Shown here one piece after another: positions 1 to 64,000 of a stretch of DNA of 64,000 nt. Position numbers and translations under genes: made by a program. The DNA comes from Altererythrobacter sp. TH136 (lineage in GTDB: Bacteria; Pseudomonadota; Alphaproteobacteria; Sphingomonadales; Sphingomonadaceae), in the NCBI RefSeq assembly GCF_007065885.1, contig NZ_CP041409.1, positions 496,001 to 560,000 of the forward strand. The letters run 5' to 3'. The notes below the pieces were generated by a model. The model was not told where the DNA came from and ran no database searches. It saw only the letters and a program-made list of their open reading frames with translations. Position 1 is the first letter of the stretch. Every line of letters starts with the position of its first letter.

Positions 1-1241
1 TGCTGCATGTTCACCGCGGTGTCGAAGCCCTTATCGGTGCCATAGCCCTTGATCACCGGGGTCAGCAGCCCGAGCAGCGCATCAGCTTGACCGCGCTCCT
101 CTTCGCTCGGGGCATTGTGCGTCAGGTCAACCAGCAACCCGCCCCACAGGACGAGCGCGCGCATGCCCTCGGTAAACGCCTTGGCGTCCATCAGCATCCG
201 CCGGACATCGGGATGGACGATAATCGGGTCCGCTTTCTCGGTTGGGTCAGCCGGACCGGTCAACGCCCGGCCCTGGCGCCGATCCCGGGCATAGGCGACC
301 GCGTTCTGGTAGGCGACTTCCGCCTGGCTCAGCCCCTGGATGCCCACGCCAAGGCGCGCGGCGTTCATCATGATGAACATCGCGGCCAGTCCCTTCATCT
401 CCTCGCCGACCAGCCAGCCCTTGGCACCATCGTAGTTCATCACGCACGTCGAGTTACCGTGGATGCCCATCTTGTGCTCGATGGAACCGCACTGGACCGC
501 GTTGCGCTCCCCGATCGAGCCGTCGTCGCCCACCAGGAACTTGGGCACGATAAATAGGCTGATGCCCTTGCTGCTGTCAGGGGCGCCGGGCGTCTTGGCG
601 AGGACCAGGTGGATGATATTTTCGGCAAGATCGTGCTCACCGGCAGAGATGAAGATCTTGGTCCCGGTGATGGCGAAGCTGCCGTCGCCCTGCGGCTCGG
701 CACGGGTGCGGATCAGGCCCAGGTCGGTGCCGCACTGTGGCTCCGTCAGGTTCATCGTCCCGAGCCACTGATTGGCGATCATCCTGGGCGCGTAGAGCGC
801 CTTCTGTTCGTCGCTGCCGGTGGCCAGAATGGCGCTCACCGCGCCTTGCGTCAGCCCCGGATACATGCCGAACGACTGATTGGCGGACGAGATGAATTCC
901 TCCAGCACTGAACCGAGCACGTGGGGCATCCCCTGCCCGCCGAATTCCTCCGGCGCGGTCAGCGTGCTCCAGCCCGCTTCCACGTACTGATCGAACGCCG
1001 CCTTGAAGCCGGTCGGCGTCGTTACCGATCCGTCCGGGTGACGGGTGCACCCCTCGTGGTCGCCCACTTGGTTGAGCGGCGCCAGGACCGCGGCCGCGAA
1101 CTTGCCGCTTTCGTCCACCACGGTGTTGATGAGATCGGGCGTGGCGCTCTGGAAGCCGGGCAGGTTGCCATAGCTTGCCACGTCCAGCACCTCGTTGAGG
1201 ATGAACTTGGCGTCACGGGTCGGGGCAGTATAGCTCGGCAT
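1..1241 (-). CDS. Acyl-CoA dehydrogenase, long form (partial: C-terminus lies outside the window)
   Basis: Flavin-dependent alpha,beta-dehydrogenation of acyl-CoA thioesters in beta-oxidation; cytoplasmic. The minus-strand frame opens at ATG 1241 ([19 protein letters not shown]) and stays open to base 1, about 413 codons, so no stop is visible. Family signatures include the FAD/substrate segment [18 protein letters not shown] and the [16 protein letters not shown] strand. The N-terminal MPSY...FILNEVLDV leader with [11 protein letters not shown] is typical of the roughly 590-residue acyl-CoA dehydrogenases that carry an extra C-terminal domain, so about a third of the protein should be missing. 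A MerR regulator ends 27 bp upstream on the same strand and may control it. Substrate chain length cannot be told from the visible part, and the catalytic Glu region is not covered. Confidence 0.93.
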
Positions 1242-1268
1242 TTGATGTCCTTAGTATAACGAGAGCGC

Positions 1269-1712
1269 TTAGCGTTCTTCGGCCACGCGCTCGACGTGCG
1301 CGATGAATGCGGTCAGCTCGGCAATCGCCGAATCGATATCGTCCCGCTGCGCTTTCATCTTGGCGACGTGCTCGCGGCATTTTTCGATCGTCACGCGGCG
1401 CTGCTCGACCCGCCCATCGCCCAGATCGTAAAGGTCGATCATCTCGCGGATCTCGCCCAGGCTGAAGCCGACGTTCTTGGCCCGCATGATCCAGGCCAAG
1501 CGCGCGCGGTCACGCGTCGAGTAAATCCGCGCCAGACCGACACGGCGCGGCGCGATCAGACCCTCGTCCTCGTAGAACCGCAGCGCCCGTGCAGTGCAGC
1601 CGAATTCCTCCGTCAGGTCGGAAATGGAGAACTGCTCTCGATCAAGATGATCGGGCCGTTCGAGGTGCGCCCCTTGATGAGCGGATTCGGCGCTGCGGGC
1701 GGGTTCGGCCAT
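1269..1712 (-). CDS. MerR-family transcriptional regulator, LiuR/AtuR-like
   Basis: 147-aa one-component DNA-binding regulator. The winged helix-turn-helix occupies about residues 28-95 (SISDLTEEFGCTARALRFYE, then RIYSTRDRARL), followed by a C-terminal dimerisation helix. There is no Cys-based metal site: the only cysteines are one in the HTH and one in the long helix. The ITTRALRFYE-type recognition helix and the small size resemble LiuR, the MerR regulator of acyl-CoA catabolism, which fits its place 27 bp upstream of an acyl-CoA dehydrogenase on the same strand. The first ~25 residues are unlike other MerR proteins, so translation may begin further inside; ATG 1712 is the longest option. 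Ligand unknown; an acyl-CoA or branched-chain catabolite is an inference from the neighbour. Confidence 0.85.
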   Translation of the reverse strand: MAEPARSAESAHQGAHLERPDHLDREQFSISDLTEEFGCTARALRFYEDEGLIAPRRVGLARIYSTRDRARLAWIMRAKNVGFSLGEIREMIDLYDLGDGRVEQRRVTIEKCREHVAKMKAQRDDIDSAIAELTAFIAHVERVAEER

Positions 1713-1743
1713 AAGTCACGATACTCGCTGCTTTACGTGCGCG

Positions 1744-2091
1744 TCAAGTTGTGACGGGATGGAGAACCTCGCCGTCGAGTTCACTGAAGAAGCAGCTTTG
1801 CGCGCCGGTATGACACGCCGGTCCCGCCGGAACACACTCGAGCAGCAGAGTGTCCTGATCGCAATCGACCAAAATGCGCTGGATGCGCAGGACATTGCCC
1901 GAGCTTTCGCCCTTCTTCCACAAGCGGCCGCGCGAGCGGGAATGGAAATGCGCGAACCCGGTCGCCCGAGTTGCGGCAAGCGCTTCGGCATCCATGAACG
2001 CGACCATCAGCACGGCCTTGCTGGCGGCGTCGATCACGACGGCGGTCAGCAGCCCTTGCTGATCGTACTTGGGCTTGAACTGCGCGTGCAT
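1744..2091 (-). CDS. hisI: Phosphoribosyl-AMP cyclohydrolase
   Basis: Third step of histidine biosynthesis: opens the purine ring of phosphoribosyl-AMP to ProFAR. 115 aa, the normal size for a stand-alone HisI without a fused HisE domain. Visible signatures: HFHSRSRGRLWKKGESSGN in the middle, then the Mg-binding DCDQD (Asp-x-Asp-x-Asp) and the zinc cysteines in LECVPAGPACHTG and QSCFF. The start at ATG 2091 has GGAGAG a few bases upstream. It stands apart from other his genes. On the minus strand a -10-like TATGAT lies about 40 bp upstream of the start, but no convincing -35 was found. Confidence 0.95.
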   Translation of the reverse strand: MHAQFKPKYDQQGLLTAVVIDAASKAVLMVAFMDAEALAATRATGFAHFHSRSRGRLWKKGESSGNVLRIQRILVDCDQDTLLLECVPAGPACHTGAQSCFFSELDGEVLHPVTT

Positions 2092-2393
2092 TCGTCACTC
2101 TCCTTAACGCCACACCTTGTTGCATCATAACCACAGAGATCGGGCAAAATCAGTGTCTTTGCCACATGTCTATTTGATGAACCGGCGAACAGTGAGACAC
2201 AGCCTGTGCAGTCCGCAAGGGCGGCGAGCCGGAACGCGGCAGCCATAGCGTGCCAGGTTCAGGGACCGCCGATCACGGCAAACGCGCCAATGCTTGCATC
2301 AGGTCGCGACGGGATCGGCAGACGATGAGGGATCGAACCTGGCGGCCATAGGGGGTGGCCGCTGTTGCCGAAAGGCGGGTTCAGCGTATTTCG
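2092..2393. other. Intergenic region between hisI and comF (about 300 bp)
   Basis: No convincing protein gene was found on either strand. The right half is filled by nested inverted repeats and a terminator (see the ncRNA entry). The left part, about 2092-2245, holds the hisI leader on the minus strand, with a TATGAT hexamer, and presumably the promoter of the putative RNA on the plus strand, which could not be assigned to clear -35/-10 boxes. Confidence 0.6.
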
Positions 2394-2435
2394 TCACGGT
2401 GCGCCCGGGGTTAACGCCCCGGGCGTTTCGTTTTC
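2247..2435 (+). ncRNA. Candidate structured non-coding RNA (unidentified)
   Basis: Nested inverted repeats suggest a rod-like RNA read on the plus strand. GCCAGGTTC (2252-2260) pairs perfectly with GAACCTGGC (2335-2343). Inside it GCCGATC (2268-2274) pairs with GATCGGC (2313-2319). A second hairpin GGCCA/TGGCC (2344-2348/2356-2360) follows, then a small GCC-GAAA-GGC hairpin (2367-2376) whose GNRA loop and flanking G-U pairs exist only in plus-strand sense. The segment ends in a strong terminator (2402-2434). It does not show the SRP RNA, RNase P or tmRNA landmarks that I know. It could be a divergent 6S-like RNA or an unknown sRNA. 5' end and promoter are not defined. Confidence 0.45.
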
Positions 2436-3191
2436 CGGCACCTCTCCATCCGTCTCATCCAGCACGCGAGCAAAGCACGCAACGATGACCTTGTCGGCTC
2501 CGGCGCGTTTCAGCGCCCGGACACAGGCATCACTGGTCGCGCCACTGGTCAGCACGTCGTCCACCAGGATAATCTGCGCGCCCTTTAGACCGGCGGCGTA
2601 ACGCGGATTGACGGTCAGCGCGCCCCTCAGCGCGCGTGCGCGCGCCGTGCGCCCCAACCCGCCAAGCGTGGCGGTGTGCTTCGTGCGGATCAGCGGATCG
2701 AGGGCCAGCGTCTGATTGGTCAGCCGGGCCACCTCCCGCGCCAGAAGAGCGGCCTGGTTGTAGCCGCGCGACCACAGCCGCCAACGGTGGAGCGGCACCG
2801 GGGCCACCAGCCACGTCCCCTCCAGAGCCGGCAAGCGGGCGACGATCAGCCGGGCGAGCATCGGCGCGAGCGCGATCCGCCGGCCATGCTTGAAGGCCAG
2901 CACCAGCTTGCGCGAGCCATCGCCATAGAGCGTACCGGCGGCGATCCCGTCGTGGCGCGGCGGCTTGACGAGGCACACGGCGCAGACCGCTCCGCTCCCG
3001 GCCGCCGAGTGGCCGAACGGGCGCTGGCAGGTGGCGCAAGCTGGCTCCGAAGGGATGCGCAACTCGCTCCAGCAGTCGCTGCACAGGCCCGTCTGGGCGC
3101 CGATCGCCGCGCCGCATAGAGGGCAGCGCGGCGGGTAGATAAGGTCGACCAGCGGCGCGAGGCTGTCGCGCAAGATCGCCTTGACGCTCAT
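2394..3191 (-). CDS. comF: ComF family protein (phosphoribosyltransferase-fold)
   Basis: 265-aa cytoplasmic protein of the ComF/GntX family, linked to natural transformation in some bacteria and of unclear biochemical role. The N-terminal third has paired cysteines of a zinc ribbon (CPLCGAAIG, CSDCW, CATCQRPFG, CAVC). The C-terminal part has the phosphoribosyltransferase signature ILVDDVLTSGATSD. Start chosen at ATG 3191 (MSVKAILRDSL). A longer frame reaches 3257, but its extra residues are not family-like and would overlap the divergent methyltransferase. The C-terminus (ETPGALTPGAP) is encoded by the stem of the plus-strand terminator, so its sequence may be shaped by RNA structure. Start-to-start distance to the divergent gene is 44 bp. 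Confidence 0.88.
   Translation of the reverse strand: MSVKAILRDSLAPLVDLIYPPRCPLCGAAIGAQTGLCSDCWSELRIPSEPACATCQRPFGHSAAGSGAVCAVCLVKPPRHDGIAAGTLYGDGSRKLVLAFKHGRRIALAPMLARLIVARLPALEGTWLVAPVPLHRWRLWSRGYNQAALLAREVARLTNQTLALDPLIRTKHTATLGGLGRTARARALRGALTVNPRYAAGLKGAQIILVDDVLTSGATSDACVRALKRAGADKVIVACFARVLDETDGEVPENETPGALTPGAP
2402..2434 (+). terminator. Rho-independent terminator, plus strand, overlapping the 3' end of comF
   Basis: A 9-bp perfect GC stem, CGCCCGGGG (2402-2410) and CCCCGGGCG (2417-2425) with a 6-nt loop, is followed by TTTCGTTTT. The U-rich tail exists only on the plus strand, so it ends a plus-strand transcript although no protein gene precedes it there. The last codons of comF (minus) are read through the stem. 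Confidence 0.75.
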
Positions 3192-3235
3192 TGTCGCGCT
3201 TGCATCGCGCGCGCCGATGGTGCGTGAGTTTCGCC

Positions 3236-3994
3236 ATGACAGATGCCGCCCCGCCAACGATCTTCAGCGCCCGGCGCCGGGCCGCGCGCGCCGCCAGGGC
3301 GCAGGTCCTCCAGCAACAAGCAGATGCTGCTCAGTGGCTGGGCGAGGCGATGGTCGAGGACATGCTGGACCGGATCGCCTTCATGCGGCTCGAACCCGCG
3401 CGTGTGCTGATATTGGGGGTGGGAAGCACCACACTTGGCCGCGCGCTGGAGCGGGACGGCATCCGCGTGACCGTGGCCGAACCGGAAGCGATCGATCTGG
3501 AGCGGCCAATGCCGTTTGGAGACTTCGGCCTGATCGTCAGCTTGGCCGCGCTCGATGTGATCAATGACCTGCCGGGCGCCCTGATCCATCAGCGCGCCGC
3601 GCTGGCGCCGGGCGGCGTCATGCTGGCCGGAATGATCGGTGCCGGCAGCCTGCCGAGGCTGCGCTCCGCCCTGCTCGCCGCCGATGGCGAGCGGCCGGCG
3701 GCGCGCCTGCACCCCGCGGTCGATGCTCGCTCGGGCGCCGGCCTGCTGCAGCGCGCCGGTTTCGCGCGGCAGGTGGCAGACGCGTGGACCTTGCGCCTGC
3801 GGTACGGCGCGCTCGACACGCTGGTCGCCGATCTGCGTGCGCAAGGACTTACCAGCACGCTCGCCGACAGCGCGCCGCCTCTGACCCGCACCGGTCTGGA
3901 CCGTGCGCGAAAGGCGTTTCTGGCGGACGCCGACGACGACGGCCGGGTGATCGAAACGCTCGAGATTCTGACCCTTACCGGCTGGAAAGACTGA
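3236..3994 (+). CDS. SAM-dependent methyltransferase-like protein (BioC/NDUFAF5-like)
   Basis: 252-aa class I methyltransferase-fold protein, divergent from comF, a neighbour pair common in alphaproteobacteria. The N-terminus (FSARRRAARAARAQ) and the helix before the SAM strand (GEAMVEDMLDRIAFMR) resemble the NDUFAF5/C20orf7 group. The SAM-binding glycine loop is degenerate: VLILGVGSTTLG instead of the usual acidic D-x-G-x-G-x-G. Further strand motifs FGLIVSLAALDVINDLPGAL and LAPGGVMLAGMIG fit the family. ATG 3236 was chosen because the residues before it in the longer frame are not conserved-looking. The eukaryotic relative acts on a complex I subunit; whether that applies here, or whether the protein still binds SAM, is unknown. 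Confidence 0.75.
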   Translation: MTDAAPPTIFSARRRAARAARAQVLQQQADAAQWLGEAMVEDMLDRIAFMRLEPARVLILGVGSTTLGRALERDGIRVTVAEPEAIDLERPMPFGDFGLIVSLAALDVINDLPGALIHQRAALAPGGVMLAGMIGAGSLPRLRSALLAADGERPAARLHPAVDARSGAGLLQRAGFARQVADAWTLRLRYGALDTLVADLRAQGLTSTLADSAPPLTRTGLDRARKAFLADADDDGRVIETLEILTLTGWKD

Positions 3995-4008
3995 GCAACC
4001 GCGCACGA

Positions 4009-6675
<2,667 letters not shown>

Positions 6676-6709
6676 GCAGGCCTCTGTCTGGCTGTACGGT
6701 TTGATGGAA

Positions 6710-6727
6710 GTGTCACACGTGTCACAC
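6710..6727. promoter_or_regulatory. Tandem 9-bp direct repeat in the ppdK leader
   Basis: Two abutting copies of GTGTCACAC (6710-6718 and 6719-6727) lie 35-52 bp upstream of the ppdK start and after the glyS stop. A possible binding site for a repeat-recognising regulator, or chance; no regulator can be named. Confidence 0.35.
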
Positions 6728-6745
6728 TGTCCAAGGCAAGAAGTG

Positions 6746-8851
6746 CTATCCTTCGATCCGGCTGAAATCCGCCACCCGATGAACCGCGTCGCGCAGGCGC
6801 GCCAGCAGGTCCAGCCGCGCCGCGCGCTTGGCGGCATCGGGATCGTTCACGGTCACGCTGTCAAAGAACGCATCGATCGGCGCCCGCAGCGAAGCGAGCG
6901 CCGACATCGCCGCGCCGAAGTCTTCCGCCTCGACCGCACGGCTTGCGGTAGGCTCGGCCGAATCCAGCGCCTGGATCAGCGCTACTTCCGCAGGTTCGGG
7001 GGTGTAGGAAAGCGCATTCTCGCGCCGCTCCGCCATCTTGGCGGCGATCACCGGTGCAAGATCGGGATCGTCTACCAGGGCGAGCGGGTCTTCCTCGCCG
7101 GTGCGGGCGATCTCGCCCTCCGAACCGTGCCAGTCCTCCTTCTTGAGGATATTGGCCGCACGCTTGTAACCGGCGAGCAGGTTGGCGCCGTCCTCGGTCG
7201 CCATGAACGCTTGGAGCGCATGAACGCGGGCGAGCAGGCGGACAAGATCGTCCTCGCCGCCGAGCGCGAAAACGGCATCGATCAGGTCGTGCCGAACGCC
7301 GGCCTCGCGTTGCTGGACCTTGAGACGGTCTGCGAAGAAGTCGAGCAGGTCGCCGTGCGCGATCGGCAAACGCAGCTGATTGTCCTGGACGAGCCGGATG
7401 ATGCCCAATGCCGCCCGGCGAAGCGCGAAAGGATCTTTCGACCCGGTTGGCTTCTCATCGACTTCGAAGAAGCTGCGCAGCGTATCAAGCTTGTCTGCCA
7501 AACTTACCGCCACCGTCACCGGCGCAGTGGGCACACCATCGCCCTGCCCGACCGGCTTGTAGTGGTCGCGGATGGCATTGGCCACGGCATCCGGCAAGCC
7601 ATCGGCGCGGGCATAATAGCCACCCATAAGTCCCTGTAGTTCGGGAAATTCTCCGACCATTTCAGTGACGAGGTCTGCCTTGGCAAGGCGTGCGGCTTGC
7701 TCGGCCTGTTCTGGATCGGCGCCTTTGACGATGCCTTCCTCGACCAGCCAGCGCGCCAGCTTGGCGACCCTCTCGACCTTGTCAGCGACGGTTCCGAGCT
7801 TCTCGTGGAAGGTGATCCGCTCGAGCTTCTTCGCGTGGTCGGCCAGCGACGTCTTGCGGTCCTGCTCCCAGAAAAAGCGCGCGTCGGACAGGCGCGCGGC
7901 CAGGACCTTGCGGTTGCCGTCGACGATCGCCGCGCCGCCGTCAGCCGCCTCGATGTTGGCGGTGCAAACGAACGCGTTGGCGAGCTTGCCCGCCGCGTCT
8001 TCGCACACGAAGTACTTCTGGTTCACCCGCGCGGTGAGCTGGATCACTTCGGGCGGGACGTCGAGGAACGCTTCGTCAAAGCGGCCGAGCAGCGGCACCG
8101 GCCATTCGGTGAGGCCGGCGTTCTCGACCACCAGCCCTTCGTCCTCGATCAGCGTCAGCCCTGCGGCAAGCGCGGCGGCGCGGCTCAACTCGCGGACCAG
8201 CGCCTCGCGCTCCGCGTGATCGACGATCACGTGGCAGGCGCGCAGCTTTTCCTGGTAGTCATCCGCCCCGCCGATGGTGATCGGGCCGGAGTGGTGGAAG
8301 CGGTGGCCCAGCGTCATGTATCCGCTGGCGATCTCGCCCACCTGACACTCGACCAGGTCTTCGCCGAGGATCGCGACGATGCCCGACAGCGGCCGCACCC
8401 AGCGCGGGCTCTCGGTCGAAAGCGAAGCCGCGCCCCAGCGCATGGACTTGGGCCAGGGAAACGCGCGCACGATCGCGGGGATCGCGTCAGCCAGCACCTC
8501 GCGCACGGCGCGGCCGGGTTTCTCCACAATGGCGAACCACACCCCGTCGCGGTCGGTCAGTTGGTCCTTCGACAGCCCGGTCGTTCGCAGGAACCCCTCA
8601 AGCGCCTGATCGGGCGCGGTGGTGCGGGGGCCCTTGGTCTCCTCGCTGACCGCCTGCGTCGCTTGCAGTAAGCCGCGCGCGATCAGCGCGAGGCGGCGCG
8701 GTGTGGACCATACGGTGATCTCGCCCAGCGGCACGCCGGCGGCGTCCATCTGGGCGCGGAACAGCTTTTCGAGGTCGGCGCGCGCGCCCTTCTGCATGCG
8801 GGCGGGGATTTCCTCGCAGCGCAGTTCGAGCAGGAAGTCGGCGGCGCTCAC
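6746..8851 (-). CDS. glyS: Glycyl-tRNA synthetase beta subunit
   Basis: Beta chain of the alpha2beta2 bacterial glycyl-tRNA synthetase; binds tRNA-Gly and is needed for aminoacylation. 701 aa. The N-terminal [18 protein letters not shown] is the family hallmark, and [11 protein letters not shown] and the HD-like central region are present; the C-terminus is the anticodon-binding part ([18 protein letters not shown]-type ending). The chosen start is GTG 8851, which shares bases with the glyQ TGA stop (GTGA overlap), giving exactly the family N-terminus; an upstream ATG in the same frame would overlap glyQ deeply. Translationally coupled to glyQ. Confidence 0.96.
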
Positions 8852-9753
8852 AGCGTCCACCCCGGATACTTGTTCTGCCACTCGGGGGTCATCTTGGCGG
8901 CATAGGCCTCGCAAGACGAGCGCGCGAGATCGCGCACCCGGCCCATGTAGCTGGCGCGCTCCTGCACGCTGATCACGCCGCGCGCCTGCAGCAGGTTGAA
9001 CACGTGGCTCGCCTCGACCGCCTGTTCATAGGCCGCGATCGGCACGTCGGCGCTGAGCGCATTGCGGCACTCCGCCTCGGCCTTGGCGAACAGGTCGAAT
9101 AGCGCCGCCGTATCGGCAACCTCGAAGTTCCACTTCGACATCTGCCGCTCGTTTTCCAGGAACACCTCGCCATAGCTTACGCCGGCGGAGTTGAATGACA
9201 GATCGTACACGTTGTCGACGCCCTGGATGTACATCGCCAGGCGTTCGAGGCCGTAGGTCAGCTCACCCGCGACCGGCTTGCAGTCAAAGCCGCCCATCTG
9301 CTGGAAGTAGGTGAACTGGGTCACTTCCATCCCGTCGCACCACACTTCCCAGCCCAGCCCCCAGGCGCCGAGCGTCGGGCTTTCCCAGTCGTCCTCCACG
9401 AAGCGGATGTCGTGCTTCAGCGGATCGATGCCGATCACTTCCAGGCTCTTGAGATAAAGCTCCTGCAGGTCGGGCGGGCTCGGCTTCAGGATCACCTGGT
9501 ATTGGTAGTAATGCTGCAGCCGGTTGGGGTTTTCACCATAGCGGCCATCGGTCGGGCGGCGGCACGGCTGCACGAAAGCGGCGTTCCACGGCTCCGGCCC
9601 CAGCGCGCGCAGGGTGGTCGCCGTATGGAACGTGCCGGCGCCCATGCGCATGTCATAAGGCTGCAGGATCAGGCAGCCGTTCGCGCTCCAGAAATCATGG
9701 AGCGTCAGGATCATGTCCTGGAAGCTGCGGGAGGGGTCACGAGCGGAGGTCAT
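8848..9753 (-). CDS. glyQ: Glycyl-tRNA synthetase alpha subunit
   Basis: Catalytic alpha chain of the heterotetrameric glycyl-tRNA synthetase; forms glycyl-adenylate. About 301 aa from ATG 9753. Diagnostic segments: [76 protein letters not shown]. The protein could also start at the internal Met of [10 protein letters not shown], because the residues before it are variable in the family. It overlaps glyS by 4 bp. The presence of glyQ/glyS shows the bacterial two-subunit type rather than the single-chain enzyme. Confidence 0.97.
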
Positions 9754-9897
9754 TGCCGCGGCAAATGGCCGAGCGGCCTGCACCCGTCAATGGCGCCCCA
9801 ACAACGGCGCCTCGGGCGCGGAACGGATGGTCGCGGCGGCGTGCTGCTGTTCGCCGTTTCGCTTGCGCGAGGCACCGCGCGAATTCACAGGCACGCA

Positions 9898-10794
9898 ATG
9901 AACTTCAGAACGAGCAAGGCAACCGGCGCACTGGCCGCACTGCTGCTGGCCGCAGGCTGCGCCACCACGCCCGTGCCTGTCCCGGCCAGCACGGGACCGG
10001 CGCTGTGGGCAGTCGCTGACGCGGACACGACGATCTATCTGTTCGGTACCGTGCACGCCCTGCCCAAGGACGTGCCGTGGATGCGCGGCAAGATCGGCCC
10101 GGCGCTGGCCGCTTCGGATACGCTGGTGACGGAAATCGATCTTGCGACCGCCGACACCGCCGCGATGCAGGCGTTCGTCATGAAGAACGCGCTGCTCGGC
10201 GAGAAGGAGAACCTGCGCGATCTGCTGACCCAGGCCCAGCGCGCGCGCTTCGAGGCGGGAACCGCCAAGCTCGGCATGCCGGTGGGGGCGTTCGACCGGT
10301 TCGAACCCTGGTACGCGGCCCTGATGTTCGCGCTGGTCCCGCTGGCGAAGGCCGGAGTGGTGGGCGAAAACGGGGTCGAGCAGGCGCTGGTGGCCCAAGC
10401 CGGCGCGCCCCGTGAGCGGGCCGCGCTGGAGACGATGGACTATCAGCTGTCGCTGTTCGACAGCCTGCCGCGCGAGGCGCAAATCGACTATCTGATGAAG
10501 GCGGTCGATGGCAGCGACGATATCAGGGCGATGCTCGATGCGATGGTGGCCGAATGGCTGGAAGGCGATGCCGATGCGCTCGCCAGATTGATGAACGAGG
10601 ACATGGCGGGCGACACGGCGCTGATGGAGCGATTGTTGTGGCAGCGCAATCGCGCTTGGGCGGACTGGGTGGCCAAGCGGCTCGACACGCCGGGCACGGT
10701 GTTCGTGGCGGTGGGCGCGGGGCACCTGGCGGGTCCGCGCAGCGTGCAGGCCGATCTCGCGGCCAAGGGCTTGCGGGTAAGGCGCGTGCAGTGA
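9898..10794 (+). CDS. TraB/GumN family lipoprotein (first of a tandem pair)
   Basis: 298 aa. Signal peptide with lipobox (GALAALLLAAGC, Cys about residue 18), so probably a membrane-anchored periplasmic lipoprotein. TraB/GumN signatures: ALWAVADADTTIYLFGTVHALP near the N-terminus, FEPWYAALMF in the middle and VFVAVGAGHLAGPRSV at the C-terminus. The conserved H of GTVH, an E of the middle region and the H of GAGHL are thought in Tiki/TraB relatives to form a metalloprotease-like site; the activity of bacterial members is unproven. The ATG at 9898 gives a clean signal peptide; the frame is open upstream but non-coding there. Followed by a paralogue with a GTGA overlap. Confidence 0.88.
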   Translation: MNFRTSKATGALAALLLAAGCATTPVPVPASTGPALWAVADADTTIYLFGTVHALPKDVPWMRGKIGPALAASDTLVTEIDLATADTAAMQAFVMKNALLGEKENLRDLLTQAQRARFEAGTAKLGMPVGAFDRFEPWYAALMFALVPLAKAGVVGENGVEQALVAQAGAPRERAALETMDYQLSLFDSLPREAQIDYLMKAVDGSDDIRAMLDAMVAEWLEGDADALARLMNEDMAGDTALMERLLWQRNRAWADWVAKRLDTPGTVFVAVGAGHLAGPRSVQADLAAKGLRVRRVQ

Positions 10795-11669
10795 TCCGCT
10801 GGCTGTTCGCGTCGGTCGCAGCCCTGCTGGTCGCGTCCTGCGGGCAGGACGGCGCGCGCACCGACCTACCCGCCCCCACGCCCGCGTTGTGGCAAGTCAC
10901 CGCGCCCGATGGCTCGTCCGCCGGCTGGCTGTTCGGCACGATCCACGCGTTGCCCAACGGGGCCAAGTGGCGCACCCCGGCGATCGACCGGGCGGTAGTC
11001 GATGCCGACGTGCTGGTGGTCGAGGCGAAGGACCTGGAGGACACCGGCAAGCTGTCAGCCACCTTCACCCGCCTGTCGCACAGCGCCGATCTGCCGCCGC
11101 TATCGGAACGGGTGCCGGCGAGCCTCAGGGCGAACCTGCGCAAGCTGCTGACCAAAGGCGGCTACCGCGAGGCGGACTTCAAGGCGGTCGAGACCTGGGC
11201 CGCCGCGATCATGCTGGCGCAGCTGGCGGACGATTCAATCGGCGAGAACGGGGTCGACCGCGCGTTGCTGAGAGACTTCAGCGCCCGCTCGGTCGAGGAG
11301 CTTGAAGGCGTCGAGGGCCAGTTCGCGATCTTCGACCGGCTGGCGGAAGCCGACCAGCGCGACCTTCTCGGCGCGGTGGTGGAAGAGGACACGATGAATT
11401 CTGACGACAGCGCCCGGCTCGCCAAGCTGTGGCTCACCGGTGACATGGACGCGATCGCGCGTGAGGGTGACGAGGGGATGCTGGCCGATCCGGAACTTCG
11501 CCAGGCGCTGTTGGTGGACCGCAACCGCGCCTGGGCCGACAAGCTGCTGGCCCTTTACGCACAGGGCAAGCGGCCGCTGGTGGCAGTCGGCGCGGCGCAC
11601 CTTGCCCCGCCCGGGGGCCTGCCCGAACTGCTGGCAGCCAGGGGATACACGATCACGCGCGTGCGCTGA
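10791..11669 (+). CDS. TraB/GumN family lipoprotein (second of a tandem pair)
   Basis: 292 aa, same fold as the preceding gene: ALWQVTAPDGSSAGWLFGTI followed by HALP near the N-terminus, IGENGVDRAL and FAIFDRLAEADQRDLL in the middle, and RPLVAVGAAHLAPPGGLPEL at the C-terminus. The signal peptide ends in a lipobox (VAALLVASC). Start at GTG 10791 overlaps the stop of the upstream paralogue by 4 bp, so the two are translationally coupled. The pair looks like a tandem duplication that has diverged. Substrate unknown. Confidence 0.86.
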   Translation: MIRWLFASVAALLVASCGQDGARTDLPAPTPALWQVTAPDGSSAGWLFGTIHALPNGAKWRTPAIDRAVVDADVLVVEAKDLEDTGKLSATFTRLSHSADLPPLSERVPASLRANLRKLLTKGGYREADFKAVETWAAAIMLAQLADDSIGENGVDRALLRDFSARSVEELEGVEGQFAIFDRLAEADQRDLLGAVVEEDTMNSDDSARLAKLWLTGDMDAIAREGDEGMLADPELRQALLVDRNRAWADKLLALYAQGKRPLVAVGAAHLAPPGGLPELLAARGYTITRVR

Positions 11670-11775
11670 GCTTGCCTTTTTGCAACAGTCCCGCTAACGG
11701 CCCGCGCACCGGCGTCATGGTCATCCCTGGAGGCGTGGCGGACCGGTTACTCTACCGCATTTGAAAGGCATCAAG

Positions 11776-12426
11776 ATGAGCGACGCTCTGACCCTGCCGG
11801 CTGAGGCGCGCGAGCGGGCTGGCAAGGGAGCCTCCCGTGTATTGCGCCGTGAAGGCCGTGTTCCCGCCGTGATCTACGGCGGCAATGAAGAACCCACTCC
11901 CATCCACGTCGAGGCGAAAGAACTGGTCCGCCAGCTTGGCACCGGCCACTTCATGAACTCGATCGTGATGATCGACATCGGCGGCCGGTCCGTCCGTGCG
12001 ATCCCCAAGGACGTGGCGTTCGATCCGGTGAGCGATCGCCCGATCCATGTCGACTTCCTGCGCCTGTCGAAGGATTCCAAGATTCAGGTCGCCGTGCCGG
12101 TCTTGTTCACGAACGAAGAAGCCAGCCCCGGCCTCAAGCGCGGCGGCGTGCTGAACGTCGTCCGTCACGAGCTGGAACTGGTGTGCGAATCGGACAAGAT
12201 TCCCGACGACATCACCATCGACGTGACCGGCAAGGAAATCGGCGATTCGATCCACATCAGCGAGGTGACCCTGCCCGCCGGTGCGGAAAGCGCGATCACC
12301 GACCGCGACTTCACCATCGCGACGCTGGTCGCCCCCTCGGCGCTCAAGCGCGCTGAAGGCGAAGGCGATGCCGACGAGGTTCCCGCCACCGAGCAGGGCG
12401 GCGACGCGCCTGCGGCTGGCGAATAA
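11776..12426 (+). CDS. rplY: 50S ribosomal protein L25/general stress protein Ctc
   Basis: 216 aa: the long, two-domain (CTC/TL5) form of L25, which binds 5S rRNA through the N-terminal barrel ([28 protein letters not shown]) and carries the C-terminal TL5 beta domain ([40 protein letters not shown]). The acidic, Ala/Glu-rich tail ([14 protein letters not shown]) is typical of alphaproteobacterial members. ATG 11776 was preferred to an upstream TTG (11761). A strong terminator follows, separating it from pth, which is often co-transcribed with it. Confidence 0.95.
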
Positions 12427-12471
12427 CTCAACGTCCGCGGCTGAACCATCAGCCGCTAAGCAACAGCACGG

Positions 12472-12506
12472 CGCCGGCCCTCGCAAGAGGGCCGGCGTTT
12501 TGCTTT
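12472..12506 (+). terminator. Rho-independent terminator after rplY
   Basis: An 11-bp perfect stem CGCCGGCCCTC/GAGGGCCGGCG (12472-12482/12487-12497) with a GCAA loop is followed by TTTTGCTTT. It lies 45 bp after the rplY stop and 28 bp before pth, so pth must be expressed by read-through or from its own promoter. Confidence 0.9.
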
Positions 12507-12534
12507 GTGGGGGGCCTTCGACTAAGGGCGCGCG

Positions 12535-13116
12535 ATGCAAATCTGGGCAGGCCTCGGCAACCCCGGTCCGCAATATGCGATGCACCGGCACAATGTGGGA
12601 TTCATGGCGATCGACGTGATCGCCGAGATGCACGGCTTCGCGCCGGTGCAGAAGAAGTTCTCCGGCTGGGTGCAGGAAGGACGTATCGGCAGCGACAGGA
12701 TCCTGTTGCTCAAGCCCGCCACGTTCATGAATGAAAGCGGGCGCGCGGTGGCCGAGGCCTTGCGCTTTTACAAACTGGACGTGAGCGCTCTGACGGTATT
12801 TCATGACGAACTCGATCTGGCGCCGTTCAAAGTCAAGGTGCGCACCGGCGGCGGCCTGGCGGGCCACAACGGGTTGCGATCGATCGACCAGCACGCCAGC
12901 CAGCTTGGGGGGCCGGACTTTCGCCGCGTCAGGATCGGCATCGGTCATCCAGGGCACAAGGACCGGGTCACGGGGCACGTGCTCGGCAACTATGCAAAGG
13001 CAGAGTTCGACGATCTCACCGACATGCTGGCCGCGATCGCTGCCGAGGCGGAGCATCTCGCCAGCGGCGACGACGCGCGGTTCATGAGCGACGTGGCGTT
13101 GCGGCAACAGGCGTGA
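12535..13116 (+). CDS. pth: Peptidyl-tRNA hydrolase
   Basis: Releases peptides from prematurely dropped peptidyl-tRNA. 193 aa, normal size. Signatures: IWAGLGNPGPQY at the N-terminus, HRHNVGFMAID with the catalytic His (H20 region), LLLKPATFMNESG, and FHDELDLAPFKVKVRTGGG followed by the GHNGLRSI motif. Start ATG 12535, just after the rplY terminator. Its TGA overlaps the GTG of the next gene by 4 bp. Confidence 0.97.
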   Translation: MQIWAGLGNPGPQYAMHRHNVGFMAIDVIAEMHGFAPVQKKFSGWVQEGRIGSDRILLLKPATFMNESGRAVAEALRFYKLDVSALTVFHDELDLAPFKVKVRTGGGLAGHNGLRSIDQHASQLGGPDFRRVRIGIGHPGHKDRVTGHVLGNYAKAEFDDLTDMLAAIAAEAEHLASGDDARFMSDVALRQQA

Positions 13117-13739
13117 TCCCGTTGGCCGGCCTACCGGGCGGCCGTCTCGCCGCCGGCCTGGGCGTGCAGACCGTGGTGATGGTCGGCGCCGGCGCGGCCA
13201 TGTGGGTCTATTCCGGCCGCGAGCTCGACACCTTCGTGGACCTTGGCTGGCGCCCGGTCGTGCAGGGGCTGGTCTTCGGCCTCGCCTTGATCGCCGTCAT
13301 CGCCGCGATCTTTCGCCTGTTCCCCGGCTTCCTGGAAAAGACCGCCCGGCTGCAAGCGAGGATGGCCGCGTTGTTCGCCCGCGAACCGAACGGAGCAGCG
13401 TTCGTGAGCATCGCGATCTGCGCGGGCATCGGTGAGGAGGCGGCGTTCCGAGGCGGGCTGCAAACGCTTGCCGGCGATGCGATCGGGCCGGTCGCGGGGA
13501 TCGCCATCAGCGCGCTCGCCTTCGCGCTCATCCACATGGCCAGGCCCCTGATCACGGCCATCATCCTGCTGATCGGGGTGGTGTTCGGCCTGGTCTTCTG
13601 GTGGACCGGCAGCCTGCTGACCGTGATGATCGGTCACGCGGTGTATGACGTCTGGGCGCTGCGCGTGCTGCACCGTGAGCTCGCCCGCCTCGGGTACCTC
13701 GACGATCCGGATACTCCGAAGACGGAACCGGCGGTCTAG
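13113..13739 (+). CDS. CPBP family intramembrane metalloprotease (CAAX protease-like)
   Basis: 208 aa with about five hydrophobic segments. All three CPBP motifs are present: motif 1 GIGEEAAFRGGLQ (EExxxR), motif 2 FALIHM (FxxxH), motif 3 IGHAVYDVW (HxxxD). These form the intramembrane active site of Rce1-like glutamate proteases. Substrate unknown; bacterial members are linked to peptide maturation or self-immunity but nothing here supports that. Starts at GTG 13113 inside the pth stop (GTGA), so coupled to pth. The stop overlaps that of the convergent lipoprotein gene by 4 bp. Confidence 0.85.
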   Translation: MIPLAGLPGGRLAAGLGVQTVVMVGAGAAMWVYSGRELDTFVDLGWRPVVQGLVFGLALIAVIAAIFRLFPGFLEKTARLQARMAALFAREPNGAAFVSIAICAGIGEEAAFRGGLQTLAGDAIGPVAGIAISALAFALIHMARPLITAIILLIGVVFGLVFWWTGSLLTVMIGHAVYDVWALRVLHRELARLGYLDDPDTPKTEPAV

Positions 13740-13966
13740 ACCTCTATCGAGGCACCCGGCCGGGGCGTCCAGCCTAGCGCGCCCATGCAGCCGATGAAGA
13801 ATTCACGCCGATCTTCTTCCTTCGACACGCCCGTGAGAAGCTGATTGCAGCTCCGCTCCGCCTGTTTGAACGGGGTGCGCTCTCCTCCGGCCCAATCAGA
13901 AGAATTGGTGGATTCGCACGCTGCCAAAGAAAGGGCGCAAACGAGGGCGAGAGCGAAGCGGCGCAT
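13736..13966 (-). CDS. Small hypothetical lipoprotein
   Basis: 76 aa. MRRFALALVCALSLAACEST is a clear signal peptide with lipobox (SLAAC), so it should be lipid-anchored. The mature part has two more cysteines (SCNQLL and IGCMGALGW) that could form a disulphide. No known domain recognised. ATG 13966 was chosen because it begins the signal peptide; an ATG 36 bp upstream only adds non-signal residues. Overlaps the convergent CPBP gene by 4 bp at the stops. Confidence 0.7.
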   Translation of the reverse strand: MRRFALALVCALSLAACESTNSSDWAGGERTPFKQAERSCNQLLTGVSKEEDRREFFIGCMGALGWTPRPGASIEV

Positions 13967-14041
13967 GGGCTGACGATTGGACGGGCGGGCGTTGGCGCGC
14001 AAGCAAAATGGCGATAGGTTCCGGACGAAGGAGCATCATCC

Positions 14042-15031
14042 ATGACCGCAATCGATCGCCGTAGCCTGCTCGCCGGAGCCGCCGCCACCGGAGCGCTGGC
14101 CGCTTCGGCCAAGGCCGCCGAACCTCTCGCCACAACGCTGCCCGACCTTAAGGGCAAGGCGATCCTGATCACCGGCAGCTCGTCGGGCTTCGGCCGCGCG
14201 GGCGCCGAACACTTCGCCCGCGCAGGAGCCAAGGTGTTCGCCACCATGCGCAATGTTCCGCGCGCGGAAGCCGAAGAGCTCGGCAAGCTCGCCCGCGACG
14301 AGAAGCTCGACCTCACCGTGCTGGAGCTGGACGTCACGGACGAGGACATGGTCAACCTCACGGTAGCCGAGGCTGAGCGCTTGACGGGACGCGGGCTCGA
14401 TGTGCTGGTCAACAACGCCGGTGTCGGCATCACCGGGCCGGTGGAGGTGCAGGACATGGCGGCCACCCGCCTCGCGTTCGACACCAATGTGTTCGGCTAT
14501 CACCGGCTCGCGCGCGCCGTGCTGCCCGGCATGCGCGCCCGCAAGAGCGGTCAGATCTTTGCCATTTCGAGTCAGCTCGGGCGAGTGATCGCGCCGTTCG
14601 CCGGCCATTACTCCGCCACCAAGTTCGCTGTCGAGGCGATGTTCGAGCAGCTCGCGTACGAAGTCGCGCCGCACGGGATCGAGGTGACGATCATCCAGCC
14701 GGGCGGCTACCCGACCAAGGTGTGGGTCAACCGCAACGCCTATTCGGCCGCACTCAAGGAGCGCACCCCCGCCCGCCACGCCGATGGCTATCCGCAGGTT
14801 GTCTCGCGGATGGGCACCGAAGACGGGTCGGGCCGCAGCGCGGACGTGATGGACGTGCCGCGCGCGATCGCGGCCATCATCGCGATGCCCGCCGGCACGC
14901 GCCCCTTGCGCAAGCCCGTCAGCCACGGCGCCATCCCCCAGACCGCCATCAACGAAGCGTCGGCCGCGGCGCAGCGGTCAATGCTCGGCCGGTCGCCGAT
15001 GGCGGCCATCGTTGAAGGCGTGCTCGACTAG
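14042..15031 (+). CDS. Short-chain dehydrogenase/reductase with twin-arginine signal
   Basis: 329 aa. The N-terminus MTAIDRRSLLAGAAATGALA is a twin-arginine (Tat) signal ending near AKAAEP, so the folded NAD(P)-bound enzyme is predicted to be exported. Classical SDR domain follows: cofactor loop TGSSSGFGRAG (TGxxxGxG), NNAGVG, catalytic Ser in FAISSQLG, and YSATK with catalytic Tyr/Lys. The PGGYPTKVW segment follows the catalytic core. Closest to the classical SDRs acting on ketones or steroids, but the substrate is not predictable. GGAG lies 9 bp before the ATG. A Tat-dependent SDR is uncommon because the cofactor must be carried along. Confidence 0.85.
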   Translation: MTAIDRRSLLAGAAATGALAASAKAAEPLATTLPDLKGKAILITGSSSGFGRAGAEHFARAGAKVFATMRNVPRAEAEELGKLARDEKLDLTVLELDVTDEDMVNLTVAEAERLTGRGLDVLVNNAGVGITGPVEVQDMAATRLAFDTNVFGYHRLARAVLPGMRARKSGQIFAISSQLGRVIAPFAGHYSATKFAVEAMFEQLAYEVAPHGIEVTIIQPGGYPTKVWVNRNAYSAALKERTPARHADGYPQVVSRMGTEDGSGRSADVMDVPRAIAAIIAMPAGTRPLRKPVSHGAIPQTAINEASAAAQRSMLGRSPMAAIVEGVLD

Positions 15032-15123
15032 CCACCGGAAAATACCCGCCGTTCGCACGGTTCCCATTTGCCCGACCACCCGCTAAGGGCCGCGCCTTCA
15101 CCTCCCACCTTCCGGAGTTACCG

Positions 15124-16224
15124 ATGGGTTTCCGTTGCGGAATCGTCGGCCTGCCCAATGTCGGCAAGTCCACGCTGTTCAATGCTCTCACCGAAACGCA
15201 GGCCGCTCAGGCCGCGAATTATCCGTTCTGCACGATCGAGCCGAATGTCGGCCAGGTCGCGGTGCCGGACGAACGGCTCGATCAGCTGGCGGCGATCGCC
15301 GGCAGCGCCAAAATGATCCCGACGCAGCTCGGCTTCGTTGACATCGCCGGACTGGTGAAAGGCGCCAGCAAGGGCGAAGGCCTGGGCAATCAGTTTCTCG
15401 GCAACATCCGCGAAGTGGACGCAATCGTCCATGTCCTGCGCTGCTTCGAAGACGATGACATCCAGCACGTCGCGAACAAGGTCGATCCCATCGCGGACGC
15501 CGAGGTGGTCGAAACCGAACTGATGCTGTCCGACCTCGAAAGCCTGGAGAAGCGGGTGCCAGCGGCGCAGAAAAAGGCGACCGGAGGCGACAAGGAAGCC
15601 AAGATCATGGCGAGCGTACTGGGTCAGGCGCTCGAACTGCTGCGCGAAGGCAAGCCCGCCCGGCTGACGCAGCCCAATGGCGACGACGAGGAGCGCGTGT
15701 TCGCGCAGGCCCAGCTGCTCACCGCCAAACCGGTGCTCTACGTCTGCAACGTCGCCGAGGAAGACGCGGCAGAGGGCAACGACCTGTCCGCGCAAGTGTT
15801 CGCTAAGGCCGCGGCCGAGGGCGCGCAGGCGGTGGTGGTGTCCGCGGCGATCGAGAGCGAGCTGGTCGCGATGCCCGCCGAAGAGCGGGCCGAGTACCTC
15901 GAATCGCTCGGGCTCACCGAAAGCGGCCTCAGCCGCGTGATCCGCGCAGGCTACCGACTGCTCGGCCTCAACACGTTCTTCACCGCCGGACCCAAGGAAG
16001 CGCGCGCGTGGACTTTTCCCGCCGGCGCCAAAGCACCGCAGGCCGCGGGCGAAATCCACTCCGACTTCGAGCGCGGCTTCATCCGCGCAGAAACGATCGC
16101 GTTCGACGACTACGTATCGCTGAACGGAGAAGCCGGGGCCCGCGAGGCGGGCAAGCTGCGCCAGGAAGGCAAGGAGTACCTAGTGCAGGACGGCGACGTC
16201 CTGTTGTTCAAATTCAACGTCTGA
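15124..16224 (+). CDS. ychF: Redox-responsive ATPase/GTPase YchF (Obg family)
   Basis: 366 aa cytoplasmic P-loop NTPase of the Obg/YchF group. G1 is GLPNVGKSTLFNAL (residues about 8-21), followed by NYPFCTIEPNVG (switch I), DIAGLVKGASKGEGLGNQFL (G3 region), and the C-terminal TGS domain (TFFTAGPKEARAWTFPAGAK to LVQDGDVLLFKFNV). Family members prefer ATP and take part in oxidative-stress control and ribosome association. Start ATG 15124 with GGAG upstream. Length and order of motifs are standard. Confidence 0.96.
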   Translation: MGFRCGIVGLPNVGKSTLFNALTETQAAQAANYPFCTIEPNVGQVAVPDERLDQLAAIAGSAKMIPTQLGFVDIAGLVKGASKGEGLGNQFLGNIREVDAIVHVLRCFEDDDIQHVANKVDPIADAEVVETELMLSDLESLEKRVPAAQKKATGGDKEAKIMASVLGQALELLREGKPARLTQPNGDDEERVFAQAQLLTAKPVLYVCNVAEEDAAEGNDLSAQVFAKAAAEGAQAVVVSAAIESELVAMPAEERAEYLESLGLTESGLSRVIRAGYRLLGLNTFFTAGPKEARAWTFPAGAKAPQAAGEIHSDFERGFIRAETIAFDDYVSLNGEAGAREAGKLRQEGKEYLVQDGDVLLFKFNV

Positions 16225-16279
16225 GGCACTAACCAGCCGCTCGTCCGTTGCAGCGCAGAACCAAGGGGAGAGCGCTGCA

Positions 16280-17080
16280 GTGGTCGATAAATCGGAAAAG
16301 TTCAGCTGGCTGGTGCGCCTCGGTTATGCGGCGCGCGGCGTCGTGTACCTGCTGCTCGGCTACCTCGCGCTGTCTACTGCCGGCAAGGCGCAAGACGGGC
16401 AGAGCGCGGTCTTCGATCTGATCCAGGACGTGCCGCTGGGCACCCCGATGCTGTATATCGTGGCGATCGGATTGCTCGCCTATGCGGCGTTCAAGCTGAT
16501 CGACGCGGCGACCGATGTCGAGCGCCACGGCGACGATACGAAGGGCAAGGCGAAGCGGGTCGGCTCGGCGGCCAGCGGCATCGCTCACCTGGTGCTCGCA
16601 TACACCGCCTTACAGTTCGCCAGTGGCGACAAGCAGCGGTCGGCGCAGGGCGGCGGCGGCAGCCAGGACACGGCGAGCAGCCTGCTAACCTGGGACATGG
16701 GGCCGTTCCTCCTCGGCCTGGTTGGGCTGGGCTTTCTGATCGGCGCGGCGATGCAGGCAAAGTCAGCCTACACCGCCGGCTTCATGAAGCACATCGGCGG
16801 CGGCGCGCCGCACTACGTGAAACCGATCGGCCAGGCCGGGCATGCGGCCCGCGCGGTGGTGTTCGCGCTGATCGGCTGGTCATTGATGAAAGCTGCCTGG
16901 TTCTCGCAGTCGAGCGAGGTCAAGGGGCTCGGCGAAGCGATCACCGCGCTGAGCGACAACGGGATCGTCTATCCGCTGGTGGCGCTCGGCCTGCTGCTGT
17001 TTGGCGTATTCAGCCTGATTACCGCGCGGTACCGGATCATTCCGGACATTCATCAGGGCGACTTGAAGCCCAAGCTTTAA
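16280..17080 (+). CDS. DUF1206 family integral membrane protein
   Basis: 266 aa with three tandem DUF1206-type repeats, each beginning with a basic LGYAARGVVYLLLG-like motif followed by two TM helices (repeats near residues 10-80, 95-165 and 180-255). Six TM segments predicted, inner membrane. Function unknown in the family. Start is GTG 16280 behind a good Shine-Dalgarno (AAGGGGAGAGC). Its stop region abuts the stop of a convergent MerR gene (17077), with a 4-bp overlap. Confidence 0.85.
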   Translation: MVDKSEKFSWLVRLGYAARGVVYLLLGYLALSTAGKAQDGQSAVFDLIQDVPLGTPMLYIVAIGLLAYAAFKLIDAATDVERHGDDTKGKAKRVGSAASGIAHLVLAYTALQFASGDKQRSAQGGGGSQDTASSLLTWDMGPFLLGLVGLGFLIGAAMQAKSAYTAGFMKHIGGGAPHYVKPIGQAGHAARAVVFALIGWSLMKAAWFSQSSEVKGLGEAITALSDNGIVYPLVALGLLLFGVFSLITARYRIIPDIHQGDLKPKL

Positions 17081-17463
17081 TCGAAGGCAGCGAGGATCGG
17101 GCACGGCCCCGCCCGATCCATCGCGCAGTCCTTGGCCAGCTTGGCCAGCGAGCGGCGCGCCTCTTCCAACCGGGCGATCTCGACATCCAGCGCGGCAATC
17201 CGTTCCTGCGCCATCGCGCGTGCGCGCGGACGGTCGTCGGTGTGATCGAGGGCGATCAGTTCGGCGATCTCGACGAGCGTAAAACCCGCCGCCTGTGCCC
17301 GGCGAATGTACCGTAGCCGTTTGACGTCATCGTTGCCGTAATGCCTCCCTGCCGCGGCGGTTGAGGAGGGTGCATCCAGCAGGCCCTTGCGCTGATAGAA
17401 GCGCACGGTCTCCACACCGACGCCGCCCGCCCGGGCAAGATCTGAAATCCGCAGCGCAGACAT
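17077..17463 (-). CDS. MerR-family metal-responsive regulator
   Basis: 128 aa: HTH (ISDLARAGGVGVETVRFYQR), wing (GRHYGNDDVKRLRYIRRAQA), long dimerisation helix, and a C-terminal metal loop. Two cysteines eight residues apart (DCAMDRAGPCPIL) match the CueR/MerR metal loop; the third ligand used by Hg and Zn sensors at the start of the dimer helix (Cys82 in MerR) is replaced, so a two-coordinate monovalent metal such as Cu(I)/Ag(I) is more likely than Hg(II). This is inference. Its start faces a mer-like operator in the 42-bp divergent gap, so it should control both itself and the glutaredoxin-MauE/outer-membrane operon. Confidence 0.88.
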   Translation of the reverse strand: MSALRISDLARAGGVGVETVRFYQRKGLLDAPSSTAAAGRHYGNDDVKRLRYIRRAQAAGFTLVEIAELIALDHTDDRPRARAMAQERIAALDVEIARLEEARRSLAKLAKDCAMDRAGPCPILAAFD

Positions 17464-17466
17464 CGC

Positions 17467-17498
17467 TTGACTCCGTACTATGGTACGGAAGCTATAGG
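17467..17498 (+). promoter_or_regulatory. MerR-type operator/promoter with over-long spacer
   Basis: TTGACT (-35, 17467-17472) is separated by 20 bp from TATAGG (-10, 17493-17498). The spacer holds the dyad CCGTAC-TATG-GTACGG (17473-17488). This is nearly the mer operator of Tn501-type elements, with the 19-20 bp spacer that MerR proteins correct by DNA distortion. The predicted transcript starts about at the ATG at 17506. Confidence 0.9.
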
Positions 17499-17505
17499 GG
17501 CGCGC

Positions 17506-18255
17506 ATGACACCCGACAACCCTGCCCGGATCGCGCATCTGACCCGCATGGTCATGCCCGATCACACCTGCCCCTTCGGCACGAAATCGAAGTGGTTGCT
17601 GGAAAAAAACGGCTATCATGTGGAGGACCGGTGGCTCACCACCCGCGAGGAGGTTGACGCCTTCAAGCGCGAGCAATCGGTGGAGACGACGCCGCAGACC
17701 GTCATCAATGGCAGGCGCATCGGCGGCTACAGTGACCTGCGCGCGTTCTTCGGAAAGCCGCTGCCGGCGGTGGGAGCGACCAGCTACACGCCGGTCCTGG
17801 TGGTGTTCGCGGTATGCGCGTTGCTGGCGATGGCGGTCAGCTTCCACGCCTTCGGCAGTGCGCTGACGGTGCAAGCCGGCGAGTGGTTCGTTGCGTTCGC
17901 GATGGTTATCCTGGCCATGCTCAAGCTGCAGGACATCGAGAAGTTCTCGAGCATGTTCCTGGGCTACGACCTCCTCGCGCAGAGATGGGTGCCGTATGCG
18001 TATGCCTATCCCTTCCTGGAGGCCGGTGCAGGCGTCCTGATGGCTGCCCACGCATTGGACTGGCTGTCGATCCCGGTGGCGCTGTTCATCGGCACGATCG
18101 GCGCTGTCAGCGTGTTCTACGCAGTCTATGTGCAGAAACGCGAACTCAAGTGCGCTTGCGTCGGCGGGTCCAGCAATGTGCCGCTGGGTTTCGTCTCCCT
18201 GACCGAAAATCTGGCCATGATCGGCATGGCCGTGTGGATGCTGTTCAGACTTTAA
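17506..18255 (+). CDS. Glutaredoxin-MauE/DoxX-like fusion membrane protein
   Basis: 249 aa. N-terminal ~80 residues form a glutaredoxin-like domain (MPDHTCPFGTKSKWLLEKNG, then ETTPQTVINGRRIGGYSDLR); the active site has a single cysteine (CPFG), i.e. a monothiol form. The remainder has four TM helices of the MauE/DoxX type (YDLLAQRWVPYAYAYPFLEA is the core motif), with a CAC motif in a loop (KRELKCACVGG) that could carry redox chemistry or bind metal. MauE proteins deliver reductant to periplasmic disulphides. Here it is under a metal-type operator and upstream of a His/Met-rich outer-membrane protein. ATG 17506 lies at the predicted transcription start, so the mRNA may be leaderless; ATG 17548 or 17554 are alternatives. 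Confidence 0.82.
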   Translation: MTPDNPARIAHLTRMVMPDHTCPFGTKSKWLLEKNGYHVEDRWLTTREEVDAFKREQSVETTPQTVINGRRIGGYSDLRAFFGKPLPAVGATSYTPVLVVFAVCALLAMAVSFHAFGSALTVQAGEWFVAFAMVILAMLKLQDIEKFSSMFLGYDLLAQRWVPYAYAYPFLEAGAGVLMAAHALDWLSIPVALFIGTIGAVSVFYAVYVQKRELKCACVGGSSNVPLGFVSLTENLAMIGMAVWMLFRL

Positions 18256-18271
18256 TGGAAAAGACCTTGTG

Positions 18272-19705
18272 ATGACCTATCGACTTTTCGCAGGTGCGGC
18301 CGTCCTCGCCATCGCGGCGCCGGTGGCGGCGCAGCCACACGATCATGCGGATGCCGCTGGCACGTCCCACGCCGGTCAGCCTGCCCCCGCCCCCGCGGCC
18401 AATCCACCCGCCGATCACTCGAAGATGAATCACGGCGCCCCTGTTCAGGATGCGGATCCCGCCACCCCGCCCGGTCATCCGGTCGATCATTCGGCGATGG
18501 ACCATTCCAGCATGGATCACGCGGGCACGGATCACTCCCGCATGGCGCACGGACCGGCGGAGATGGACCACGACATGGGCGGCGAGGGTTCCGGCACGGC
18601 CCGCCTGCCGCGTAACGAGACGATGAACCACGGCACCATGGTGCCGCTGGGCGGTGATGCGAGCCTGATGCTCCACGGCTATCTTTGGCCGGTCTACACC
18701 AACCAGTCCGGGCCCCGCGGCGATGACAAGTTCTATGTCCAGTCGATGGCCATGGCGACCGTCACCGGCTCCTTCGCCGGGGGCCGCTACATGGCGCGCA
18801 CGATGCTGAGCGCGGAGCCGGCGATGCGACATGATGGCTACCCCAACCTCTTCGCCACCGGCGAGGTCGCCTATGGCGAGCCACTGGTCGATCGCCAGCA
18901 TCCGCACGATCTGGTGATGGAACTTGCCGGACGCATCGATCTGGACGTGGGCGAGGACACCAGCGCGTTCCTGTATGGCGGTCCCGTCGGCGAACCTGCG
19001 CTGGGTCCCAGCGCCTTCATGCACCGGGCCAGCGCTCGCTATAATCCCGAAGCACCGATCACGCATCACTGGTTCGATTCGACGCATATCGTCTATGGCG
19101 TCATCACCGCCGGTCTTGCCGCGCCCGCGTGGCAGGTCGAAGCCAGCGCGTTCCGGGGGCGTGAGCCTGACGAGTTCCGCTGGAACATCGAAACGCCCAA
19201 GCTCGATTCGTGGAGCGTGCGGGCGAGTTTCTCCCCCTCGCCCGCATGGTTGATCCAGGCAAGCTATGGTCAGATCGAGGAACCCGAGGCGCAACATCCG
19301 GGTGAAAACGAACACCGCACCACTGCATCCGCGCATTTCAACAATGGCAGCGGTCTATCGGCCATGGCCGCGTTTAGCGCCAAGGACCGGGTGCCCGGAA
19401 ACACGCTGACCGCGTGGCTGGGCGAAGTGAACTGGGACATCGACCGCCACCACACGCTGTTCGGGCGTGTCGAGAACGTCGCGAACGACGAGCTTTTCCC
19501 CGACCACTCCGATCCGCTGCACGACCAGGCATTCCGAGTGACCAAGTTCCAGGCGGGTTACGCTTATCGCCTGCCGCTTGGGCCGGTGAACCTGGCGCTG
19601 GGCGGCACGGTCTCCGCTTTCGCCAAGCCCGACGTGCTCGATTCCGCTTACGGATCGAATCCGATGGGCTACACGGTGTTCGCCAGGTTCAGCTTCGGAG
19701 ACTAG
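18272..19705 (+). CDS. His/Met-rich outer-membrane beta-barrel protein, copper-resistance type
   Basis: 477 aa. Signal peptide (LFAGAAVLAIAAPVAAQ), then about 110 residues of low-complexity H/M/D sequence with repeats such as DHSKMNHG, DHSAMDHS, DHAGTDHSRMAHG and EMDHDMGG, i.e. HxxM-type soft-metal ligands like those in CopB/PcoB. The C-terminal ~360 residues look like a beta barrel with alternating hydrophobic strands and a terminal YTVFARFSFGD ending in the pattern of outer-membrane proteins. Sixteen bp after the glutaredoxin-MauE gene, so in the same MerR-controlled operon. ATG 18272 preferred to GTG 18269. Likely binds or passes Cu or Ag; the metal is inferred. Confidence 0.8.
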   Translation: MTYRLFAGAAVLAIAAPVAAQPHDHADAAGTSHAGQPAPAPAANPPADHSKMNHGAPVQDADPATPPGHPVDHSAMDHSSMDHAGTDHSRMAHGPAEMDHDMGGEGSGTARLPRNETMNHGTMVPLGGDASLMLHGYLWPVYTNQSGPRGDDKFYVQSMAMATVTGSFAGGRYMARTMLSAEPAMRHDGYPNLFATGEVAYGEPLVDRQHPHDLVMELAGRIDLDVGEDTSAFLYGGPVGEPALGPSAFMHRASARYNPEAPITHHWFDSTHIVYGVITAGLAAPAWQVEASAFRGREPDEFRWNIETPKLDSWSVRASFSPSPAWLIQASYGQIEEPEAQHPGENEHRTTASAHFNNGSGLSAMAAFSAKDRVPGNTLTAWLGEVNWDIDRHHTLFGRVENVANDELFPDHSDPLHDQAFRVTKFQAGYAYRLPLGPVNLALGGTVSAFAKPDVLDSAYGSNPMGYTVFARFSFGD

Positions 19706-19711
19706 CGCAGC

Positions 19712-20176
19712 ATGGATTATTTTGAGGACATCGAGGTGGGTCGTCGCGCCAGCTTCGGCTGCTACGAGGTTACGCGCGAAGAGGTGATGGAGTTCGCCTC
19801 CAAGTATGACCCCCAGCCCTTCCATCTCGATGACGACGCTGCGGCCAAAACCCACTTCGGGCGCCTGTCGGCCAGCGGCTGGCACACTTGCGCGATGATG
19901 ATGTCGATGCTGGTGGAGAACATGAAGACGCACCGGCAGGCCGGGCTTGGCTCACCCGGAATGGACAGCCTGCGCTGGGTGAAGCCGGTCTATCCGGGCG
20001 ACACCTTGCGGGTGGAAAGCGAAGTGATCTCCAAGCGGCGCAGCGCCTCGCGCCCGGAGATGGGACTGTTCAAATCAAACGTGCGCGTCCTCAATCAGAA
20101 CGACGAGCCGGTGCTTGAAATGGTGTCCAACGGGCTGATCCAGGTGCGCGATCCGTCCGCGCCGATCGAGGACTGA
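19712..20176 (+). CDS. MaoC family dehydratase (hot-dog hydratase)
   Basis: 154 aa single hot-dog domain. The hydratase-2 motif is seen in YDPQPFHLDDDAAAKTHFG (Asp and His of the D-x4-H pair), with an ASGWHTCAMMMSMLV helix and the sheet DSLRWVKPVYPGDTLRVESE. Typical role: hydration of an enoyl-CoA in fatty-acid, PHA or dicarboxylate routes. Begins 6 bp after the preceding stop, so probably co-transcribed although functionally unrelated. Stop abuts the convergent lipoprotein stop (1 bp gap). Confidence 0.88.
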   Translation: MDYFEDIEVGRRASFGCYEVTREEVMEFASKYDPQPFHLDDDAAAKTHFGRLSASGWHTCAMMMSMLVENMKTHRQAGLGSPGMDSLRWVKPVYPGDTLRVESEVISKRRSASRPEMGLFKSNVRVLNQNDEPVLEMVSNGLIQVRDPSAPIED

Positions 20177-20177
20177 C

Positions 20178-20678
20178 CTAGCTGCCGCACTGGGCGGTGC
20201 CATCGGCCTCGTACACCACCTGGTCGCGGTCGTTGCGCAGCACCAGCCGCGCGGGGAAGTTGACCGTCTCGTATCCCGATTGGGTGCCCTCCTCGCTCGC
20301 GAGGTCGAGCACGAACGAGTACGCGCCGCCGGTGTACTTCCCCTTCGCGCCCAGCGGCAGGTCTCCGCTGCCGGCATCGGGCGCGAAGCGGACCACGCCG
20401 CCATCGATCTTCATGAACCCGCGCTCCGGCTGCAGCAGCGCGACGGCGGCGATTCCCTTGCCGGGCGCAAAGCTGCAACCGGCGCCGAACATGTCGTATT
20501 TTTCGATGTCCGGCATGCCGATCGTCTCCGGCTCGATCGGCACCGGGGGCGGCACCTGTGCCGCGTTCACCGCCGCAACATCGGCCTCGTCCTGTCGCGC
20601 CTGTTCGGTAGGCGACAGTTCTTCCTTGCCGCAGGACGCTGCCAACAGCGCCGCGCAGATTACCAGGCCAGCGCGCAT
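20178..20678 (-). CDS. Hypothetical lipoprotein
   Basis: 166 aa. MRAGLVICAALLAASCGKEE has a signal peptide with lipobox (LAASC). The mature part begins with a charged, Pro-rich linker (SPTEQARQDEADVAAVN, PPPVPIEPE) and continues as a predicted beta-rich domain (SFAPGKGIAAVALLQPERGF, YTGGAYSFVLDLA) ending in TAQCGS. No family recognised. ATG 20678 is chosen because it starts the signal peptide; an upstream ATG at 20705 is possible. It sits head-to-head with the UDG gene across a 209-bp gap. Confidence 0.7.
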   Translation of the reverse strand: MRAGLVICAALLAASCGKEELSPTEQARQDEADVAAVNAAQVPPPVPIEPETIGMPDIEKYDMFGAGCSFAPGKGIAAVALLQPERGFMKIDGGVVRFAPDAGSGDLPLGAKGKYTGGAYSFVLDLASEEGTQSGYETVNFPARLVLRNDRDQVVYEADGTAQCGS

Positions 20679-20887
20679 CAATGCCTCCCCAACAGCTTTC
20701 GACATCCAGAACGAACCGTCTGGTCCGGCGTTTCCGGCCTCAGGTCAACGTCTGGTTTTCGGCCATGCAGAAGGAGGGGGCGGATCCATCCGTGCGGCGG
20801 ACCAAAAGTTCACGACTGTAGGAAACCACCCTACTTCCGTAGCCGTATCTGATCGTCCCGCTTTCAAAAAAGGCCCGACCCTCCGGA
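20679..20887. other. Divergent intergenic region between lipoprotein and UDG-family gene
   Basis: About 209 bp. Contains a short dyad GTAGG-N7-CCTAC (around 20818-20835) and a T-rich/A-rich stretch. No coding signal and no clear promoter hexamers. Confidence 0.4.
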
Positions 20888-21475
20888 ATGACCGATCCAG
20901 AAGTGGAATCCTTGCAAGACCTGCTCGATCAAATCGCCGCCTGCCGCGTCTGTGGCGACGCGCTTCCGCTGGGTCCGAGGCCGGTTCTTCAGCTTTCGTC
21001 CACGGCGCGCATTCTCGTGGCCAGCCAAGCGCCCGGGACCTGGGTGCACGAAAGCGGGGTACCGTTTGCCGACGCATCGGGAGACCGGCTGCGCGCCTGG
21101 ATGGGTGTAACGAAGGACGAGTTCTATGACGCCGGCCGGATTGCGATCGTGCCGCTGGGTCTCTGCTATCCGGGCCGCGGCGCGGGCGGCGACGCTCCGC
21201 CGAGGCCCGAATGCGCGCCCTTGTGGAGAAACCGGATCATGGCGCAGTTGCGCGGGCTAAGGCTAACCCTGCTCGTCGGCGGGCACGCTCAGGTCGATCG
21301 GCTCGGCCGGGCCCCGATGACCGAGCGCGTGCGCGCCTTTCGCGCCTATCTGCCGGACGTCGTGCCGTTGCCCCACCCATCGTGGCGCTCGCAGATGTGG
21401 ATGGCGCGCAACCCGTGGTTCGAGGCTGATGTCCTGCCGGTTTTGCGAGCAGCGGTTCGCGATGCACTGGCATGA
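20888..21475 (+). CDS. Uracil-DNA glycosylase family protein
   Basis: 195 aa. UDG superfamily signatures: ILVASQAPGTWVHESGVPFA at the uracil-binding motif 1 position (GQAPG-like, with S replacing the first G), DASGDRLRAWMG, and motif 2-like PLPHPSWRSQMW near the C-terminus. N-terminal CRVCGDALPLG has two cysteines but no complete 4-Cys Fe-S set of family 4 enzymes is visible. This group of short UDG-like proteins is common in proteobacteria; activity is unproven. Start at ATG 20888 after a CCGGA stretch. DNA repair is the likely role, by family. Confidence 0.8.
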   Translation: MTDPEVESLQDLLDQIAACRVCGDALPLGPRPVLQLSSTARILVASQAPGTWVHESGVPFADASGDRLRAWMGVTKDEFYDAGRIAIVPLGLCYPGRGAGGDAPPRPECAPLWRNRIMAQLRGLRLTLLVGGHAQVDRLGRAPMTERVRAFRAYLPDVVPLPHPSWRSQMWMARNPWFEADVLPVLRAAVRDALA

Positions 21476-21611
21476 CGCGGGCCGGGCCTTGATACGGTCG
21501 CAACGTTCGGACAATAAACCTGCACCCGCCAGGAATTCAGCCGAGAGCCAGTCCCCTGCCAATAGGGACGCCTGTAGTTTCGGTCGGCTTTGCCTCGTCC
21601 CGGAGAATTCG

Positions 21612-22442
21612 ATGCGTACTGCTCTTTTGTTGATCGCCGCCACGTGGAGCCTGCCAGCGCTGGCCCAACCCGCTCCGGGTCCAACCGCGCCCTCGGGCCG
21701 CCCGCCAGTGAACGAAGGGTGGTCCGTCACGGTGGGCGCGGCGCCCGTGGTCAGCCCCTCATGGCAGGGATCGAAGGACTACGTCCTCTCGATCTACCCG
21801 GATCTGCGGATCAACTATGGTGAGTTCTTCTTCGCATCGATCCCGGATGGTGTCGGCGTCAATGCGATCAACGCGAATGGGTGGCGCGCCGGTCCGATCG
21901 CCAAGGTGCGCTTCGGCCGGGACGAGGATGGCAGTGGCTCGCCGTTCGCGATCACCGGCGGCAGCGACGCCCTGCTCGGCCTGGGCGATGTCGGTGCGAC
22001 GGCCGAGGTTGGCGCGTTTGTCGAAAAGCGCTTCGGGAACCGCCAGCAATGGCGCGGGCGGGTGGAGGCGCGGCGCGGGTTCGGCGGGCACGAAGGTGCG
22101 ATCGGCGATCTGTCGCTGTCCTATCAGGCTCGCGTAGGGCGCACGATCATCAACGTGGGCCCACGGGCGACGGTGGCGACCAGGGATTTCACCCAGACAT
22201 TTTTCGGTATCGATGTGGCGCAGTCCCTTGCCTCCGGCCTTGCGCCCTACAGGCCAAAGGGTGGCCTGGTATCGTACGGGGTCGGCGGGTCGTTGATCCA
22301 TCCGCTCGACCGGCACAGCGCGATCACCGCCTTCTCCAGCCTGGAACGTTTGGGAGGGGTCGCGAAGGATTCGCCGCTTGTCGTGGAGCGGGGTCGGCCT
22401 ACGCAGTTCACCGCCGGGATCGGTTACGGCTACCGGTTCTAA
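21612..22442 (+). CDS. MipA/OmpV family outer-membrane protein
   Basis: 276 aa. Signal peptide (MRTALLLIAATWSLPALAQP) followed by a beta-barrel with the MipA hallmark near the start of the barrel (VTVGAAPVVSPSWQGSKDY) and the terminal GIGYGYRF ending in Phe, as in outer-membrane proteins. MipA relatives interact with murein hydrolases or act in stress sensing; several are induced by antibiotics. Start ATG 21612 has GGAG 8 bp upstream. Stop overlaps the convergent TspO-like gene by 4 bp. Confidence 0.87.
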   Translation: MRTALLLIAATWSLPALAQPAPGPTAPSGRPPVNEGWSVTVGAAPVVSPSWQGSKDYVLSIYPDLRINYGEFFFASIPDGVGVNAINANGWRAGPIAKVRFGRDEDGSGSPFAITGGSDALLGLGDVGATAEVGAFVEKRFGNRQQWRGRVEARRGFGGHEGAIGDLSLSYQARVGRTIINVGPRATVATRDFTQTFFGIDVAQSLASGLAPYRPKGGLVSYGVGGSLIHPLDRHSAITAFSSLERLGGVAKDSPLVVERGRPTQFTAGIGYGYRF

Positions 22443-23239
22443 CTACGGGAGGCCCCCGTCCAGGTACCTGACGGCGCGCGCTTGAACCCGGCTATCGCAC
22501 CGATCACAACCAGAATCACCGACAATGCCGCGGCCCACGCGACTGCGTCAGCCTTCTGGCCCCCCGCTGCGTAGATCGCCGACAGGGCCCACAGGAACAC
22601 GAGCGCGTAAGGCGGATTGCCGCGACCGCGCGCCAACGCGAGCGCGGCGACGACACCGCCGACGATGACGACCGCCGCACTGACCAGCGGGGCAGCATCG
22701 CCGGCCTCCACTCCGTGGAAGCGAAGCGACGCCGCGATGTTGACGATCGTCGCTGCCGTCAGCCACGCCGCCAGTGCGCTGAGCGGGAGCACGACCAGCC
22801 ATCGCTGGCCGGTGGTGAAGCCTTCTTCCCGGTTCGCAAAGATCCGGTAGCAACGAAGCAGGCACACCAGCGTGAAAATGATGATCAGGGCCGAGATCGC
22901 CGACAGCCCGAACGACTGGGTGTAAAGCGCCCAGACCGCGTTGCCCATGAAAGCGCCGGTTGCAGGCCAGCGTAACTTGTCGAGAAGGTGATCGCCTGCA
23001 TGGCGTGGCAGGAACTGATAAGCCGCGAACACGAACGCGCCGGTATACAACGGCCCCCATATCGCAAACGCCCAGCCCGCCGGGGTGATGAGCGTTCGCA
23101 CATCATCCGATTGCGACCCGATAGGTTCGCCGATCCCCAGGCTGGGAAGAACAGGCACCAGAACCTGCAGGATCGCGGTAGCGACCACCAGCCAACGCAC
23201 TGATCGGAATCGCGAGTCTTCGATGTTGGTTGCTGGCAT
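22439..23239 (-). CDS. TspO/MBR-related integral membrane protein
   Basis: 266 aa with about seven hydrophobic segments. Characteristic stretch TPAGWAFAIWGPLYTGAFVF resembles the tryptophan-rich sensory protein/peripheral benzodiazepine receptor group in an extended form. Further TM segments include WLVVATAILQVLVPVLPSLG and VSAAVVIVGGVVAALALA. TspO proteins bind porphyrins and tune stress or pigment responses; whether this long form does so is unknown. Stop overlaps the convergent mipA-like gene by 4 bp. Divergent from the FixJ-box gene with 222 bp between starts. Confidence 0.72.
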   Translation of the reverse strand: MPATNIEDSRFRSVRWLVVATAILQVLVPVLPSLGIGEPIGSQSDDVRTLITPAGWAFAIWGPLYTGAFVFAAYQFLPRHAGDHLLDKLRWPATGAFMGNAVWALYTQSFGLSAISALIIIFTLVCLLRCYRIFANREEGFTTGQRWLVVLPLSALAAWLTAATIVNIAASLRFHGVEAGDAAPLVSAAVVIVGGVVAALALARGRGNPPYALVFLWALSAIYAAGGQKADAVAWAAALSVILVVIGAIAGFKRAPSGTWTGASRS

Positions 23240-23350
23240 GATCTTCGAACGGGCAGACGGACGTTTCGTGCCGACGAGGCATAGTCTGCCAGCATCGATT
23301 ACGCGTCCGCCGGTCTGCAGAGCCTGCCGCCCCGCGCCTCCGGCAAAATA

Positions 23351-23386
23351 CTTAGGGGAGGCGCGGTAGGGACATCATCCAAATTC
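23351..23386 (+). promoter_or_regulatory. Putative FixJ-responsive element, copy A
   Basis: Sequence beginning CTTAGGGG, then an 8-bp variable part, then GTAGGGACATCATCCAAATT (20 bases identical to copy B at 26040-26075). The element contains a direct repeat TAGGGR-N8-TAGGGR. It ends about 75 bp before the start of the three-TM protein gene (23462). The same element stands the same distance before the alternative oxidase gene. Confidence 0.65.
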
Positions 23387-23461
23387 ATCAGCCAAGCTTT
23401 GGGGCGTACTCCCGGCAGACGATCTGGCGATCGCGCAGATTGGCAATGAAGGGGATCTGAC

Positions 23462-23893
23462 ATGCGCTACACACAGGATTTCGCCGCCGATGTGCGGGTT
23501 GTAACGACCGAAGAACTGGCCGCACTGGCATCACCCGGCCCCGCGCTGCCGGAACATTCCGATTTCGAATTTCCGCGCTGGATCTGGGCGATCATGCTGG
23601 GCGGCTACGCGACCTTCCTGGGTGGCCTGTTCGCCGCGACCGCGGGTGAAGCACGTGCCGCACTGGCAGTCGCCGTCAGCTCGCTCTACGTCGCGATGTT
23701 CTTTGGCACGGCGCGTATCCTGGCAAACGTGGATGGCCGCCGCATCGGCGCATTCACCCGCACCGGCGGCAAGCTCAACACGTGGACGGGCCCGATGGAC
23801 ATCGGCGCGGTCGCCGGACAAGTGCTGGTCCTTCCCGTGCTGCTCGGCTTTTTCGGGGTGTCGATCGCGGTGATCAGCGCCATTGTGTTCTGA
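23462..23893 (+). CDS. Hypothetical three-TM membrane protein under a FixJ-type element
   Basis: 143 aa. Cytoplasmic N-terminal ~38 residues (FAADVRVVTTEELAAL), then three TM segments at about 42-62, 66-88 and 118-142, with a short basic loop (NVDGRRIGAFTRTGGK). No known domain. Translation start ATG 23462 follows AAGGGGATCTGAC. The upstream region shares a 36-bp element with the alternative-oxidase gene at nearly identical distance (110 versus 111 bp), which suggests co-regulation by the neighbouring FixLJ pair. Stop lies 2 bp from the convergent fixJ stop. A role in hypoxic adaptation is inferred from context only. Confidence 0.7.
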   Translation: MRYTQDFAADVRVVTTEELAALASPGPALPEHSDFEFPRWIWAIMLGGYATFLGGLFAATAGEARAALAVAVSSLYVAMFFGTARILANVDGRRIGAFTRTGGKLNTWTGPMDIGAVAGQVLVLPVLLGFFGVSIAVISAIVF

Positions 23894-23895
23894 CG

Positions 23896-24534
23896 TCAGT
23901 GAGCGACTGACACGATCGTTGCCATGCGCACGAGTTCCGACAAGGTCTTGGCGTGCATCTTCATCATCAGGTTGGCGCGGTAGACTTCCACCGTCCGCGC
24001 ACTGATGTCGAGATCGAAGGCGATTGCCTTGTTGGCCTTTCCGGCGACGAGGCCTTCCATCACCTCGCGTTCGCGGTTGCTCAGGCTGGCGATGCGGTCG
24101 AGCACGATCTGGCGTTCGGCCGCCGCGCCCTGATCGCCGGCCTGTCGCGTAAGCGCCGCTCGGATCGCGGACAGCATCACTTCGTCATCGAAAGGCTTCT
24201 CGATGAAATCGGCGACGCCCGCCTTCATCGCCTGAATCGCCAGCGGAACATCCGCATGGCCGGTGATGACGATGACTGGCGGCGGCGACCCGCGCCGCTT
24301 TAGTTCCTCTGCCAGTTCGATCCCGTTGGTCCCCGGCATGCGCACATCAGTGACCACGCAGGCGCCCGAAAGCGGCGGCGCGGCCTTGAGAAAGGCATCG
24401 GCCGACGCGAAGGAGCGCACCCTGACGCCCGCGACGTCGAGCAGGAATTCTAGGCTGTGGCGCGCGCTCTCATCGTCATCGATCACATAGACGATCCCGT
24501 CGTTCGTTTCGGCCCCGACGTCCTCACTCGCCAT
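23896..24534 (-). CDS. fixJ: Oxygen-responsive response regulator FixJ
   Basis: 212 aa from ATG 24534 (MASEDVGAE). Receiver domain: acidic pocket VYVIDDDES, phosphoacceptor Asp63 in VVTDVRMPG, Thr in VIVITGHAD, Lys113 in IEKPFDDE. The C-terminal LuxR/NarL-type HTH ([20 protein letters not shown], then [16 protein letters not shown]) matches FixJ closely. The start overlaps the end of fixL by 11 bp, so they are coupled. Phospho-FixJ is expected to activate nearby promoters under low oxygen; the duplicated 36-bp element on both sides is the obvious candidate target. Confidence 0.93.
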
Positions 24535-26071
24535 CGTACAGTTCCTCTTTGCCAATGGCTTCCAGGGTAAAGCCGAACTCCGCCCCGCCGCCTCCGTTTG
24601 GCTTGCCCCAGATTCGTCCGCCGTGCGCTTCCACGATCGTACGGCAGATCGACAGGCCCACGCCCATACCCGCGCGCTTGGTGGTTATGAAGGGCTGGAA
24701 CAGGCGATTGGCGACTTCGGGATCGATGCCAGGCCCCGTGTCGGTGACGCGCACACTCGCCATGTCATCCGGGTGCGGCTCGATGGCGATTACCAGTTCG
24801 CGCCGCGCAAGGCTGCCTTCGGCCATCGCATCCACGGCGTTGCGTACCAGGTTCAGTACTACCTGCTGGATCTGGACCTTGTCGGCAAGCACCAGGTCGA
24901 TGTCCGGGTTGAATGCGTATTGGACGCGAATCCCGTGCTCCTTGGCCCCCACCAGCGCGAGCGCGCTCGCTTCCTCGACCAGCTTGGGCAAGCTTTCGAT
25001 CTTTCGTTCGCTCTCTCCGCGTGCGACGAAATCGCGGAGTCGGCGAATGATCTCGCCTGCACGCAGCGCCTCGCCGGCGGCGCGGTCGACCGCGTCCGCC
25101 ACCCGCTCGTGCGGGACCTCGTCCCGGGACAGCAGGATGCGGCTCCCCTTCAGGTAATTGGCGATCGCCGATAGCGGCTGGTTCAACTCATGCGCCAGCG
25201 CGGAGGCCATCTCGCCCAGCGCGGTCAAGCGGGAGACGTGCACGAGCTCGCTCTGCAGCTCTTGCAGGCGCGCTTCGGCTTGCTGCCGTTCCGTCAGATC
25301 GCGAACGAAACCCGTGAAATATCGCTGCCCGTCGGCCCACATCTCGCCCACCGCGAGTTCGAGCGGGAATGTCGAGCCGTCGCGCCGTTCTCCGACGACA
25401 ACCCGGCCCTTGCCGATGATGCGCTGCTCGCCCGTGCGGTAGTAGCGTTCGAGGTAGCCGTCGTGCGCACTGCGGTACGGGTCAGGCATCAGCATGCTGA
25501 CGTTTCGGCCCGCTACATCCTCGGCGCTCCACCCAAAAGTCCGCTCTGCCGCCGGGCTGAAGTCGCGGATCAATCCTGCCGCGTCGATCACCACGATCGC
25601 GTCCGGCACGGTATCGAGGATGGACCGCCAGTGAGCTTCGCGGCGCGCCAGCCCGGCCGCGGCAGCCTCGGTCTCGATCCGCGCGCGCTGAAACCATTCA
25701 CCGCCGATCGCGACGGCCAGCCCGATCGCAGAGAACGCGGCCGCCGCGATAACGCTGCCGGCCTCCAGTCGGTGCCCCGACCAGTCGCACCACAATCCGA
25801 TGCCGGCCCCGGCGATCGTGGCCAGAGCGCCCGCTCGCAATCCGGACAGCGCGCTTGCCAGCACCACCCCCGGGATCAGGAACAGGAAGGTGACCCGGCT
25901 GCCAAGCTCCGCGTCGAACGCCAGCCGGATCGCGGCCCCGGTGGCGATCACCACCAGCGCGATCGCCACCGCCAGCGGCACCGACAGGCGCGGAAGGAAG
26001 CGGCTCGCGAAGGCGGCGCGGCCCGCCTCCGTTAAAGCCCTTAGGGGCGGTCCAGTAGGGACATCATCCAA
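24524..26071 (-). CDS. fixL: Haem-PAS oxygen-sensor histidine kinase FixL
   Basis: 515 aa. N-terminal about 125 residues contain several TM helices; then a PAS domain (about 145-260) and HisKA/HATPase_c domains. The haem pocket is intact: proximal His203 in [13 protein letters not shown], Arg209 and Arg223, at the spacing (+6, +20) of H200/R206/R220 in Bradyrhizobium FixL. H-box [10 protein letters not shown] with His294, N-box [17 protein letters not shown]-boxes DTGPGID and GMGVGLSIC. Thus an oxygen-inhibited autokinase for the adjacent FixJ. The ATG at 26071 lies inside the 36-bp repeated element, so either the regulator site overlaps the fixL start or translation begins further in. Confidence 0.93.
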
Positions 26072-26075
26072 ATTT
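26040..26075 (+). promoter_or_regulatory. Putative FixJ-responsive element, copy B
   Basis: Same 36-bp element as at 23351: CTTAGGGG, N8, then GTAGGGACATCATCCAAATT. Located 111 bp upstream of the alternative oxidase start and overlapping the fixL start codon on the other strand, so binding here could activate the oxidase operon and affect fixL expression. No FNR/FixK-type TTGAT-N4-ATCAA site was found nearby. Confidence 0.65.
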
Positions 26076-26151
26076 CGCGGCCTCCCCCAGGCGGTTAATC
26101 GGCTTCATCAACGGCGCACAAGCAATTCCGCGCCGGCAATGGAGAACTTCA

Positions 26152-26841
26152 ATGACCGCACCGTTTATCGATCTTAGCGTCCACCACCAGCCCAAGGGCG
26201 TTTCGGACCGGATCGCCTACGGTTTCACCAAAGTCCTGCGCTGGACCGCCGACACTTTCTTTGCCGAACGCTATGGTCACCGCGCCGTGGTGCTCGAAAC
26301 CGTCGCGGCGGTGCCCGGGATGGTCGGCGCGACGATCAACCACCTCAGCGCGCTGCGCCGCATGTGTGACGACAAGGGTTGGATCAAGACCTTGATGGAC
26401 GAAGCCGAGAACGAGCGGATGCATCTCATGACGTTCGTCGAAATCTCCAAGCCCACCTTGTTCGAACGCGCGGTGATCATCGGCGTGCAGTGGGTGTTCT
26501 ACCTGTTCTTCTTCGCGCTCTACCTGATCAGCAGCAAGACCGCACACCGGGTGGTCGGCTACTTCGAAGAAGAGGCAGTGATCAGCTACACGCACTACCT
26601 CGCCGAGATCGACGAGGGCCGGAGCGAGAACGTCCCCGCCCCCGCCATCGCGAAGCGGTACTGGGGTCTGCCCGACGATGCCACGCTGCGCGACGTGGTG
26701 CTGGTGGTGCGGGCCGACGAAGCGCACCACCGCGACGTCAATCACGGCTTCGCTAACGAACTTGCCGGATTGCCTGTCGGTCCCGTCGCGGATTGCGTGC
26801 CTCACGTGGAGCTCGCACCCAACTGGAAGAAAGCGGCCTGA
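26152..26841 (+). CDS. aox: Alternative oxidase (cyanide-insensitive quinol oxidase)
   Basis: 229 aa. Non-proton-pumping diiron ubiquinol:oxygen oxidoreductase on the cytoplasmic face of the inner membrane. All diiron motifs are present: LETVAAVPGMVG (Glu49), EAENERMHLMTF (Glu88, His91), YFEEEAVISYTHYL (Glu in 139-141) and VVRADEAHHRDVNH (Glu190, His193). A hydrophobic hairpin (ERAVIIGVQWVFYLFFFALY) separates the pairs. It lacks the N-terminal Cys regulatory part of plant enzymes. Bacterial AOX is uncommon. The upstream element and divergent fixL suggest oxygen/NO-linked control. First gene of a four-gene operon. Confidence 0.95.
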   Translation: MTAPFIDLSVHHQPKGVSDRIAYGFTKVLRWTADTFFAERYGHRAVVLETVAAVPGMVGATINHLSALRRMCDDKGWIKTLMDEAENERMHLMTFVEISKPTLFERAVIIGVQWVFYLFFFALYLISSKTAHRVVGYFEEEAVISYTHYLAEIDEGRSENVPAPAIAKRYWGLPDDATLRDVVLVVRADEAHHRDVNHGFANELAGLPVGPVADCVPHVELAPNWKKAA

Positions 26842-26870
26842 GCACAGGTTGCGGGAGAGGAGGACAGGAC

Positions 26871-27215
26871 GTGCACGCCCCCATCGCTTTGCTGGTGAGC
26901 GACCAAGCGGTCCTGTCCTCGCTCCAGTTCGCCCTGTCGGTCGAGGGTTTCGCACTGGCGGCGGCCGGGGGTGACCTGGCCGCCGCTGGTGCGGTGGTGA
27001 TCGATCAGGGCTATCGCGGCGATGGCCTTGCAGCGCTCGTGGCGCTCCGAAGCCGCGGTAATGCCGTTCCGGCGATCCTGCTGGCGACCAACCCCACGCC
27101 GTCCTATCGCGCCCGCGCGGCGGACGCAGGCGCCGTCGTGATTGAAAAGCCACTCCTGGGCGACGAGCTAAGCAGCGCCATCTCGCACGTCATCGAGCCA
27201 AGGAAGGCCGCCTGA
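26871..27215 (+). CDS. Stand-alone receiver-like protein (FixT-like candidate)
   Basis: 114 aa, start GTG 26871 behind a very good Shine-Dalgarno (GAGAGGAGGACAG). Receiver fold: strand 1 IALLVSDQAVL (one acidic residue instead of two), candidate phosphoacceptor in AVVIDQGYRGDGLAAL, strand 4 VPAILLATN, and the Lys-Pro of VVIEKPLLG. No output domain. In rhizobia and Caulobacter a small receiver protein, FixT, inhibits FixL; this protein has the right size and is next to fixL, but it has no cysteines, unlike the Fe-S FixT of Caulobacter. The assignment is contextual. Ends 2 bp before the globin gene. Confidence 0.65.
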   Translation: MHAPIALLVSDQAVLSSLQFALSVEGFALAAAGGDLAAAGAVVIDQGYRGDGLAALVALRSRGNAVPAILLATNPTPSYRARAADAGAVVIEKPLLGDELSSAISHVIEPRKAA

Positions 27216-27217
27216 GA

Positions 27218-27604
27218 ATGACTGAAATCCCGATTACCGAGGAAGATATCGCCCGGCTCGTGCCGCGATTCTACGCCCGGGTGCGCCGTGACGCCGTGCT
27301 CGGTCCCATCTTCGACAACGCGATCGACGATTGGCCTCACCATCTTGGCAAGCTGCAAGCGTTCTGGTCCTCGGTCATGCTGACCAGCGGGCGGTACAAG
27401 GGCCAGCCGATGGTCGCGCACTTGAAACACGCCAGCCACATGACGCGGGAGAATTTTGACCGCTGGCTGACGCTATGGACCGAAGTCACCGAAGAGGAGC
27501 TTGGGCCGCAAGCTGCCGCCGCGTTCCAGGAAAAGGCCGGTCGGATCGCCGAGAGTCTGCAACTCGGCGTCGAATTCCACCGAGCGCGCGAGGTCGCTGC
27601 ATGA
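27218..27604 (+). CDS. Group III truncated haemoglobin
   Basis: 128 aa, 2-over-2 globin. Features of the group III (Ctb/trHbP) set: FYARVRRDAVLGPIFDNAID, WPHHLGKLQAFWSSVMLTSG, and GQPMVAHLKHASHM with the proximal His in the F helix region; LWTEVTEEELG in the G helix. Such globins bind oxygen and NO and are implicated in NO or microaerobic stress. Its place between the receiver protein and a DUF1971 gene in an AOX operon suggests NO detoxification or oxygen delivery during low-oxygen growth. Overlaps the next gene (ATGA). Confidence 0.9.
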   Translation: MTEIPITEEDIARLVPRFYARVRRDAVLGPIFDNAIDDWPHHLGKLQAFWSSVMLTSGRYKGQPMVAHLKHASHMTRENFDRWLTLWTEVTEEELGPQAAAAFQEKAGRIAESLQLGVEFHRAREVAA

Positions 27605-27894
27605 CCGCCCGGCTCCCCGACGGTGTCCGGTCATACAAGCGCACCCCAACCTTCACCGAAGGAACGGTGCCTGCCGGTTTGATCGGCGAGCATTCGACCA
27701 AGGAAGGCACCTGGGGCCTGATCAAAGTCGAGGAAGGCGAGTTGCGCTACGTCGTCACCGATCCGCGCCGGCAGGGCACCAGCGCCGTTCTGTCTCCGGC
27801 CACCGACCCGGGCGTGGTCGAGCCAACGATTGTCCATCGCGTCGAAGTGGTCGGGCCGGTCCGCTTCCATGTCGAATTCTTCCGCCCGGGCTAA
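27601..27894 (+). CDS. DUF1971 protein (YeaR/TehB-like cupin)
   Basis: 97 aa, single small beta domain: LPDGVRSYKRTPTFTEGTVP, THEG-like AEHSTKEGTWGLIKVEEGEL and IVHRVEVVGPVRFHVEFFRP at the C-terminus. This is the YeaR/TehB-N-type domain. In E. coli yeaR is induced by nitrate and NO and the domain occurs with tellurite-resistance enzymes, but no activity is proven. Starts at ATG 27601 inside the globin stop. Its presence with AOX and a truncated globin supports an NO/anoxia theme. Confidence 0.85.
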   Translation: MTARLPDGVRSYKRTPTFTEGTVPAGLIGEHSTKEGTWGLIKVEEGELRYVVTDPRRQGTSAVLSPATDPGVVEPTIVHRVEVVGPVRFHVEFFRPG

Positions 27895-27957
27895 CGAGCT
27901 CACTCTGGCGTAGGATCTGGAAAGCCAGCGCAACCGGTGCTACCCGGTTCTCCTGCT

Positions 27958-29745
27958 CTACTTCCGCCCGAAAAGCGCTTCGACGTTTTTCAGTGAGAGT
28001 TTCACCCAAGTGGGCCGACCGTGGTTGCACTGCCCCGAACGCGGGGTGCGTTCCATTTCGCGCAACAAGGCATTCATCTCCACCACCGACAGCGTGCGCC
28101 CTGCCCTGACGGACCCGTGGCAGGCCATGGTCGCCAAAACCAGGTCGAGTTTCTCCCCCAGCAACAGCGCTTCACCGTGATGTGCGATGTCGTCGGCGAT
28201 ATCGGCCAGCAGCTTGTGCGGATCGGCCTTGGCGAGTGCGTGCGGCAGGCTACGCACCAGCATTGCCGATGGCCCGAACCGCTCGATCGCCAAACCCATC
28301 TCGCCCAGCATGTTTGCTGCCGTTTCCAGCCGGTCGCAGTCGGTTTCGTCAAGCTCGACCACTTCGGGGATCAGCAAGGCTTGAGGGCGTGCGGTCGCTT
28401 CCCCCGCGCCCGCGGCGCGCAGGCGCTCAAGCACCAGCCGCTCGTGCGCTGCATGCTGATCGACCAGGACCAGACCGTCGGCTGCTTCTGCAACGATATA
28501 GGTCCCCGCCACCTGGCCCCGCGCGACCCCAAGCGGGTACTGCGCGCTTTCTGGCGAGATCGGCGCGGCCTCTTCCGCCCTCCCGACCGGCGCGGTCATC
28601 ACTTCGTCTTCATAGCTCCGCCACTCCCGCGAAGCTTCGCGGACAGAGGTAGAGGGCGTGCTCCAGTCGCGGTTGGCAAAGATCGAAGCCAGCGCCGGGG
28701 CGGGCTCGGCAGTCCACCGGCCCATCGCGGCAGCGTCGGGCGCCTGTGCACTACGGCGATCAGCGGAACCCAGTGACTGGCGCAGGCCTGAAACGATGAA
28801 CCCGCGGACCGCTTGCGGATCGCGGAAGCGGACCTCGGTCTTGGCCGGGTGCACATTCACGTCCACCTCCTCAGGCGGCAGATCGAGGAACAGCGCCAGC
28901 ACCGCGTGTCGATCGCGGGCCAGCATGTCGGCATAGGCCCCTCGCACCGCGCCCACCAGCAGCCGGTCCTTCACCGGTCGCCCGTTCACGAACAGATACT
29001 GGTGATCGGCCACGCCTCGGTTGTACGTGGGCAGCCCGGCAATGCCGGACAGGCGCATCGGCCCCCGTTGCAAGTCGATCTCGACGCCGTTGTCCTTGAG
29101 CTCACGCGCGACGATCTGCGCGACCCGCTCGGCCAGCTCCTGCTCGGGCTGCACGGCAAATACGCGCCGCTCTCCGTGGTCGAGCGTGAAACCGACGTCG
29201 GGACGCGCCATCGCGAGCCGCCTGACCACGTCGAGGCACGCGGCATATTCACTGCGGGCGGAGCGCAGGAACTTGCGCCGCGCGGGCACCTTGGCGAACA
29301 GTTGCTCCACCCGCACGCGCGTGCCGGGCGGCAGCGCCGCGGGAGTTTCCTTCACCACTTCGCCATGATCCACCGTTCGCCGCCAGCCTTGTGCGGCACC
29401 TCGTGGCCGGCTTTCGAGAGTGAAGCGCGCCACGCTGGCGATCGATGGCAACGCTTCTCCTCGAAAGCCCAGAGTGGCGACCAGTTCGATGCTTTCGTCG
29501 GGCAGCTTGGAGGTCGCATGCCGTTCCAGCGCCAGCGCCATCTCGTCAGGCGCCATGCCGCAGCCGTCGTCAGTCACCTCGATCCGGTCCAGGCCCCCTT
29601 CCCCAAGCGCGACTGCGATCCGGGTGGCCCCGGCATCGATTGCGTTTTCGACCAGTTCCTTCAGCGCGGCGGCCGGCCGCTCGACCACTTCACCGGCGGC
29701 GATGCGGTTAACCAGGCTCTCGGGCAGGCGGCGAATTTCGGCCAT
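27958..29745 (-). CDS. mutL: DNA mismatch repair protein MutL
   Basis: 595 aa, GHKL ATPase and mismatch-repair nicking factor. N-terminal ATPase motifs: LKELVENAIDAGA (residues 28-40), VTDDGCGM, TLGFRGEALPSI (91-102), GTRVRVEQLF. Linker of about 90 residues, then the C-terminal dimerisation domain. The endonuclease metal motif DQHAAHERLVLE (429-440, DQHAxxExxxxE) is present, as expected in organisms without MutH. Starts at ATG 29745 and is divergent from mreB. Confidence 0.97.
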   Translation of the reverse strand: MAEIRRLPESLVNRIAAGEVVERPAAALKELVENAIDAGATRIAVALGEGGLDRIEVTDDGCGMAPDEMALALERHATSKLPDESIELVATLGFRGEALPSIASVARFTLESRPRGAAQGWRRTVDHGEVVKETPAALPPGTRVRVEQLFAKVPARRKFLRSARSEYAACLDVVRRLAMARPDVGFTLDHGERRVFAVQPEQELAERVAQIVARELKDNGVEIDLQRGPMRLSGIAGLPTYNRGVADHQYLFVNGRPVKDRLLVGAVRGAYADMLARDRHAVLALFLDLPPEEVDVNVHPAKTEVRFRDPQAVRGFIVSGLRQSLGSADRRSAQAPDAAAMGRWTAEPAPALASIFANRDWSTPSTSVREASREWRSYEDEVMTAPVGRAEEAAPISPESAQYPLGVARGQVAGTYIVAEAADGLVLVDQHAAHERLVLERLRAAGAGEATARPQALLIPEVVELDETDCDRLETAANMLGEMGLAIERFGPSAMLVRSLPHALAKADPHKLLADIADDIAHHGEALLLGEKLDLVLATMACHGSVRAGRTLSVVEMNALLREMERTPRSGQCNHGRPTWVKLSLKNVEALFGRK

Positions 29746-29892
29746 CGGCCTCGCCTAGCGACCAAGCGCGAGAAATTCGAGGCGGCCCGAGAAGTTTGCG
29801 GGGGACGGGGCCGCAATTTTTTTGGCCTTTTCCACCACCTTTCGGTAAGGCGCCGGCATCCCCGTCACCCCCGGGTCAAAGTTGCCGCAGCA

Positions 29893-30979
<1,087 letters not shown>

Positions 30980-30993
30980 GGAACTGAATTAGC

Positions 30994-31890
30994 ATGGCGC
31001 CGACCTCCCAACGGCGCTCCGGGCATTCGCGCAGGGCGCAATTTGGACTTTTCACTGGCTACGTCCTCGCCACCATCGGCGCGGCCGTTGGCGCGGTGCT
31101 GCTCGGCATATCGCTGTGGCGGCCGAGCTCGTTCAATGGTTTCCGCACGGCGGCGAGCGACACCGTCGCGCCGGCGGGCGAGGTCGCTGCTAAAGGCCGC
31201 GCCGAGGGACAGGGCCTGTTCGACAGCATCTCGGGGTATCTCGCCGCCGGCAGCCAGAACGCGGCGCTGAAGCAGGAAGTCGAACTTGCCCGCATCCGGC
31301 TGAAAGAAGCGCAGGCGGTGCGCACCGAGAACGCGCGCCTCAAGACGCTGCTTGGCTTCAGCGAAAGCGAGATCAAACCGGTCGCGATCACCCGGCTGGT
31401 CGGCTCCAGCGCCGCCAGCACCCGCCGCTTCGCCTACCTGGGTGCCGGCCGCAATCAGGGAGTTGGGATCGGCATGCCCGTGCGCAGCCCCCGCGGCGTA
31501 GTCGGACGCGTGCTGGAAGTGGGCACTGACAGTTCGCGCGTACTTCTCCTTGGCGACAGCGAAAGCGTCATCCCGGTGCGGCGGTCGAGGGACGAGGTCG
31601 TCGCATTCGCGGAAGGCCGCGGTGACGGACGCCTGCGCATCCGGCTGATCAACCTTGGCATCAATCCGCTGAAGAAGGGCGATGTGTTCGTCACCAGCGG
31701 CGCCGGCGGTTATTACCGACCGGGGATCGCGGTCGCTATCCTGCAGGAGGTCACCAACGACGGCGGCATAGCCGCCGTGATCAGCGATCCAGCCGCGACC
31801 GACTTTGTCGCGGTGGAGCCGATCTGGCAGGCGAACGCGGTCAGGGCGGCGGCACAGTGGTCTGCTCCCGACAAGGCCTCGCCGGAATGA
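30994..31890 (+). CDS. mreC: Rod shape-determining protein MreC
   Basis: 298 aa. Single N-terminal TM (about residues 15-40, FGLFTGYVLATIGAAVGAVL), coiled coil (ALKQEVELARIRLKEAQAV), then the tandem beta domain (VGRVLEVGTDSSRVLLLGDS, KGDVFVTSGAGGYYRPGIAV). Bitopic scaffold between MreB, MreD and PBP2. Stop overlaps mreD start by 4 bp. Confidence 0.95.
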   Translation: MAPTSQRRSGHSRRAQFGLFTGYVLATIGAAVGAVLLGISLWRPSSFNGFRTAASDTVAPAGEVAAKGRAEGQGLFDSISGYLAAGSQNAALKQEVELARIRLKEAQAVRTENARLKTLLGFSESEIKPVAITRLVGSSAASTRRFAYLGAGRNQGVGIGMPVRSPRGVVGRVLEVGTDSSRVLLLGDSESVIPVRRSRDEVVAFAEGRGDGRLRIRLINLGINPLKKGDVFVTSGAGGYYRPGIAVAILQEVTNDGGIAAVISDPAATDFVAVEPIWQANAVRAAAQWSAPDKASPE

Positions 31891-32444
31891 TCAGCGAACT
31901 ATCCCCCCGCGCGCGGCGCGACAGGTATGGCAGCAAGATCAACCGCACCCACTCGCCCGCGCTCGCCTATGCGGTGCCGTGGCTCTCGGTGATGATCGGA
32001 TCCCTGCTCCCGCAGCTGTTGATCGCCAGTGCCGTGCCGTTGCTCCCCCCGCTCGGCTTCGTGCTTCTGTTATCCTGGCGCCTGGTTCGCCCCGGCCTGT
32101 TTCCCGTGTGGGCGGGCTTCCCGCTGGGCATGTTCGACGATCTGTTCAGCGGCCAGCCATTCGGCAGCGCGGTATTGCTGTGGTCATTGACCATGCTCGG
32201 AATCGAGCTGCTGGAAACCCGCTTCCCCTGGCGAGGCTTTGTGCAAAACTGGATCGCAGCGAGCGTGATCGTGATCGCATATCTCTTCTTGGCCGCGCTC
32301 GCATCGGGCGCAGCGATCAGCGGGACGACGCTGCTCGCGCTCGTGCCGCAGCTTGTCGTCACGCTGGTGCTGATTCCGCTCATCTCGCGGTCGGTCGCCG
32401 CGCTCGACCGCTTCCGCCTGACGCGGGTCAGGATCCTGGGGTGA
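31887..32444 (+). CDS. mreD: Rod shape-determining protein MreD
   Basis: 185 aa, about five TM helices (ALAYAVPWLSVMIGSLLP, LLPPLGFVLLLSWRL, ASVIVIAYLFLAALASG, LLALVPQLVVTLVLI). Central GMFDDLFSGQPFGSAVLLW is the MreD motif. ATG 31887 overlaps the mreC stop (ATGA); its TGA overlaps the GTG of mrdA. Multi-pass partner of MreC. Confidence 0.92.
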   Translation: MISELSPRARRDRYGSKINRTHSPALAYAVPWLSVMIGSLLPQLLIASAVPLLPPLGFVLLLSWRLVRPGLFPVWAGFPLGMFDDLFSGQPFGSAVLLWSLTMLGIELLETRFPWRGFVQNWIAASVIVIAYLFLAALASGAAISGTTLLALVPQLVVTLVLIPLISRSVAALDRFRLTRVRILG

Positions 32445-34507
32445 AGCTGCGCCGTCGGCGCCGCCGCGCCCGTCCCATCGTCAGCCCCGCTACTCTGTCG
32501 CACACGTTCGAGCGGCGCAGTTTCGTCATCGGCGCAGTTCAGGGCGGCCTCGGCGTGCTGCTGGCCAGCCGGTTGGCGTACCTGTCCATTTTCGAGAATG
32601 AGAAGTATCAGACTGAAGCGGAGAGCAATCGCGTCAATCTGTCCCTGATACCGCCACGGCGTGGATGGATCCTCGATCGCAACGGCGCCCCGTTGGCATC
32701 CAACAAGGCCGACTTCCGCGTCGACATCATTCCGGAACGGATGCGCAATCCCAACGCGACGCTGGCAACGCTGGCGCCGCTCCTGGGCCTGGATACCGAC
32801 AAGCTGCGCGACTTGCGCGACAAGATTTCCGAGACGCGCGGGTTCGCGCCGATCGAGGTGGCCCGTGGCCTGAATTACGAACAGTTCGCCGCGGTCAGTG
32901 TACGTCTGCCCGACCTGCCCGGAGTTGTGCCGCAACGCGGTTTCTCGCGGTTCTACCCCACCGGTCCCGCAGTCGGGCACCTGATCGGGTACGTCGGACC
33001 CGCCAGCGCCGAAGAGTACGAGAAGGACCGCAACCCGATCCTGATCACCCCCGGTTACAAGATCGGCAAGGACGGGATAGAAAAGCAGTTCGAGCAACGC
33101 TTGCGCGGCATCCCGGGGGCAAGGCGGGTCGAGGTCACCGCATCGGGACGCCTCGTGCGTGATCTGGAGACCCGCGAAGATATCCAGGGCAAGCCGATCC
33201 AGCTGACCATCGACGGGCCGCTGCAGGACTATGCCGCTCGCCGCATCGGGCCGGAATCCGGCTCGGTGGTGGTGATGGACTGCCAGTCGGGCGATCTGCT
33301 GTGCATGGCATCGATGCCCAGCTTCGATCCGAACAGCTTTTCCGACGGCATCGGGCGCATCGAATATGCGATGCTCAGCCAGGACGAGCGGGTGCCGCTG
33401 CGCAACAAGGTCCTGAAGGGGCTGTATCCCCCCGGCTCGACTGTCAAGCCGATGGTCGCCATGGCCTTCCTCGAAGCCGGGCTCGATCCCAACGCAAGCG
33501 TCGGATGCAGCGGCGGCCTGCGGGTCGGCAACCGGGTGTTTCACTGCTGGCAACGGCGCGGGCACGGCACGGTCGACATGGCCAAGGCGATCTACCAGTC
33601 GTGCGATGTCTATTTTTATCACTTCGCACAGAAGCTTGGGATGGACGTGATCGCGCCGATGGCCAGGCGTTGCGGCATGGGACAGGAGTTTCCGCTGCCG
33701 GTGGCCAGCCAGTTCTTCGGCACCGTGCCCGACCCGGCGTGGAAGCTCAAAAAGTACAAGCAGCCGTGGCAACCCTACGACACCGTGAACGCCACCATCG
33801 GGCAAGGCTATATGCTGGCGAGCCCATTGCAGCTGGCGGTGATGGCCGGGCGGCTGGCGACCGGCAGCAAGCTGATGCCGCGGATGATCCTTGATCCGAA
33901 GCAACCGCGCCCTGCTTCGATGAACTTTCACGGCGATCACGTGGAGGTGATCCAGAAGGCCATGAGCGACGTGGTCAACGGACCCGGCACGGCCGGTCGC
34001 GCCAAACTGCCGATCGACAACATTCTGATGGCGGGGAAGACCGGCACCGCGCAGGTGGTCGGGCTGAACGTGTCCAGCGGCAAAGGCGGCCTCTGGAAGC
34101 ATCGTGACCACGGGCTGTTCATCTTCTTCGCGCCGTTCGACAAACCCCGGTATGCGGGAGCGGTGGTTATCGAACACGGCGGGGGATCGGGCGCGGCCTA
34201 TCCCATTGCGCGCGACGTCATGACGTTTCTGTTCGATCCGACCAAGGGCATGGAGGCGCTCCATGCGCTCGAGGCCCAATGGGGCGGCACCGCGCAGCAG
34301 CGGCTGGAGGCCAAGTACAACGCCTATGCCGCAGCCGCCGGTCAGGGCGTGGGCCGTGCGCCGCGGCGAGACGAGGATGTCTTCGCTCGCGTTGACGCAG
34401 AAGCGCGCGCCCGGGCCGCCCGGCCGCAACCACTGGAAACCGGCGCCGTGACCCCGCCGCCCGAACCCGACGGCGTCGCCGCTCGAACCGAGCCCGAACC
34501 GCGATGA
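32441..34507 (+). CDS. mrdA: Penicillin-binding protein 2 (elongasome transpeptidase)
   Basis: 688 aa. Basic cytoplasmic N-terminus (VKLRRRRRRARP), one TM (SFVIGAVQGGLGVLLASRLA), dimerisation domain and a transpeptidase domain. Active-site motifs: Ser333-Thr-Val-Lys336 (PPGSTVKPM), Ser387-Cys-Asp389 (the SxD form of PBP2) and Lys533-Thr-Gly (GKTGTAQV). Transglycosylase partner is RodA, encoded next. GTG 32441 start overlaps mreD. The Pro/Ala-rich C-terminal tail (about 80 residues) is longer than in E. coli PBP2. Confidence 0.96.
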   Translation: MKLRRRRRRARPIVSPATLSHTFERRSFVIGAVQGGLGVLLASRLAYLSIFENEKYQTEAESNRVNLSLIPPRRGWILDRNGAPLASNKADFRVDIIPERMRNPNATLATLAPLLGLDTDKLRDLRDKISETRGFAPIEVARGLNYEQFAAVSVRLPDLPGVVPQRGFSRFYPTGPAVGHLIGYVGPASAEEYEKDRNPILITPGYKIGKDGIEKQFEQRLRGIPGARRVEVTASGRLVRDLETREDIQGKPIQLTIDGPLQDYAARRIGPESGSVVVMDCQSGDLLCMASMPSFDPNSFSDGIGRIEYAMLSQDERVPLRNKVLKGLYPPGSTVKPMVAMAFLEAGLDPNASVGCSGGLRVGNRVFHCWQRRGHGTVDMAKAIYQSCDVYFYHFAQKLGMDVIAPMARRCGMGQEFPLPVASQFFGTVPDPAWKLKKYKQPWQPYDTVNATIGQGYMLASPLQLAVMAGRLATGSKLMPRMILDPKQPRPASMNFHGDHVEVIQKAMSDVVNGPGTAGRAKLPIDNILMAGKTGTAQVVGLNVSSGKGGLWKHRDHGLFIFFAPFDKPRYAGAVVIEHGGGSGAAYPIARDVMTFLFDPTKGMEALHALEAQWGGTAQQRLEAKYNAYAAAAGQGVGRAPRRDEDVFARVDAEARARAARPQPLETGAVTPPPEPDGVAARTEPEPR

Positions 34508-35619
34508 GTTCGATCGTTCCATCCGCAATCGCACGCCAGCCATGGGCAATGCTGCTCCCGCTGATCCTACTGGTGCTATTCGGGGCTGCGGTGCTGGATT
34601 CGGCCGCCGCCGGTAACTTCCAGACCTTTTCCCTGTCGCACCTGATCCGCTTCGGGGTGTTCATGACGATGGCGGCGGTCATGTCGCTGTTCGGCAAGGA
34701 CTTCGTTCGCTTCGTCGCCTATCCTGCATACGGCGTGATCCTGCTGCTGCTGCTGGCCGTGGAAATCATTGGCTTCGCCGGCGGCGGCAGCCAGCGGTGG
34801 ATCGATCTCGGCATCATCGTGCTGCAGCCGTCAGAACTGATGAAGCCCGCGATCGTGCTGGTTCTAGCGCGGTTCTATGCCGATCTACCCTCAGGCATGG
34901 TGCCCACGTGGCGCTCGCTGGTACCGGCCTGCGTGCTGATCGGGATGCCGGTGTTGCTGGTGTTGCTGCAGCCTGACCTGGGCACGGGCCTGGCGATCAC
35001 GTTCGGCGGAGTGGTCGTCATGTTTCTGGCGGGTCTGCCGCTGCGCTGGTTCCTGATGGCCGGAGGGGCGGCGGCAGTGACCGCCCCGCTGGCGTTTTTT
35101 ACCCTGCTGCACGATTACCAGCGCAACCGCGTCTTCACCTTCCTCGATCCGGGAAGCGACCCCCTGGGTACCGGGTATCACATCACCCAGTCGAAGATCG
35201 CGATCGGATCGGGCGGGTTGACCGGCAAGGGTTTTGGCAACGGGTCGCAGAGCCACCTCAACTATCTTCCGGAGCCCCACACCGATTTCGTGTTTTCGAC
35301 GATGGCGGAGGAGTGGGGTTTGATCGGCGGGCTGTTCGTCCTCGGCGTGTTCTTCCTGGTGCTGCGCTGGGGCTGGCGCGTGGCGCTGGCGTCGGACGAC
35401 CGGTTCTCCCGTCTTCTCGCCGGAGGCATGGTCGCCACTGTCTTCTTTTATGTGGCGATCAACTTGTCGATGGTGATGGGCCTGGCGCCCGTGGTCGGCA
35501 TCCCGCTTCCGTTCATGAGCCATGGCGGCAGTTCCATGATGACCAACATGATCGCGCTGGGCACGCTGATGATGATCAACCGGTGGAACCGCAGCAGCGG
35601 CCGCCGATCGCTTTCGTAG
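34504..35619 (+). CDS. rodA: Rod shape-determining SEDS glycosyltransferase RodA
   Basis: 371 aa, about ten TM helices. SEDS motifs: WIDLGIIVLQPSELMKPAIV, LLQPDLGTGLAITFGGVV, HITQSKIAIGSGGLTGKGFG, LPEPHTDFVFSTMAEEWGLIGG-type loop and the C-terminal GIPLPFMSHGGSSMMTNM. Peptidoglycan polymerase of the elongasome together with PBP2. ATG 34504 overlaps the mrdA stop by 4 bp. Confidence 0.97.
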   Translation: MSSIVPSAIARQPWAMLLPLILLVLFGAAVLDSAAAGNFQTFSLSHLIRFGVFMTMAAVMSLFGKDFVRFVAYPAYGVILLLLLAVEIIGFAGGGSQRWIDLGIIVLQPSELMKPAIVLVLARFYADLPSGMVPTWRSLVPACVLIGMPVLLVLLQPDLGTGLAITFGGVVVMFLAGLPLRWFLMAGGAAAVTAPLAFFTLLHDYQRNRVFTFLDPGSDPLGTGYHITQSKIAIGSGGLTGKGFGNGSQSHLNYLPEPHTDFVFSTMAEEWGLIGGLFVLGVFFLVLRWGWRVALASDDRFSRLLAGGMVATVFFYVAINLSMVMGLAPVVGIPLPFMSHGGSSMMTNMIALGTLMMINRWNRSSGRRSLS

Positions 35620-35637
35620 AAACTTCGAGCCCACCCC

Positions 35638-35665
35638 TTGGCATCGGCGCGAGGGCCGCTATATG
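35638..35665 (+). promoter_or_regulatory. Putative promoter of tRNA-Lys
   Basis: TTGGCA (35638-35643), 16-bp spacer, TATATG (35660-35665); the tRNA begins about 47 bp downstream of the expected start. Lies between rodA and the tRNA. Confidence 0.45.
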
Positions 35666-35718
35666 CGGCGCTCCCGGCGATTCGGGGCTGCCGCAAACGG
35701 CACGGCCTGACACGGTAT

Positions 35719-35794
<76 letters not shown>

Positions 35795-35814
35795 CCCTTC
35801 CCCCTATCGCCGAT

Positions 35815-35979
35815 TCAGGAACCGGTTTCCTGCTCTGGAATGAGCACGGCGCGATCCTGGTAATCGGCACGCGGGGGGCGCGGCGGGAAGATGCCGAGCG
35901 CGGCATTACGGCGGGTGACGAGGTATTCGTAGTCGGAATCCTCACCCATCTGCGGGCGATCTTCGATCTCGTATTCCAT
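35815..35979 (-). CDS. Small hypothetical protein (54 aa)
   Basis: Frame from ATG 35979 to TGA 35815, 54 residues beginning MEYEIEDRPQMGEDSDYEYL and ending PEQETGS. Acidic N-terminal half, then a basic RRNAALGIFPPR segment. A Shine-Dalgarno (AGAGG) lies 9 bp upstream of the ATG. It follows lpd on the same strand after 95 bp. Coding is supported by the RBS and by lacking the random look of the other frames, but no homologue is recognised. Confidence 0.5.
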   Translation of the reverse strand: MEYEIEDRPQMGEDSDYEYLVTRRNAALGIFPPRPPRADYQDRAVLIPEQETGS

Positions 35980-36074
35980 GTCCGGTACCTCTCCATCTCC
36001 GCAATGCCGGAGAGGTGTGACGGTTCCGCGAATCTGCGCTGGATTGCAGAGATTTGCGCCGAATTGTTCGCCCG

Positions 36075-37490
36075 TCAGATGTGCAGCGCGCGGCCGTAGG
36101 CGGCGAGCACGCTTTCGTGCATCATTTCCGACAACGTCGGATGCGGGAACACGGTCTGCATCAGTTCCGCCTCGGTGGCCTCAAGTGTCTTGCCGACGAC
36201 ATATCCCTGGATCAATTCGGTCACTTCAGCGCCGATCATATGCGCGCCGAGCAGCTCCCCGGTAGCCGCGTCGAACACCGTCTTGATGAAGCCCTCCGCT
36301 TCGCCCAGCGCGATCGCCTTGCCGTTGCCGATGAAGGGAAAAGTGCCGACCTTGACCTCGCGCCCGCCCTCTTTCGCCTTGGCTTCCGTCAGCCCGACGC
36401 TGGCAATCTGCGGATGGCAGTAAGTGCACCCGGGAATATTCGAACGATCAAGCGGGTGCGGATGGACATCCTTGTTCCCCAGTCCCTGCGCGATCGCCTC
36501 CGCGGCAGTGACGCCCTCGTGGCTTGCCTTGTGGGCCAACCAGGGGCCGGGCGTGCAATCGCCGATCGCCCACAGGCCGCCGGACTTCGTTCTGCCATAA
36601 GGGTCGATCTGGATGAAGCCGCGGTCCATCTCGACCAACTGGTCGAGGCCAATGCCTTCGGTGTTCGGCACGATGCCGACCGCGACGATGACGTGGCTGA
36701 AATCGTGCTGCGCGACCTTGCCCGCCTTGTCCTTGATCCTGGCTCTCACGCCGCCGCCAGATACCTCCAGCGCCTCGACCCCGGCGCCAGTCATGATCGT
36801 CATGCCTTGCTTGGTGAGGCTCTTTTCGAGAAATGCAGACACGTCCGGGTCCTCCACCGGCACGATCCGGTCGAGCATCTCTACCACCGTCACCTCGGCG
36901 CCCATGTCGTTGTAGAAACTGGCGAACTCGATCCCGATCGCCCCGCTGCCGATCACCAGCAGCTTCCTCGGCATCTCGGCCGGGGTCATCGCGTGGCGGT
37001 AGGTCCACACGCGCGCTCCATCGGACTTGGCAAACGGCAGCTCGCGCGCGCGCGCGCCGGTGGCGACGATCACGTGCTTGGCGGAGAGTTTCTCCTCCCC
37101 TTTGTCGGACTTGACCGTCAACGAGGTCGGGCCGGTCAGCGTTCCCTCGCCCATGTGCACGGCGATCTTGTTCTTTTTCATCAGGTGCGTGACGCCCTGA
37201 TTGAGCTGCTTGGCCACTCCGCGGCTGCGTTTGACCACCGCTGCCAAATCTGCCTCGATCGCGCCGGCGACCTTGAGACCGTAATCGGCCGCGTGATCCA
37301 TGTAGTGCTTGATCTCGGCCGAGCGCAGCAGCGCCTTGGTCGGGATGCAGCCCCAATTGAGGCAGATGCCGCCGAGCAGTTCGCGCTCAACGATCGCGGT
37401 CTTGAGACCGAGCTGCGCGCAGCGGATGGCCGCGACGTAGCCGCCCGGGCCGCTGCCGAGCACGATGACGTCGTATGATGTATCAGCCAT
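36075..37490 (-). CDS. lpdA: Dihydrolipoyl dehydrogenase (E3)
   Basis: 471 aa flavoprotein that reoxidises dihydrolipoamide in 2-oxoacid dehydrogenase complexes. FAD motif VIVLGSGPGGYVAA (8-21), redox cysteines Cys43 and Cys48 in GGICLNWGCIPTK, NAD motif VIGSGAIGIEFASFY, second FAD motif AIGDCTPGPWLAHKASHEG, and C-terminal catalytic HPTLSEMMHES. Start ATG 37490 is followed exactly by the family N-terminus. Downstream of pdhC and the thioesterase on the same strand, so it serves the pyruvate dehydrogenase complex. Confidence 0.97.
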   Translation of the reverse strand: MADTSYDVIVLGSGPGGYVAAIRCAQLGLKTAIVERELLGGICLNWGCIPTKALLRSAEIKHYMDHAADYGLKVAGAIEADLAAVVKRSRGVAKQLNQGVTHLMKKNKIAVHMGEGTLTGPTSLTVKSDKGEEKLSAKHVIVATGARARELPFAKSDGARVWTYRHAMTPAEMPRKLLVIGSGAIGIEFASFYNDMGAEVTVVEMLDRIVPVEDPDVSAFLEKSLTKQGMTIMTGAGVEALEVSGGGVRARIKDKAGKVAQHDFSHVIVAVGIVPNTEGIGLDQLVEMDRGFIQIDPYGRTKSGGLWAIGDCTPGPWLAHKASHEGVTAAEAIAQGLGNKDVHPHPLDRSNIPGCTYCHPQIASVGLTEAKAKEGGREVKVGTFPFIGNGKAIALGEAEGFIKTVFDAATGELLGAHMIGAEVTELIQGYVVGKTLEATEAELMQTVFPHPTLSEMMHESVLAAYGRALHI

Positions 37491-37498
37491 AAGTCCCT

Positions 37499-37876
37499 CT
37501 AACCGTTGACGGCACGCGGCCGGTCGTTCTCGTCGAGCAGGACGAACTTGAAAGTGCCACGCGACACCAGTTGAGTCGCCTCTCCGTTGCGCTCGCGCGC
37601 GATGCCTTCGGCGGTGATGGTCAGCGAGGTCGTGCCGGTCGCCGCGACCGCGCAATAGACGCTAAGCTCGTCCCCCACCGCCATCGCGCCGGGGAAGGCG
37701 AAGTCGGTTGCCGAGACGACCACCGCCTTGCCCCGCCCCACCCGGCTGGCCAGCGCGCCGGCGCCGAGCGCCATTTGGCTCATCAACCACCCGCCGAACA
37801 TCCCACCGTAGGGGTTGGTGTCCGCCGGCATGGCGGTGACGCGGATGAGGGGGTCACGCTGCCAACGGACTGTCAA
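37499..37876 (-). CDS. Acyl-CoA thioesterase, YciA-like hot-dog
   Basis: 125 aa. Hot-dog domain with the YciA signature [44 protein letters not shown] and [19 protein letters not shown]. Hydrolyses acyl-CoA thioesters. Start is a TTG at 37876 whose last bases overlap the pdhC TGA (TTGA), giving the family N-terminus upstream of AMPADTN; a later Met would truncate the fold. Sits between pdhC and lpd, an unusual insertion in a PDH cluster; it might relieve acyl-CoA or CoA limitation, which is inference. Confidence 0.85.
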
Positions 37877-39255
37877 GCCACCAGCCCCAGCGGTGCCTCG
37901 CAGATCTGCTTGAACGCGCTCATCAGCTCCGCACCGGTCGCGCCGTCGATGGCGCGGTGGTCGAAGCTGCCGGTGGCGGTCATCACGGTGGCGACGGCGA
38001 GCGCTTCGTCGACCACGTAAGGCCGCTTCTGGCCCGTGCCGACGGCCATGATCATGCCTTGCGGCGGGTTGATCACCGCCTCGAACTGCTTGATCCCGTA
38101 CATGCCTAGGTTGGACAGGCTGGCGGTGCCGCCCTGGTATTCGTGCGGCTGCAGCTTACCCTCGCGCGCCTTGCCGGCGAGGTCCTTCATTTCGTTAGCA
38201 ATTGCGCTGACCGACTTGGCGCCGGCGTCGACTACGATCGGCGTGATCAGGCCGCTGGGCGCGGCAACCGCGACCGAGATGTCAGCTCGGGTGAAGCGGC
38301 GAAGCGTATCGCCGCCAAAGCTAACGTTGCACGCGGGGACCTGCATCAGCGCCTTGGCAAGCGCCTTGATCAGCAAGTCATTAACGGAGAGCTTGACCCC
38401 CTGCGCCTCCAGGGCGGCGTTGAGTTCAGCCCGCAGCTTGAGAAGAGGATCAAGCCGCACGTCGATCGCGAGATAGTAATGCGGAACGGTCTGCTTGGAT
38501 TCGGTCAGGCGGCGCGCGATTACCTTGCGCACGTTCGACAGCTTCTCGTCCTCGTGCGGAATACCGAAGTCGGGCAAAGCTGTGGGGGCCGACGAGACGG
38601 TGCCGGTTTCAGTGGGCGCCTGGGCCTGGGCGGGTGATGCCTTCGCCTGTGCCGGGGTGGCGGCGGCCCCTTCGACATCCGACTTCACGATGCGCCCGTT
38701 GGGACCGGAGCCGCTAAGCGAGGCCAGATCGACGCCTTTCTGCTGAGCGATGCGCTTGGCGAGGGGGGAGGCGATTATTCTATCCCCATCCGTCGCCTTA
38801 GCATGGTCTGGGGCCTTGGTGGGCTGGGCGGAAGGCCGCGTATTTGTCGACGACTCCACAGCCTTCGCTGGAGCGACGGGATTGTCTTCCGAAGCAGCGC
38901 GCGCAGGCTCTGGCTCCTCCCCCGGTTCGGTTGGTTCGGGCGCACCGGTGATCGCGGTGCCCTTGCTCTCGGCTGCCTTGGCCGCCGGAGCGGAGGCTGC
39001 GCCGGCGTCTTCCCCCTCGCCCGCCAGCAGCGCGATCACAGTGCCGACCTTAACACCCTCGGTGCCTTCGGCCACCTCGATCTTCGCGATCGTGCCTTCG
39101 TCAACCGCTTCGAATTCCATGGTCGCCTTGTCGGTCTCGATCTCGGCCATCACGTCGCCGGCGGCGACCGTGTCGCCTTCCTTGACCAGCCATTTGGCGA
39201 GCGTGCCCTCCTCCATCGTCGGCGACAACGCAGGCATCTTGATCGGCGTGGGCAT
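37873..39255 (-). CDS. pdhC: Dihydrolipoamide acetyltransferase (E2) of pyruvate dehydrogenase
   Basis: 460 aa. One lipoyl domain with modified Lys43 in ETDKATMEF, an Ala/Pro/Glu-rich linker (about residues 85-165), a peripheral subunit-binding domain ([20 protein letters not shown]), a second linker, and the catalytic domain ending in the [14 protein letters not shown] motif (HxxxDG). The PDH E2 N-terminus [17 protein letters not shown] distinguishes it from OGDH E2. E1 genes are not in the window. Followed by the overlapping thioesterase and then lpd. Confidence 0.96.
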
Positions 39256-39376
39256 GGTTTTCCTTCACTGGGGAGTGACGCCCGCCCGCTTTGGCAAAGC
39301 CGTAGCGTCACGGCAAGCCGCTTGCCCTGACGCTCCTTTGCGCCGATACCTTGGCTCACGCAAAGGGGTGGGATCG

Positions 39377-39829
39377 ATGCGCGTCTATCTGGTGATCATG
39401 GACGAGACCGAGGAAGCGGTGCGCGCGCTGCGTTTCGCCTCGCGCCGCGCGACCAAGACCGGCGGGGCGGTTCACATCCTCGCGCTGGTGCCGCGCGAAA
39501 GCTTCAACGCGTTCGGTGCCGTGCAGGCGACGATCGAGGAAGAAGCCCGCGACCGGGCGGAAATGGTCGCCAGCAGCGCCGCCGGATCGCTGTTCGCCGA
39601 AAGCGGCAAGATGCCAGTGATCTCGGTCCGCACGGGCGATGCGCAAGGCGTGATCAAGGACTATCTGGCCGAACACCCAGAGGTCGCCGCGCTGGTGCTG
39701 GGCGCCGCGAGCGAAGGCGGGCCGGGCCCGCTGGTCACGCACTTTTCATCCCACATCGGCGCGTTGACCTGCCCGCTGTTCATCGTGCCCGGCACGCTGA
39801 CAGATGAGGACATCGACCGCCTGAGCTAG
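39377..39829 (+). CDS. Universal stress protein (UspA family)
   Basis: 150 aa, single Usp domain. YLVIMDETEEAVRALRFASR at the N-terminus and ALVLGAASEGGPGPLVTHFS at the C-terminus are the nucleotide-binding loop (G-2X-G-9X-G) position; the Gly pattern is only partly kept. ATG 39377 follows GGTGGGATCG. Divergent from pdhC and convergent with rnr. Role: stress endurance; ligand unclear. Confidence 0.8.
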   Translation: MRVYLVIMDETEEAVRALRFASRRATKTGGAVHILALVPRESFNAFGAVQATIEEEARDRAEMVASSAAGSLFAESGKMPVISVRTGDAQGVIKDYLAEHPEVAALVLGAASEGGPGPLVTHFSSHIGALTCPLFIVPGTLTDEDIDRLS

Positions 39830-39845
39830 GCGGCGTCTGCGCCAA

Positions 39846-42134
39846 TCAACGTTTGCCCCGCCCCTGATGGCGGATGTTGCCGGGACGGCCTCGCTTGCCC
39901 TGCGGGTGCTGGCCGGCGGGCGACTTGCGCTTGTCGCGCGGCGCGGGCCGGTTGCCGCGCGGCTCAACCCGCGCGTCGCCGTCGGGCAGTTCGAACTTGA
40001 GTGCACCAGTCAGCGGGTTTGCCTCCCCCAGCCGCAGTTGCAGGCGGTCACCTGGGGCGTAGCTGGTGCCGCTGTCGTCACCCACCAGTCGCTGGGCACC
40101 CTCCTCCCACCGGAAATGCTCGCGCCCGAGAGTGGACACCGGCACCAACCCGTCGCCGCCAAGGCCCACGATGGTCGCGAAGAAACCGAAGCTCTGCACG
40201 CCGGTGATGCGCGTTTCGAACACCTCGCCCACGCGGCCCGCGAGCCAGGCAGCGACGTAGCGGTCGATAGTATCGCGCTCCGCTTCCATCGCACGGCGCT
40301 CGGTTTTGCTGATCGCCTCGGAAATCTTGCCGAGATCCTCACGGTCGCGGTCTGACAGGCCGCTGTGCTCCGGCAGGTGCTTGGGAGCGGGCTGCTCCAG
40401 CTTGTAGGCGTCGACCAGCGCGCGGTGGACCAGCAGGTCGGCATAGCGGCGGATCGGCGAAGTGAAGTGCGCGTAGGAGCCGAGCGCGAGTCCGAAGTGC
40501 CCCATGTTGTCTGGCCCGTAGTACGCCTGCGTCTGGCTGCGCAGAACAGCCTCCATCACCTGTGCCTTTTCGCTCTCGTCGCCGATATCCTTGAGCAGGC
40601 GGTTGAACAGCCCCGGCGTGACCACCTGTCCGAGCGCGAGGGAATGGCCAAACGTCTTCATGTAATCGCGCAAGGTAATCAGTTTCTCGCGCCCTGGCTG
40701 CTCGTGGACCCGGTAGACTACCGGCGCGGTCTTGGCCTCCAGCGCCTTGGCGGCGGCGACGTTGGCGGCGATCATGAAGTCTTCCACGACCCGGTGCGCA
40801 TCAAGCCGTTCGCGCACTGCGATCTCGGCGATCTTGCCTTCCGCGTCGAGACGCACCTGGCGCTCGGGCAGCTCCAGTTCCAGCGGATCGCGCGCCTGTC
40901 GGGCCGCGAACAGCAGCTTCCACGCATCCCACAGGTTGGTGAGATGAGCGGGCGCGTTCCCGCCGTCGATTGCCGCCTGCGCGTCTTGGTAGGCGATGTT
41001 ACGCGCGATGCGCACTAGCGCACGGGTGAAGCGCCACTTGGTCACCTTGCCTTCGGGCGAGATGCGCATGTGGCAGGCCATCGCCGCCCGGTCCTCGCCT
41101 TCTTTCAGCGAGCAGACGTCGGCGCTGAGCACTTCGGGCAGCATCGGCACGACGCGGTCGGGGAAATAGACCGAGTTGCCGCGCTTCCGCGCCTCGCGGT
41201 CAATCTGGCTGCCCGGGCGGACGTAGAAGCTGACATCGGCGATCGCGACGATAGCGTTGAAGCCGCCCTCCCCGTCAGGCTCGGCCCAGATAGCATCGTC
41301 GTGGTCGCGCGCGTCGGTCGGATCGATGGCGACGATCGGGACGGCGCGCAGGTCCTCGCGGTGGTCGGGCGACAGCGGTTCGGTCGCAGCCTGCTCGGCT
41401 TCAGCCAGCGCTTCCTCAGGGAAGATGTGCGGGATGCCGTGCTTGGCGATGGCGATCAAACTGAACGATTTCGGGGCCAGGGGATCGCCGATCACCTCGG
41501 TCACCTTGACGCCCGAGCGAGGCGACTTGCCTGCCGGCTCGGCGATCACAAGCTGACCTTCCTCTGCCCCGCCAAGATCGGCAATCGGCGAGGACGAGCG
41601 CACCCGCTTGTCCACCGGCGCGAGCCAGCCCTTGCCGCTGGCGTCGATCTCCACCACCCCCATCAATCCCTCGGTGCGGGCGGGCAGTTTTTTCATCACG
41701 TAGGCGCGGTAGCCGTTGCCCGCCTCCTCGGTGCGGGCGAGCACGCGATCGCCGATCTTCAGCGCGGGGAAGCGGTTGCCATTCTTGCCCCCTTTCTTTC
41801 CCTCGATCACCCGGATGCGCGGAGGGGGCGCGCCGTCGTCCGGGCTCCAGGCGTCGGGGATCGCGAAGGGTTCGCCGTCCTCGATCTCGGCAATGCGCAG
41901 AGTGGTGACCTTTGGCACACCGCCCATGCGGTGATAGGCTGTTTTCTTGCCGTCGATCAGGCCTTCCTCGGCCATGTCCTTGAGCAACGCCTTGAGGGCG
42001 ATCTTCTCCTGACCCTGCAAGCCAAACGCCTTGGCGATCTCGCGCTTGCCGGCGATCTGGTCGCTGGTCTGGAGAAATTCGAGGATTTGCGCCCGGGTGG
42101 GCATTCCGGGCTGGCGATTACGGGTACTGCTCAT
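39846..42134 (-). CDS. rnr: Ribonuclease R
   Basis: 762 aa 3'-to-5' exoribonuclease. N-terminal winged helix (PTRAQILEFLQTSDQIAGKR), two cold-shock domains, RNB catalytic domain with acidic residues in AIDPTDARDHDDAIWAE, and a C-terminal S1 domain. The last about 35 residues are strongly basic and Gly/Arg-rich (RGNRPAPRDKRKS..., HQGRGKR), typical of RNase R tails. ATG 42134 (MSSTRNRQP) was chosen; ATG 42104 (MPTRAQ) is also plausible. Ends close to the UspA gene, convergent. Confidence 0.95.
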   Translation of the reverse strand: MSSTRNRQPGMPTRAQILEFLQTSDQIAGKREIAKAFGLQGQEKIALKALLKDMAEEGLIDGKKTAYHRMGGVPKVTTLRIAEIEDGEPFAIPDAWSPDDGAPPPRIRVIEGKKGGKNGNRFPALKIGDRVLARTEEAGNGYRAYVMKKLPARTEGLMGVVEIDASGKGWLAPVDKRVRSSSPIADLGGAEEGQLVIAEPAGKSPRSGVKVTEVIGDPLAPKSFSLIAIAKHGIPHIFPEEALAEAEQAATEPLSPDHREDLRAVPIVAIDPTDARDHDDAIWAEPDGEGGFNAIVAIADVSFYVRPGSQIDREARKRGNSVYFPDRVVPMLPEVLSADVCSLKEGEDRAAMACHMRISPEGKVTKWRFTRALVRIARNIAYQDAQAAIDGGNAPAHLTNLWDAWKLLFAARQARDPLELELPERQVRLDAEGKIAEIAVRERLDAHRVVEDFMIAANVAAAKALEAKTAPVVYRVHEQPGREKLITLRDYMKTFGHSLALGQVVTPGLFNRLLKDIGDESEKAQVMEAVLRSQTQAYYGPDNMGHFGLALGSYAHFTSPIRRYADLLVHRALVDAYKLEQPAPKHLPEHSGLSDRDREDLGKISEAISKTERRAMEAERDTIDRYVAAWLAGRVGEVFETRITGVQSFGFFATIVGLGGDGLVPVSTLGREHFRWEEGAQRLVGDDSGTSYAPGDRLQLRLGEANPLTGALKFELPDGDARVEPRGNRPAPRDKRKSPAGQHPQGKRGRPGNIRHQGRGKR

Positions 42135-42156
42135 TATCCCCGATATGGGGCCGCAG

Positions 42157-43491
42157 CTAGTCCTTGTCACCCTTGGCGCTGGCGAGCGGTCGAAACCCTC
42201 CGCCAGGCACCGCGCTGGCGACGGGGCTGCACAGTCCATCGGCCGAACAGGCGCTGACGCCGAACACCCAGTCGTCTCCGCGCACGCCTTCCAGCTTGGC
42301 GCTGGTGGCGACGATCTTGCCGATGACCGGTTCCGCGGGCCAATTCGCCTCGTCGGTGCGGCGCTGCCAGACGGAGTAGTTCGCCGCGCCCGGCACTTCG
42401 GCCCATTTTACGGTCGTGAATGTCTGCACGGCGGCCTCGGCGGTCGGCACCGGCGGGGCGGGCGTCCGCGCGAGGCGGTCAAGCATGCGAACGTTGAGCG
42501 CGGTCACCTTGGCTAGGTAGGGGAAGTCCATCGCCTCGATCGTGTCCCCATACACCGTGCCGCCTTCCGTCCGCAGATCCTGGTGCTGATGCTCGTAATC
42601 TTCGACTGCCACTGAAAAGCGGATCGCGGGGTAGCCCTTGTCGAGGTATGGCAGGTGATCGCCGCCGCGCCCCATGCGATCGGCGCGCCAGATCTGGCGG
42701 ACCTCCAGCACATTGTCGTCGAGCCCGGCCGCGTAACGCGACAAATTGCGGCTGGGCGAATCGTTCTCGCCCCCATCACGGCGCTGCGCGGCGCGGGTCT
42801 TGTCGTCGAGATCGGCGCGCGGTCCTTCAGAGAAAACCCGCACGTGATCAGGGTCGCAGTACCCGTCGGAGCCGCATGAATTACCGACGATGTCGTTGTT
42901 GAGCACCGCCTTGACCTGCCACCCCTGCTCGGCCGCATAATCCGCCAGAAGCTGCCCGCCATAGAGCCCCTGCTCCTCGCCCGAGAGCAGGGCGTAGACG
43001 ATCGTCACCGGGTACGTGCTCTTCGACAGCAGTCGCGCGGATTCCAGCACCAGCGCCACCCCGCTGCCGTCGTCGTTCGCGCCCGGCGCGTCGGAGGTGA
43101 AGTCCATCACGTCGGTCACGCGGCTGTCGATGTGCCCCTGGACGATGACCACTTCGCCTGGCCGCTCGGTCCCGCGCTGGATCGCCACCACGTTCACCAG
43201 CCGCGTCGGGGTCGGCACCCGCGCGCCTTCCACCATGCGTTCGGGCAGGACAATGGACAGGCAGCCGCCGCACGCCTGGCTGGTCTTGCGGAACTCCGCT
43301 TCTCCCCACCGGCGGGCGGCGCCGATGCCGCGCGCGGGATTGTCCTGCTCCGACATCGTATGTCGGGTGCCGAAGCTGACCAGTTTCTCGATATCGGCCC
43401 GCAGCCGCGCTTCGGATACCGCAGCGGAGGGAGTCTGGGCGGCGGCAGGAATGGCGACCAGACCGGCTGCCAGAAGAAGGATTGTGCGCAT
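42157..43491 (-). CDS. M28 family zinc peptidase, secreted
   Basis: 444 aa. Signal peptide (MRTILLLAAGLVAIPAAAQT). M28 di-zinc site: His120 in IVQGHIDSR, Asp140 in APGANDDGSGVAL (bridging), Glu172/173 in LLSGEEQGLYG, Asp200 in LNNDIVGN, and a later His in RGGDHLPYLD. The C-terminal ~90 residues resemble a fibronectin III-like domain (VKWAEVPGAANYSVWQRR, DDWVFGVSACSADGLCSP). Probably a periplasmic or exported aminopeptidase. Ends 22 bp before rnr starts, so likely in the same transcription unit. Confidence 0.9.
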   Translation of the reverse strand: MRTILLLAAGLVAIPAAAQTPSAAVSEARLRADIEKLVSFGTRHTMSEQDNPARGIGAARRWGEAEFRKTSQACGGCLSIVLPERMVEGARVPTPTRLVNVVAIQRGTERPGEVVIVQGHIDSRVTDVMDFTSDAPGANDDGSGVALVLESARLLSKSTYPVTIVYALLSGEEQGLYGGQLLADYAAEQGWQVKAVLNNDIVGNSCGSDGYCDPDHVRVFSEGPRADLDDKTRAAQRRDGGENDSPSRNLSRYAAGLDDNVLEVRQIWRADRMGRGGDHLPYLDKGYPAIRFSVAVEDYEHQHQDLRTEGGTVYGDTIEAMDFPYLAKVTALNVRMLDRLARTPAPPVPTAEAAVQTFTTVKWAEVPGAANYSVWQRRTDEANWPAEPVIGKIVATSAKLEGVRGDDWVFGVSACSADGLCSPVASAVPGGGFRPLASAKGDKD

Positions 43492-43540
43492 CAGCCCTTG
43501 TTCCGCGCCCGGCGCGGCAACGCAAGCCGCAATTGCGCGA

Positions 43541-44128
43541 TCAGAATCGGACCGGCACCTCGCCGAAGCGGTTCTGACCGGGGGTCGATCGCAGCAACCC
43601 GATTACGATCACGAGCACGACCGGCACGTAGCCCAGCAGGCTCTGCCGCGCCAATTGCGCCTGCGCTTCGACTGCGCTCGCCGGATTGGACGTGCTCGAC
43701 ATCTGGCGCATCACCTCGACCATCTGGTCGGCGCTCGACCAGTTCTGCCATAGCGAAAACAGGTAGATCGCTCCCACGAGCGCGGCCCACAGCCCGGACT
43801 GGCCGCTGTTGTGCAACCGGCGGACGAGCGCCGCTGCCAGCAAAACGACATTCACCAGCCCCAGCACGATGCCGGCGATGATCATCGAGCGCATGGACCC
43901 CGCCATGCCCACCATCGCCGCTGCCTGGGCTGCTGCTGGATCCCCGCCGCTCCTGGTAGCTTCCAGTGCAGTCGTCGTCGCGCTGATGGTGGCCGGCAGG
44001 CTCATCGCCAGACCGACAACGATGTTGAGGATAAACAATGCCAGGAACCAGTACCAGAAGGTCTGGCGCGCATCCCGGCCGCTGAAGTCAGCGAGATGGC
44101 TCAGGTGGTAGCGCACAGCTTGCAGCAT
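43541..44128 (-). CDS. DUF805 family membrane protein
   Basis: 195 aa with about four TM helices. DUF805 hallmarks: FSGRDARQTFWYWFLALFIL at the N-terminus and AALVRRLHNSGQSGLWAALV in the middle. Function unknown in the family (inner membrane). 21 bp downstream of the proS stop. Confidence 0.85.
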   Translation of the reverse strand: MLQAVRYHLSHLADFSGRDARQTFWYWFLALFILNIVVGLAMSLPATISATTTALEATRSGGDPAAAQAAAMVGMAGSMRSMIIAGIVLGLVNVVLLAAALVRRLHNSGQSGLWAALVGAIYLFSLWQNWSSADQMVEVMRQMSSTSNPASAVEAQAQLARQSLLGYVPVVLVIVIGLLRSTPGQNRFGEVPVRF

Positions 44129-44149
44129 CGGATGGCCCTCGGTTGTTTC

Positions 44150-45691
44150 TCAGTAAGCCCGCGCGACCAGCACGCGCTCCACGGCTGGCTCTCCGGTGAA
44201 GACGCAGGCCCCGTCAGCCGGATCACTATCGGCTGGCACGTTGCGCAAGGTCAGCTTGAGCGCCTTCAGCCGCTCGGCCACGGCATCGAGCGCCGCGCCC
44301 GTCGGCTTTGACCACTGCACCTCCACCCAGCCGGGGTTCTTCACCTCGTCGGAAAAGGCCGCCTCGATCTCGGTGAACGAATTCACTCCGCGAGTGATGC
44401 GCTGGTCTCGATCGGCCTTTGCCGAGGCAAGCAACGACGCCTGCATCTCGGTCAGCATCGCCGGAATGGACTGCGCCGCGTCTTCCAGCGAAGGCGCGGC
44501 GAATGCCGGCTTGCCGTTTTCAGTCCACAATGCGTCGCGGCGCAGCAGGCTGACCTTGCCATCGGTCATGTCGCGCTGACCGACCTCGACGATCAGAGGG
44601 GCGCCCTTGCGGACCCAGTCCCACCGCTTGGCCGCCGCCTTGCCAGGCTTGATATCCAGCAGCGCGCGCACCGGCTCACCCAGCGCGGTCTGTGCCGCAA
44701 GCTGTGCACGCAGGCTTTCGCAATACGCGATCAACGCCGCGTCGCCATCGTCCTCGCGCAGCATCGGCACAATGACGACCTGCCAGGGGGCGATCCGCGG
44801 CGGCACCTTCAGCCCATCGTCATCGCCGTGAACCATAATCACCCCGCCGATCATCCGGGTAGACACGCCCCAGCTGGTGGTGTGCGCCAGTTGCTGGCCG
44901 CCGTCGCGGTCCTGAAACTTGATCCCGCTCGCCTGCGCGAAATTGGTGCCGAGATAATGGCTGGTGCCGGCTTGCAGCGCCTTGCCGTCCTGCATCATCG
45001 CCTCGATCGACCAGGTTTCGACCGCGCCGGGGAAGCGTTCGTTCTCGGGCTTTTCGCCCGCGATCACCGGCAGCGCGAGGTCTTCTTCGGCGCAGGCGCG
45101 ATAGACTTCCAGCATGCGCAGCGTGTGTTTCTTCGCCTCGGCCGCGGTTTCGTGGGCGGTGTGGCCCTCCTGCCAAAGAAACTCGCTGGTGCGGAGGAAC
45201 ATGCGGGTGCGCATCTCCCACCGCACCACGTTGGCCCATTGGTTGAGCTTCAGCGGCAGGTCGCGCCACGATTGGACCCAACGCGCCATCGCGTCGCCGA
45301 TGATCGTTTCCGACGTCGGGCGGACAACCAGCGGCTCTTCCAGCTTGGCTTCGGGATCGGGCACCAGTCCGCCCTTGCCATCGGCGATCAACCGGTGGTG
45401 CGTGACCACCGCCATCTCCTTGGCAAACCCTTCGACGTGCTCCGCCTCGCGTTCGAAGTTCTTGAGAGGGATGAATAACGGAAAGTACGCGTTGTCGTGG
45501 CCGGTCGCCTTGATCCGGTCATCGAGCAGGCGCTGGATACGCTCCCAGATGCCATAACCCCACGGCTTGATCACCATGCACCCGCGCACACCCGATTCCT
45601 CGGCCATGTCGGCGGCGGAAATCACCTCCTGATACCATTGGGCGAAGTCGTCGGCGCGCTTGATCGAAAGGGCGTGGCGGATCTGAGACAC
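44150..45691 (-). CDS. proS: Prolyl-tRNA synthetase, archaeal/eukaryotic type
   Basis: 513 aa. Class II synthetase: motif 1 region VRGCMVIKPWGYGIWERIQR, motif 2 in VVRWEMRTRMFLRTSEFLWQ followed by EGHTAHETAAEA, and the DGKALQAGTSHYLGTNFAQA plus HTTSWGVSTRMIGG catalytic region. The IKPWGYGIWE signature, the Zn-type C-terminal domain and the terminal Tyr residue (LVARAY) mark the archaeal/eukaryotic-type ProRS found in some bacteria, not the usual INS-domain bacterial form. Essential tRNA-Pro charging; no second ProRS is in the window. Confidence 0.95.
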   Translation of the reverse strand: MSQIRHALSIKRADDFAQWYQEVISAADMAEESGVRGCMVIKPWGYGIWERIQRLLDDRIKATGHDNAYFPLFIPLKNFEREAEHVEGFAKEMAVVTHHRLIADGKGGLVPDPEAKLEEPLVVRPTSETIIGDAMARWVQSWRDLPLKLNQWANVVRWEMRTRMFLRTSEFLWQEGHTAHETAAEAKKHTLRMLEVYRACAEEDLALPVIAGEKPENERFPGAVETWSIEAMMQDGKALQAGTSHYLGTNFAQASGIKFQDRDGGQQLAHTTSWGVSTRMIGGVIMVHGDDDGLKVPPRIAPWQVVIVPMLREDDGDAALIAYCESLRAQLAAQTALGEPVRALLDIKPGKAAAKRWDWVRKGAPLIVEVGQRDMTDGKVSLLRRDALWTENGKPAFAAPSLEDAAQSIPAMLTEMQASLLASAKADRDQRITRGVNSFTEIEAAFSDEVKNPGWVEVQWSKPTGAALDAVAERLKALKLTLRNVPADSDPADGACVFTGEPAVERVLVARAY

Positions 45692-45745
45692 GGGATGGGT
45701 ACTTTCAGGAACGGACGGGTCGCGGGCGCCTAGCGGCGGGGGCGG

Positions 45746-46309
45746 CTATTTGCCAAGCTCATCAAGCTTCCTCTGCATCGCGGCCATCTGCGCGCGCAGT
45801 TCGTCCAGCTCGTCCGCCCTGGGCGGAGCAGGTTCTGCTTCGTTCGTCGCTTCGGGCTTGCGCGGCATCAGGGCGTCGGCGGCGGCCCGCATCATTGCCA
45901 TATTGGTCTCGGCCATCTTGGCGAAGGGGTTGGACCCCGCGCGGGCATGCAGCGCCTCGGCCACCTTGGCCTGGTTGTCGCGGAAGTTGCTCATCATAGC
46001 GTCGAGGTAGGCTGGCATCATCGACTGCATCGAATTGCCATACATGCCGATCAATTGGCGCAGGAAGCTGATCGGCAGCATCTGCTCGCCTCCGCTCGAC
46101 TCCTCCTCCATGATGATCTGGGTCAGGATAGTATGGGTAAGGTCTTCGCCCGACTTCGCGTCAAGCACCCTGAAGTCGACCCCTTCGCGGGTCATCCGAG
46201 CCAGATCTTCCAACGTGATATAGCTTGACGACGCCGTGTTATAGAGCCGCCGGTTGGCGTATTTCTTGATGATGGTCGCACCGTCCGCGCTGTCGTTCCG
46301 CTTGGCCAT
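45746..46309 (-). CDS. phaR: Polyhydroxyalkanoate synthesis regulator PhaR
   Basis: 187 aa. N-terminal PHA accumulation regulator DNA-binding domain (TIIKKYANRRLYNTASSSYI, TLEDLARMTREGVDFRVLDA) and the PHB-binding segment (DLTHTILTQIIMEEE). Met/Ala/Glu-rich C-terminal region with a coiled-coil tail (ELRAQMAAMQRKLDELGK). PhaR binds PHB granules and represses phasin genes and itself. A conspicuous palindrome 41-70 bp upstream of the start is the probable autoregulatory operator. ATG 46309 chosen by domain start. Confidence 0.93.
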   Translation of the reverse strand: MAKRNDSADGATIIKKYANRRLYNTASSSYITLEDLARMTREGVDFRVLDAKSGEDLTHTILTQIIMEEESSGGEQMLPISFLRQLIGMYGNSMQSMMPAYLDAMMSNFRDNQAKVAEALHARAGSNPFAKMAETNMAMMRAAADALMPRKPEATNEAEPAPPRADELDELRAQMAAMQRKLDELGK

Positions 46310-46349
46310 CGTTTGAAATCCTTCGCTGCTGCAAGAGTTGCTTAGCACT

Positions 46350-46378
46350 TGCAGCATTGAAGCTTCAATAATGCTGCA
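46350..46378. promoter_or_regulatory. Palindromic operator candidate upstream of phaR
   Basis: TGCAGCATT (46350-46358) is mirrored by AATGCTGCA (46370-46378), with ATTGAAGCTTCAAT nested inside (46356-46369). Additional TGCAG/CTGCA words flank it (46326, 46391). PhaR is known to bind TGC-rich sequences, so this is probably its own operator. On the minus strand TTGAAG-N17-CTAAGC gives a weak promoter overlapping the palindrome. Confidence 0.6.
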
Positions 46379-46396
46379 CCCGTTGTGCGCAGCAAT

Positions 46397-47437
46397 TCAA
46401 GCGCGGTAACGCTGGCCGAGGGTTGTCAGCAGCTCGTATTGCGACAGACTCGAACGTTCCGAGGCGGCGGGAAGATAATACGGGACGTCAACCCACTCGC
46501 CCTCGCGTGCACCCGGAGCGGCAGCGAGATCGACCACCACCATGTCCATCGACACCTTGCCGAGCAGTGGCAATTTAGCGCCTTCGTAGCGCAGATAACC
46601 GCGAGCGCCCCAGCAGCGCAGGAAGCCGTCGGCATAACCCAGCGACACCACTCCGACGCGCATCGGCCGGCTGGCAACAAAAGCCGCGTTATAGCCAACG
46701 CCTTCGCCAGCCTCGATCTGGCGAACCTGCAGGATCGCCGCGCGCGGATATGCCACCTGGCGGATCGCGGCGACCAGCTCAGCGCGCGGGATACCGCCGT
46801 AAAGCGCCAGCCCGGGCCGCGTTACGTCGAATGCGTAAGCATCACCCAGCCCGATACCGGCGCTGTTGGCCAGGCTGCGGCGGCGGGCTGGTACCGCGGC
46901 GCTTACGTCACGAAAGCGGGCGAGTTGCTCAGCGTTTTGCGGCACGTCCTCATCGGCCGAGGCCAGGTGCGACATCAGCGTATCGACCGCCAGCCTGGCG
47001 ACCAGCGGATCGCCCAGGTCGCTCAGCGCCAGTCCCAAACGGTTGATGCCGGTGTCGACCATCAGGTCGCAAGGGCCCCCGCCCGTGTTCACCCAGCGCG
47101 CGCCCTGCGCGAGGCTGTTGAGCACGGGGCGCACGCCAGTCGCGCGCGCGAACCGGCAGTCGGCCTCGCTCATCGGCCCGTGCAGGACTGCAATCCGGTC
47201 TGCGGGAACATGCGCCAGGACGGCAGGCACCTCGCTCCAATGCGCGACCAGGAAATCGCGCGCGCCGGCCTGCGCCAGAACCGGCACGACGTTGCCGACT
47301 CCCAGGCCATAGGCGTCCGCCTTGACCGCCGCACCCGCCCGGGCGGCGCCCGAGAGGCGGTCGAGTGACCGCCAGTTGTCCGCCAGCGCCGCGGTATCGA
47401 GATCGAGCCGCAGGCTGGGCGGCGGAAGCATTGTCAT
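46397..47437 (-). CDS. alr: Alanine racemase
   Basis: 346 aa. PLP-dependent interconversion of L- and D-alanine for peptidoglycan. PLP-Lys39 in AGAAVKADAYGLG, ALYGGIP near residue 211 and the catalytic Tyr249 in GEGVGYNAAF are all present, with SLGYADGFLR and the GKVSMDMVVVDL motif. Its ATG overlaps the stop of the upstream MFS gene by 4 bp (ATGA), which implies coupled expression. Terminates before the phaR palindrome. Confidence 0.96.
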   Translation of the reverse strand: MTMLPPPSLRLDLDTAALADNWRSLDRLSGAARAGAAVKADAYGLGVGNVVPVLAQAGARDFLVAHWSEVPAVLAHVPADRIAVLHGPMSEADCRFARATGVRPVLNSLAQGARWVNTGGGPCDLMVDTGINRLGLALSDLGDPLVARLAVDTLMSHLASADEDVPQNAEQLARFRDVSAAVPARRRSLANSAGIGLGDAYAFDVTRPGLALYGGIPRAELVAAIRQVAYPRAAILQVRQIEAGEGVGYNAAFVASRPMRVGVVSLGYADGFLRCWGARGYLRYEGAKLPLLGKVSMDMVVVDLAAAPGAREGEWVDVPYYLPAASERSSLSQYELLTTLGQRYRA

Positions 47438-49092
47438 GGGCGGTTCGGCGCCACCGGCGGGTTATCGGTCGAAGCTTCGAAATCCCGCGGCTTGCCACCG
47501 GGAATGCCCCACCACGCGACCAGCAACCCGAACGCCACCACACCCCACGTATACCAGAGCCCGGCATAGGCGTTGCCGGTGGTGGCGACAATGTAGCTGG
47601 CTATCAGGGGAAGGAACCCGCCGAGATACCCGGCACCGATGTGGTAGGGGATCGACATGGAGCTGTAACGAATTTGCGGCGGAAACATCTCTGCCAGCAG
47701 GGCCGCTACTGAGCCGTAGGTGAGCGCCGACAAGAGGCCCAGCCCGCACAGCAGCGCGATGATACCAAGAATGCTGGCAAGCGGCGGCGTCTGCTTGGCA
47801 AAGTCATAACCCTGCTGCTCCAGCAGGCTCTGGACCGCCGCCTTCTGCGCGGCGTCGTCGGCTGCGCCGAACGCGGCGAGTTCGGTCCGGGCATCGCCCA
47901 CTGAAAGCCGAGCGCTGCCGTAAGGATCGGCCACATCGTATGCGACCCCCAGTGCGGTGAGATCGGCCAGCAGACGGCCACACTCGGTTGCCTGCTTGCT
48001 GGCGAACGGATCGTAGGTGCATCCCTCGCCCGACACGACCACCGGCGCACGTTCGGCGCTGGCCGACAGGCCGGGATTGGCAAGCGCCCCGATGGCCCAG
48101 AACAGCGGAAACAGCAGCACCAGGCTGGCCGCCGCGCCGAGAATGATCGGGGTCTTGCGCCCGATGCGGTCTGACCATCGGCCAACCAGAAGATAGAACA
48201 CCATCGAGATGCCGGCAGAGATCAGCATCACCATTTCCACGGTCGTGTCGTCCACTCGCATCGGGCCGCGCAGGAAGCTCATCCCGGAAAAGAACGCGGT
48301 GTACCAGATCGTTGTGAGCACCCCGGTGATGCCGAACAGGGCCACGAAAATGCGCTTCTTGTTACCGGGGTAGGTGAAGCTTTCGACGAACGGGTTCTTC
48401 ACCATCTCGCCCGATGCCTTCATCGCCTGGAAAACGGGGCTTTCCGACAGCTTCAGACGCATCCACAAGCTGATGCCGAGCAGGATCAGGCTGAGTAGAA
48501 AGGGTACGCGCCAGCCCCAGGCGGCGAAATCGTCCTCCGGGATGAAGGCGCGGCAGGCGACGACCACGACGATCGACAGCACGAACCCGCCGACCACGCT
48601 CGCTTGAATAAACGAGGTGTAGAACCCCCGCTTTTCCGGCGGGGCGTGTTCCGCGACATAGACCGCCGCGCCGCCGTACTCTCCGCCCAGTGCAAGCCCT
48701 TGGAGAATTCGGAGGAAGATCACGATCGCCGGCGCCGCCACCCCGATAACAGCGGCTTCGGGGATCAGCCCCACGCCCGCGGTGGCAACGCCCATCAGAG
48801 TGACGGTGACCAGGAACGTGTACTTGCGCCCTAACCGGTCGCCCAAGTACCCGAACAGGATCGCACCGAGCGGCCGGAACCCGAAGCCGACCGCGAACCC
48901 GGCCCACACCAGCAACAACTGCAGCGTTTCATTGTCCGCTGGGAAGAACGCCTTGCCGATCAGCGCGGCGAGCGTCCCGTAGATGAAGAAATCATACCAC
49001 TCGAACACGGTCCCGGCGGACGACGCGGCGATCACCAAGCGGATTTCGCGCGCGCTCGGTTCCGGCGCGGCGGTGACGGCAGTAGCGCTCAT
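47434..49092 (-). CDS. MHS-family MFS transporter with a large periplasmic insertion
   Basis: 552 aa, 12 TM. N-terminal signature SSAGTVFEWYDFFIYGTLAA and GYLGDRLGRKYTFLVTVTLM mark the metabolite:H+ symporter (MHS) group. QGLALGGEYGGAAVYVAEHA is the TM4-5 motif. Between TM9 and TM10 (residues about 338-437) is a 100-residue hydrophilic periplasmic insertion with two cysteines (Cys358, Cys371), absent from ProP or ShiA. Substrate unknown (carboxylates, shikimate or osmolytes in relatives). Overlaps alr by 4 bp downstream. Confidence 0.88.
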   Translation of the reverse strand: MSATAVTAAPEPSAREIRLVIAASSAGTVFEWYDFFIYGTLAALIGKAFFPADNETLQLLLVWAGFAVGFGFRPLGAILFGYLGDRLGRKYTFLVTVTLMGVATAGVGLIPEAAVIGVAAPAIVIFLRILQGLALGGEYGGAAVYVAEHAPPEKRGFYTSFIQASVVGGFVLSIVVVVACRAFIPEDDFAAWGWRVPFLLSLILLGISLWMRLKLSESPVFQAMKASGEMVKNPFVESFTYPGNKKRIFVALFGITGVLTTIWYTAFFSGMSFLRGPMRVDDTTVEMVMLISAGISMVFYLLVGRWSDRIGRKTPIILGAAASLVLLFPLFWAIGALANPGLSASAERAPVVVSGEGCTYDPFASKQATECGRLLADLTALGVAYDVADPYGSARLSVGDARTELAAFGAADDAAQKAAVQSLLEQQGYDFAKQTPPLASILGIIALLCGLGLLSALTYGSVAALLAEMFPPQIRYSSMSIPYHIGAGYLGGFLPLIASYIVATTGNAYAGLWYTWGVVAFGLLVAWWGIPGGKPRDFEASTDNPPVAPNRP

Positions 49093-49131
49093 GACGGCAG
49101 CCTTGCTCCCCTTCCCTCAAGGAGACGCGCT

Positions 49132-49569
49132 CTAGCTGTCCGCAGTTTCCTTGGGAAGCGCGGCCAGCGCGGCGTTCCACGCCAACGGAATGGCGCCGTG
49201 CCGTCCGGGATAATCGATCGCAGGCGCCAGCGCCTCGATCCCGGGCCAGACGGGCGGCGGCCCCTGACTAGCCAGCCAGACCGTGATCGCGTCGCGCGCC
49301 GCCTCGATTTCGCCGCGTGTGCGCCCGGCGGCATGCGCGACGAAGATCGCCGCGGCGGCTTGCCCGACGGCGCAGGCAGTGACGCGCAGGCCTGGGGCGC
49401 TGATCTGATCTCCATGCACGGTGCCAGAAAAAACGACCCGACCGCCGCATGTCGGAGAGCGGGCCTCACCGGTGCAACCGGAAGCCGGATCGAACGGGAA
49501 CCGCGCCAGCGAAACCGCCAGCTTCAGCAATTCGGGTGTGTAAAGCACCGACCCGGGCCGAGCGGTCAT
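49132..49569 (-). CDS. NifU/IscU-like Fe-S scaffold protein
   Basis: 145 aa. NifU-N-like fold: SVLYTPELLKLAVSLARFPF, GEARSPTCGGRVVFSGT (equivalent to the first scaffold cysteine loop) and RVTACAVGQAAAAIFVAHA (second cysteine). The third IscU cysteine is not seen, so cluster-building capacity is uncertain. Such truncated scaffold proteins are frequent in sphingomonads. ATG 49569 overlaps the cvpA stop by 4 bp. Not linked to an isc or suf operon here. Confidence 0.78.
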   Translation of the reverse strand: MTARPGSVLYTPELLKLAVSLARFPFDPASGCTGEARSPTCGGRVVFSGTVHGDQISAPGLRVTACAVGQAAAAIFVAHAAGRTRGEIEAARDAITVWLASQGPPPVWPGIEALAPAIDYPGRHGAIPLAWNAALAALPKETADS

Positions 49570-50099
49570 CGGCTCTGGTCGCGGATCACGGAATCGCTGT
49601 TGGCAACGGACTCGTTGCGGTTCTCGATCATCTTGACCAGCGCATCGGCGCTGGCGTTGATCAGCGGATACGTGCGCGCCTGCTTGATCCAGTCGGGACG
49701 ACCCGCGATGCCCCAGGCTGCATCGTAGCCGAGCACCAGCAGCGCAAAACCGCAGGTCACGACGACCGCCCCCTTGATCGCGCCGAACCCGAAGCCGAGC
49801 ACCCGATCGATCGGACCGAGCATCGAAGCGCGAGAGCTTTCGCCCAGCCGACCCGCGATTAGCTTCATGCCCGCGTACGGGATCAACAGCAGCATGGCGA
49901 AGGCCAGGGTCGCCGCCCCGGTTGGGTTGCCGATCTTGGGCACCAGCCAATCGTACAGCGGCGTGTGAAGGTTGTGAATTGCGAGAATCGCGACCGCCCA
50001 AGCGACCAGCGACAGCACTTCCTGCACGAAACCGCGCATGAAGCCGCCTACCGCCGCTACCGCAACGATCAGCAGTACGATGATGTCGAAACCCGTCAT
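49566..50099 (-). CDS. cvpA: CvpA family membrane protein
   Basis: 177 aa with four TM helices: FDIIVLLIVAVAAVGGFMRG, VLSLVAWAVAILAIHNLH, ATLAFAMLLLIPYAGMKLIA, GFGFGAIKGAVVVTCGFALL. The GFMRGFVQEVLSL motif is characteristic. CvpA is needed for colicin V production in E. coli and envelope stress tolerance; exact role unclear. ATG 50099 begins the hydrophobic N-terminus. Downstream of radA by 16 bp. Confidence 0.85.
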   Translation of the reverse strand: MTGFDIIVLLIVAVAAVGGFMRGFVQEVLSLVAWAVAILAIHNLHTPLYDWLVPKIGNPTGAATLAFAMLLLIPYAGMKLIAGRLGESSRASMLGPIDRVLGFGFGAIKGAVVVTCGFALLVLGYDAAWGIAGRPDWIKQARTYPLINASADALVKMIENRNESVANSDSVIRDQSR

Positions 50100-50115
50100 A
50101 CGATCTTCGGAACGA

Positions 50116-51483
50116 CTATGCCTCTGCCACGACCCGGTCAACGAGATTGCCCAGCCGCCGTAGCCCGCGATAGTTAAGTCCGGATGAACCCGGCTCGACA
50201 TCGGCCGGCCCGAAACCAAGGTTGAAACCCAGCTTTGCCGCTTCGCGCAAGCGCAGCCCGGCGTGTGACACCGGGCGTATTTCACCCGCCAGCGACACCT
50301 CGCCGAACCACACGGCGTGGGTCGCCAGCGGCTTGTCCGCCAGCGCGGAAACCAGCGCGGCGGCCACTGCAAGGTCGGCGGCTGGGTCCGACAGGCGATA
50401 GCCGCCCGCGACGTTCAGATAGACCTCGGCCGAGCTGAAATTCAGCCCGCAGCGCGATTCCAGCACCGCCAGCAGCATCGCTAGCCGCCCCGTGTCCCAG
50501 CCCACGACCGCGCGGCGCGGGGTAGCGCCCGATTGCAGGCGCACGATCAGCGCCTGGATCTCCACCAGCACCGGCCGGGTACCCTCCAGGGCGGGGAACA
50601 CCGCGCTGCCCGCCAGCGGTTCGTCGCGCCCGGTAAGGAACAGCAGCGACGGGTTGGCGACTTCTTCCAGCCCCGCCCCTGCCATCGCGAAAACGCCGAT
50701 CTCGTCGATCGCGCCGAACCGGTTCTTAAGCGCGCGAAGGATGCGGTACTGGTGGCTGCGCTCCCCTTCGAAGCTCATCACCACATCGACCATATGTTCG
50801 AGCACGCGGGGCCCGGCGATCGACCCGTCCTTGGTCACGTGGCCCACCAGTACCAGCGCGACGCCATTCTCCTTGGCGTAGCGGATCAGCTCGAACGCGC
50901 ACCCGCGAACCTGGCTGACCGTCCCCGGCGCCCCCTCGATCGTGTCGGAGTGCATCGTCTGGATCGAATCAATGACCAGCAGCGCAGGCGGTGCCGACTG
51001 CCCCAGGGTGGTAAGGATATCGCGCACACCGGTGGCCGACGCGAGCTTGATCGGCGCGTCCGACAAGCCCAGCCGGCCTGCACGCATACGGACCTGCCCC
51101 GCGGCCTCTTCTCCACTGACATAGACCACGCCAGCGCCCGTTCGGGCCACCGCTCCGGCCGATTGCAGCAACAGGGTCGACTTGCCGATCCCCGGATCGC
51201 CGCCCATCAGGATGGCGGAACCGGGCACCAGCCCGCCGCCCAGCGCACGGTCGAACTCGGCCAGACCGGTGGGCAGCCGCACCAGCGGCTCCGTCGGCGT
51301 ATTGAGCGCCTCGAACTTGATCGCGCGCCCGCCCGCCGACAGGTCGTGCTTCAGCGAAAACACCGTAGCGGGCGCATCCTCGATTAGAGTGTTCCACTCC
51401 GCGCAATCGGCGCACTGCCCCTGCCAGCGGCTGCTGACCGAACCGCAGGCCTGGCATACGTATCGCCGCTTCGTCTTGACCAT
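50116..51483 (-). CDS. radA: DNA repair protein RadA
   Basis: 455 aa. C4 zinc finger at the N-terminus (VCQACGSVSSRWQGQCADC), RecA-like ATPase with Walker A GGDPGIGKSTL, RadA-specific KNRFG motif (LKNRFGAIDEIGVF), and a C-terminal Lon-protease-like domain (NVAGGYRLSDPAADLAVAAA, EVSLAGEIRPVSHAGLRLRE). Branch migration of recombination intermediates. Start ATG 51483; 16 bp upstream of cvpA in transcription order. Confidence 0.97.
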   Translation of the reverse strand: MVKTKRRYVCQACGSVSSRWQGQCADCAEWNTLIEDAPATVFSLKHDLSAGGRAIKFEALNTPTEPLVRLPTGLAEFDRALGGGLVPGSAILMGGDPGIGKSTLLLQSAGAVARTGAGVVYVSGEEAAGQVRMRAGRLGLSDAPIKLASATGVRDILTTLGQSAPPALLVIDSIQTMHSDTIEGAPGTVSQVRGCAFELIRYAKENGVALVLVGHVTKDGSIAGPRVLEHMVDVVMSFEGERSHQYRILRALKNRFGAIDEIGVFAMAGAGLEEVANPSLLFLTGRDEPLAGSAVFPALEGTRPVLVEIQALIVRLQSGATPRRAVVGWDTGRLAMLLAVLESRCGLNFSSAEVYLNVAGGYRLSDPAADLAVAAALVSALADKPLATHAVWFGEVSLAGEIRPVSHAGLRLREAAKLGFNLGFGPADVEPGSSGLNYRGLRRLGNLVDRVVAEA

Positions 51484-51554
51484 GCGGGTTCGCCTAACGG
51501 GAACATTGGTGGAACGCAATTGCCAAGGGCGGCTCGACACGGCAAGGCCCGCAC

Positions 51555-53861
51555 ATGCGTCAGAAGGAACTCCGCATCGCGCTGATCTGCTATGGCGGGG
51601 TCAGCTTGGCGGTGTACATGCACGGGGTCACCAAGGAACTGTGGCACTTGGCCCGCGCCAGCCGCGACTATCATGGCGACGGGCCGGAACGGGGCGGCGT
51701 CAGTGCGGTCTACCGTGATCTCCTGACCACCATGGAAAGCCGTCACGGCCTGCGCCTGCGGGTGCTGCCGGACATCGTCACGGGGGCGAGCGCCGGCGGC
51801 ATCAACGCAGTGTTCCTCGCGCAGGCGATCCATTCAGGCCACAGCCTGGAACCGCTGACCGAGCTGTGGCTGGCCAACGCCGATGTCGAACGCCTGCTCG
51901 ATCCCGATGCCCGGCCATGGTCGTGGGCGGCCAAGCTGTGGGCGATGCCGCTCGTGTGGTGGTTGCTGCGCCGGCCAGGCAACGTGGTCAGCGAAAGCGT
52001 GGCCCCGGAAACCCGCGCCGAAGTGCGGCGCAAGGTATCCCACCTCGTGCGCAGCCGATGGTTCGAACCGCCCTTCTCAGGCGACGGATTTTCGGCGTTG
52101 CTGTTCGATGCGCTGATGGAAGTGAGCGCGGGCGAGCCGGATGCGCCCTTGCTGCCGCCCGGACACCCGCTGGACCTGATGGTGACCGCCACCGACTTTC
52201 GTGGTTTCCTGTCGCTCCTGCGCCTGAACAGCCCGCCAACCGTCGAGGAGAGCGAGCACCGGATGCCCATCGCCTTTCGCAGCAAGACGCCGCCCGGCGG
52301 AGGCGAGAACGTGGCTGAACCGCTTGAACTGACGATGGCGGCACGCGCCACTGCGAGCTTCCCCGGCGCCTTTCCTCCGCTGCGGCTCGAGGAGATCGAC
52401 CGGCTCGCGGCGGCGCGCGGGCGGCGGTGGAATGGGCGTGGCGCGTTTCTCGACCGGATCATGCCCGTGCACGTGCGCCAGGGCAGCGAGGCGCATGTAT
52501 CGCTGATCGACGGGTCGGTGCTGATCAACGCCCCGTTCGCCGCCGCCCGCGGCGCGCTGACGTCGCGCTCGGCCCAGCGCGAAGTGGACCGGCGGTTTGT
52601 CTATATCGATCCCCGCCCCGACCGGTTCGGTTCACTGGAACAATCGATCGATCGGCCGGTGGGCTTTTTCGGGGCAATCTTCGGCTCACTCTCGACCATT
52701 CCGCGCGAACAGCCGATCCGCGACAACCTGGAGGCGCTGGAGCGACAGTCACGGGAGGCGGTGCGGTTGGCTCGCATCGTCAAGGCATTGCGCCCGGAAG
52801 TCGAAGGCGCGGTCGACAAGCTGTTCGGCATGACCCTGTTCCTCGACCGCCCCACACCCAAACGCCTCGCCGCCTGGCGCACCAAGGCGCAGCAGGCCGC
52901 CGCCGACCGCGCCGGGTATGCCTTCCAGGCCTATGCGCAGACCAAGGTGGCCGGGATCATCGACACCCTCGCGCAAGTGGTGCTGGCGGCCGCACCTGCC
53001 CTGCTGCTGCCCGATGCGGAGCCGATCGCGCTGCGGCTTCGGCGTGAACTCGACGAGCGGGGGCTGTTCTCGCTGGCGGACGGCGGAGGCGGGCTGAGCG
53101 AAGCAGCGGTGGCGTTCCTGCGCGCGCACGATCTCGCATTCCGAGTCCGCCGCCTGCGCCTGATTGCGCGGCGCCTGTCGATCGACTGGGAAGCGGACGA
53201 GACGATCCCCGACACCGCGCTGGAGGCGGCGCGAGAGGCGATCTACGACATCCTCGCGCTCTACTTCGCGCAGGAGAGCGGCACCAACCTTGGCGACGAC
53301 TTCGCGGTTCTGGCGGGCAAGGTGATGAGCGATCCGGGCGCTGTGCTTGATGCTCTGGCCGCGCGGCGGTTGCTGCCCGAGGTCGACGCCGAGGCGGAGG
53401 AGCGGCTTTCCGCGGCCCTCGACGAGATGCCCAAGGAGCTTCGCCGGCGTGTGTTGCTCACCTACCTTGGGTTCCCGTTCTATGATGCCGCGACGCTGCC
53501 GTTGTTGCAGAACGAAGGCCTCACCGAATTCGACGCGGTCAAGGTCGATCGGATCAGTCCGGAAGACGCCCGATCGATTCGCGCAGGCGGCACGAAGGCC
53601 ACCCTACGCGGGACCGAGTTCTACAATTTCGGTGCGTTCTTCAGCCGCGCCTATCGTGAGAACGATTACCTGTGGGGTCGGCTGCACGGAGCGGAACGCA
53701 TGATCGATCTGGTCGCCTCGACCGTAGAGAACTTCAGCGACGGCGAACTGGCTGCGTTCAAGCAGCGCGCGTTCCTCGCGGTGCTGGACGAGGAAGATGG
53801 CCGCCTCACCGCCGACCCCGGCTTGATCGCCCGCATCAGGAGTGAGGTGCTGGCCGCTTAG
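51555..53861 (+). CDS. Patatin-like phospholipase-family protein (long form)
   Basis: 768 aa. N-terminal patatin domain: KELRIALICYGGVSLAVYMH (oxyanion glycine loop), nucleophile elbow DIVTGASAGGINAVFL (Ser of GxSxG near residue 80) and the catalytic Asp in SLIDGSVLINAPF. The C-terminal two thirds are helical and of unknown role, with long Glu/Arg helices; this long form corresponds to the patatin-like family seen across sphingomonads. Divergent from radA; its TAG overlaps the convergent dnaJ stop by 4 bp. Confidence 0.85.
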   Translation: MRQKELRIALICYGGVSLAVYMHGVTKELWHLARASRDYHGDGPERGGVSAVYRDLLTTMESRHGLRLRVLPDIVTGASAGGINAVFLAQAIHSGHSLEPLTELWLANADVERLLDPDARPWSWAAKLWAMPLVWWLLRRPGNVVSESVAPETRAEVRRKVSHLVRSRWFEPPFSGDGFSALLFDALMEVSAGEPDAPLLPPGHPLDLMVTATDFRGFLSLLRLNSPPTVEESEHRMPIAFRSKTPPGGGENVAEPLELTMAARATASFPGAFPPLRLEEIDRLAAARGRRWNGRGAFLDRIMPVHVRQGSEAHVSLIDGSVLINAPFAAARGALTSRSAQREVDRRFVYIDPRPDRFGSLEQSIDRPVGFFGAIFGSLSTIPREQPIRDNLEALERQSREAVRLARIVKALRPEVEGAVDKLFGMTLFLDRPTPKRLAAWRTKAQQAAADRAGYAFQAYAQTKVAGIIDTLAQVVLAAAPALLLPDAEPIALRLRRELDERGLFSLADGGGGLSEAAVAFLRAHDLAFRVRRLRLIARRLSIDWEADETIPDTALEAAREAIYDILALYFAQESGTNLGDDFAVLAGKVMSDPGAVLDALAARRLLPEVDAEAEERLSAALDEMPKELRRRVLLTYLGFPFYDAATLPLLQNEGLTEFDAVKVDRISPEDARSIRAGGTKATLRGTEFYNFGAFFSRAYRENDYLWGRLHGAERMIDLVASTVENFSDGELAAFKQRAFLAVLDEEDGRLTADPGLIARIRSEVLAA

Positions 53862-54976
53862 CCCCCAAACGCGTTCTTCAGCTTGTCGAAGAAACCGCGG
53901 CTCTCGGGACACTCGTCACCCGTCTCGGTGTCCCGGAACTGCTGAAGCAGGTCGCGCTGGGCCTTGGTCAGCTTGGTCGGGGTCTCGACGGCAATCTCGA
54001 CCACCAGGTCGCCCCGGCCGCGGCCCTGTAATACCGGCATCCCTGCGCCGCGCACTCGCAGCTGCTTGCCCGACTGGATGCCCGCGGGAACGGAAACCTG
54101 GTGCGTTTCGCCGCCAAGATCGGGAATCTCAAGCGTGTCGCCAAGCGCCGCGCTGGTGAAGCTGATCGGGCAGCGGGTGAGCAAGGTCGTGCCTTCGCGC
54201 TGGAATACCGCGTGAGGCCGGACATGGACAAAGATGTACAGGTCGCCCGGAGGCGCGCCACGCGGTCCCGCCTCGCCCTTGCCGGCGAGCCTAATGCGGG
54301 TGCCGGTATCGACCCCGGGAGGGACATTCACTTCCAGCTTTTGCGGCAGGTCGATGCGCCCTTCACCGCTGCACGAGCGGCAAGGACTCTCGATCACCTC
54401 GCCGGCCCCGTGGCAGTTGGGGCACGGGCGCTCGACCACGAAAAAGCCCTGCTTGGCGCGGACCTTGCCGTGCCCGGAACACAGGTTGCAGCGCCGGGCC
54501 CCGGTGCCGGGAGTGGCGCCTGACCCGTGGCAGCTATCGCAGGACTGGCTGACCTCGATCTCGATCTCGCGGCTTTCGCCGTGAAACGCCTGATCGAGCG
54601 TGATCTCCATGTCGTAGCGCAAGTCCGCACCGCGCCGGGCCTGGGTACGCCCCCCACCGCCAAAGGCGCTGCCAAAGATCGTCTCGAAAATGTCGCCGAT
54701 GTCGCCGAAATCCTGGCCGTGGCCGGCGCCCCCGCCCATGCCGCCCTGAAAGGCAGCGTGGCCGTACCGGTCGTAGGCAGCGCGCTTCTGCGGGTCCTTC
54801 AGGCACTCGTACGCGGCCGAAACGGCCTTGAACTTGTCCTCGTTATCCTTGCACCCGGCATTACGGTCGGGATGGAACTGCATCGCCAGCTTGCGGTAGG
54901 CGCTCTTGATCGTGGCGCCGTCAGCGTCGCGGGCGACCCCGAGCACCTCGTAGAAATCGATTTCAGCGGTCGACAT
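53858..54976 (-). CDS. dnaJ: Co-chaperone DnaJ (Hsp40)
   Basis: 372 aa type I J-protein. J domain with the HPD tripeptide (QFHPDRNAG), G/F-rich linker (GGMGGGAGHGQDFGDIGDIF), zinc domain with four CxxCxGxG repeats (CDSCHGSG, CNLCSGHG, CPNCHGAG, CRSCSGEG), C-terminal substrate-binding beta sandwiches. Stimulates DnaK ATPase. 71 bp after dnaK, separated by a 13-bp hairpin. Confidence 0.98.
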   Translation of the reverse strand: MSTAEIDFYEVLGVARDADGATIKSAYRKLAMQFHPDRNAGCKDNEDKFKAVSAAYECLKDPQKRAAYDRYGHAAFQGGMGGGAGHGQDFGDIGDIFETIFGSAFGGGGRTQARRGADLRYDMEITLDQAFHGESREIEIEVSQSCDSCHGSGATPGTGARRCNLCSGHGKVRAKQGFFVVERPCPNCHGAGEVIESPCRSCSGEGRIDLPQKLEVNVPPGVDTGTRIRLAGKGEAGPRGAPPGDLYIFVHVRPHAVFQREGTTLLTRCPISFTSAALGDTLEIPDLGGETHQVSVPAGIQSGKQLRVRGAGMPVLQGRGRGDLVVEIAVETPTKLTKAQRDLLQQFRDTETGDECPESRGFFDKLKNAFGG

Positions 54977-54995
54977 GGACTGGCCCCGAACTCAG

Positions 54996-55026
54996 CCGCC
55001 ACCGGTGCGGCGGGCACCGGTGGCGG
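54996..55026. repeat. 13-bp perfect hairpin between dnaK and dnaJ
   Basis: CCGCCACCGGTGC (54996-55008) and its complement GCACCGGTGGCGG (55014-55026) with a 5-nt loop. On the dnaK-dnaJ sense strand no U-run follows, so it is not a normal terminator; it may stabilise or attenuate the dicistronic mRNA. On the plus strand ACTGCGTTTTC follows. Confidence 0.7.
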
Positions 55027-55047
55027 ACTGCGTTTTCATCGTTTCGA

Positions 55048-56973
55048 TCAGTTCTTGGCGTCTTCGTCGACTTCCGAGAATTCGGCGTCGACCACGTCCT
55101 CGTCGGAACTGCTTTCCGACGCCGCCTCGGTCCCATCGGAGCCCTGCGCCGAAGCCTGTTCCTGGCTGTAGATCGCCTGGCCCAACTTCATGGCGAGATC
55201 GGTCAGCGCCTGCGCCTTGCCATTGATGGCGTCGGCATCGTCGCCTTCCAGCGCGGTCTTGGTTTCCGCGATCGCGCTTTCGACCTGGCTCTTGAGATCG
55301 GCGTCGATCTTGTCGCCATGCTCGGACAATTGCTTCTCGGTCGCGTGCACCAGGCTATCGGCCTGGTTGCGTGCTTCAGCCGAGGCGCGCCGCTTCTTGT
55401 CCTCTTCAGCGAACTTCTCGGCATCCTTGACCATCTGGTCGATGTCCTTGTCGCTGAGCCCGCCCGAGGCCTGGATGCGGATCTGCTGTTCCTTGCCCGT
55501 GCCCTTGTCCTTGGCCGAAACGTTGACGATGCCGTTGGCGTCGATGTCAAACGTGACTTCGATCTGCGGCACGCCGCGCGGCGCCGACGGGATGCCGACA
55601 AGGTCGAACTGACCAAGCAGCTTGTTGTCCTGCGCCATCTCACGTTCGCCCTGGAACACGCGGATGGTCACCGCCTGCTGGTTGTCCTCGGCCGTCGAGT
55701 AGGTCTGGCTCTTCTTCGTGGGGATGGTCGTGTTGCGATCGATCATCCGGGTCATGATGCCGCCCAGCGTCTCGATGCCGAGCGACAGCGGCGTCACGTC
55801 GAGCAGCAGCACGTCCTTCACGTCGCCCTGCAGCACGCCCGCCTGGATCGCCGCGCCCATCGCGACAACCTCGTCCGGGTTTACGCCGGTGTGCGGTTCC
55901 TTGCCGAAGAACTCCTTCACGAACTCGCGCACGCGGGGCATGCGGGTCATGCCGCCGACGAGCACGACGTCATCGATGTCGCTGGCCTTGAGGCCGGCAT
56001 CGGCCAATGCCTTCTTCATCGGCTCTTTCGTACGTTCGATCAGGCTGCCAACCATCTTCTCCAGATCGGCGCGGCTGATCGTTTCGACCAGGTGAAGCGG
56101 CGTGGTGCTGCCGCCTTCCATGCGCGCGGTGATGAAGGGAAGGTTGATCTCGGTGGTCTGTGCGCTCGACAGCTCGATCTTGGCCTTTTCGGCGGCTTCC
56201 TTGAGCCGCTGCAGGGCCAGCTTGTCGGTGCGGAGATCCATGTTCTCCTTCTTCTTGAACTGGTCAGCCAGCCATTCGACGATCGAATTGTCGAAGTCTT
56301 CACCGCCGAGGAAGGTGTCGCCGTTGGTGCTCTTCACCTCGAACACGCCGTCGCCGATCTCGAGGATTGAGACGTCGAACGTGCCGCCGCCAAGGTCGTA
56401 GACCGCGATGGTCTTGCCGTCGTTCTTTTCCAGGCCATAGGCGAGCGCGGCTGCGGTCGGCTCGTTGATGATGCGCAGCACTTCAAGGCCGGCGATCTGG
56501 CCGGCGTCCTTGGTCGCCTGGCGCTGCGCGTCGTTGAAGTACGCCGGCACGGTAATCACCGCTTGAGTGACCTTTTCGCCCAGATAGCTTTCGGCGGTTT
56601 CCTTCATCTTCTGCAGGGTGAAGGCGCTGATCTGGCTGGGGGAGTAATCCTCGCCGCCGGCCTGGACCCACGCGTCGCCATTCTTGCCCTTGACGATCGT
56701 ATAGGGGACCAGCTCGGTGTCCTTCCGGGTCACCGGGTCATCGAAGCGGCGGCCGATGAGGCGCTTGACCGCGAAAATGGTGTTGTCGCCGTTGGTGACG
56801 GCCTGGCGCTTGGCCGGCTGACCGATCAGCCGTTCGCCGTCCTTCGTGAAGGCGACGATCGAGGGCGTGGTGCGCGCGCCTTCCGAATTCTCGATGACCT
56901 TGGGCTTGCCGCCGTCCATGACCGCGACGCAGGAATTGGTGGTGCCGAGGTCGATCCCGATAACTTTTGCCAT
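55048..56973 (-). CDS. dnaK: Chaperone DnaK (Hsp70)
   Basis: 641 aa. Nucleotide-binding domain: [61 protein letters not shown]; substrate-binding domain [19 protein letters not shown]-terminal lid rich in Glu/Lys with an acidic tail. Start ATG 56973 ([10 protein letters not shown]). Preceded by a heat-shock (RpoH)-type promoter and followed by dnaJ. The main housekeeping Hsp70. Confidence 0.99.
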
Positions 56974-57065
56974 GGTTTCCCTATTGCCTTCTCTGGTGTT
57001 GGACACCGCCCATCCGGCCTCCCGCGTCTGCGGCAAGGCCTGTCGGCGGCTCGATTAACGCGGGC

Positions 57066-57094
57066 GATATAGGTGCGCTTTCGCTTGGCACAAG
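57066..57094 (-). promoter_or_regulatory. Alphaproteobacterial heat-shock promoter of dnaK
   Basis: Read on the minus strand: CTTG (-35, 57094-57091), 17-bp spacer, CCTATAT (-10, 57073-57067). This fits the alphaproteobacterial RpoH consensus CTTG-N17/18-CYTATNT. It lies about 100 bp upstream of the dnaK ATG. Confidence 0.75.
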
Positions 57095-57140
57095 AGAGCT
57101 TGGGCGCTACGCGAACGGCGCCAGCAAGGGGGAGAAAACG

Positions 57141-57620
57141 ATGCCGGGCAAGCTGTTTGCAGTCGCGCTGATGGGCGCTGCGCTGACCCTTTCGGGATGC
57201 GGCGAGAGCCCGGAACAACCCGCCGCCACTGATGCCGTTGGCATCCCCGGCATGAAGATTTCGAACGCCCGCATGGTGCTGGCGCCGGTGGCGGGCAATC
57301 CGGCGGCGGTGTATTTCGACCTCGCCTATGACGGGGATCGTCAGGTCGCGCTCAACCGCGCGGAAGTCACCGGCGCAAACAGCGCGGCGTTCCATGACTA
57401 CGCCGAGTTCGAAGACATTCGGCAGATGCAGGAGATGCTGCCGGTGCCGCTCAAGAAGGGCGACCGGATCACTTTCGAGCCCGGCGGCAAGCACCTGATG
57501 GCGATGGATGTGTCACCCGACCTCAAGCCAGGCGGCACGACCGAGGCGGCGGTGATCGTTTCCGGTGGCAAGAAGCAGACATTCCCGGTGGAGATCCGCG
57601 CAGCCGGGGATGAGCGCTGA
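57141..57620 (+). CDS. PCu(A)C copper chaperone, lipoprotein form
   Basis: 159 aa. Signal peptide with lipobox (AVALMGAALTLSGC). The complete Cu(I) motif H-x10-M-x21-H-x-M is present: His of AAFHDYAE, Met of IRQMQEML, His-x-Met of GKHLMAM. Delivers Cu(I) to cytochrome oxidase assembly. ATG 57141 follows GGGGGAGAAAACG. Divergent from dnaK with about 170 bp between starts. Might also relate to the metal-type operon at 17.5 kb, but the two loci are unlinked. Confidence 0.88.
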   Translation: MPGKLFAVALMGAALTLSGCGESPEQPAATDAVGIPGMKISNARMVLAPVAGNPAAVYFDLAYDGDRQVALNRAEVTGANSAAFHDYAEFEDIRQMQEMLPVPLKKGDRITFEPGGKHLMAMDVSPDLKPGGTTEAAVIVSGGKKQTFPVEIRAAGDER

Positions 57621-57673
57621 ACCAGGCGAATGACGAACTCGGAATAGAAAGCCACTCCGCGCCAGCCTGCCCG

Positions 57674-58144
57674 GTGGGCGGTGAACGGCGGTTGACGGAC
57701 GGCGAGGTCGACCTTGCGCGCAGTGTCTTCGGCAGCGCCATCGATTATGCGCGCGTCACCATCCGGCGGCGCAAGTTCTTCCCTTTCCAGCCGCGTCATA
57801 CGACCATGGCGCCGCGCGGTCACCTGCACTTTCACCCGCGGGGGACCGGCTACTGCGACGATTTCGGTCGCGCGGGTCGCGTGGCGCAGGGATTGTTTAT
57901 CCACGAAATGACGCATGTGTGGCAAACGCAGACACTCGGCGAGTGGTACCTGGTGCTCCACCGCCACCCGTTCTGCCGCTACGACTACAGCCTCAAGCCC
58001 GGTTGGCCGCTTGAACGCTATGGCATCGAGCAGCAGGCGCAGATCGTGAAGCACGCGTTCTGGCTGCGCAACGGGGTGAAGGTGGCAGGCGTTGGCGATG
58101 CCACCGCGTATGATCTGCTGGTGCAGTTTCCGGGGACGGTCTGA
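57674..58144 (+). CDS. Vgr-related metallopeptidase-like protein
   Basis: 156 aa from GTG 57674. A zinc-type HExxH motif is present (FIHEMTHVWQ). Sphingomonad proteins of this kind are usually annotated as vgr-related; N-terminal LTDGEVDLARSVFGSAIDYA and VTIRRRKFFPFQPRHTTMAP match that group. No signal peptide. Activity unknown; the H-E-x-x-H suggests a small zincin. GTG 57674 is chosen as the nearest start; the frame remains open to 57614 with no better codon. Confidence 0.7.
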   Translation: MGGERRLTDGEVDLARSVFGSAIDYARVTIRRRKFFPFQPRHTTMAPRGHLHFHPRGTGYCDDFGRAGRVAQGLFIHEMTHVWQTQTLGEWYLVLHRHPFCRYDYSLKPGWPLERYGIEQQAQIVKHAFWLRNGVKVAGVGDATAYDLLVQFPGTV

Positions 58145-58234
58145 CGCGGTCGGCTTGAGCGATACGGTTTCGCTTGATACCATCTGCGCATCGATCCGGG
58201 CGGCCCAACCCGCGCCCGGCATACGGTGCAATCC

Positions 58235-59398
58235 ATGGAGCTATCTGACTACGGCATGTCGCGGACTCGCGGCTTTCTTTCGCATTACGAGATCGACGAG
58301 ATCGCCCTCCCCTCCCAATTTGACGAAGTAAAAGACGCCGCCGGCAACCTGTCCGGCCTGCTGTCCACCGGGCGCGTGCGCCACTGGCTCGACCAGCTCG
58401 CCGACCCGACGCTAGAAGACTGGGCGCGTGAAGCCGCGGAGGAAGAGGTCCGCACCGCAATGGTCCACTACAGCTTCCTGGTGCAGGCTTACGTCTGGGG
58501 CGAACCTCTCCCGCCAGAGCATCTGCCGGCCAATCTCGCCCGCCCGATGGTGGCAATCGCAGATCGCTTGGGCCAGGCGCCATTGCTGCCATATTCCGCC
58601 TACGTGCTCGACAACTGGTCGCGACTCGACAAGTCAGGGCCGATCAGCCTTGAAAACATCTACATGGTTCAGAACTTCCTTGGCGGAGCCGATGAAAACT
58701 GGTTCGTGATGATCCACGTCGCGATCGAGGCCGAAGCCGGCGTGCTGCTCGACAATGCGGCGCGGCTGGTGACGGTTGCGCGGCAGGGGGACGAGGCGGG
58801 GGCCGAACGACTGCTGGTTGAGATGGATGCCGCGTGGGAGCGGATTTATGGCCACTTCAGCCGCATGACCGAGCGTTGCGATCCCTACATCTACTTCCAC
58901 CGGGTGCGCCCCTACATCCACGGGTGGGCCAACAACCCGGCGCTGGCTGGCGGCGGGTTGATCTACGACGGCGTGGAGCGGTTCGAACGCAAGCCGATGC
59001 CGTATCGCGGCCAGACCGGCAGCCAGTCGAGCATCGTCCCGGCGATGGACGCGCTGTTCCAGGTGGGTCATTCAGACGATCCGCTGCGCCAGTTCCTCGA
59101 CGAATTGCACCACTACCGCCCTGTGCCGCATCGCCGCTTCATCGAAGACATCGCGGCGCAGTCCACCTTGCGCGCGTTCGTGGCGGGCTCGGCATCGCAA
59201 AGCCTCAAGGACGCATTCAACGCCTGCCTTAACCAGACGGCCCGCTTCCGCACTCGCCACCTCGAATACGCGGCGAGTTACATCAACAAACAGGCAGGTA
59301 GCATCGCCGGCAACGATCCCGATGTCGGCACCGGCGGCACGCCGTTCATGAAATACCTGAAAAAGCACCGCGACGAAAACCGCGCGCAGCTCGTGTGA
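58235..59398 (+). CDS. Indoleamine 2,3-dioxygenase family haem protein
   Basis: 387 aa. IDO superfamily: RPYIHGWANNPALAGGGLIY, the GQTGSQSSIVPAMDALF sequence that matches the IDO substrate/haem pocket stretch, the proximal haem ligand His342 in RFRTRHLEYA and the GTGGTPFMKYLK tail (366-375) seen in human IDO1. Probably a haem-dependent oxygenase of tryptophan or an indole derivative; bacterial members have not all been shown to act on tryptophan. ATG 58235 preferred to GTG 58226. No kynureninase or other tryptophan-degradation gene is adjacent. Confidence 0.85.
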   Translation: MELSDYGMSRTRGFLSHYEIDEIALPSQFDEVKDAAGNLSGLLSTGRVRHWLDQLADPTLEDWAREAAEEEVRTAMVHYSFLVQAYVWGEPLPPEHLPANLARPMVAIADRLGQAPLLPYSAYVLDNWSRLDKSGPISLENIYMVQNFLGGADENWFVMIHVAIEAEAGVLLDNAARLVTVARQGDEAGAERLLVEMDAAWERIYGHFSRMTERCDPYIYFHRVRPYIHGWANNPALAGGGLIYDGVERFERKPMPYRGQTGSQSSIVPAMDALFQVGHSDDPLRQFLDELHHYRPVPHRRFIEDIAAQSTLRAFVAGSASQSLKDAFNACLNQTARFRTRHLEYAASYINKQAGSIAGNDPDVGTGGTPFMKYLKKHRDENRAQLV

Positions 59399-59406
59399 AT
59401 TATGCT

Positions 59407-59440
59407 TGCTCCCCGGCAGAACGGTCTCTGCCGGGGAGCA
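59407..59440. terminator. Bidirectional hairpin between the IDO-like gene and grpE
   Basis: 14-bp perfect stem TGCTCCCCGGCAGA/TCTGCCGGGGAGCA (59407-59420/59427-59440) with a 6-nt loop, in the 65-bp gap between two convergent genes. No long U-run on either side, so termination is expected but unproven. Confidence 0.65.
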
Positions 59441-59463
59441 ACAAGCAATTGATCAGGAAGTGA

Positions 59464-60048
59464 TCAAGGCTTCTTCGCTACCGCCACCATTGCCGGTCGC
59501 AGCAGGCGGTCCTTGATCATCCAGCCGGTCTGCATTTCCTGCACCACGGTGCCCGCTTCCACGGTGTCACTAGGCACTTCCAGCATCGCCTGGTGCTGGT
59601 TGGGATCCAGCGGCAGACCCATCGAGGCGATCCGGGTGATCCCGTGCTGGGCGAACACCTTTTCGACTTCGCGCTGGGTCGCTTCGATACCGGTGACCAG
59701 CGCCTTCATGCGCGGATCGTCGTGGAGTTCGGCCGGGATGGCATCGATCGCGCGTACCAGGTTGTCGTACACCGACAGAATATCCCGCGCGAAGCCGGTC
59801 GCGGCATAGGCGCGAGCGTCGACGATATCCTTTTCCATGCGGCGGCGCACATTCTGCGTTTCCGCCTTGGCATAGAGCGTTTCCTGCTTCGCGGCTTCGA
59901 GGTCGTTCCTCAACGCCGCGAGCGCCTCTGACACGTCGGAACCGCTTTCCGTCGCGTCTTGCGCTTCGTCGAGCATGTCGGCTGGGACGCCGTCGAGTTC
60001 CTTGGCCACGGCTTCATCCTCGGGGCGTGAATCTTGGTCTGCGATCAT
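59464..60048 (-). CDS. grpE: Nucleotide exchange factor GrpE
   Basis: 194 aa. Long N-terminal coiled coil (ALAALRNDLEAAKQETLYAK, NVRRRMEKDIVDARAYAATG) and C-terminal beta domain (FAQHGITRIASMGLPLDPNQ, HQAMLEVPSDTVEAGTVVQE, MQTGWMIKDRLLRPAMVAVA). Exchanges ADP on DnaK. ATG 60048 chosen; an upstream in-frame extension is non-conserved. 14 bp after hrcA. Confidence 0.95.
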   Translation of the reverse strand: MIADQDSRPEDEAVAKELDGVPADMLDEAQDATESGSDVSEALAALRNDLEAAKQETLYAKAETQNVRRRMEKDIVDARAYAATGFARDILSVYDNLVRAIDAIPAELHDDPRMKALVTGIEATQREVEKVFAQHGITRIASMGLPLDPNQHQAMLEVPSDTVEAGTVVQEMQTGWMIKDRLLRPAMVAVAKKP

Positions 60049-60061
60049 TGTTTTTTCGTGG

Positions 60062-61105
60062 TTATCCGATGATCTTGCCCAGTGATCGGGCGGTGAAATC
60101 CACCATGGGGACAACGCGCGCGTAATTCAACCGGGTGGGGCCGATGACACCCACCACGCCGACCACCCGGCCCTCGCGATCGCGGTAGGGCGATGCGATG
60201 ACGGAGGATCCCGACAGGGCGAACAAGCGGTTCTCGCTGCCGATGAAGATACGGGTCGCCTGCGCCTCCCGCGCGGCCTCCAGAAGTGTGGCGACCTCCT
60301 GCTTGTCCTCCAGGTCGTCCAGCAACTGGCGCACCCGTTCGATGTCACCGAGCGCCTCCTCGTCGAGAAGGTTCGCAGCGCCGCGGACGATCAGCACCGG
60401 GCGGCGCGCGGCGTCCTCACTCCACACGGCAAGCCCGCGTTCGACCAGGTCGCGGCTGGCCGCGTCGAGCTGGCTTCGGCCCGTTGCAAGTTCGGCGCGC
60501 ATGGCGGCGGCGGCTTCGGCCAGCGTTCGCCCGGCAAGGCGCGCGGTGATGAAGTTGCCCGCCTGCTCCAGGGCGGAGGGGCTTGCCGGGGCGGAAAGCT
60601 CGATCACCCGGTTCTCGATCCCGCCATCCTCTCCCACCAGCACCGCCAGCGCCCGGGTCGCGCTGAGCGGGACGAGTGTCAGCTGCGCCAGTCGCGGCTC
60701 CTTGCGCGGCACCATGACCATGCCGGCTGCCCCCGAAATATCCGACAACAAGGCGCTGGTCGCCTCCAGCGCGGCTTCGATCGGACCGGGTGCGGCGAGA
60801 CGCTTTTCGATCGCCTGCCGCTCCTGCCGGGTGGGTTCAGCCACCTGCATCATCCCGTCGACGAACAGCCGCAGGCCCACGTCGGTCGGCATGCGTCCAG
60901 CGCTGGTGTGCGGCGCGGCGAGCAGGCCCAGGGTCTCCAGCTCCGCCAATACCGAGCGGATGGACGCGGGCGACAGGTTCAGCCCGGCATCGCCGGCAAG
61001 CGTTTTCGATCCCACCGGCTGTCCGCTGGTGAGGTAGCCTTCCACCACGAGGCGGAAGATATCGCGGGAGCGAGTGCTGAGTTCGGTGACGGGCGGCGTG
61101 GCCAT
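60062..61105 (-). CDS. hrcA: Heat-inducible transcription repressor HrcA
   Basis: 347 aa. N-terminal winged helix (ELSTRSRDIFRLVVEGYLTS, GQPVGSKTLAGDAGLNLSPA, SIRSVLAELETLGLLAAPHT), GAF-like central domain, C-terminal EGRVVGVVGVIGPTRLNYAR. Represses chaperonin genes through CIRCE; no CIRCE element (TTAGCACTC-N9-GAGTGCTAA) was found in this window, so its targets, such as groESL, lie elsewhere. Start ATG 61105. Operon with grpE. Confidence 0.95.
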   Translation of the reverse strand: MATPPVTELSTRSRDIFRLVVEGYLTSGQPVGSKTLAGDAGLNLSPASIRSVLAELETLGLLAAPHTSAGRMPTDVGLRLFVDGMMQVAEPTRQERQAIEKRLAAPGPIEAALEATSALLSDISGAAGMVMVPRKEPRLAQLTLVPLSATRALAVLVGEDGGIENRVIELSAPASPSALEQAGNFITARLAGRTLAEAAAAMRAELATGRSQLDAASRDLVERGLAVWSEDAARRPVLIVRGAANLLDEEALGDIERVRQLLDDLEDKQEVATLLEAAREAQATRIFIGSENRLFALSGSSVIASPYRDREGRVVGVVGVIGPTRLNYARVVPMVDFTARSLGKIIG

Positions 61106-61189
61106 AGCCGCTAACTCTAGAGCCTGTCCTTGCAGCCTCAAGGGCGAAGCGCCTAACGCGGCGCGAACGACTCATCAAAGGAATGACCC

Positions 61190-61903
61190 ATGCGACCATC
61201 CGGCCGCGCGCCCGACGAGATGCGCGCCATCACCATCGACACCGGCTTCACCGTTCATGCTGAGGGCTCGTGCCTCGTCAGCTTCGGTGATACCCGGGTG
61301 ATCTGCACCGCCAGCGTGGAAGAGCGGGTGCCCCCGTTCCTGCGCGGCAAGGGCCAGGGCTGGGTCACGGCCGAGTACTCGATGCTCCCGCGGGCGACTC
61401 ATACGCGCGGCCAGCGCGAAGCGGCCAAGGGCAAGCAGAGCGGACGGACACAGGAAATCCAGCGGCTGATCGGGCGCTCGCTGCGCTCGGTGGTGAACCT
61501 GAACAAGCTCGGCGAGCGGCAGATCACGCTCGACTGCGACGTGATCCAGGCCGACGGCGGGACCCGCACCGCCTCCATCAGCGGCGCATGGGTCGCCCTG
61601 CGGCTGGCGGTCAACGGCTTGATCAAGAAGGGCTTGCTGGCCGAAGACCCGATCGAGGCGAAGATTGCCGCGATCAGCTGCGGAATTCACCAGGGCACCC
61701 CGGTGCTCGACCTCGATTATGCCGAGGACAGCAATGCCGATGCCGACGCCAATTTCGTGTTGATCGAGGGCGGCAGGATCGCCGAAGTCCAGGCCACGGC
61801 CGAGGGCGCGACGTATGACGAGGAAGGGCTGTTGCGGCTACTCCGACTTGCGCAGATCGGTTGTGCCCAAATCTTCCGGGCGCAGGAGAGCGCCACTCGA
61901 TGA
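61190..61903 (+). CDS. rph: Ribonuclease PH
   Basis: 237 aa phosphorolytic 3' exoribonuclease for tRNA maturation. Family features: [80 protein letters not shown]. Divergent from hrcA with 84 bp between starts. A GGA lies close upstream of ATG 61190. TGA overlaps rdgB start (ATGA). Confidence 0.97.
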
Positions 61904-62526
61904 CCCGGCGGATCGGTTCCGGCACCGTGGTGATTGCCACGCACAACGCGGGCAAGCTGAAGGAAATCGGCGCCCTGCTGGAGCCGTTCGGCGTCAAGTG
62001 CATCTCGGCTGGATCGCTGGGGCTGCCTGAACCGGCGGAGACCGGCACCACGTTTGTCCAGAACGCGCTGATCAAGGCGCGAGCGGCGGCGGAGGCGTCA
62101 GGGCTCGCCACGCTGGCGGACGACAGCGGGTTGTCAGTGGCGGCGCTGGACGGGCGCCCGGGGGTCTATACCGCCGACTGGGCCGAACGGCAGTGGTTCG
62201 AAGGAGAGCCGGGCCGGGACTGGTACATGGCGATGGGCAAGGTCGAAGGCCTCCTCGCGGCCAAGGGTGCCTCTACCCCGCGCGACGCATGGTTCAGCTG
62301 CGTTCTCGCGATTGCCTGGCCCGATGGCGAAAGCGCGGTTTACAAAGGGCGTGTCGACGGTGCACTCACCTGGCCGCCGCGGGGCACGCTGGGGTTTGGC
62401 TACGACCCGGTGTTCGTTCCTCAGGGGCGCGAGGTCACCTTCGCCGAGCTCGATCCGGAGGAAAAGCACCGCATCAGTCACCGCGCAGATGCGTTCGAGA
62501 AGCTGGTTGCCGATCAGTTCGGCTGA
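61900..62526 (+). CDS. rdgB: XTP/dITP pyrophosphatase
   Basis: 208 aa Ham1-type house-cleaning NTPase that removes non-canonical purine NTPs. Motifs: [14 protein letters not shown] (first), [66 protein letters not shown] 61900 overlaps the rph stop. Followed by hemW 43 bp later. Confidence 0.97.
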
Positions 62527-62569
62527 TGTGCTAGAGTGCAGCGGCACTAGCGAAACCTGAAAGCACCCG

Positions 62570-63721
62570 ATGGCGCGCGCGCTTTACATTCACTGGCCGT
62601 TCTGCGCGCGCAAATGCCCGTATTGCGACTTCAACAGCCATGTCCGCGAAAGCGTCGACCATGCCGCGTGGCAGGCGGTCTTGATCGCTGACATGCGCCA
62701 CGAGGCGCAGATCGCCGGTGGGAAGCCGCTGCAGTCGGTGTTCTTCGGCGGCGGCACGCCCAGCCTGATGCCTCCGGCGTTGGTGGCGGCGCTGCTCGCG
62801 GAGGCGGAGCGGTGGTGGGGCTTCGCGCCGGACGTGGAGATCACGCTGGAGGCCAATCCGTCATCGGTCGAAGCGGCGCGGTTCGAAGGGTTGGCCGCGG
62901 CGGGTGTGAACCGCGTGTCGCTGGGGCTGCAATCACTCGAAGATTCCGCGCTCAAGTTCTTGGGAAGGCTGCATAATTCCGCCGAAGCCCTGGCCGCCCT
63001 CAAGTTGGCGCACAAGAGGTTCAACCTGGTCAATGCGGACCTGATCTATGCCCGTCCGGGGCAGACTCCGGCCGATTGGCGCGATGAACTGTCGCGCGCG
63101 CTGGACCTTGGCACCGGACACCTCTCGCTTTACCAGCTCACGATCGAGCCCGGCACCCGCTTCGCGACCGATGTGCGACTGGGTGCCTTCGCCCCGCTGG
63201 AGGACGATCCGGCGGCCGACCTGTTCGCGCTGACCCGCGAACTCACGGCAGCGGCGGGGTTGCCGGCATATGAAATCTCCAACCACGCCCGCCCGGGCGA
63301 GGAGAGCCGGCACAACCTCGCTTACTGGCGCTACCAGGATTACGTCGGGATCGGACCGGGAGCTCACGGCCGGCGGAGGGGCAGCGCGACGGTGCGGCAC
63401 AAGAAGCCGGAGAACTGGCTGGCCGCGGTGGCGGAGCGAGGACACGGGATCGCCGAGGAACGATCGCTCGCGGCCAGAGAGCAGGCCTCCGAGGCGCTGC
63501 TGATGGGTTTGCGGCTGGCCGAGGGGGTGGACCTGGCCCGGCTGTCGGAGCGGCTAGCCGTCCCGGCGGAGGAGCTGGTCGATCCGGCACGGCTGCAGTT
63601 CCACATCTCGCTCGGGCTCGTGCGGCAGGCAGGGACGCGGGTCTTCGTGACCGACGCGGGGATGCCGCTGCTCGATGCGCTGCTGGGCGAGCTGGTTCCG
63701 GCGGAACTGGTCGCCGCGTGA
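62570..63721 (+). CDS. hemW: Radical SAM haem chaperone HemW (HemN-like)
   Basis: 383 aa. Radical SAM Fe-S cysteines at Cys12, Cys16 and Cys19 (FCARKCPYC), GGGTPSLM, EANPSSVEAARFEG, VNRVSLGLQSLEDSALKFLG and NADLIYARPGQ. It lacks the extra Cys of true HemN, so is better named HemW. Its TGA overlaps the start of the recombinase gene (GTGA). Confidence 0.94.
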   Translation: MARALYIHWPFCARKCPYCDFNSHVRESVDHAAWQAVLIADMRHEAQIAGGKPLQSVFFGGGTPSLMPPALVAALLAEAERWWGFAPDVEITLEANPSSVEAARFEGLAAAGVNRVSLGLQSLEDSALKFLGRLHNSAEALAALKLAHKRFNLVNADLIYARPGQTPADWRDELSRALDLGTGHLSLYQLTIEPGTRFATDVRLGAFAPLEDDPAADLFALTRELTAAAGLPAYEISNHARPGEESRHNLAYWRYQDYVGIGPGAHGRRRGSATVRHKKPENWLAAVAERGHGIAEERSLAAREQASEALLMGLRLAEGVDLARLSERLAVPAEELVDPARLQFHISLGLVRQAGTRVFVTDAGMPLLDALLGELVPAELVAA

Positions 63722-64000
63722 GCAAGGCCGACCTGCTGGAGGCGTGGGGCGAGCATCTGCGCAACGGCCGGCGCCGATCCCCCCATACGGTCCGCGCCTA
63801 TCTCGCGACCGCGGACAGGTTGTTGACCGAGGAACAGATCTGCGACTGGCCGCGCGCCGCCGCGCTCGATGCCGCCGCCCTGCGCCGCCAACTGGCGCTG
63901 CGCCGGGCCGACGGACTCGTGAACACCTCGGCCGCGCGCGAACTGTCGGCGCTGAAGGGCTTCGTCGCATTTGCCCGGACGCAAGCCGGGGACGAGAGTA
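63718..64000 (+). CDS. xerC: Tyrosine recombinase XerC (partial, C-terminus beyond window)
   Basis: The first 94 codons from GTG 63718, overlapping the hemW stop. N-terminal SAM-like core-binding domain: ADLLEAWGEHLRNGRRRSPH, TVRAYLATADRLL, ARELSALKGFVAFAR. The sequence ends before the catalytic R-H-R-Y residues. In alphaproteobacteria xerC next to rph-rdgB-hemW is common; a phage integrase cannot be excluded from the visible part alone. Confidence 0.82.
   Translation, partial: MSKADLLEAWGEHLRNGRRRSPHTVRAYLATADRLLTEEQICDWPRAAALDAAALRRQLALRRADGLVNTSAARELSALKGFVAFARTQAGDES

Follow-up and report, generated by a model that had tools for sequence, protein, structure and literature searches.

What does an oxygen sensor control when its genes stand back to back with an alternative oxidase? 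FixL-FixJ is the textbook bacterial O2 sensor, famous for switching on nitrogen fixation, and in rhizobia it acts on other oxidases through FixK. In the 64,000-nucleotide stretch of the Altererythrobacter sp. TH136 genome analyzed here (the window), fixL-fixJ are divergent from the genes for an alternative quinol oxidase (aox), a FixT-like receiver, a group III truncated haemoglobin (trHb) and a DUF1971 protein. The first-pass annotation had listed FixL, FixJ, AOX, a receiver-like protein, a group III globin and DUF1971, and every one of these genes was found in its place; it had missed the likeness of the receiver to FixT, the promoter box, and the operon position that the gene at 23462 (MP143) has in relatives. 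The features are as follows.

23337-23387 (core 23366-23387), + strand: second putative FixJ box, upstream of MP143; its 20-base core is the same as that of the aox box
23462-23893, + strand: MP143, membrane protein of 143 aa; no Pfam or NCBIfam match
23896-24555, - strand: fixJ, response regulator; NCBIfam FixJ equivalog at 287.4 bits, cut-off 255; phospho-Asp D70
24524-26071, - strand: fixL, haem-PAS sensor kinase; PAS matches solved FixL chains
26026-26076 (core 26055-26076), + strand: putative FixJ box upstream of aox, CCTCCG-N6-CCCTTAGGGG-N7-GTAGGGACATCATCCAAATTTC, with -35-like CCAAATTTC
26095-26100, + strand: -10-like TTAATC; TA invariant in 30 aligned promoters (columns 71-72)
26152-26841, + strand: aox, alternative (diiron) quinol oxidase; Pfam AOX at 285 bits, cut-off 22.7
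26871-27215, + strand: FixT-like single-domain receiver; GTG start chosen; best NCBIfam model FixT, E 5e-10
27218-27604, + strand: group III truncated haemoglobin; best solved match 2ig3, E 2e-16
27601-27894, + strand: DUF1971 protein; Pfam PF09313 at 84.6 bits, cut-off 23.1

FixL combines a haem-PAS domain, with axial His and distal Arg, and a histidine-kinase core. The best solved match of its PAS part is 8js5 (E 2e-53), and H203, R223 and H294, which we take to be the axial His, the counterpart of the distal Arg in the alignment and the autophosphorylation site, are invariant in 77/77 aligned sequences (three loci counted twice). The whole protein scores 560 bits against the rhizobial NCBIfam FixL model, under the cut-off of 850, and this is still its best-scoring model. 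The mechanical TTG start at 26071 falls inside the promoter box; the true start probably lies downstream, and on plasmid pBAR3 the annotated fixL start is 28 bases beyond the box. D70 of FixJ is invariant in 75/75 aligned sequences, as are the diiron ligand residues of AOX in 84/84, and AOX matches a solved AOX structure with E 1.6e-57. The globin reaches 21.1 bits in Pfam against a cut-off of 21; its closest solved relative is a group III truncated haemoglobin, and the next solved match after 2ig3 stands at E 0.006.

The receiver-like protein appears to be FixT-like and a putative FixL inhibitor, by analogy with Caulobacter, where FixT inhibits FixL autophosphorylation (PMC7078487, in the sections available). 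It scores 39.4 bits on the NCBIfam FixT equivalog, far under the cut-off of 150; all 20 aligned relatives match FixT, 16 of them matching FixJ too. It contains no Cys at all, while 43 of 58 aligned relatives have the Cys. Such a gene is present in 44 of 60 linked aox operons, and homologues adjoin fixLJ in most of the fetched FixL loci with aox elsewhere.

Linkage was assessed in 80 named loci, those with the closest AOX relatives. The first-pass annotation had named loss of synteny in relatives as evidence against its module; no such loss was seen, the divergence of fixL-fixJ from aox being kept in 60 of the 80, with fixJ present in 60/60 of these, counts that are not independent, as the loci are related. 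Among 149 genomes sampled evenly across the family, with FixL counted at E <= 1e-140, AOX occurs in 31, this FixL in 14 and both in 12 (Fisher P 6e-8), and by gene coordinates aox and fixL adjoin in all 12; the linkage is therefore not due to chance. The layout recurs in Sphingomonadales, in Caulobacterales and on plasmids, and is not peculiar to TH136. Operon counts for trHb and DUF1971 were taken from tblastn, with which operon calling disagreed for both genes. A sigma-70 scan found no site, and a terminator scan found two, fewer than in shuffles.

The aox promoter carries an element of about 50 bases with the blocks CTTAGGGG, GTAGGGAC and -35-like CCAAATTTC. Across the 2.6-Mb TH136 genome, the box CTTAGGGG-N7-GTAGGGACATCATCCAAATTTC is found at two sites only, before aox and before MP143. 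The MP143 copy has a matrix score of 30.5 and a profile E of 1e-11, and a genome of the same genus shows the same box-MP143 arrangement. The gene lies outside the aox operon in TH136, yet has its own box, and a homologue sits inside the operon in 7 of 60 linked relatives; MP143 belongs to the fixLJ-aox module. Its predicted model shows three long helices at low confidence (pLDDT 60, pTM 0.40). The invariant columns of the promoter alignment (23/78) were dropped as evidence because the selecting pattern imposed most of them; only C14, A38, T71 and A72 were not imposed, the last two being the TA of the -10-like element.

From genome to genome, the box goes with FixL and not with synteny. In the even sample it precedes aox in 12/12 scored FixL-bearing genomes (scores 22.8-37.6) and in 0/18 FixL-less ones (at most 4.6), and leave-one-out scores exceed 10 in 59/59 linked loci, with a median of 34. 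When aox is unlinked, the box occurs in 14/16 loci whose genome has a full-length FixL elsewhere and in 0/4 without one; because these unlinked aox loci keep the box, its being tied solely to the gene neighbourhood is ruled out. Over 1.47 Mb of loci, 64 sites above 17 fall in aox promoters and 5 elsewhere, and the mirror control has none above 14. Boxes adjoining fixLJ in relatives precede fixK-like genes in two loci, fixT in one and hemN in another, and in some relatives hmp and NO-reductase genes have one too. Three FixL regions had no site scoring above 10, and the box search gave no match in 8 FixL-bearing genomes of one search and in 2 of 15 in another.

The box and the aox upstream regions were also compared with known fixK promoters. 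CSNAATWT, quoted as a fixK-promoter element in the available part of PMC4999443, occurs in 37 of 60 aox upstream regions (control mean 2.4); other such elements were found in 46 (TAAG), 3 (GTAGTTTCCC) and 0 (GTAMGTAG) of the 60, with control means of 10.1, 0.0 and 0.1. CCCTTAG and CCGAATTTC are common to the box and the S. meliloti fixK upstream region, to which the box matrix gives no score, the spacing there differing by one base. In the comparison records of S. meliloti and P. zucineum the best matrix scores were 9.0 and 4.8.

Intact modules were found on Sphingomonas bisphenolicum pBAR3, Sphingobium xenophagum p3 and Rhizorhabdus wittichii pSWIT01, all typed conjugative. FixJ is matched by 713 plasmid records, and the module was seen in 3 of 6 examined, chosen among the 40 matches listed. 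As in TH136, aox-FixT-trHb-DUF1971 is divergent from fixL-fixJ, and the plasmid box scores 37.3; unlike TH136, the three plasmids have an extra globin behind DUF1971, annotated in RW1 as nitric oxide dioxygenase, and no MP143 is annotated or noted on them. Of the other three, pSHV1 carries fixJ, an ATP-binding protein and two box sites above 17, one of them unexplained, and two are the comparison records of S. meliloti and P. zucineum.

The TH136 locus shares with the FixLJ-FixK-FixT system of Sinorhizobium meliloti and Caulobacter crescentus, as far as the available sections describe it, a haem-PAS FixL, FixJ, a FixT-like receiver and the promoter elements CCCTTAG and CC[AG]AATTTC (PMC4999443; PMC7078487). 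It differs in that the proposed direct output is AOX and a globin, in that the target operon itself includes the FixT-like gene, and in that the product of this gene is without the 4-Cys motif. No FixK was found at cut-off in the TH136 genome: two Crp-family genes exceed the Pfam cut-off, with FixK scores of 63 and 32 vs 300. The target regulator of the canonical cascade is thus absent at that threshold, whereas in relatives fixK-like genes do stand behind the box. The available text of PMC4999443 gives fixK as the only known conserved member of the FixLJ regulon, and nowhere in the available sections of the open PMC literature is FixLJ described as controlling an alternative oxidase.

Conserved divergent linkage, a box that tracks FixL, and boxes before fixK-like, fixT and hemN genes argue for FixLJ control of aox. 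The earlier proposal that FixLJ steers AOX thus gains good computational support, and its NO side gains indirect support from hmp, quinol-type NO reductase and further globins having the box or lying in the operon in some relatives, and from the induction of aox by anoxia and NO in Sphingopyxis granuli, a species that has the box and fixLJ. We put the probability at roughly three in four that the locus encodes a self-contained FixLJ-FixT circuit, acting directly on an operon for NO-resistant respiration and with feedback through FixT. A membrane-anchored haem-PAS FixL would be held off by O2; a fall in O2, or perhaps NO displacing O2, would lead to autophosphorylation at H294 and transfer to D70 of FixJ. 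Phosphorylated FixJ would bind CTTAGGGG-N7-GTAGGGACATCATCC beside -35-like CCAAATTTC and activate two promoters, those of aox-fixT-trHb-DUF1971 and of MP143. AOX would then take electrons from ubiquinol and reduce O2 with them at a diiron site that neither NO nor cyanide poisons. The globin would lower NO, and FixT would feed back on FixL.

A competing reading concerns the NO side of this circuit. FixLJ may turn on aox and the globin at low O2 only, the NO associations being incidental, an account to which we give clearly less than even odds. The conserved haem pocket of FixL and the boxes before fixK-like and hemN genes fit it, but the boxes and operon places of hmp, NO reductase and extra globins in some relatives do not, nor does Sphingopyxis granuli TFA. 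There, according to the sections available, both anoxia and NO induce aox (PMC6472365; PMC7713065); NO induces it in air, and NO or nitrate act more strongly than anoxia alone (PMC6472365). Anoxia without nitrate or NO induces it only weakly, which a sensor of O2 alone leaves unexplained, and induction was lost in the fnr double mutant too (PMC7713065); both points weigh against the FixLJ-FixT circuit proposed above. Those sections name no regulator of this aox (PMC6472365; PMC7713065). In the S. granuli type-strain genome fixLJ are adjacent, as in TH136, and a single box stands at aox, a second one being looked for there and not found; unlike TH136, none of FixT, trHb, DUF1971 or MP143 was found behind aox in the S. 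granuli locus compared.

In S. granuli, expression of aox further requires fnr and narG (PMC7713065, available part), which lends something to the view that the box serves another regulator (NnrR-, NsrR- or Fnr-type, or an alternative sigma factor), while the adjoining fixLJ acts on other genes. The -35/-10-like arrangement of the box agrees with this, and so does Vibrio fischeri, whose aox is likewise tied to nitric oxide but is under the NsrR repressor, of another family, with no FixLJ described in the part available (PMC1274295; cited by PMC6472365). We nevertheless consider this view unlikely, given that the box tracks full-length FixL between genomes, precedes fixK-like, fixT and hemN genes adjoining fixLJ, and has CCCTTAG and CCGAATTTC in common with the region upstream of S. 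meliloti fixK. Still less probable, and very unlikely, is that the genes are neighbors by descent and FixLJ does not regulate aox at all. Linked AOX proteins share 81-93% identity with that of TH136 and hence are not independent, as this would have it; against it stand the occurrence of the layout in two orders and on plasmids, the recurrence of the box upstream of unlinked aox, hmp and fixK-like genes, and MP143, which lies outside the operon with a box of its own.

The self-contained FixLJ-FixT circuit can be extended, tentatively and with odds clearly against the extension as a whole. FixL might act as an O2/NO competition sensor in which NO displaces O2 from the haem and lifts inhibition, making the module a mobile, FixK-independent cassette active even with O2 present. 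AOX might then provide NO-proof respiration while globins, joined in relatives by hmp and NO reductase, remove NO under the cassette's own FixT brake; MP143 might be a membrane factor of a new kind that serves AOX or protects against NO.

Direct control by FixLJ of a diiron oxidase and of genes that handle NO, in an operon that itself includes a FixT-like gene, would be a new version of the FixLJ-FixT circuit and would present the sensor as a plug-in module. FixLJ becomes a candidate regulator for the strong anoxia and NO induction of S. granuli aox, and FixL sensing of NO in vivo becomes a testable question, with one promoter and one deletion. The presence of the module on plasmids typed conjugative suggests that respiration under NO may be a transferable trait.

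The gene set described in the first-pass annotation, a fixL–fixJ pair divergent from aox with receiver-like, globin and DUF1971 genes, is present in full and in the order given there within the window (bases 496001-560000 of a one-contig, 2.6 Mb genome, completeness given as 100%):

23462, + strand: MP143, a 143-aa membrane protein gene, leftmost of the module
between MP143 and aox, - strand: fixJ and fixL, mutually overlapping
right of fixL, + strand (divergent from fixL): aox, FixT-like receiver, group III truncated haemoglobin (trHb), DUF1971, in that order
next after the DUF1971 gene, - strand: mutL, flanking gene

Residue alignments, in which three loci are counted twice, revealed that the FixL axial His, distal-Arg equivalent (placed by alignment to a solved FixL) and phospho-His are invariant among relatives (n = 77), as are the FixJ Asp (n = 75) and the AOX ligands (n = 84), the window being counted in each time. 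A 266-aa membrane-protein-like gene (window 22439-23239, - strand), without a match in Pfam and NCBIfam searches, has a 51% homologue near the module in the related locus L057. In the window (29936-31890) and in several relatives (L066, L077, L079 and L084), aox is followed within 5 kb by mreB-like (and mreC-like) genes, as though the module were preferentially located there.

Between fixL and aox lies a putative FixJ promoter element, hereafter the box, of the form CCTCCG-N6-CCCTTAGGGG-N7-GTAGGGACATCATCCAAATTTC-N19-TA (26026-26076), and a second copy precedes MP143 (23337-23387). Two copies of its 20-base core were counted in the window and none in shuffled sequences, and both a whole-genome search (up to three mismatches) and a whole-genome profile search (E <= 10, 150 of 332 candidates scored) placed the box at these two sites only. 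MP143 is a solitary gene preceded by a box both in the window and in L162, from a same-genus genome; a distant homologue in L101 is likewise preceded by one. Shorter forms occur in relatives, with the 22-base core spacing unchanged. The box overlaps a possible fixL 5' end, because the longest fixL ORF begins within it (26026-26071). Its CTCCGG, which on the fixL strand gives the Shine-Dalgarno-like CCGGAG, is kept in the MP143 copy, which has no adjoining fixL.

The proposed neighbourhood check was run on the best 80 of 529 AOX relatives from named genomes and bore out the linkage: fixL divergently adjoins aox in 60 of 80 loci, followed by fixJ in all 60, and by record title most of these belong to Sphingomonadales, Brevundimonas and Phenylobacterium (Caulobacterales) also being represented. 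On the same strand within 2.6 kb behind aox, a distance covered by 56 of the 60 linked loci, genes for FixT-like (44), trHb (35), DUF1971 (32) and MP143 (7) proteins were counted; ten loci carry none of these. Homology-based gene calls, named by reading the sequence, added a globin or flavohaemoglobin cluster at 7 and a Crp/Fnr-type regulator at 6 of the 80 loci. Among 149 genomes drawn evenly across the family, AOX was detected in 31, FixL (E <= 1e-140) in 14 and both in 12 (Fisher P 6e-8), G050 and G056 having FixL without AOX.

Presence of the box follows that of FixL. A matrix built from 59 linked loci gave leave-one-out scores of at least 10.6 in 59/59 (median 34.4), and was then applied to 20 unlinked aox loci, which exclude the linked L038. 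Where the genome encodes full-length FixL elsewhere (at least 518 bits; 16 loci), the box was found in 14 at shuffle p <= 0.01, L099 (p 0.013, odd position) and L105 (p 0.06) being doubtful; where the best FixL match reached at most 440 bits and left the membrane part uncovered, it was found in 0/4 (p >= 0.09), a FixL-like PAS-kinase match being present in three of these genomes. In the even sample, where a locus was available for scoring at 30 of 32 AOX matches, values were 22.8-37.6 in 12/12 aox loci with FixL and at most 4.6 in 18/18 without, the positives partly overlapping the training set and all loci being related. Nineteen of the 31 AOX-bearing family genomes lack FixL at E <= 1e-140, and the box is absent at their 18 scored aox loci (including L005, L010 and L013).

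Scanning 1,470,797 bases of named loci on both strands yielded 64 sites scoring >17 at aox promoters and five elsewhere, with zero sites >14 in the mirror control. Two of the five precede flavohaemoglobin genes (L080, over the hmp cut-off in the scanned copy of its genome; L068, identified by reading), one the L101 MP143 homologue, and one, in L111, no recognised gene; the fifth, upstream of an mreC-like ORF in L077, is probably due to chance. In a further set of fixLJ surroundings with aox absent or elsewhere in the genome, the box precedes fixK-like genes (L157, score 17.9; L159, 21.4; FixK the best NCBIfam model at 233 and 221 bits, under the cut-off of 300), fixT followed by a Crp/Fnr-type gene (L161, 31.4) and hemN, over cut-off (L158, 26.0), all beside fixLJ; L165 has a site (20.5) about 270 bases upstream of fixL, and the FixL regions L156, L160 and L166 gave no site >10. 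A second site in L163 (19.5) precedes a quinol-type NO reductase, and one in G081, with borderline E values, an MP143-like fragment and an nfu-like gene.

R2, a 54-position profile of the box, was applied to 37 genomes and found 22 sites at E < 1e-3 in 18 of them; those assigned to a place lie before aox, MP143 or hmp, or beside fixL. Its sensitivity is below that of the matrix, with no match at E <= 0.1 in eight FixL-bearing genomes, and it matched weakly (E 0.023 and 0.067) in two genomes without full-length FixL. R2 also matched in 13 of 15 further genomes (E <= 0.2); for the S. granuli type strain the single match is at aox, a second being sought there and not found.

Known fixK-promoter elements are quoted in PMC4999443. 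Of these, CSNAATWT occurs in 37/60 linked upstream regions (control mean 2.4, maximum 7), TAAG in 46/60 (10.1, 20), the decamer GTAGTTTCCC in 3/60 (0.0, 1) and GTAMGTAG in 0/60. CCCTTAG and CCGAATTTC of the box recur in TAAGTAGTCTCCCTTAGTGATCTAACCGAATTTC, the sequence upstream of the presumed S. meliloti fixK, where they stand one base closer together than in the Brevundimonas type; the matrix gives this region no score.

In S. granuli, aox rose 70-fold with NO in the absence of nitrate, and 5-fold each for anoxia and for NO in air in an RNA-seq table (PMC6472365); anoxic induction was lost in narG and fnr double mutants by RNA-seq, narG having the stronger effect, and NO was proposed as inducer (PMC7713065). 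FixLJ is not named as regulator of aox in the consulted passages of PMC6472365 and PMC7713065. PMC7713065 also places SGRAN_3394, a 'TatC' gene, alongside aox among probably NO-induced genes. In R. wittichii RW1 a group III truncated globin is annotated as TatC translocase (L176:2950-3333, Swit_5297, against L174:2953-3336); SGRAN_3394 may be such a globin. Since anoxia alone induces aox weakly, O2 is arguably not the whole signal. FixL haem also binds NO, which is a weaker inhibitor of the kinase than O2.

The window's genome has three haem-copper oxidase genes, CtaD and CyoB over the NCBIfam cut-off and a long fused protein classed by reading (G000:C1:38223-39560, L169). AOX is the sole oxidase detected outside that type; cytochrome bd was looked for in this genome and not found, and neither Fnr nor FixK appeared at the NCBIfam cut-off. 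Annotation also places the entire module on three plasmids typed conjugative, one each in Sphingomonas bisphenolicum, Sphingobium xenophagum and Rhizorhabdus wittichii RW1, with the window's gene order plus one extra globin and a box score of 37.3.

Together, these sequence comparisons indicate that FixJ likely controls aox and MP143, with O2, by homology, the likely signal and NO, acting through FixL, a possible one. This is not a new kind of system but a variant of the FixLJ–FixT circuit, whose novelty would lie in its direct output.
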